Assembly (NCBI GenBank): GCA_017984655.1
Contig: JAGNZB010000007.1
Span: forward strand, 1-21,986
Source of the DNA: Candidatus Altimarinota bacterium
GTDB taxonomy: Bacteria; Patescibacteriota; Gracilibacteria; RBG-16-42-10
Length of the DNA: 21,986 nt
Reading direction: 5' to 3'
In this document: one piece after another, positions 1 through 21,986 of the stretch
Layout: every line of letters begins with the position of its first letter
How positions within the stretch are numbered: the first letter of the stretch is position 1
Made by a program: the position numbers and the translations under genes
The notes under the pieces: generated by a model
What the model saw: only the letters and a program-made list of their open reading frames with translations
Told to the model about the DNA's origin: nothing
Databases searched by the model: none

Positions 1-140
1 CAAAAGGGACAACCTGCACGGGTGTCGTGAACAGTATTGCTGCATGTGCAGAAGACTATTCCCCGAAACTGGTTGCCCCAGCTTGAGAGTCTTCGTGCAT
101 GCATGAAAATGCGCAGCAAAATGTAAACACTATTCACGAC
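1..140 (-). ncRNA. Candidate structured small RNA, rod-like hairpin
   Basis: The stretch folds into a long imperfect rod. Arms 24-35/129-140 pair at 11 of 12 positions, 37-43/113-119 pair, 47-57/88-99 pair with one bulged base, and 69-72/78-81 close the tip. The single mismatch in the outer stem is C-A on the plus strand but G-U on the minus strand, which favours minus-strand RNA. Just upstream on that strand is an extended -10 (TGC then TATATT, 147-155) with TTGCTG 16 bp further (169-174). This places the start at about 140, exactly the base of the rod. At 5-26 the minus strand has a short hairpin followed by CCTTTTG, a weak terminator-like end at the window edge. The family is not recognised; a 6S-like RNA or a counter-transcribed replication RNA is possible. 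Confidence 0.5.
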
Positions 141-146
141 CAAACA

Positions 147-174
147 AATATAGCATGGGTACAGAGAACAGCAA
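147..174 (-). promoter_or_regulatory. Predicted promoter of the structured RNA
   Basis: On the minus strand, TTGCTG (169-174) is followed after 16 bp by TATATT (147-152), preceded by TGC as an extended -10. The predicted start falls at about 140, at the foot of the hairpin. The recombinase promoter of the same element (3834-3842) has the same TGCTATATT core. Confidence 0.45.
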
Positions 175-234
175 TGGTGGTCTTATTGCATATTATCCAA
201 TCATTAATCATTATTCAGCCAATGAAACTTTATA

Positions 235-1314
235 ATGAATACAATTACAATTCCCTTTGATGATCAACAGTACCAAATTTTTAAGTTGCTAGCTTTTAGC
301 CTTTACTTCTCTAGTTCTCAGAGTTCAAAAAAGATTAGAATGAGTGATATGGGGGGGGGAGTGAAAATATCTGAACCCGCAGTTCTTAAACAACTTTATG
401 ATGAGAAACTAGTAGTTTCGATTGATGTTGATGTTCACTGTGATGATCAGGCATCAACAATAAGTCATGTTGGCGTTTTTACCTCCTATGAGTCGCTAGA
501 TGATGCGTGTTTTGTAAGTGGTGATAATCATAGCGCTCCAGCAGAATGTTACGGTGAGCTGTATTATAGTTTTCAGATCAATTCACATACAGCCGAGCAC
601 TTTATGAATGAATATCTTTCAAACTGGCTCATGGGTCTTTTTGCTCGCCCCTCTAGTCCTTTACCAACTTATCAGAAGCAGATAGCTGGTATCGTTAGGT
701 CAATTTATTATGTCTTACAGACATTACCAGCCAATAACCTATTTCTTTCAGAAGACAATATCTATTTCAGTCGTAATCAGTCACTGTCTTTCTGTGTACT
801 AGCCTATCTTCAAAAGCTGGATATAATTAAAGTTCTTGATGTAAAGTGCAACATGACCGAACGTCCGTCTTTGCTTCAGTTTCACATTGCTGTAAATAAG
901 TCTTTCTTTGAGAAGTTTGGGAATGATTGGTTGGAGTTTCATCAATGGAAAGATACCAATAAACTATGGGATAATTTACATGATGTTCTTGAAGTAAAGA
1001 TTGAATTCAGAGATCGCACACTTAGTCTAAATGGTAAAACTAAAGGCTTATATGCGAATAGTGTGCCATTGGAGTTACTAAAGTTTGCCCAGATGAAAAA
1101 AATTAATAAAGTTTCTGCTGCAGATTTTATTGCTGATTTTAACGCCATGCGCATAGGTGAAGCCCGAACTATCAAAGGCCACGATGATCTTTATAACAAA
1201 TTGTCTTCATTTCGTTCAGAATGTCGACGAGAACTTGGTTTTAACAGTTCGTTCAACTTTTTCAATATTGAGAATGATATGATTAACCTAACTATGATCA
1301 AATTTGGGGGGTAA
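235..1314 (+). CDS. Unknown 359-aa protein with a possible C-terminal winged helix
   Basis: I do not recognise the family. The protein is soluble, with no signal peptide or membrane segment. Roughly residues 255-359 look like an OmpR-type winged helix: a short beta-hairpin with a 'LSLNGK' turn, helices around 278-305, a basic recognition-like helix near 'LSSFRSECRREL', and a final strand pair. DNA binding is therefore an inference from pattern only. The gene lies divergent from the structured RNA at 1-140 and upstream of the replication-like gene block, so a regulator or initiator is plausible. A run of nine G (351-359) sits early in the frame, encoding Gly-Gly-Gly after Met. The start at 235 is the first ATG in the frame with AT-rich DNA in front; no clear Shine-Dalgarno sequence is seen. 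Confidence 0.65.
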   Translation: MNTITIPFDDQQYQIFKLLAFSLYFSSSQSSKKIRMSDMGGGVKISEPAVLKQLYDEKLVVSIDVDVHCDDQASTISHVGVFTSYESLDDACFVSGDNHSAPAECYGELYYSFQINSHTAEHFMNEYLSNWLMGLFARPSSPLPTYQKQIAGIVRSIYYVLQTLPANNLFLSEDNIYFSRNQSLSFCVLAYLQKLDIIKVLDVKCNMTERPSLLQFHIAVNKSFFEKFGNDWLEFHQWKDTNKLWDNLHDVLEVKIEFRDRTLSLNGKTKGLYANSVPLELLKFAQMKKINKVSAADFIADFNAMRIGEARTIKGHDDLYNKLSSFRSECRRELGFNSSFNFFNIENDMINLTMIKFGG

Positions 1315-1420
1315 TTTGTGTTTTTGTGAGGTCTTTTTGTAGGTATGCACTCAATATTCTTAGATGTCAGATCGGTAATCTAGGGTACTTAAATGCTGAT
1401 AGTTCTTTATAGTAGCTAAT

Positions 1421-1434
1421 TGTAGGCGCCTACA
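1421..1434. promoter_or_regulatory. Perfect 14-bp palindrome, likely operator
   Basis: TGTAGGCGCCTACA is a perfect palindrome 17 bp before the ATG of the DUF5659-like gene and just after a possible -10 (TATAGT, about 1409-1414). Its position at or after the expected transcription start suggests a repressor site controlling the small-gene operon. The 137-bp gap 1315-1451 holds nothing else recognisable. Confidence 0.4.
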
Positions 1435-1451
1435 TTACTTACTATTTTTTT

Positions 1452-1706
1452 ATGAATCAAAGTTTCTCAACGTGTGAAATTTCTCTGGCTGCAGCATTGT
1501 TGTCCGGTGGATTTAAATTAGAGTACATGGCTCGAGACAAGGGGCGTGAAAGAGTCAAATTTGTTTTTCTTTCTTCAGACAATGTTTTGCATCTAGTTCA
1601 GCAATTCTGGCAAAAGCAATTGTTGGTCAATGTTCACTCATATTACGAGAATCTCAAATTTCTTAAGGCTCGACTACGCAATGAAACTAGAGACACGAGA
1701 GATTGA
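1452..1706 (+). CDS. DUF5659-like small protein
   Basis: This 84-aa protein has the layout I associate with DUF5659 of Patescibacteria and their mobile elements. An N-terminal 'LAAAL' helix follows a Thr/Cys start, then comes a hydrophobic patch with an arginine-rich turn ('RDKGRERVKFVFL'), a helix with 'LVQQFW' and a last helix 'YYENLKFLKARLRN'. The function is unknown. It opens a run of overlapping genes (next start at 1681) leading to the CHC2 protein and the ATPase, so it probably belongs to the element's replication or control module. The palindrome at 1421-1434 sits just upstream. The family call is from pattern memory, without a profile search. Confidence 0.6.
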   Translation: MNQSFSTCEISLAAALLSGGFKLEYMARDKGRERVKFVFLSSDNVLHLVQQFWQKQLLVNVHSYYENLKFLKARLRNETRDTRD

Positions 1707-1842
1707 GCAGTTCTGTGCTGTATACACGCGAGTGTCTGGTAGAGAACTACCACCAGAGATTGCTGCTAGTACGGCTACAGAGTTTCTTGAACTAATGAAA
1801 ATATTAACGAATGACTATGAGCACTACATTGATGTGCCCTGA
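1681..1842 (+). CDS. Small 53-aa protein of element operon
   Basis: The frame is open from 1630, but I choose the ATG at 1681 because the protein from there (MKLETREIEQFCAVYTRVSG...) has the form of a common short protein of Patescibacteria and their mobile DNA. That form is an N-terminal helix, a 'GREL' turn with Pro-Pro, and a second helix 'AASTATEFLELMKIL' followed by a short acidic tail. It overlaps the preceding gene by 26 nt and the following one by up to 32 nt, which fits translational coupling. Its function is unknown. No membrane segment or metal motif is present. Confidence 0.55.
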   Translation: MKLETREIEQFCAVYTRVSGRELPPEIAASTATEFLELMKILTNDYEHYIDVP

Positions 1843-2452
1843 AGAAGATGACTACATATTGTTGCGTGGACTTGAGGTGAGTTGGCGTAGAAAATTGCCC
1901 TCGCCGTATGATCTTTACAACACTATTAGTAATGACCCGTCAATTATTGATGAGTTACCCGTGTGGATTGGAGATCTATTTGTAGAGAAAGTTGAGCTGG
2001 AAGAGGCTGTTCGCTTGGCATTGACTAATTTACAAACCAGGACTGTAGCTGAGCAAGTAATTGCGGAGGAGTTTTTTATCTATCCGAAGATAAAAAGAAT
2101 CATCGTGATAGATGCTGCTATTGCTCGCATGAAGCATTTTTGGTTTTCTTATTATCACTTTGAGCGAGATAGTAGCTATCGCAAAGGTATGTCTGAAACA
2201 GAGTTACAACAGGCTCGCAATTCCCAGCTAGCAATTATTGCAGAGAAGCTGGGGCTTCGCTTGCAAAGGGGGGGAAGGAATCCTCGATGCATTTGTCCAT
2301 TCCACCAGGAAAAGACTCCGTCGCTTACGCTTTTTGCCAGCACAAATACCTGGCATTGCTTTGGCTGTCATGCAGGTGGAGATGGCATTACTTTGGTGAG
2401 AAAACTGCTGGGGCATACTTTTCCCCAAGCCGTGCGTTTTATAATTACTTAA
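1811..2452 (+). CDS. CHC2 zinc-finger (DnaG-type) protein without TOPRIM
   Basis: The last third carries a textbook CHC2 primase zinc finger: C162-P-F-H165, then 'EKTPS', then C183-F-G-C186 and 'GGDGI'. In DnaG and phage primase-helicases this finger reads single-stranded template DNA. Residues 1-150 are helical with no catalytic motif I can identify. No TOPRIM or archaeo-eukaryotic primase domain follows, as the protein ends about 25 residues after the finger. It is therefore a stand-alone finger. It overlaps the 53-aa gene and precedes the ATPase by 12 nt, so the pair is probably a replication unit of the element. The start is uncertain: ATG codons at 1811, 1817 and 1832 are all possible. 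A run of seven G lies just before the finger. Confidence 0.75.
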   Translation: MTMSTTLMCPEEDDYILLRGLEVSWRRKLPSPYDLYNTISNDPSIIDELPVWIGDLFVEKVELEEAVRLALTNLQTRTVAEQVIAEEFFIYPKIKRIIVIDAAIARMKHFWFSYYHFERDSSYRKGMSETELQQARNSQLAIIAEKLGLRLQRGGRNPRCICPFHQEKTPSLTLFASTNTWHCFGCHAGGDGITLVRKLLGHTFPQAVRFIIT

Positions 2453-2464
2453 ATAATACATACT

Positions 2465-3790
2465 ATGAATGAAGATCATTCTGTTGAAGCAAAGCTAGAA
2501 CAGTTGAAACAACAAATACCAAAACAACCATCACGGGTACCTGTCGTGCCTGCTCCTCCTGTCCCCTTATTATTTGTAGAATGGCGCGATAGTTTAGCAA
2601 ATGAATTCCCAGAGTTAGCATTTGCTTCTGAAGTCGTAGCTAGTGTGTCAGCGCAACTACTCATCAATGATGTCCATAATCCATTCGGTCTAGTATTAGT
2701 TGATGTTCCTTCCTCAGGGAAAACAATTACCCTTAACTTCTTTTCAGGTGCTAAGAATCTCACCTATTTTACTGACAAGTTTTCTCCTGCTTCTTTTGTT
2801 TCTCATGCAACAAATGTGAAAAAGGAAGATTTGCAGAAAATCGATATGTTACCGAAGATCAAACATAAGGTTGTAGTAGTGCGAGAGATGGCGACTATAT
2901 TTGGGGAGAGGGAAGAAGATTTGCGTAAGAATATGGGGATTCTTACCAGAGTGATGGATGGTGAAGGTCTCCAGATTGATTCGGGTGTACATGGTCAGCG
3001 TGGCTATAGTGGAGATTATTGTTTTATGTTAGTCGCTGCATCAACTCCTATTCCTCCCAAAGTATGGAAAATGATGGGAAACCTCGGGTCTAGGTTGTTC
3101 TTTCTCAACATTGATGGTCGCGAGAAGAGCGAGCAGGAACTAGTAGCACAAAATAGTAGTTCAAGCTTTAAAGAGAAGGAGAAGATTTGTATTGAACTGA
3201 CTGCAGATTTCCTAGCTACACTTTTTTCATCAGCTCAAGAAGGCCTTACTTGGGACAAGAGTAAGGATGATCAGCTCGCTTTAGCGATTATTGCTAGGGC
3301 TGCTAAATTACTTGCTGCCCTACGTGCCCCAATTAACATTTGGCGTGATCATGGCGATGGAGGAGATAACCACACTACGGTTATCAAAGAGATGCCGGAC
3401 CGCATAAATCATCTTTTGTATAATTTGGCCCGTGGGCATGCAGCTTGTGATAGTAGAAATTACATTACTCAAGATGATTTAAAGGTCGTTCTAGCTGTTG
3501 CATACTCTTCAGCTCCACCTCAACGTGTGAAGGTCTTTAAAGCGTTGCTAAAGCATGGTGGTAAGCTCTCAACCAACTTACTGCGAGGTGAGATCAATTG
3601 TAGTCAGCCCACAGCTATCGAGGAAATGAAGGCTCTTGCTGTTTTGAAGGTGGCTTACTTTACTGGTGGGTACGATGAAGATACTAATCAGGAAAGAGAG
3701 ATAACACTTCATGATAACTTCCGATGGTTCCTTACTGATGAAGCTAATGCGTTGTTTCCGATGAGTCATACTGACTTGAAACTACTATAG
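2465..3790 (+). CDS. AAA-like replication ATPase of mobile element
   Basis: This 441-aa protein has a Walker A at residues 80-87 (DVPSSGKT, with D in place of the usual first G) and a hydrophobic strand ending in 'VREMA' that fits Walker B. A conserved-looking block follows: 'LTRVMDGEGL', 'SGVHGQRGY', then a strand 'VAASTPIP' resembling a sensor region, and 'GSRLFF'. The N-terminal 35 residues are proline-rich and flexible. The C-terminal about 80 residues look like a winged helix. It resembles helicase-like ATPases of phage and plasmid primase-helicase systems, but I cannot name the family. Placed 12 nt after the CHC2 protein, it may act with it in loading or unwinding at the element's origin. 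Confidence 0.65.
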   Translation: MNEDHSVEAKLEQLKQQIPKQPSRVPVVPAPPVPLLFVEWRDSLANEFPELAFASEVVASVSAQLLINDVHNPFGLVLVDVPSSGKTITLNFFSGAKNLTYFTDKFSPASFVSHATNVKKEDLQKIDMLPKIKHKVVVVREMATIFGEREEDLRKNMGILTRVMDGEGLQIDSGVHGQRGYSGDYCFMLVAASTPIPPKVWKMMGNLGSRLFFLNIDGREKSEQELVAQNSSSSFKEKEKICIELTADFLATLFSSAQEGLTWDKSKDDQLALAIIARAAKLLAALRAPINIWRDHGDGGDNHTTVIKEMPDRINHLLYNLARGHAACDSRNYITQDDLKVVLAVAYSSAPPQRVKVFKALLKHGGKLSTNLLRGEINCSQPTAIEEMKALAVLKVAYFTGGYDEDTNQEREITLHDNFRWFLTDEANALFPMSHTDLKLL

Positions 3791-3805
3791 TTCTTATCAC
3801 TTGCT

Positions 3806-3842
3806 AGGGGCACTGAAAGTAAAAGTGTCCCTATGCTATATT
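3806..3842 (+). promoter_or_regulatory. Recombinase promoter with overlapping inverted repeat
   Basis: Arms 3806-3814 (AGGGGCACT) and 3824-3832 (AGTGTCCCT) pair over nine positions with one G-T wobble, around a 9-nt loop. They are followed directly by an extended -10 (TGC TATATT, 3834-3842). No T-tract follows the hairpin, so an operator overlapping the -35/spacer is more likely than a terminator. A transcript would begin around 3849, only about 12 nt before the recombinase ATG. Confidence 0.5.
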
Positions 3843-3860
3843 CTGATTAATGAAAATTCT

Positions 3861-5459
3861 ATGAAATACTTTCTTTATTGTCGAAAGAGTAGTGACAGAG
3901 AAGATAAGCAGTTGCTATCCATTGATTCACAACAACGAGAGATGGTGCAATATGCTATCGATAAAGGCCTGGAGATCGTTGATGTCTATGTCGAAGAACA
4001 GTCAGCATACAAAACAGGTCGAACAGTCTTCTACACGATGCTTGAAAGAATTAAGAAGGGTGATGCTCAAGGAATTATCACCTGGCATCTAAGTAGATTA
4101 GCTAGAAATAACCATGACGGAGGAGCTGTAGTTTACATGGTTGATGAAGGATTTATCAAAGAAATACACACCAAGGAACGAATCTACTCAAATACAACTA
4201 ATGATAAATTTTTCCTGCAGTTAGAGTTCGCAGTAGCTAAGAAGAGTTCTGATGATACGGGTGATTATGTCCGTCGTGATTTAAAAGCCAAGCTTGAGAA
4301 AGGTGAGTGGATAGCAGTTGCGCCATTAGGCTATCTCAATATGGATCGCAATGGCAGAATCGCCGGTAATATGTACGATCATGAGAAACAGCGTATTTTT
4401 ATTGATTCCAATCGGCCGTTGAAAAGGATAGAAGCAGATCCAATTGATGGTCCTAGAATTCACAAACTTTTTCTAAAAGCAGCAGAACATGGTATGTCTC
4501 TCAAGAAGTTAGAGAACTATGCTTGGGAACTAGGTCTTCGAACGCGAAAGCAGAAGCTTAGAGTGAAGTTATCTACTATCAGCTGGATCCTAAACAATCC
4601 ATTTTATTACGGGATGATGAGATATGATAATAATAAACTATTTGTAGGCAACTACGATCCTTTGATCTCCCACGAACTGTTTGAACGAGTCCAAGCTTTA
4701 CTAAAAGACCCCAGTAAACCTAGGCTGCAGAAACATCGATTCTTTTATACTGGTCTTATTCGGTGTGGTACCTGTGGTGCAATGATTACTGCTGAAAAGC
4801 ATGGAAAATATACTTACTATCGCTGCACCAAGAAGAAAGGTGCCTGTGATGCTCCTTATGTGAGTGAAGAGAAGCTGGAAGAGATGTTTGTTGCAAAACT
4901 TAGTAAAGTGCAGATACCTCGAGAGTTCGTTGATTTTGCTTTTCAGATATTCAAATCTTGGCATGCTGACAGCACAAAAAGTAAACTGACTAGTCAAAAG
5001 AAACTCCATGAGGAGCAAACCAATTTGAGGGGGCAACTGGATAATTTATTGCTACTTAAAATCTCTTCAGCTAATAGAGACGGTCAAATGCTAAGTGATG
5101 AAGAATATTTACGTCAGAAACGTTTTATAGAGAGTAAGCTCAATGATGTTGAGGAGAAACTGCGGGATAATCAGGCCGATCATGAGTCATGGTATGAGAA
5201 ATGCGAACGGCTGTTTATTTTTGCATCACAGTTATTGGCTCAGTTTAAATGCGCATCGCTCGAAAAGAAGCATATTGTGCTTAGAACGGTAGGTACTTCC
5301 TACATTCTGAGGGATGGTGTATTAGAGTTTGAATACAAAGATTTATTTCAGATATTTGAACGGCTCGAAACGCAACAAACCCGCATACAAAAAAGCCTCA
5401 GTGGTTCTTCTGAGGTTCATTCTTCAAACTGGCGGGACTGGCGAGACTCGAACTCGTGA
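3861..5459 (+). CDS. Large serine recombinase (integrase) 1
   Basis: The 532-aa protein has the serine-recombinase N-terminal catalytic domain: 'YCRKSSD' with the expected nucleophile Ser10 and Arg8, 'LSIDSQ', and the arginine motif 'SRLAR'. A Recombinase domain follows with 'NPFYYGMMRY'. The zinc ribbon is intact (C302, C305, C322, C329), and a coiled coil covers about 375-455. It cuts and rejoins DNA at attachment sites through a 2-bp staggered crossover. I moved the start from 3801 to 3861 because the catalytic domain begins directly there and a promoter ends at 3842. The last nine residues (WRDWRDSNS) are encoded antisense to the tRNA-Asp 3' half, so the gene is at its integrated attachment site. 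Confidence 0.9.
   Translation: MKYFLYCRKSSDREDKQLLSIDSQQREMVQYAIDKGLEIVDVYVEEQSAYKTGRTVFYTMLERIKKGDAQGIITWHLSRLARNNHDGGAVVYMVDEGFIKEIHTKERIYSNTTNDKFFLQLEFAVAKKSSDDTGDYVRRDLKAKLEKGEWIAVAPLGYLNMDRNGRIAGNMYDHEKQRIFIDSNRPLKRIEADPIDGPRIHKLFLKAAEHGMSLKKLENYAWELGLRTRKQKLRVKLSTISWILNNPFYYGMMRYDNNKLFVGNYDPLISHELFERVQALLKDPSKPRLQKHRFFYTGLIRCGTCGAMITAEKHGKYTYYRCTKKKGACDAPYVSEEKLEEMFVAKLSKVQIPREFVDFAFQIFKSWHADSTKSKLTSQKKLHEEQTNLRGQLDNLLLLKISSANRDGQMLSDEEYLRQKRFIESKLNDVEEKLRDNQADHESWYEKCERLFIFASQLLAQFKCASLEKKHIVLRTVGTSYILRDGVLEFEYKDLFQIFERLETQQTRIQKSLSGSSEVHSSNWRDWRDSNS
5389..5415 (-). terminator. Intrinsic terminator downstream of tRNA-Asp
   Basis: On the minus strand CCTCAG (5410-5415 side), an 8-nt loop and CTGAGG (5396-5401 side) are followed by C and then six T (5389-5394). 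This is a compact rho-independent terminator 14 nt beyond the tRNA CCA end. It lies inside the recombinase reading frame, so the integrated element supplies the tRNA's terminator. Confidence 0.65.
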
Positions 5460-5506
5460 CCTTCCGCGTGACAGGCGGACGCTCTAACCAACTGAGCTAC
5501 AATCCC
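5430..5506 (-). tRNA. tRNA-Asp(GTC)
   Basis: The 77-nt minus-strand sequence folds as a full cloverleaf. The acceptor GGGATTG/CAGTCCC has one G-T pair, the D arm is GCTC/GAGC, and the anticodon stem TCCGC/GCGGA has loop CTGTCAC, giving anticodon GTC. The T loop is TTCGAGT and the discriminator is G followed by an encoded CCA. The outermost T-stem pair is a mismatch (A-C). The 3' half is overlapped by the recombinase 1 reading frame, marking the integration point of element 1. Confidence 0.93.
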
Positions 5507-5656
5507 TTGTAGGTGTATTTGCACAACTGAAATACCATTGTCACTGCACTCATTAGATGAGGCATGTGGAATATAAGCAAATAGCGGGCTGCTGTCAAAA
5601 GAAAGTGAGGTGACTTAGCTTCTTTTTTGCCTGCACATTCCGATTAAGTCATCAAC

Positions 5657-5678
5657 TAGCAACTACTACTAGTTGCTA
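5657..5678. repeat. Perfect 9-bp inverted repeat (hairpin)
   Basis: TAGCAACTA, a 4-nt loop CTAC, and TAGTTGCTA form a perfect stem. No T-tract follows on either strand, so it is not a convincing terminator. It lies in the 478-bp gene-free stretch 5507-5984, about 40 bp before the larger structured region. A protein-binding site or attachment-site arm is possible. Confidence 0.5.
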
Positions 5679-5717
5679 AGCCTTACACTTTCAAGCAAGG
5701 AAGAATATTCTGGTGTG

Positions 5718-5852
5718 AGCGATTATTTCCTGTTTCCTTGCTCCTCTTTCCTTGAGATCGCAAAATTTCGTCCAGGTTAAAAACTTAGGAACGAGGAAAT
5801 AGGAAATAGACTCGACCGCCTATGGCGATCTCGTGAGCCGATAGGTCGAGTA
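5718..5852 (+). ncRNA. Candidate structured RNA in gene-free stretch 5507-5984
   Basis: Positions 5724-5740 pair with 5792-5808 over 17 base pairs, two of them G-U on the plus strand. After a single mismatch the stem continues with 5742-5745/5787-5790. A second hairpin follows at 5811-5850 (stems CTCGAC/GTCGAG, CTAT/ATAG, GGC/GCC with small bulges) and is followed by a T-rich stretch. The G-U pairs would be C-A mismatches on the other strand, so plus-strand transcription is favoured. A weak promoter (CTTACA 5682-5687, TATTCT 5706-5711, spacer 18) would start near 5718. GAGATCGC (5754-5761) and GCGATCTC (5825-5832) could pair as an alternative fold. The family is unknown. The rest of 5507-5984 shows no gene. 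Confidence 0.45.
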
Positions 5853-5984
5853 GTTACATTTCTTTCATTTTTCCTGTTGTGCTTGAGAAAAGAGTTTATA
5901 TTTATGGTACTACATGGAGGCCACTTTACCGGCGAGAGTCTATTATCACCGAGTAGTGTGTAACATTGTTATCTTATCTATTGA

Positions 5985-6611
5985 TTAGAGATTAGCTGGA
6001 GGTTGAACTAATAGGGGATATGCTCTGATCACATCTGATGCAACTGATGGTAATGGTTGGACTTTTACTAAACGAAGTGCAGTGATTTCTTCTGTGAAAT
6101 TGATTTCTAATGTGTCACTTACCTTTTTTGTAGTTTCTAGATCTAAAGCTTTTGTATATCTAGCAATAGTTACATGAATAATATTAGGCGTCCGTGGCAG
6201 CACTAATTCAGTAGGAAGCCTATCTTTGATGCCGATAAGAAACTGGTCTCTCATCTGTTTGATCGTTTCGTTGTTATCAGCTTGAATGAATATTGCTTCT
6301 GGACTGGCTACTATTTTAGAAAACTTGATTATTGCCGGTTTAGTGTTGGTGACAATAGTTCTTAACACTTGGTCATAGACTTTTTTTATAGACTCGTTTT
6401 CTGTCTCAGTTAGTAGAGGTAAATCAAGTGTGTTTACTATGCTGATGTGTAGAGTCTCAGTTGGTGTCATCCATAAAGCATCTCCCAAGTTTGTTTTCAA
6501 TTTTTCCTGAATGATATTTATTTCTTTAGCTGTATTTTTTGATAACTCGGTATTTACCCAATAGCCATAAAAGGGACGATTGAAAGTATTGGTGATAGTT
6601 TTTTCTAACAT
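5985..6611 (-). CDS. 2H phosphoesterase-like protein
   Basis: The 208-aa protein carries the two H-x-[ST] signatures of the 2H phosphoesterase (LigT / 2'-5' RNA ligase-like) fold: H55-I-S57-I and H146-V-T148-I, 91 residues apart, each on a hydrophobic strand ('LHISIVNTL', 'IIHVTIARY'). Family members open cyclic phosphates or cleave 2'-5' linkages. Phage members such as Acb1 degrade cyclic oligonucleotide signals of CBASS. The substrate here is unknown. It is soluble, with no membrane segment. The gene follows the zinc-ribbon gene by 25 nt in the same direction, so the two are probably co-transcribed from the promoter region near 7222-7328. An anti-defence or RNA-repair role is inferred only from the family and the mobile context. 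Confidence 0.75.
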   Translation of the reverse strand: MLEKTITNTFNRPFYGYWVNTELSKNTAKEINIIQEKLKTNLGDALWMTPTETLHISIVNTLDLPLLTETENESIKKVYDQVLRTIVTNTKPAIIKFSKIVASPEAIFIQADNNETIKQMRDQFLIGIKDRLPTELVLPRTPNIIHVTIARYTKALDLETTKKVSDTLEINFTEEITALRLVKVQPLPSVASDVIRAYPLLVQPPANL

Positions 6612-6636
6612 GAGGAATTAGGTATTGTGAAGTTTT

Positions 6637-7221
6637 TTACAATCCAAACGTTTTCAGAAGCGTTGGGTGAAGAACCTGCCAGATTGTAGCCGCATTGGCT
6701 GTCAATGAAACTATACTTGAAATGCCTTTTAATAAAGTTTTGACGATAGGTTTGTTTTGCTGGTTAGCCTCTTTAAGAGATTCTTTTGCCACATAATCTA
6801 GGCTTGAGAGTATCTCATTTTTTTGTTCGGCATCTATTAGGGGCTCGGATAAGACTGACTGTGAAAAGTTTTTTATGGTCTCTGCTATCTCAGTGTTAGA
6901 TACGGAACATAAATTCTCAATGGTCTGATTTAGGTTTGTGATAGTGCCTGTATTAATAAGTCCTATATTACTATCGTTAATAGAAATATGATTTTGATTC
7001 ATATGAATTGTATTATTATCTTTTATTTGATATCTGGGTGTTGTTCTTACGCCACTCATCAAGTCAAATTGCTCATAAAGCATGTTCAACTCTCTGTATG
7101 TACTTTCGTTCTGACGTTCTATAGTTTCACTTAAAATTTTGTAACAGTTTAAACATAGTGCTACTTGTTGCCCGTCACCAACTTCAATCATTGCTGGTCT
7201 ATCACACTGGTTACATTTCAT
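6637..7221 (-). CDS. Zinc-ribbon protein with hydrophobic C-terminus
   Basis: The 194-aa protein starts with a CxxC...CxxC zinc ribbon (C3, C6, C23, C26), followed by a helix to about residue 55. A short asparagine-rich beta segment around 78-100 ('INDSNIGLINTGTI') looks like a repeated-strand or oligomerisation motif. A helical region (105-160) and a C-terminal hydrophobic/amphipathic helix (about 163-194) follow and could touch or insert into a membrane. I recognise this layout from uncharacterised bacterial proteins but not a named function. It is the first gene of a minus-strand pair with the 2H phosphoesterase, divergent from the small membrane protein. A membrane-acting effector or a sensor is conceivable; neither is shown. 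Confidence 0.65.
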   Translation of the reverse strand: MKCNQCDRPAMIEVGDGQQVALCLNCYKILSETIERQNESTYRELNMLYEQFDLMSGVRTTPRYQIKDNNTIHMNQNHISINDSNIGLINTGTITNLNQTIENLCSVSNTEIAETIKNFSQSVLSEPLIDAEQKNEILSSLDYVAKESLKEANQQNKPIVKTLLKGISSIVSLTANAATIWQVLHPTLLKTFGL

Positions 7222-7274
7222 AATCGGTTCTACTTTAGTAATCTACCTTTAATGTCTTAACAGATTTATTGGAA

Positions 7275-7302
7275 TTCATACAACTAGTTTGTATGATATA
7301 AT
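7275..7302 (+). promoter_or_regulatory. Promoter with palindromic operator in the spacer
   Basis: TTCATA (7275-7280) and a consensus TATAAT (7297-7302) are 16 bp apart. Between and over them lies CATACAA-ctagt-TTGTATG (7277-7295), a perfect 7-bp inverted repeat that would block RNA polymerase when bound. It drives the 57-aa membrane protein and probably the DUF3800 gene. It also lies about 55 bp upstream of the divergent zinc-ribbon gene and could control both directions. Confidence 0.6.
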
Positions 7303-7328
7303 GTTGTCAGTTAGCCATCTACAAAACT

Positions 7329-7502
7329 ATGTCTGCTAAACTAAGACGCGTTTTTATTCTCGCTATGTATTTAGCTGTGTTTGGAATCGGTCTCTATCTG
7401 ATCTTTGCTGGCAAAGACTGGCGGGGATATATTGCTCTGATCAGCACCCCGCTGTTGCATACGTTGATTAAAACTATTAGTCAGAACAAAATAAGCAAGT
7501 AG
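7329..7502 (+). CDS. Small 57-aa membrane protein
   Basis: The ORF begins MSAKLRRVFILAMYLAVFGI and ends with a lysine-containing tail. A basic N-terminus precedes a strong membrane helix (about residues 8-27). A short 'GKDWRG' turn and a second hydrophobic stretch (about 34-47) follow, so two membrane spans in a hairpin are likely. It starts 27 bp after a consensus -10 and stands 48 bp before the DUF3800 gene, making a two-gene unit likely. Its family is not recognised. Small membrane proteins next to mobile-element cargo can be toxins, holin-like or immunity partners, but nothing here decides among them. Confidence 0.6.
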   Translation: MSAKLRRVFILAMYLAVFGIGLYLIFAGKDWRGYIALISTPLLHTLIKTISQNKISK

Positions 7503-7550
7503 TATTATTTCATAATTTATTTAGTATAGTGTGGATGTCACTCATCCACT

Positions 7551-8333
7551 ATGCAGCCTAGCTCCCCCCATACTCGCTATTTCTTTGTTGATGAGTCTGG
7601 TGATCCTACCTTTTACGATCGCCATGGTGAGTTGATAGTAGGGCAACCGGGCTGTGCTCCTTTGTTGATCCTGGGATTCATTACTACAACCAACCCTGAG
7701 CCGATTAGACATGCACTGGCTGAATTGAAGGCTGAGATCAAAGGTGACCAGTATCTAGCTGGTATTCCATCATTAGCTGGCAGTACTTTGGCCTTTCATG
7801 CGAAAGATGATTGTTTGGAGATTCGCGAAAAGGTTTTTAAGAAAATAGTGACATTAGACTTCAAGGCCCAATTTGTTGTGGGACGGAAGATTGAACGTAT
7901 TTTTCATAAAAGTCATCAATCAAACCCTCAGGTTTTTTACGATGATCTGACGAAGCACCTGTTTAAAAACCAACTTCACTTATCAGCACATAATACGATT
8001 TATTTCTCAAAGCGAGGGAGTAAGAGCCGTGAGCAGATTATCGCTCATGTGATTCAATCTGCAGTCAATAAATTCGAAGAAAAGCATCATTATAAAAATC
8101 ATAATCATCATCAAATCTTTGATCAAACTCCCAGTGGTGAGCCTTGTTTGCAGGTTGTCGACTATATGCTTTGGGCACTTCAAAGAGCATATATCAAGAA
8201 AGAGATGCGCTATATGAATTTTGTTTCTAATAAGGTTAGTTTCGTCTGTGATATTTATGACCGAGATAAATATCCGAATAGTTTCTATAGTAAGAATAAT
8301 CCTTTTGATATAACTAAAATAAGCCCTCTATAA
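7551..8333 (+). CDS. DUF3800 family protein (RNase H-like fold)
   Basis: The 260-aa protein begins with the DUF3800 signature 'YFFVDESGDPTF' (D14, E15, D18), has 'FHAKDD' in the first third and ends with the conserved 'CLQVVDYMLWALQRAY' helix carrying a further Asp. These acidic residues match the metal-binding positions expected for the RNase H-like fold of this family, so a nuclease is likely but unproven. DUF3800 genes are frequent in phages, plasmids and defence islands. A 14-nt repeat-rich, histidine- and asparagine-rich stretch ('HHYKNHNHHQ') lies near residue 180. It follows the 57-aa membrane protein in the same direction. A small hairpin (8339-8352) sits just after the stop but has no T-tract. 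Confidence 0.85.
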   Translation: MQPSSPHTRYFFVDESGDPTFYDRHGELIVGQPGCAPLLILGFITTTNPEPIRHALAELKAEIKGDQYLAGIPSLAGSTLAFHAKDDCLEIREKVFKKIVTLDFKAQFVVGRKIERIFHKSHQSNPQVFYDDLTKHLFKNQLHLSAHNTIYFSKRGSKSREQIIAHVIQSAVNKFEEKHHYKNHNHHQIFDQTPSGEPCLQVVDYMLWALQRAYIKKEMRYMNFVSNKVSFVCDIYDRDKYPNSFYSKNNPFDITKISPL

Positions 8334-8391
8334 GCTAGTGATCTTTCGATCAGCACGGCATGAAGCCGACTTTCGCTCATAGAGGAACTTA

Positions 8392-8412
8392 CTATCAGTA
8401 TATCGCTATCAG
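8392..8412. repeat. Direct repeat CTATCAG, 14-bp period
   Basis: CTATCAG occurs at 8392-8398 and 8406-8412, followed in both cases by T. The spacing is near one and a half helical turns. It lies in the 276-bp gene-free gap 8334-8609 and may be a pair of protein-binding half-sites. Confidence 0.3.
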
Positions 8413-8467
8413 TTAAGATTGTAAATTTACTACGATTAATTAAATTCATATTTCTAAGACCTGCGAA

Positions 8468-8506
8468 TTCTTAAAGAAACATTAAAACTTAATCTTCTTT
8501 AAAGAA
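8468..8506. promoter_or_regulatory. Twin palindromes, likely tandem operator
   Basis: TTCTTAAAGAA (8468-8478) and TTCTTTAAAGAA (8495-8506) are both perfect palindromes with the same half-site and centres about 27 bp apart. Two near-identical palindromes in a non-coding gap suggest a cooperative dimeric regulator. No gene start lies immediately downstream except the uncertain ORF at 8610. Confidence 0.45.
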
Positions 8507-8609
8507 TCCAGCTCTTGCAATTTTGAGTAACATAATTAAGCTCAGCTCGTAAACCATTGTTGATTGGTGAATCGACCCCTAACGTTTCGCTAACCATGCT
8601 TTTTCGAGT

Positions 8610-8816
8610 ATGAGGCATAAGCCTCACCGCACTCTTGGTCAACGTGACCAGCAGAGACGGGGAGGTCAGGCTCAGATTTCTGAACTATTGGAGATTGGGC
8701 GAACGGGACGATCGGTATTTACGGCTGAATTTGTCGAACCTGAAGACAATCCACCCGATGCTGCGGATGATGTCTTGGCTGTGCTGGCTTATACTGGTTT
8801 GTTTGATGGCTTCTAA
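8610..8816 (+). CDS. Uncertain small ORF, 68 aa
   Basis: The frame fits neatly between the palindrome region and the convergent regulator gene ending at 8841. Its codons are richer in G and C than the flanks. The product has a basic N-terminus (MRHKPHRTLGQRDQQRRGGQ) and an acidic C-terminal half ('EPEDNPPDAADD'). I do not recognise it. Against a real gene: the ATG sits on the first arm of a perfect 6-bp hairpin (8611-8626), a second hairpin follows (8636-8650), and another frame (8635-8925) is also open. It may be a remnant or a structured non-coding site. Confidence 0.3.
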   Translation: MRHKPHRTLGQRDQQRRGGQAQISELLEIGRTGRSVFTAEFVEPEDNPPDAADDVLAVLAYTGLFDGF

Positions 8817-8840
8817 TAAGATCTTGGACGAACAGATAAC

Positions 8841-9260
8841 CTATGTGTTGACTAAGCCTAATGTTGGCACGGTTACGAGAGGTTCATCTGCTTTAGTAAT
8901 GATTCCCGTAGGATTTCTTTTATAGATGGCTGATGGTCTACCATTTCTTCTTTTTAGCAGTGCTTCTATTTTTTCCCGACTATCAATGGTGATATCGTCA
9001 GTGGTAGCAATTTCTTCATCGCTCATATCAAGAACTGTCTTGCGTACTAGTAATCCTGCACTTTCTAATGCTCTTAGATTCGAATAGAAGCTAAACTGAA
9101 TATTGTCTCCATAAATTAATTGACCAGCTTTGGCTCTTGTTTCATCAACTAATGTCGCTATTCTAAGCGTACTGCGCCATTGCAAATAGGTTGTGTGCTG
9201 GAGTATTTCTTCAGGTGTTGGTCCTCCAGATGCGAACTTTTCTTTTTTAAACCAAGACAT
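8841..9260 (-). CDS. Winged-helix-like regulator
   Basis: The 139-aa protein has a helix-rich N-terminus ('EEILQHTTYLQWRSTLRIATLVDETR') followed by 'FYSNLRALESAGLLVRK', which looks like the recognition helix and start of a wing in PadR/MarR-type repressors. The later 'RRNGRPSAIYKRNPTGI' resembles a wing strand. The acidic insert between them (about residues 78-95) is unusual. The family call is by pattern only. It is divergent from the recombinase 2 gene across 154 bp containing CATTTG/CAAATG repeats, a classic layout for a regulator controlling an integrase and itself. Confidence 0.55.
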   Translation of the reverse strand: MSWFKKEKFASGGPTPEEILQHTTYLQWRSTLRIATLVDETRAKAGQLIYGDNIQFSFYSNLRALESAGLLVRKTVLDMSDEEIATTDDITIDSREKIEALLKRRNGRPSAIYKRNPTGIITKADEPLVTVPTLGLVNT

Positions 9261-9350
9261 AGGCTTTTATTGAAGCGTAATAGTAGCTGATACAATCTCT
9301 ATTGGCAACTATTATACTAGTTATTTTACTTTGCTTGCGTGTAGCCTTGC

Positions 9351-9399
9351 CATTTGAAATGAGTAATATTTTCATTTGCGCTCTGTTATTATTCAAATG
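9351..9399 (+). promoter_or_regulatory. Recombinase 2 promoter with CATTTG repeats
   Basis: An extended -10 (TG-T-TATTAT, 9384-9392) precedes the recombinase ATG by 22 bp. CATTTGAAATG (9351-9361) is itself a palindrome. CATTTG (9373-9378) and CAAATG (9394-9399) form an inverted pair flanking the -10. No good -35 is visible. The arrangement suggests two operators for a regulator, most simply the divergent winged-helix-like protein. Confidence 0.4.
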
Positions 9400-9414
9400 T
9401 CTTAACTAGCTTCT

Positions 9415-11082
9415 ATGCTCTCTATGCTCGATCCAAAGCAACGTAGGATAGCTATTTACATTCGTGTATCTACTGCTGAGCAACAAACAGAAGGCTATGG
9501 CCTGGAGGCGCAAAGGAGGATTCTACTGGACTATGTGAAGAATACTGAGGTGATGGGGAATATTACCAAACCTGAGTGGATTTATTCGGATACTCATACA
9601 GGTAGCGATTTGATTCGTCCTGGACTTGGTAAATTACGCGAGGCATTTAAGGCGAAGCGCTTTGATGCTGTTTTGGTGCTAAAGATTGATCGTCTATCTC
9701 GAAGCCTGCAACATCTGCTGACGATCTTTGATGAAATGGAGAAGTCAGATGTTAGCTTCATTTCTTTGCATGAGAATCTCGATTTCCGAGGTCCAATGGG
9801 GAAGCTGATCTTTCAGATCTTGGGAGCGATGGCACAGTTTGAACGCGAGCTGATTAAGGATCGTACCAGGATGGGTAGAATCGCCTCTGCTCAGCTCGGT
9901 AACTTCACTGGTGCTCATGTGCCGTTTGGATATCAGTCTATTCCTAATGCCAATGGGAAAGGAAAGAAGATAGCATTGCTTCCCGCAGAGAAAGAGTGGG
10001 TGAGAAAGATCTATGAATGGTATGTCTATGATCAGCTTGGTTCTGGACAGATTGCTAAGAAGCTCAATGACCTCAAAGTGCCAAGAGGGAAGTTTGCTCG
10101 GGATCGCATTAGAGTGCAGAAGTGGACTGATGATGTTGTTAGTGGAATTCTGACGAACTCGACGTATCGTGGTACGTTTATAGCGAATCAGAATGATGAT
10201 CAGGGCAAAGCGCTGGCCACTGAGGATTGGACGATTGTGAAGGTGCCAGCGTGCGTGTCTGAGGTTCTCTTTATGCAAGCTCAATTAGTTCGCAAGCAAA
10301 ACAAAGGGGGACATGCGGTCTTCACTTATTTGTTGAGTGGTAAGCTGTGGGATATGACTCTGGAGAAGCCGCGTTCATTTGTGGGGGCTAAGCGTACGAA
10401 GGGAGGATTTAGTTATCGTCGTAAACAATTCGTGAAGGGGACGACGAGATACCCTGTGTTTGAGATCCCTGGAAAGATGATTGAGGAGTTTGTGTGGCAG
10501 AAGATTCTGACAGCTGTTAAGAAGCCGGAGGACTTTCTCAAGGCATACTTGAAGAAGAATAAAGTCGATAAAAACATGGTGGCTGATCTGGAGAATACGA
10601 TTGCTCACTTGCGTGGTGAAGCGATGAATCTCGATCTAGCGATGGCCCGTATTGAAGCTGCTTTTGAAACAGGTATGTATAGCAATGAGAAATCGCAGCA
10701 GAAATTGGAGCTACGTAATGAGGAGAAACTCGCGCTGTTGGACCAAATCGAAAAGCATGAGAAAGAACTGGCCCAGCTCAGTAGTATTGATGTGCAGCTC
10801 AAGCAACTCAAAGCTGTGTCTGAACAGCTGAAGTATCGAATTGATACGTATGATCGCAAGAATCAGAAACTGATTTGTCAGTTGCTAGTAGAGAAGGTGG
10901 AGATGTTCCGTGAAAAGCAGGGACGTGATTGGCACACGCATGCCAAAGTGTATCTGGAGTTCAACCTCCAAAAGCTCTACCTCAGTATTCTAGGGGGTAG
11001 AACTCTCAAAAAGCATAAGGATGAGCCTAATGCCGGAAATGTTGAGGGGAGGGGGCTTGGTGGAGCCGACCAAGGGATTTGA
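9415..11082 (+). CDS. Large serine recombinase (integrase) 2
   Basis: The 555-aa protein has the catalytic motif 'YIRVSTAEQ' (Ser19, Arg17), 'GLEAQ', 'KIDRLSR' and 'GAMAQFERELIKDRT', then the Recombinase domain ('NSTYRGTF') and a coiled coil at about 390-480. It differs strongly from recombinase 1, so the two elements have separate origins. The zinc-ribbon region (about residues 305-362, 'YLLSGKLWDMTLEKP') keeps the surrounding pattern but has none of the four expected cysteines. The start is either 9415 or the in-frame ATG at 9424. The last residues (ADQGI) are encoded antisense to the tRNA-Thr 3' end. Confidence 0.9.
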   Translation: MLSMLDPKQRRIAIYIRVSTAEQQTEGYGLEAQRRILLDYVKNTEVMGNITKPEWIYSDTHTGSDLIRPGLGKLREAFKAKRFDAVLVLKIDRLSRSLQHLLTIFDEMEKSDVSFISLHENLDFRGPMGKLIFQILGAMAQFERELIKDRTRMGRIASAQLGNFTGAHVPFGYQSIPNANGKGKKIALLPAEKEWVRKIYEWYVYDQLGSGQIAKKLNDLKVPRGKFARDRIRVQKWTDDVVSGILTNSTYRGTFIANQNDDQGKALATEDWTIVKVPACVSEVLFMQAQLVRKQNKGGHAVFTYLLSGKLWDMTLEKPRSFVGAKRTKGGFSYRRKQFVKGTTRYPVFEIPGKMIEEFVWQKILTAVKKPEDFLKAYLKKNKVDKNMVADLENTIAHLRGEAMNLDLAMARIEAAFETGMYSNEKSQQKLELRNEEKLALLDQIEKHEKELAQLSSIDVQLKQLKAVSEQLKYRIDTYDRKNQKLICQLLVEKVEMFREKQGRDWHTHAKVYLEFNLQKLYLSILGGRTLKKHKDEPNAGNVEGRGLGGADQGI

Positions 11083-11135
11083 ACCCTCAACCTACAGTTT
11101 ACGATACTGTCGCTCTACCGTTGAGCTAGGTCGGC
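11061..11135 (-). tRNA. tRNA-Thr(CGT)
   Basis: The 75-nt minus-strand cloverleaf has a perfect acceptor GCCGACC/GGTCGGC, a D arm GCTC/GAGC, and an anticodon stem ACAGT/ACTGT with loop ATCGTAA giving anticodon CGT. The T arm GAGGG/CCCTT has loop TTCAAAT, and the discriminator T is followed by an encoded CCA. Its 3' end is overlapped by 22 nt of the recombinase 2 gene, marking the integration site of element 2. Confidence 0.93.
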
Positions 11136-11141
11136 ACAAAG

Positions 11142-11175
11142 AATCCTGCATTGAGTTTGATCCCAATGCAGGATT
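11142..11175 (-). terminator. 12-bp perfect hairpin between DUF3352 gene and tRNA-Thr
   Basis: Arms 11142-11153 and 11164-11175 pair perfectly around a 10-nt loop. On the minus strand only TTCTTTG follows, so the T-tract is weak. It probably ends the DUF3352 transcript, but its foot is 6 nt from the tRNA 5' end, leaving no room for a separate tRNA promoter downstream. It could instead be a processing signal for a joint transcript. Confidence 0.5.
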
Positions 11176-11183
11176 TGAATGGA

Positions 11184-13025
11184 TTAGTCTACTAACTGGA
11201 CTTGGACATCGCTGCGGATTAGTTCACCATCGGCTTTGCTATAACTACTGATGTTTCTGACTAGGTTGAGGAAAGGCATTACGTCTTTTTCGAATGCTTG
11301 TTGTTCAGTTTCATCACTATTCATACTGTCGAGGAATGGTTTTGCCAAGGTGACAAGACCGCGGACATTGATGAAGGTGACATTATTGACTGCTCCAGCT
11401 TGCTTGAGGAACTCTGGATAGCTTGGACTGTTTTGGAGTGGAGCTGTGGCAGTGAGCAATGCCTTGAGGGCTGAGAGGGAACTACTGACAAATAAGCTTT
11501 GATCAGCGGCACGGAGGGTGTAATTGTAGAGATAGTCATTTCCTGATGGTTGCTCTTCTCCCATGAGATTGCCATAAGATACGATCTTGTTGCTTCCGTC
11601 AGTCTGTTCGATTGCTTTGCCAGGAGTGGTGACTGTTGGGTCTCCCATACTACTGTCGAAGCTCTTGATTACGAAATCTGTAAGCTTCTTCATTGTGGTC
11701 TCAGCTTGTGTCATATTGCTGACTTCGGTCATCAATGAAGCAGCTACTGGGACAAAGAAAGAATCAACTGGATGAACGGCGAGGGCACTTTGTTTTTGGA
11801 ATAGTGGTGCGAGATCGCGAGCGGCGTTGAGACCTGTGGTTTGCTCGAATTGCTGCATGAGATTTGGTTGCGTTGTGTCGTCATCAGTCATCAAAGTATT
11901 GAGACCATTGAAGACTGCACTAAAAAGCTCAAGCTGACCAGCAATGTTGGTATTCTCTACAAAAAGGAGCGAATCTGCTGGTGCGTTGGCAGTAAACTTT
12001 GGTGTGCTGTTTTGAAACTTTGCGGTCACCGTGTTATCAGCAAAACTGGTGAAGCCTGTGAAGAGCATACCCTTGGTATTGAATGAACCACCGATTACTG
12101 ACTGAGACTTGCTGAGGTTGCTCATGTCCTTAGCTAGTTGTGTTTGTAGCTGTCTTTCAGCAGGTGTCATGTCACTTGTTTGTGTCATGCTATTTTGCCA
12201 TGCCATTTGTTTCTCACCATTGATATAAGCAGTCATGAACTGAGGTCCACTGATCTTGTTCATCAATGTACTATAGCTGGTTTGATTGGTTAGTGATGGT
12301 AATTTCTTGTCCTGATTTCTTTGGAGAAGCTCAGTCAATGTGGTCATGTCATTGGTCACTACCAATAATTTATTTTGAAGATTGGTCATGACAATATTTT
12401 GTTTCATTGAGTCGCTACCTACTGCTGAAAGTGTGGTGACGGTTTGGTTGCCTACCATACTGTCAGTACTAGTAAATGAGTCAGGATTGCCAGCGAGACT
12501 CTTGAGGGTGCTCTTGAGTGCTAAGGTTTGTTGGGTGGCATCGTTTTCATCTTGTACTTCCATGGCCATGATCACTTTGGTGTCATTGATCACGGTCTCC
12601 GCTGTGCTGTTGGTTGCTGTAGGTGTGTAGATCAAAGCAACATCGATATCTCTTTGGAGTGCTTCAGCTAAAAATGCTTTTAGTTCAGGCGTGAGATCTC
12701 CATCTACTGCACTACTATTAGTGTCAGTTGGTTTGTTGGTCAATTTCTCTAATCCTTGCTTCAGTGTAGCTACACTTGCAGCCAACTGTTGGTTGCTAGC
12801 TACTTGCTGAGCGACGACAGGATTGTTGAGGTCCAAGTGGGCATACATTGCGGTGTCAGCTGGCAATAAGTCAGGCAAAATCGTGACTAAGTTGCTTGGT
12901 GAGAACAAAACAGTATTGTTTCCAAAAGGCCACCAGTTGCGATCCTTGGCTACCACAGTGTAGGCGCCACCGCCAATAGCAACAACCAGCAAAACGCTGA
13001 CAATAACAATAAGAATGCGTTTCAT
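11184..13025 (-). CDS. DUF3352 membrane-anchored protein
   Basis: The 613-aa protein starts with a short basic stretch and a single hydrophobic segment (about residues 4-26), then a long serine/threonine/asparagine/glutamine-rich extracellular region. Typical DUF3352 phrases are present: 'LLPADTAMYAHLDLNNP' near residue 52, repeated 'TAYINGEKQMAWQ' and 'DSLLFVENTNIAG' blocks, and a second half-repeat ending in 'NVTFINVRGL'. The fold looks like two similar halves. The function of this family is unknown; an envelope role is inferred from the anchor. It is divergent from the pcrA operon with a predicted promoter at 13051-13079, and it belongs to the host backbone. A few alternative starts exist, but the signal-anchor fixes 13025. 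Confidence 0.85.
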   Translation of the reverse strand: MKRILIVIVSVLLVVAIGGGAYTVVAKDRNWWPFGNNTVLFSPSNLVTILPDLLPADTAMYAHLDLNNPVVAQQVASNQQLAASVATLKQGLEKLTNKPTDTNSSAVDGDLTPELKAFLAEALQRDIDVALIYTPTATNSTAETVINDTKVIMAMEVQDENDATQQTLALKSTLKSLAGNPDSFTSTDSMVGNQTVTTLSAVGSDSMKQNIVMTNLQNKLLVVTNDMTTLTELLQRNQDKKLPSLTNQTSYSTLMNKISGPQFMTAYINGEKQMAWQNSMTQTSDMTPAERQLQTQLAKDMSNLSKSQSVIGGSFNTKGMLFTGFTSFADNTVTAKFQNSTPKFTANAPADSLLFVENTNIAGQLELFSAVFNGLNTLMTDDDTTQPNLMQQFEQTTGLNAARDLAPLFQKQSALAVHPVDSFFVPVAASLMTEVSNMTQAETTMKKLTDFVIKSFDSSMGDPTVTTPGKAIEQTDGSNKIVSYGNLMGEEQPSGNDYLYNYTLRAADQSLFVSSSLSALKALLTATAPLQNSPSYPEFLKQAGAVNNVTFINVRGLVTLAKPFLDSMNSDETEQQAFEKDVMPFLNLVRNISSYSKADGELIRSDVQVQLVD

Positions 13026-13050
13026 ACAGGGGAAGTTAATTTGCTTGGGG

Positions 13051-13079
13051 AGTTTACCGTGTCTCGAAAATTAAGTAAA
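13051..13079 (-). promoter_or_regulatory. Predicted promoter of DUF3352 gene
   Basis: On the minus strand TTTACT (13074-13079) and TAAACT (13051-13056) are separated by 17 bp, each matching four of six consensus bases. The start would lie about 20 bp before the ATG at 13025. Confidence 0.4.
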
Positions 13080-13103
13080 ATCATCCCGAAATCGTAGTAT
13101 ACT
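13075..13103 (+). promoter_or_regulatory. Predicted promoter of the pcrA operon
   Basis: TATACT (13098-13103) is a good -10; the -35 (GTAAAA, 13075-13080, spacer 17) is poor. AGTATACT is itself palindromic, so this hexamer could also serve the opposite strand. Confidence 0.35.
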
Positions 13104-13161
13104 GTTCTCGGCAAGTTTGGTGATGGTCTTTTCTAATTGGCTTTTTTGCTCCCCCTCTTTT

Positions 13162-15336
13162 ATGATTCTTGATTCCCTTAATCCTGAACAACAAGTAGTA
13201 GTCACTCATGAACGTGGCCCTCTGTTAGTATTGGCTGGTGCTGGTTCTGGCAAAACCAAAGCCTTGATCCATCGCATCGCTTACTTGATGTCCGTCAAAC
13301 AAGTGGCTGGTTATCAGATCATGGCGGTGACCTTTACCAACAAGGCTGCTCAAGAGATGCGTACTCGTGTGGAGAAGCTGCTCGCAGAACAAACCAATGT
13401 GGTTGGTCAACCAATGCTGGGTACCTTTCACTCACTTTGTGCCCGTTTTTTACGAGCTGATATCCATTATCTTGGGTTCAAGAATAGCTTTGTGATTTAT
13501 GATACCAATGATCAGATCCAAGTGATCAAAGGAGCGATTGAGAAGCTCCGTCTTGATCCCAAAAAGTTTGTACCAATGGCGGTGCTCGCCCAAATCTCTC
13601 AAGCGAAGTCGGAGCTGCTGGATCCCGTCCAATATGCGAAGAAAGCCAATGACTATTTCCAAGAGACAGTGGCGAAGATTTATCCTTTGTATGAGGCTGG
13701 TTTATTGAATAACAATGCGCTTGATTTTGATGATCTGATTTATAAGACCGTGGTGTTGTTCCAGCGTTTTCCTGAAGTGCTTGATCGTTATCAGGAACGA
13801 TTTCACTACTTGTTAGTGGATGAGTATCAAGATACCAATCATGCACAGTATGTCTTCTTGCAGCTACTCACGGAGAAGTATCGCAATATTACGGTAGTTG
13901 GTGATGACTGGCAGGGAATTTATAGCTGGCGTGGTGCTGATATTCGCAATATTTTGAATTTTGAGAAGGATTATCCAGAAGCAAAGACGGTGAAGTTGGA
14001 ACGGAATTATCGGTCTACCCAGCTGATTCTCGATGCCTCACATAGTGTGATTGAGAAGAATCGCCAGCGCACTGACAAGAAACTATGGACCGATCGCGAA
14101 GCAGGAGAGTTGATCGAGGTTGTGGAAGCGCAAGATGAGCGTGATGAGGCAGATGGTATTATCGATCGAATCAAGAATAGTGGCCAAGAGCTGCATCATC
14201 ATGTGATCCTTTATCGTACCAATGCCCAATCACGTCCGATTGAAGAAGCGTTGTTGCGTGCTGGTTTGCCTTATCAAATCGTCGGTGGTGTTCGATTCTA
14301 CGAGCGTCAAGAAATCAAAGATGTGTTGGCCTACCTGTCTTTGATTGTGAACAACCAAAATAGTATTGCTCTCCAGAGAATTATCAATGTTCCTCCTCGC
14401 AAGATCGGGAAACTGGCTTGGGAAAAGATTCGTCAGTTCTTTGGCAGCGAACCAATTGCGGTCCAGCTTGGTTTAGCTCGGGCTTATGAGCTCGGTGAAT
14501 TGAAGCCGGCTACTCGTCAAGCAGTCGCTGGTTTTATGCAGCTTTTAGAAAAGATTCAAACTTTGGGCAAAGAGCTGACCGCTAGTGCTTTGATTCATGC
14601 TGTGGTGGAGCGTGTTGGTTATCGTGAGTATTTGCTTGATGGTACTGAGGAAGGGGAGGAACGCTATCAGAATGTGAAAGAATTATTGACGGTGTCTCAA
14701 AAGTACGATCACTTGACCCCGGAGTTGTCATTGGCAACTTTTTTGGAAGAAGTGGCTTTGATTTCTGATCTCGATAACTTAGCTGACGGTGGCAAAGATG
14801 CTGTTACTTTGATGTCTATTCATGCTGCCAAGGGGTTGGAGTTTCATTCTGTTTATGTGGCCGGACTAGAAGAGAATATCTTTCCGCATTCACGCAGTCA
14901 GCTCGATCCGGAACAAGCTGAAGAAGAGCGTCGGTTGATGTATGTGGCGATGACTCGTGCTGCTACTCATCTTCATTTATTTTATGCCAAGAGACGAGCT
15001 CTGTATGGAAACTTCCAAGCGAACCCACCTTCACGCTTCTTGGCGGATTTGCCGCAACATGTGATGCGTTTTTCTGGCACTCGAGGGACTGCATACCAGC
15101 CTCAGTTCCAATCTCGTACTCCCAGTCTCGCGGCGATGCATGCGTCTGCTACACGTCCTGCGGGACAAATGGTGTCTGCTGAGCAGTTGTACAAATCTGG
15201 TGACAAAGTACAGCATCAGAGCTTTGGTCAGGGAGTCATTGTCGATGTGCGAGGTGATGTGGTCAGTGTTGCTTTCCCTGGTAAGGGGGTAAAGAAACTG
15301 GCAGCCTCAATCGCGCCTTTACAGAAATTGAGCTAA
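13162..15336 (+). CDS. pcrA: ATP-dependent DNA helicase PcrA/UvrD
   Basis: This SF1A 3'-5' helicase of repair and replication-fork maintenance is 724 aa from the ATG at 13162. I choose that start over 13117 because family homology begins with 'LNPEQQ' right after it. Motifs in order: Walker A 'GAGSGKT' (26-32), 'FTNKAAQEMRTRV', 'FHSLCARFLR', Walker B 'LLVDEYQDTNHAQY', 'GDDWQGIYSWRGAD', 'LERNYRST', 'IPHxAKGLEF'-type 'SIHAAKGLEF', and 'EERRLMYVAMTRA'. The C-terminal Tudor-like domain is present ('GDKVQHQSFGQGVIVDV'). It leads an operon with the wall protein 6 nt downstream. It is full length for the family. Confidence 0.95.
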   Translation: MILDSLNPEQQVVVTHERGPLLVLAGAGSGKTKALIHRIAYLMSVKQVAGYQIMAVTFTNKAAQEMRTRVEKLLAEQTNVVGQPMLGTFHSLCARFLRADIHYLGFKNSFVIYDTNDQIQVIKGAIEKLRLDPKKFVPMAVLAQISQAKSELLDPVQYAKKANDYFQETVAKIYPLYEAGLLNNNALDFDDLIYKTVVLFQRFPEVLDRYQERFHYLLVDEYQDTNHAQYVFLQLLTEKYRNITVVGDDWQGIYSWRGADIRNILNFEKDYPEAKTVKLERNYRSTQLILDASHSVIEKNRQRTDKKLWTDREAGELIEVVEAQDERDEADGIIDRIKNSGQELHHHVILYRTNAQSRPIEEALLRAGLPYQIVGGVRFYERQEIKDVLAYLSLIVNNQNSIALQRIINVPPRKIGKLAWEKIRQFFGSEPIAVQLGLARAYELGELKPATRQAVAGFMQLLEKIQTLGKELTASALIHAVVERVGYREYLLDGTEEGEERYQNVKELLTVSQKYDHLTPELSLATFLEEVALISDLDNLADGGKDAVTLMSIHAAKGLEFHSVYVAGLEENIFPHSRSQLDPEQAEEERRLMYVAMTRAATHLHLFYAKRRALYGNFQANPPSRFLADLPQHVMRFSGTRGTAYQPQFQSRTPSLAAMHASATRPAGQMVSAEQLYKSGDKVQHQSFGQGVIVDVRGDVVSVAFPGKGVKKLAASIAPLQKLS

Positions 15337-15342
15337 GACTCT

Positions 15343-16356
15343 ATGTCACCTCGTTTTATTCGCCGTCGTCATCGTCGTCAGCTCCTGGGAATTATGGTGG
15401 CTGGATTGGTGATTCTAGGTATGATTGTACTGGCGTTTGTTTATGAGCCTTATCATACGGATGCTAGTGACAAGGCTTTTGTGTTGACTATTGATGGTGC
15501 TGATTTTGACCTTCATTGTCGTGAAGCAACAGTGGGAGAGTGTCTTCGAAAAGATGGGGTGGTGGTGATGGAATATGATCGATTGGTCCCTGAGATGACT
15601 GATGTTTTGACTTCGGGAATGCATGTGATTGTCCGTCGGGCTCTTTCGGTGCAGGTGACGAATTTTGTCGGTGAGGTCCAGACAATCAAAACCCATGGCA
15701 ACAAAGTGGCTGATGTATTAGCAGAGATGCAAGTGGTTCTTTCTGCTGATCAACGTGTCGACCCAAATGTAGATACTTGGCTTCAAAGTGATATGAGTAT
15801 TCATCTCTATGCTGAGCGTGAGGAAAAGTATCAACGTACTGTGGATATCGCTTTTGCTACTCAGACGATCAAGGATCCTACTTTGGTAATCGGTAAACAA
15901 AAAGTAATTACTGCTGGTCAAAAGGGACAAAAAGAAGAAACCTATCGTTTGATCTATAGTGGTGATGAGCTGAAAGAAAAGACTTTGTTGTCCAGTGTTG
16001 TGGTGAAAGATCCTGTTGCAGAAATAGTTCATCTTGGTACGAAGGCTCCAGAGGGGGAGGAGGTGATCGAGGCCGGCAAAGCGAGTTTCTATAGTCCTTC
16101 ACTTGAAGGTGGCCGGACTGCTTCCGGAGAGATCCTGCATCAAGCCCAAATGGTAGCGGCTCACAAAACATTACCTTTTGGTACTTTGGTCAGGGTGACC
16201 AATACCACTAACAATCGCAGCGTGGTAGTCAGAATCATTGATCGAGGTCCGTATGTTGCTGGGCGTGTGATTGATCTCAGTGCTGGAGCATTTAGTGAGA
16301 TTGCGACACTTTCTTCGGGGCTGGCCTCAGTTCGGTTGGCTGTGCTGAAAGAGTAA
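15343..16356 (+). CDS. Rpf/YabE-like wall protein: DUF348, G5 and RlpA-like barrel
   Basis: The 337-aa protein has a basic N-terminus (RRRHRRQ) and one membrane segment (about 14-34). Two DUF348-type ubiquitin-like repeats follow (about 45-95 and 95-150; 'TVGECLRKDGVVV', 'KVADVLAEMQVVL'). A G5 domain spans about 160-235 and a C-terminal double-psi beta-barrel of RlpA/3D type about 240-337, with 'GKASFYS', 'GGRTASGE', 'AAHKTLPFGTLVRV' and 'DRGPYVAGRVIDLS'. The G5 domain binds peptidoglycan, and the barrel family cleaves or binds glycan strands. It is probably anchored outside the cell and active in wall remodelling. It lies in the pcrA operon, 6 nt after pcrA. Confidence 0.88.
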   Translation: MSPRFIRRRHRRQLLGIMVAGLVILGMIVLAFVYEPYHTDASDKAFVLTIDGADFDLHCREATVGECLRKDGVVVMEYDRLVPEMTDVLTSGMHVIVRRALSVQVTNFVGEVQTIKTHGNKVADVLAEMQVVLSADQRVDPNVDTWLQSDMSIHLYAEREEKYQRTVDIAFATQTIKDPTLVIGKQKVITAGQKGQKEETYRLIYSGDELKEKTLLSSVVVKDPVAEIVHLGTKAPEGEEVIEAGKASFYSPSLEGGRTASGEILHQAQMVAAHKTLPFGTLVRVTNTTNNRSVVVRIIDRGPYVAGRVIDLSAGAFSEIATLSSGLASVRLAVLKE

Positions 16357-16387
16357 TGTATGATGCAGTCGTGGCTAAACTTTTCTT

Positions 16388-16939
16388 ATGAATTTGCGTT
16401 GTCTTCCCCATCAGCAGCTCTTGATAGTTACTGATCATGCCAAAGTATTGGTGATTAGTGATCAGAAACAATTTGCGTCATTGCAATCAGCTCATACTCC
16501 GGATGTAGTAGTTAGTTTTGACGAGATTGGTACTAAGCTCAGTAATCGTGATGTGTTGGTATGTGATTGGCCGGGTGAGTATGAAAAGAGTGATGTGTCT
16601 GTGATTAGTACTAGTTCTGGGAATTATGTTTTGACTCTTGATGGTAGAAGCTGGCTTGCCACTACTGACCGTGACGTTGCCAAGCTTGATCCTGAAGCTG
16701 AGCATCTCAATAGTGTAGAATGTTTGTTGGTGTGGTTGACTGACAGAACCAAAAAAGCTGATGTCCAGAAGGTAATTGATCATTTGGAACCAGCTTGTAT
16801 TGTGTATGTTGTTGGTGAGGACAACTATGGTCCTGAGCTAGTGCCCCCAGCACCGATGGCGACTAGTGAATTGGCTCTCAAGGCCAGTGATTGGCAAGTG
16901 TCTACTGAACAAGCTCTGGTGCGGACTTTGACTGCCTAG
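16388..16939 (+). CDS. Degenerate metallo-beta-lactamase-like protein
   Basis: The 183-aa protein has the 'WPGEYEKSDVSV' block and the strand order (LLIVTDHAKVLVISD, 'DVVVSFDE', 'VLVCDWPGEYE', 'NYVLTLDGRSWLATTD', 'ECLLVWLTD') of the small beta-lactamase-fold proteins common in Patescibacteria, which relate to UlaG/UPF0173. The metal-binding HxHxDH signature is missing, and the H/D ligands expected near the first strands are not visible, so it is probably not a metal hydrolase. It sits 2 nt before the FtsE-like gene and 31 nt after the wall protein, so it is part of the same operon. The family call is by pattern and moderate; the function is unknown. Confidence 0.6.
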   Translation: MNLRCLPHQQLLIVTDHAKVLVISDQKQFASLQSAHTPDVVVSFDEIGTKLSNRDVLVCDWPGEYEKSDVSVISTSSGNYVLTLDGRSWLATTDRDVAKLDPEAEHLNSVECLLVWLTDRTKKADVQKVIDHLEPACIVYVVGEDNYGPELVPPAPMATSELALKASDWQVSTEQALVRTLTA

Positions 16940-16941
16940 CC

Positions 16942-17634
16942 ATGATTCGTTTTTCTCAAGTAGTGAAGATCTACAATGCCCGCTCGGTATTAAATGATGT
17001 CTCCTTCACGGTTGAGAAAGGTGAGTTTGTGTCGGTAGTTGGTAGAAGTGGTGCTGGTAAGACCACTATCGCCAAGTTGATTCTTGGCGTGGAGAAACCC
17101 GATCTGGGTTTTGTCAGTATGGATGGTTTGTTGATCGCTGATATGCGACCACGGACATTGCAGATTCTTCGTCGTCGGATTGGTATTGTCTTTCAGGATT
17201 ATCGTCTTTTGCCTGATAAGACGGTCTTCGATAATGTTGCTTTTGCATTGGAAGTTGTTGGGGATATGAAAGAGGCTGATATCCAGCTACAAGTAACCAA
17301 GGTGTTGCATCAGTTGGGTCTCTTTCTTCTCAAAGATAGTTTTCCGTCCACATTATCCGGTGGAGAACAGCAACGTGTGGCGATCGCGAGAGCATTGGTG
17401 CATCAACCCGAGCTTCTCATTGCTGATGAGCCGACTGGCAATCTCGATCCAGAAAGTACACGGGTCATTTTGTCCCTCCTCAAAGCAATTCATGACAGTG
17501 GCACTACAGTTATTCTGACCACTCATGATCCCGAGGTAGTAAACTTCTTTGAAGAAAGAGTGCTCTATATCGAGGATGGTCACATTAAGTCAGATAAGAA
17601 GAATGCGAGATATCCAGAGATACAGAAATCTTGA
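16942..17634 (+). CDS. ftsE: FtsE-like ABC transporter ATPase
   Basis: The 230-aa ATPase has Walker A 'GRSGAGKTT', a Q-loop in 'IGIVFQDYRLLPDKTV', signature 'LSGGEQQRVAIARAL', Walker B 'LLIADEPTGNLDPEST' and the H-switch 'TTHDPEVV'. The 'FQDYRLL' and 'VFDNVAFAL' phrases are those of FtsE, the partner of FtsX in controlling wall hydrolases during division. No FtsX gene follows: the next gene is signal peptidase on the other strand. Here it stands in an operon with an RlpA-like wall protein, which fits a wall-remodelling role. A LolD/MacB-type ATPase is the main alternative. Confidence 0.85.
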   Translation: MIRFSQVVKIYNARSVLNDVSFTVEKGEFVSVVGRSGAGKTTIAKLILGVEKPDLGFVSMDGLLIADMRPRTLQILRRRIGIVFQDYRLLPDKTVFDNVAFALEVVGDMKEADIQLQVTKVLHQLGLFLLKDSFPSTLSGGEQQRVAIARALVHQPELLIADEPTGNLDPESTRVILSLLKAIHDSGTTVILTTHDPEVVNFFEERVLYIEDGHIKSDKKNARYPEIQKS

Positions 17635-17762
17635 TTACAAATTATAAATTACAAATTACAAATGTGGCTCGGGTGAGCTGGTTTGTATGGGCGAATTTAA
17701 AAAGGGGGCTCAGTTTCTCGAGCCTCCCCAATTTATAATTTGTAATCTGTAATTTTTAATTT
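17634..17762. repeat. AT-rich inverted-repeat element, copy A
   Basis: The left arm (17634-17663) is a 30-bp AT-rich sequence built from ATTACAAATT units, and it is identical to 20580-20609. The right arm (17730-17762) is its inverse with some divergence; both share an inverted 17-bp core ATTACAAATTATAAATT. The middle is GC-richer and holds a hairpin (17667-17678) and a terminator. The arms touch the stop codons of the FtsE-like gene and signal peptidase, which converge here. It looks like a short non-autonomous intergenic repeat. Confidence 0.75.
17699..17727 (-). terminator. Intrinsic terminator of signal peptidase gene
   Basis: On the minus strand GGAGGCTC pairs with GAGCCCCC (one G-T) around an 8-nt loop and is followed by five T (17699-17703 complement). 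This is a canonical rho-independent terminator inside the repeat element. Confidence 0.75.
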
Positions 17763-18358
17763 CCCGTGTTTTCATATTCTGCATGCTGCATGAAGTGCAT
17801 TCGGTTGAGAGGGAGGAAGACAAACCAGGCTTTGCCTTCGATGCTTTGGCGGTGGAGGATGCCCCATGAGCGGGAATCATTGCTGGCGTGACGATTGTCA
17901 CCCATGACGAAGAAGTTGTTCTCAGGGATGGGGATGATTTTGTTTTCTCGTGTGGGTAAGTAGGTGTCCTTGTTTTCAGGTGAGAGATATGGCTCTTCGA
18001 GTCTCACACCTTCAGGGTGCTCGGTATTATGGATGATCACTTGACCATTGAGGAATTCGATTTTTTCACCGGGAAGACCGATGATTCTTTTGACATAAAA
18101 AGTCTCAGTGTTTTCTGGTGGGATCAGGACAACGATGTCTCCCCGTTCCGGATTGTGGAGGAAATAACTGAGCTTGTCGACCATCAAAAATTCAGATGTT
18201 TCTAGTGTTGGTAACATACTGCTGCCATTGACTTGGAAAGGGGATATCAGGGTATAGCGAATAGCGGCGACAATCACTACGATGATTGCGAAATTATAAA
18301 CAATGTCAGCGATTAATTTGAGGTTCTCTTGCCATTTTGGTCTCTGGATCTCGGTCAT
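17756..18358 (-). CDS. lepB: Signal peptidase I
   Basis: The 200-aa enzyme has an N-terminal membrane helix (about 16-38), then the catalytic 'GSSMLPTL' with nucleophile Ser47 and 'YVKRIIGLPGE' with general-base Lys90. Box E is 'MGDNRHASNDSRSWG'. It cleaves signal peptides of exported proteins on the outer face of the membrane. Its size and the single N-terminal span match Gram-positive-type enzymes. The stop codon falls inside the right arm of repeat copy A, and the last residues (YENTGN) may be repeat-derived. The start at 18358 places the basic/amphipathic tail just before the membrane helix, as usual. Confidence 0.95.
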   Translation of the reverse strand: MTEIQRPKWQENLKLIADIVYNFAIIVVIVAAIRYTLISPFQVNGSSMLPTLETSEFLMVDKLSYFLHNPERGDIVVLIPPENTETFYVKRIIGLPGEKIEFLNGQVIIHNTEHPEGVRLEEPYLSPENKDTYLPTRENKIIPIPENNFFVMGDNRHASNDSRSWGILHRQSIEGKAWFVFLPLNRMHFMQHAEYENTGN

Positions 18359-18383
18359 GAAAAGGAAATAAGGAAGCAGGAGA

Positions 18384-18392
18384 AGTATACCA
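18384..18392 (-). promoter_or_regulatory. Extended -10 of signal peptidase gene
   Basis: On the minus strand TGG-TATACT lies about 26 bp before the signal peptidase ATG. It is an extended -10 with no good -35. The divergent bPH2 gene starts 29 bp away on the other side. Confidence 0.4.
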
Positions 18393-18420
18393 AGAAGGTT
18401 CGGTTTCTGCTACCTTAGCA

Positions 18421-19083
18421 ATGTCATTTTTGTCTATGCGTTTCTTTGACCGTTTATTTTTTCAGAAGTTCCTGGAACCAGAGGAGCAAATTGTGGTAGT
18501 GATCCACAAGCACTGGTGGTCCATTATTGTGGCGGTCACCAAGTTTATTGGTCTCGCTGTCTTGTTTCCGACTGTTGTTTTGTTGCTGTTTTGGAATCGC
18601 TATTTGGTATTCTTTTTTATTCCCTGGATAGTGTACTTATTTGGTATTTGTATTCAGGATTTGGTCAATTGGTATCATGATGCTTTGATTCTGACCTCAA
18701 AAAATGTTCTCAATATTGATTGGCAGGGCTTCTTTCACCGCAGTGCCAATCGGATTAGTTATGACAAGATCGATGGGGTCGAGGCGATTACTGAAGGGGT
18801 TTTTGCGACCGTGCTTGGCTTTGGGGATCTTAGAATCACTACCACTAATGGTTCTTTGGTACTGCCATCTGTGGCCAATGTGGGAGAATGGCAGAAAAAT
18901 ATCTTGGCAAAGAAAGAGGAGGTAGAGGCTCTGAATGGCACCGATGCTGATGTAAGTTTGGCTCAGCTCAAGTCTGCACTCAATAGTTTGTTGGCTGTCC
19001 AACCTGAGGCCGACCCAGTCTCTTATAATATTCATGCGCATCAGGTGATGGTGATGCGTCATAAAAAAATCTCTTCAAAATGA
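18421..19083 (+). CDS. Membrane protein with bPH2 (DUF304-like) domain
   Basis: The 220-aa protein has a short N-terminal cytoplasmic part ('FLEPEEQIVVVIHKHWW'), two membrane helices (about 36-60 and 61-82) and then a bacterial PH-like domain (about 83-165). The domain shows 'WYHDALILTSKNVLNIDW', 'FHRSANRISYDKIDGVEAI' and 'GFGDLRITTTNGSLVLPSV'. The tail is helical. The family's role is unknown. The gene overlaps the glycosyltransferase start by 4 nt (ATGA), so the two are translationally coupled and may work on the same surface polymer. ATG codons at 18421 and 18436 are both possible starts. Confidence 0.8.
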   Translation: MSFLSMRFFDRLFFQKFLEPEEQIVVVIHKHWWSIIVAVTKFIGLAVLFPTVVLLLFWNRYLVFFFIPWIVYLFGICIQDLVNWYHDALILTSKNVLNIDWQGFFHRSANRISYDKIDGVEAITEGVFATVLGFGDLRITTTNGSLVLPSVANVGEWQKNILAKKEEVEALNGTDADVSLAQLKSALNSLLAVQPEADPVSYNIHAHQVMVMRHKKISSK

Positions 19084-20576
19084 TTGATCGTTCACAAATT
19101 CCCCGATGGGAGATTCGCTTTTTTGAGGCCGTTCCGGCGGTGATTACTTGGTCAATCCTCTTGTTGCCATTGCTGCTGGCATTCTTTTTCCCCGCAATTG
19201 TAGCCGTATTTGTGATTCTCTTTGATATCTATTGGTTGCTTCGATCAATTCGGCTCAATTTTGATCTCTTACAGTCATATGGACGACTCAAGCGTGCATT
19301 GGCGACCAACTGGAATGCTCAGTTACAAGCGCAGTGTCCTGAAGACGCTTGGCCTTGGCATGTGGTATTGCTGCCTTATTACCAAGAAGACATTGCTATT
19401 CTCCGGAGTGCATTGGAGAGTGTGAAGCAGCAGCATTATGATTTGAAAAAGATCTTTGTGGTCTTTGGTATCGAGCAGCGTGGTGGGCCCGATATGCTGG
19501 TCAGAGCTCAGACTGTTCGTGAAGAGTTTCTTGATGATTTTGCGGCTATTTGTATTTATGTTCATCCGGATGACATTGTCGGTGAGGTCAAAGGTAAGGG
19601 GCCTAATATCAATTTTGCGATGCAGGCCTTTGAGAAGGAAGTTCTTAATGTTCGTGGTATTGACCCCAATGATGTCTTGATCAACTGTCTTGATGGGGAT
19701 GCCAAGCTACATGTGCAGCATTGTGCTCACTTTTCCCATGTGTTTTTGGCCAATGGTAGAAATCCCAATACGATCTATCAGTTTATTCCGATGTACCACA
19801 ACAATATCTGGGACACACCAGCTCTGATGCGTGTGGTAGCTACAGGCTCTTCATTTTGGTTAATGATGGAGGCCAATCGTCCGGAGAAGCTGCGCACATT
19901 TGCTTGCTATGGGATGAGTTTGGCGACTTTGCGGGCTGATGATTATTGGGACAAGGCCAGTATTATCGAGGATGGTGTGCAGTACTGGAGAAACTTAGTT
20001 GCTTTTGATGGTCAGGGACGGGTGTTGCCTGTCTTCACGCCTGTCTATCAAGACGCTGTGCTCAATGAAGGCTATGTTCGTACCTATATTGGTCAGTATG
20101 TCCAACTTCGTCGTTGGGCTTGGGGGGCCTCTGACTTTGCTTTGATCATGCCTGAGTTTATTCGCAATAAAAAAATTCCCTTTGTCGTCAAACTGACTGA
20201 AGCCTGGGGCTTGTTGGGTGGGCATATCCCTCGTGCTACAGCCCCATTGTTGTTATTCGTCTCCGGTTGGTTTCCATTATTCAACGAGCAGTTTCGAGGC
20301 ACTGTTTTAGCGTTCAATTTACCGATTGTGACTAGTAATTTGCTTACTTTGGCGATGCTCGGGCTCTCTAGTGCGATTGTTGTCGGTATGATGATTTTGC
20401 CCGCTCCTCGCCGCAAGTACCCTTGGTACACTCATGTGATGCAGGTATTACAATGGATTTTCTCCCCATTTGTCACCGTGATCTTCGGCGCCATTCCCGC
20501 AATCGACGCCCAAACCAGACTAGCTTTCGGCAAAAGACTAGAGTGGTTGGTGACAGAGAAGAAGAGAAATGAGTAA
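19080..20576 (+). CDS. Membrane family 2 glycosyltransferase
   Basis: The 498-aa protein has two N-terminal membrane segments (about 17-50) and then a GT-A domain. The domain shows 'VVLLPYYQED', the Asp-rich sugar-nucleotide site 'NCLDGDAKLH', the acceptor-site 'SIIEDGVQYW' and 'QYVQLRRWAWG', equivalent to the QxxRW motif of processive synthases. At least three C-terminal membrane helices follow (about 375-470). This matches polysaccharide synthases of the cellulose/PgaC type, which build and export a glycan from nucleotide sugars. The exact sugar is not readable. It is coupled to the bPH2 protein by a 4-nt overlap. Confidence 0.85.
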   Translation: MIDRSQIPRWEIRFFEAVPAVITWSILLLPLLLAFFFPAIVAVFVILFDIYWLLRSIRLNFDLLQSYGRLKRALATNWNAQLQAQCPEDAWPWHVVLLPYYQEDIAILRSALESVKQQHYDLKKIFVVFGIEQRGGPDMLVRAQTVREEFLDDFAAICIYVHPDDIVGEVKGKGPNINFAMQAFEKEVLNVRGIDPNDVLINCLDGDAKLHVQHCAHFSHVFLANGRNPNTIYQFIPMYHNNIWDTPALMRVVATGSSFWLMMEANRPEKLRTFACYGMSLATLRADDYWDKASIIEDGVQYWRNLVAFDGQGRVLPVFTPVYQDAVLNEGYVRTYIGQYVQLRRWAWGASDFALIMPEFIRNKKIPFVVKLTEAWGLLGGHIPRATAPLLLFVSGWFPLFNEQFRGTVLAFNLPIVTSNLLTLAMLGLSSAIVVGMMILPAPRRKYPWYTHVMQVLQWIFSPFVTVIFGAIPAIDAQTRLAFGKRLEWLVTEKKRNE

Positions 20577-20666
20577 GAAATTACAAATTATAAATTACAA
20601 ATTACAAATGGGGCTCAGGGCTCGAGAGTAACTTTGTTGTGGCAGTACTTACCGGGATACTCGGCA

Positions 20667-20692
20667 GGATCCTTCACGGTGTTCAGGATGAC
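20667..20692 (-). repeat. REP-like unit (GTCATCCTGA...GAAGGATCC type)
   Basis: On the minus strand the 26-bp unit begins GTCATCCTGAACACC and ends GTGAAGGATCC. It belongs to the widespread intergenic 'GTCAT(T/C)CTGA...GAAG(A/G)ATC' palindromic repeats. Its chance translation gives the familiar 'VILNTVKDP' string. Recognition is by memory of the consensus, not by a search. Confidence 0.6.
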
Positions 20693-20720
20693 GGAAGGGA
20701 AGGAATAAGGATGGGACCAT

Positions 20721-20750
20721 AAAGGTGAAAGTGAAAGTAAAGGTAAACGT
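20721..20750 (+). repeat. Degenerate hexamer tandem repeat
   Basis: Five consecutive hexamers of the form AA(A/G)GTG/AA(A/G)GTA/AACGTG occupy this stretch inside repeat copy B. They look like a decayed microsatellite. Confidence 0.5.
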
Positions 20751-20831
20751 GATGAGGGTTGGCATCGTGTTCCTGCTCCCCATTGCCCTTCTCCCAATTT
20801 GTAATTTATAATTTGTAATTTGTAATCTCTC

Positions 20832-21986
20832 TTACCGTCTTCTCACCAACAATTCAAAATACCTATCTGTTGCCAAATCTGTTGTCGTGGTCAGACTTTG
20901 GCTACCTTGACTGGTGCCTTGATAGTTGGCAATTGGTTGTACTTGCTGGTCGAGGATTACTTTGTGGGTCAGGGTTTCTTGTGTGGCTCCTGCTTGTTTT
21001 TGTAGCAAGAAGCGATAGTTGTCACCGCTGATCAGATCTAGTTGGTCTGGGAGGCGGTATTGGATATTGAAGTCGGTGCTGCCACCGATTGCGACATCTA
21101 CTTCGCTGTACCAAACTTGATAGCCGTTCTCTTCGGTGGTTTTTAAGGGATAGACAAATCCTGCATTGCTAAGCAGGGTGCTGCCTTTGGGGACGAAGAA
21201 GCGGACTGTGTGCTTGGTCATGCTTTTGCCGATCACAGCCCAGAAGTTCTCTCGGATTTTGCGTGCTAGTTTATCAATATCAGGAAATAGTGCTCTGATC
21301 TGGTCTTCTTCTGCACTAGACCACTGATGCTTCCAGGTGCCATCTAGTTTGATAGTGACGTTGCCATCGTCGGCGATAGTTGTTTCATGAGTGTAGTTGC
21401 GCTGGAGATAGCGGTCACCTTTGTTGCCTCCAACATTGATCGTATTGATATGCAGATAGTCTAGATGTGGTGTTGGTGGTTGTAATTTGCCATCGATGTG
21501 GAATTTGCTTGCTAGTTTTTGGATATCATCGTCAAAGAAAGCGGCTTGGATATGCTTTTCGGCAATCAATCCTGGTACTAGTTGTAATGCTTTGAGAATC
21601 AGTTCTGGGTCTTTGCTCTTTTCGAATAATGTGTTGATGAGCTGAATTAAGATTCTTTTTGGTGTCTCAGGGTCATCTTTGTTGGTTTCAATATAGTATT
21701 GAAGCACGGTGAAATAATTGTCGGCATCAATGGTGACATTGAACTCTGGTAGCGTGATCGGTCCGGTGAGAGCTAGTAGGGCTGGGGTGATGCTTTGGTC
21801 AATGGCGATGATGCCGTCGATGCTGCCTTGTTTTGATTCACCATAGGCCCAGCGAATATCTTTGCTGGCTTCATAGAAATCAGGATTGTAGTTGGTATCG
21901 CGCAGAGCGAGACCTTTCATGTAAGGCTGTAAACCATCCGGGGCCACCATGCGGTTGAATTGTTGCCAGTCTGCTGTGTAGACATC
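20832..21986 (-). CDS. DUF4012 protein, C-terminal part (start outside window)
   Basis: The frame stays open through the right edge (upstream codons read DVYTADWQQFNR before the first in-window Met), so this is the 3' 385 codons of a longer gene. It shows the DUF4012 signature: 'ALRDTNYNPDFYEASKDIRW', 'GSIDGIIAIDQSITPALLAL', 'TGPITLPEF' and the C-terminal 'FVPKGSTLL' beta region ending near 'YFELLVRRR'. DUF4012 proteins are large, membrane-anchored, extracellular and frequent in Patescibacteria; their function is unknown. It converges with the glycosyltransferase gene across repeat copy B. The stop is fixed by TAA at 20832-20834. Confidence 0.88.
   Translation of the reverse strand, partial: DVYTADWQQFNRMVAPDGLQPYMKGLALRDTNYNPDFYEASKDIRWAYGESKQGSIDGIIAIDQSITPALLALTGPITLPEFNVTIDADNYFTVLQYYIETNKDDPETPKRILIQLINTLFEKSKDPELILKALQLVPGLIAEKHIQAAFFDDDIQKLASKFHIDGKLQPPTPHLDYLHINTINVGGNKGDRYLQRNYTHETTIADDGNVTIKLDGTWKHQWSSAEEDQIRALFPDIDKLARKIRENFWAVIGKSMTKHTVRFFVPKGSTLLSNAGFVYPLKTTEENGYQVWYSEVDVAIGGSTDFNIQYRLPDQLDLISGDNYRFLLQKQAGATQETLTHKVILDQQVQPIANYQGTSQGSQSLTTTTDLATDRYFELLVRRR

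Follow-up and report, generated by a model that had tools for sequence, protein, structure and literature searches.

A Structured RNA Beside an Integrative Element

The window, by which we mean the whole stretch of DNA analyzed here, is a complete contig of 21,986 bases (so that position 1 is a contig end) within a 1.05-Mb genome of 92 contigs assigned to Candidatus Altimarinota bacterium. Its left 5.5 kb resembles an integrative element and carries, all on the plus strand, ORF1 (235–1314), the first gene of the element, for which no Pfam family was found; a DUF5659 protein (1452–1706) and a CHC2 zinc-finger primase-type protein (1811–2452), both assigned by Pfam; a protein that we call helicase-like (2465–3790), with a weak AAA_lid_2 match below the Pfam cut-off; and a large serine recombinase (3861–5459), the end of whose gene runs into tRNA-Asp. 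No second copy of the tRNA-Asp end, the expected mark of the element's far boundary, turned up; the six other matches to this end comprise two long stretches resembling other tRNA genes and four of 15–22 bases. An apparent second element lies between tRNA-Asp and tRNA-Thr (5506–11135), with its own large serine recombinase, whose gene runs into tRNA-Thr; it also encodes a DUF3800 protein and, below the Pfam cut-off, a 2'-5' RNA ligase-like protein.

Searches with the helicase-like protein gave no match in plasmids and, in viral contigs, none by single sequence and one by alignment, and in a phage search only the tRNA matched among the best 20 of 70 matches. Sequence search found no near copies of 1–400 in the same genome or of 1–235 in one other genome of the same family, and among 353 genomes of the class there was no element closer than those bearing helicase relatives of about 50% identity.

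To the left of ORF1, on the opposite strand, lies a structured RNA (1–143, minus strand), which we read as a leader, with a 5' end at about 140–143 and a 3' part cut by the contig end. A first-pass annotation had placed a structured RNA on this strand, and folding bears this out: from 174 to 1 the minimum free energy is −61.0 kcal/mol, against −43.9 ± 3.75 kcal/mol for 200 dinucleotide shuffles (z −4.56; 0 of 200 as good), whereas the plus strand of the same stretch gives z −1.50, with 12 of 200 shuffles as good. The annotation was also right to describe the RNA as divergent from the first gene of a mobile element and to put a promoter at its foot, where an extended −10 box, TGCTATATT (147–155, minus strand), stands 6 nt before the outer stem P1; a two-hexamer promoter scan did not include this box (155→147) among its listings. 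P1 is predicted by the fold, with a 5' arm GTCGTGAATAGTGTT (126–140) and a 3' arm AATACTGTTCACGAC (24–38), both on the minus strand. It holds two plus-strand C·A mismatches (32/132 and 36/128) rather than the single one first reported, and both turn into G·U on the minus strand, as had been said of the one.

The remaining features are likewise on the minus strand. The fold gives a side hairpin, P2 (GCATTTTCATGC; 101–112), and best-helix search gives P3, formed by strands X (GAAGACT, 88–94) and X'' (AGTCTTC, 51–57). P3 encloses a segment M (GGGGCAACC; 71–79), and a complementary segment M' (GGTTGTCCC; 6–14) lies immediately 5' of a U-run (CTTTTG, 1–6) at the contig end. A weak local hairpin (GACACC...GGTTGTC; 8–26) competes for M', and its 5' strand is common to the foot of P1. 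This is the hairpin that had been taken for a terminator: the terminator-like end is present, but the hairpin before CCTTTTG is weak (−5.7 kcal/mol), and a terminator scan listed nothing in 1–1500. For the hairpin's 3' strand M offers the better pairing, and no other stretch upstream in the RNA pairs as well with M'. The pair GGGGCAACC/GGUUGUCCC forms 9 bp at −17.8 kcal/mol, loop cost not counted, and for the window alone 13 of 2,000 shuffles of the upstream part give M' an equally good partner.

Against the protein-coding frame raised earlier as the alternative, no ORF of at least 60 aa overlaps 1–234. Nor does the RNA match an Rfam family, in line with the first-pass annotation, which had recognized none: an Rfam scan of 1–174 returned none at gathering score, 6S included, and a scan of 1–400 with E up to 10 returned four unrelated subthreshold matches (E 0.95–9.8), neither 6S nor LOOT among them.

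Related RNAs in Sister Elements

Searching with the helicase-like protein led to 10 other genomes of 379 from the phylum and to 48 loci in named Genome Taxonomy Database (GTDB) genomes. A strongly folded stretch, usually stronger on the minus strand, lies left of ORF1 in 8 of the 12 first elements scanned (the window included), and further ones were found in the named GTDB loci; the fold scan covered 43 of the 49 loci L026–L074 (all but L061, L062, and L070–L073). Rods, as we call these RNAs, occur in 9 of the 49 loci L026–L074 (L036, L038, L039, L040, L045, L047, L049, L054, and L072, the last by descriptor only). Sister elements with no detected leader exist; many loci are cut short, and some of those without a leader are intact.

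Covariance models extended the set. R1, built from three rods, recovered L047 and L049 (E about 5e-5). At an E limit of 0.1 it found matches in 7 of 361 phylum genomes, its own accounting for two, and at a limit of 0.01 in 15 of 199 genomes belonging to one family. R2, built from 18 R1 matches and none of the first rods, recovered L038, L039, L040, L047, L049, and L102 (E 6e-8 to 0.0017) and matched 21 of 370 phylum genomes; the genome counts for both models include the source genomes of their own sequences. Both models placed L045 within its precise limits, yet the E values (0.31 and 1.4) were poor and did not improve on those of some rows that look like chance. Antisense R1 rows (plus-strand rows; L103 and L104) were ignored, and L101 was dropped as identical to L113. 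The resulting 29 RNAs are that of the window, 9 rods from helicase-bearing sister elements, and 19 covariance-model matches; the 28 others are 126–150 nt long, and none of the 29 matched an Rfam family. Neither R1 nor R2 reported the window RNA up to E = 5, and its helicase relatives are only about 50% identical, so that its membership in the family rests on layout: it has a P1, a helix around M, and an M' strand ahead of a U-run.

A Covarying Pseudoknot Adjoins the U-Run

The 29 RNAs share their anatomy from the promoter onward. The −10 box, defined as the best match to TATAAT at a distance of 3–11 nt from the foot (five RNAs agree with it at 4 of 6 letters), is spaced 6 nt from P1 in 26 RNAs, the window among them, 7 nt in 2, and 5 nt in 1. 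In the 18 RNAs of class C, all 144 cells of P1 pair, and 6 of its 8 pairs change on both sides. The P1 anchors of L054, L024, and L036 were placed by hand. The helix enclosing M (GAAGACU/AGUCUUC in the window) was taken as the best helix in each of the 29 RNAs, giving 27 types, and 0 of 10,000 permutations reach the observed total; its columns pair at only 61% and 79% in alignment A9, and in L038, L045, L036, and L118 it is not clearly the same helix as elsewhere. Because best-helix searches always return something, only the permutations count here, and these do not remove relatedness among the RNAs.

M usually contains GGCA and is mostly preceded by A's, which in many RNAs also pair with the U's of the short U-run; the window's M lacks the A's that do so in most relatives. 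M' is the strand immediately before the U-run, complementary to M, and because M lies inside P1 and M' outside it, the two form a pseudoknot. Among 19 distinct types, 166 of 171 possible pairs are formed, against a permutation mean of 129.6 (0 of 20,000 reach the observed value), with M anchored on GGCA or GGCG and the best-complement copy kept (L036 and L112 were placed by hand). In register, 361 of 377 cells pair, vs. 155–234 when the strands are slid. Alignment A4, which comprises 10 RNAs and misplaces L047, gives 93.1% of 101 cells paired vs. 81.9% when shuffled (0 of 500); for two of its five measures, pairs changed on both sides and pair types, the observed value was reached by 11 and 10 of 500 shuffles. 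Covariation among related RNAs, the test that the first-pass annotation had named, is thus found. The alternative partner of M', the GACACC-like 3' foot of P1, gives with it the weak local hairpin, and the M–M' duplex is the stronger of the two in all 29 RNAs (loop costs not counted), which demotes the terminator hairpin of the first reading.

New R2 loci served as held-out cases. P1 of at least 10 pairs and M–M' of at least 8 pairs were present in 17 of 19; the structure of R2 does not encode M–M', but the model profiles the letters of M and M', so that this test is only partly independent. These loci bring new M/M' types, such as GGGCAACTCGCG/TGCGGGTTGTCC and GGGCGACTCGCG/TGCGGGTCGTCC, and the −10 box of the 17 keeps the 6-nt distance from the foot in 12, with 7 nt in 4 others and 3 nt in the last. 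The weakest M–M' helices were those of L129 and L120, with 8 pairs each; the exceptions are L119, which has no U-run by the pattern used, and L132, which is short and probably a false match.

The same pairs speak to whether the conserved object is RNA at all. A structure acting in DNA, as a replication origin or a recombination or protein-binding site, would suit a position adjoining the replication-type genes of a mobile element, and the fold of 1–174 as single-stranded DNA is likewise equalled by few shuffles (4 of 200; z −2.56). The second M–M' pair is, however, kept as G·U in 17 of 19 types, both P1 mismatches become G·U on the minus strand only, and the −10 box is nearly fixed relative to the foot. 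We consider a DNA-level role the least probable of the explanations weighed here.

Genes Follow the U-Run

Of the 28 related RNAs, 26 have sequence beyond the U-run, and every one of these is followed within 150 nt of M' (5–121 nt) by the start of a same-strand ORF of at least 50 aa, which reaches at least 100 aa in 24. At 1,800 random places in the same kind of loci, 1,121 had an ORF of at least 50 aa and 582 (32%) one of at least 100 aa. With an ORF after every U-run that can be followed, the family looks like a set of 5' leaders. The first-pass annotation had suggested a 6S-like decoy or a copy-number or maturation RNA; a lone RNA of the 6S-like or copy-number kind finds no support, since the relatives carry downstream ORFs and no Rfam match was obtained, and the maturation role fares no better on the same evidence.

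Cargo, as we call these genes, is varied. Pfam matched 8 of 20 of the 26 ORFs at E up to 0.001 (one below cut-off) and left 12 with no match, and PADLOC matched six of ten, some of which had been chosen as defense-looking: type IIG restriction-modification enzymes (L040 and L036), a type II methyltransferase (L047), a type III methyltransferase (L045), a GmrSD/HEC-06 protein (L102), and a PDC-S11 protein (L117). Several other downstream ORFs look by eye like membrane or secreted proteins. No pathway common to the cargo genes is evident, which argues against a metabolite riboswitch whose P2–P4 core would bind a small molecule that chooses between folds. The leader position and the alternative pairings do resemble riboswitch expression platforms in general, but the ten A4 rods differ strongly (mean column identity 48%), unlike known aptamers, and we hold this explanation to be very improbable.

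In L101 and L113 (1501–2863), whose RNAs are identical, a LOOT lies 1.1 kb beyond a rod-led ORF, both on one strand; this tandem of rod leader, ORF, and LOOT suggests leader-plus-gene cassettes. Like that of the window, the leaders of L114 and L110 and some LOOT matches (G097:C25, G097:C88, and G171:C61) are located close to or at the end of a contig; repeats, or hairpins that are hard to assemble, may break contigs there.

LOOT Occupies the Same Site in Other Sister Elements

In four sister elements (L015/L030, L016/L033, L026, and L035), the site is occupied by LOOT RNA (RF03000), as found by an Rfam test covering 19 loci with sister elements; 4 of the 49 loci L026–L074 have it (L026, L030, L033, and L035). 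Of 286 phylum genomes, 63 carry LOOT, 61 of them with scores above the cut-off; it is absent from the window's own genome and from 14 of 14 control genomes. On 1–400 the LOOT model gave no match to the window up to E = 10, and its gathering score of 46.4 bits was not reached. Among open-license papers, LOOT is treated in PMC7657543 and PMC7779021, the first of which calls it an extreme example, with 28 cross-covariations; these cross-covariations may reflect alternative pairings.

In each of 22 LOOT copies examined, pairing joins the P3 region to the strand that precedes the U-run, with best helices of 8–15 bp (in L093 the best helix is another stretch than in its relatives) and a helix total of 190.2 against a permutation mean of 121.5 (0 of 10,000 reach it). 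This M–M'-like helix lies outside the Rfam model, whose 121 positions end before M'. An ORF of at least 60 aa follows on the same strand, 4–175 nt downstream, in 20 of 20 copies examined. An orphan RNA thereby gains a testable role, that of a cis leader one of whose helices its Rfam model lacks, and is tied to an RNA family that is absent from Rfam and found in the same elements.

Similar Leaders Precede Recombinase Genes

We scanned all 49 loci and the window, 1.67 Mb of strand-summed sequence, with a descriptor made of the −10 box, P1, M–M', and the U-run. It gave 46 matches, several overlapping and some scattered, with the window RNA among them (scores 32.0 for P1 and 22.5 for M); as these RNAs had served for its design, their recovery is built in. 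Shuffled sequence of the same size gave 12 matches at the loose threshold and 0 at P1 ≥ 25 and M ≥ 22. One further loose-threshold match lies in the window (19065–19181, plus strand). Two others stand away from both usual places, in L034 (11625–11770, plus strand) and in L030 (18606–18735, minus strand), the latter with a 15-bp M–M' helix.

A similar leader lies directly upstream of the recombinase gene in 10 of 26 cases examined (25 loci and the window): L030, L038 (judged by eye), L039, L041, L045, L046, L047, L049, L056, and L060, a count that leaves out the weak L033 and L065 matches and the L034 match, which is not beside a recombinase. In L043 (4495–6630) the recombinase similarity falls in two separate pieces and looks interrupted or doubled. 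The descriptor scan found no such leader at the window's own recombinase gene, whose promoter region (3826–3842) resembles that of the RNA (147–163) on the opposite strand, with 88% identity over 17 bases. Upstream of this gene, at 3806–3842, an inverted repeat (AGGGGCACT, 9 nt, AGTGTCCCT) abuts ATGCTATATT; its right half plus the −10 box is the part that resembles the leader promoter, so a common regulator is possible.

Leaders ahead of recombinase genes, together with same-strand ORFs after rods and LOOT copies alike, above the level of random places, count against a trans-acting small RNA, in which transcription would end at the U-run, the end-sealed 140-nt RNA would be the product, and the downstream gene would be incidental. 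Such an RNA would account for P1 beginning at the predicted first base and for M pairing with part of the U-run in most relatives, which seals both ends, and Rfam types LOOT as an sRNA; on balance we think it unlikely.

A Proposed Switch Ahead of Cargo Genes

That the rods are a family of 5' leaders is well supported by their structure, strand, promoter, and position; they look like an undescribed on/off switch before cargo genes, some of them anti-phage. For the window RNA the leader role is drawn by analogy, the contig stopping at the U-run, and a cargo gene presumably lies beyond. We favor, as somewhat the better bet, a reading in which 143→1 is a 5' leader that gates this gene by transcription attenuation. 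Transcription would start at the foot of P1, and the nascent RNA would fold P1, P2, and P3, after which M, enclosed by P3, would pair with M' and, in most relatives, also with the first U's of the U-run, so that the pseudoknot would seal both ends of a roughly 140-nt RNA. Many polymerases would stop at the U-run because the M–M' helix directly borders it, with the weak local hairpin either assisting or hindering, and the cargo gene would therefore be expressed only on read-through. The shortness of the U-runs counts against this reading. Transcription itself, termination, the off-by-default direction, and a shared signal are what we infer from these sequences.

M–M' could also block termination rather than cause it. 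An anti-termination leader, whose pseudoknot would disrupt a local terminator hairpin, or which would act on polymerase in the manner of put or EAR so that the cargo is read, fits a leader at the very start of the transcription unit and the mutually exclusive folds that arise because M' serves both M and the local hairpin, whose 5' strand also belongs to P1. A helix adjoining a U-run normally favors termination, however, and inspection by eye shows no evident local hairpin for it to disrupt in several recombinase leaders, which makes a purely anti-terminating M–M' less likely; we rate this version as improbable, if the strongest of the alternatives to attenuation.

Beyond the attenuation reading for the window, we advance more tentatively, as a possibility short of an even chance, a common RNA device in the integrative elements of Patescibacteria, composed of a promoter, a start-anchored rod, and a pseudoknot that would grip the U-run. 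It would gate cargo, for example anti-phage genes, and some recombinases, with cargo moving as promoter-plus-leader-plus-gene cassettes under one shared control, and it would have been built repeatedly from different sequences (LOOT, rods, and recombinase leaders). This offers a concrete hypothesis for how the mobile elements of very small bacteria control defense cargo and, in some elements, the recombinase.

Comparison with Known Systems

Among the matches listed in a search of open-license literature, no title concerned such a leader, and none did so for Patescibacteria. The window RNA resembles 6S RNA, a feature of which is a central bulge, in its long rod-shaped hairpin; unlike 6S, rods are followed by ORFs, and their conserved parts are the pseudoknot and the U-run. 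With LOOT the window shares an inner strand that pairs with the strand before the U-run (9 bp in the window), a feature defined here and not by Rfam; the other stems differ, and the window lacks the GCCUAA...GCAUGGC motif. The put RNA of phage HK022 and EAR are, like the leader, structured RNAs that stand first in a transcription unit and may act on polymerase during elongation; no Rfam family matched 1–174 at gathering score, put was compared by description only, and a pseudoknot onto the strand before a U-run is, to our knowledge, not a feature of put or EAR. Transcription attenuators and riboswitch expression platforms differ from the leader in that its main helix is a long-range pseudoknot, with no conserved aptamer-like core and with cargo genes that are mutually unrelated; what they have in common with it is the arrangement of mutually exclusive helices beside a U-run in a 5' leader.
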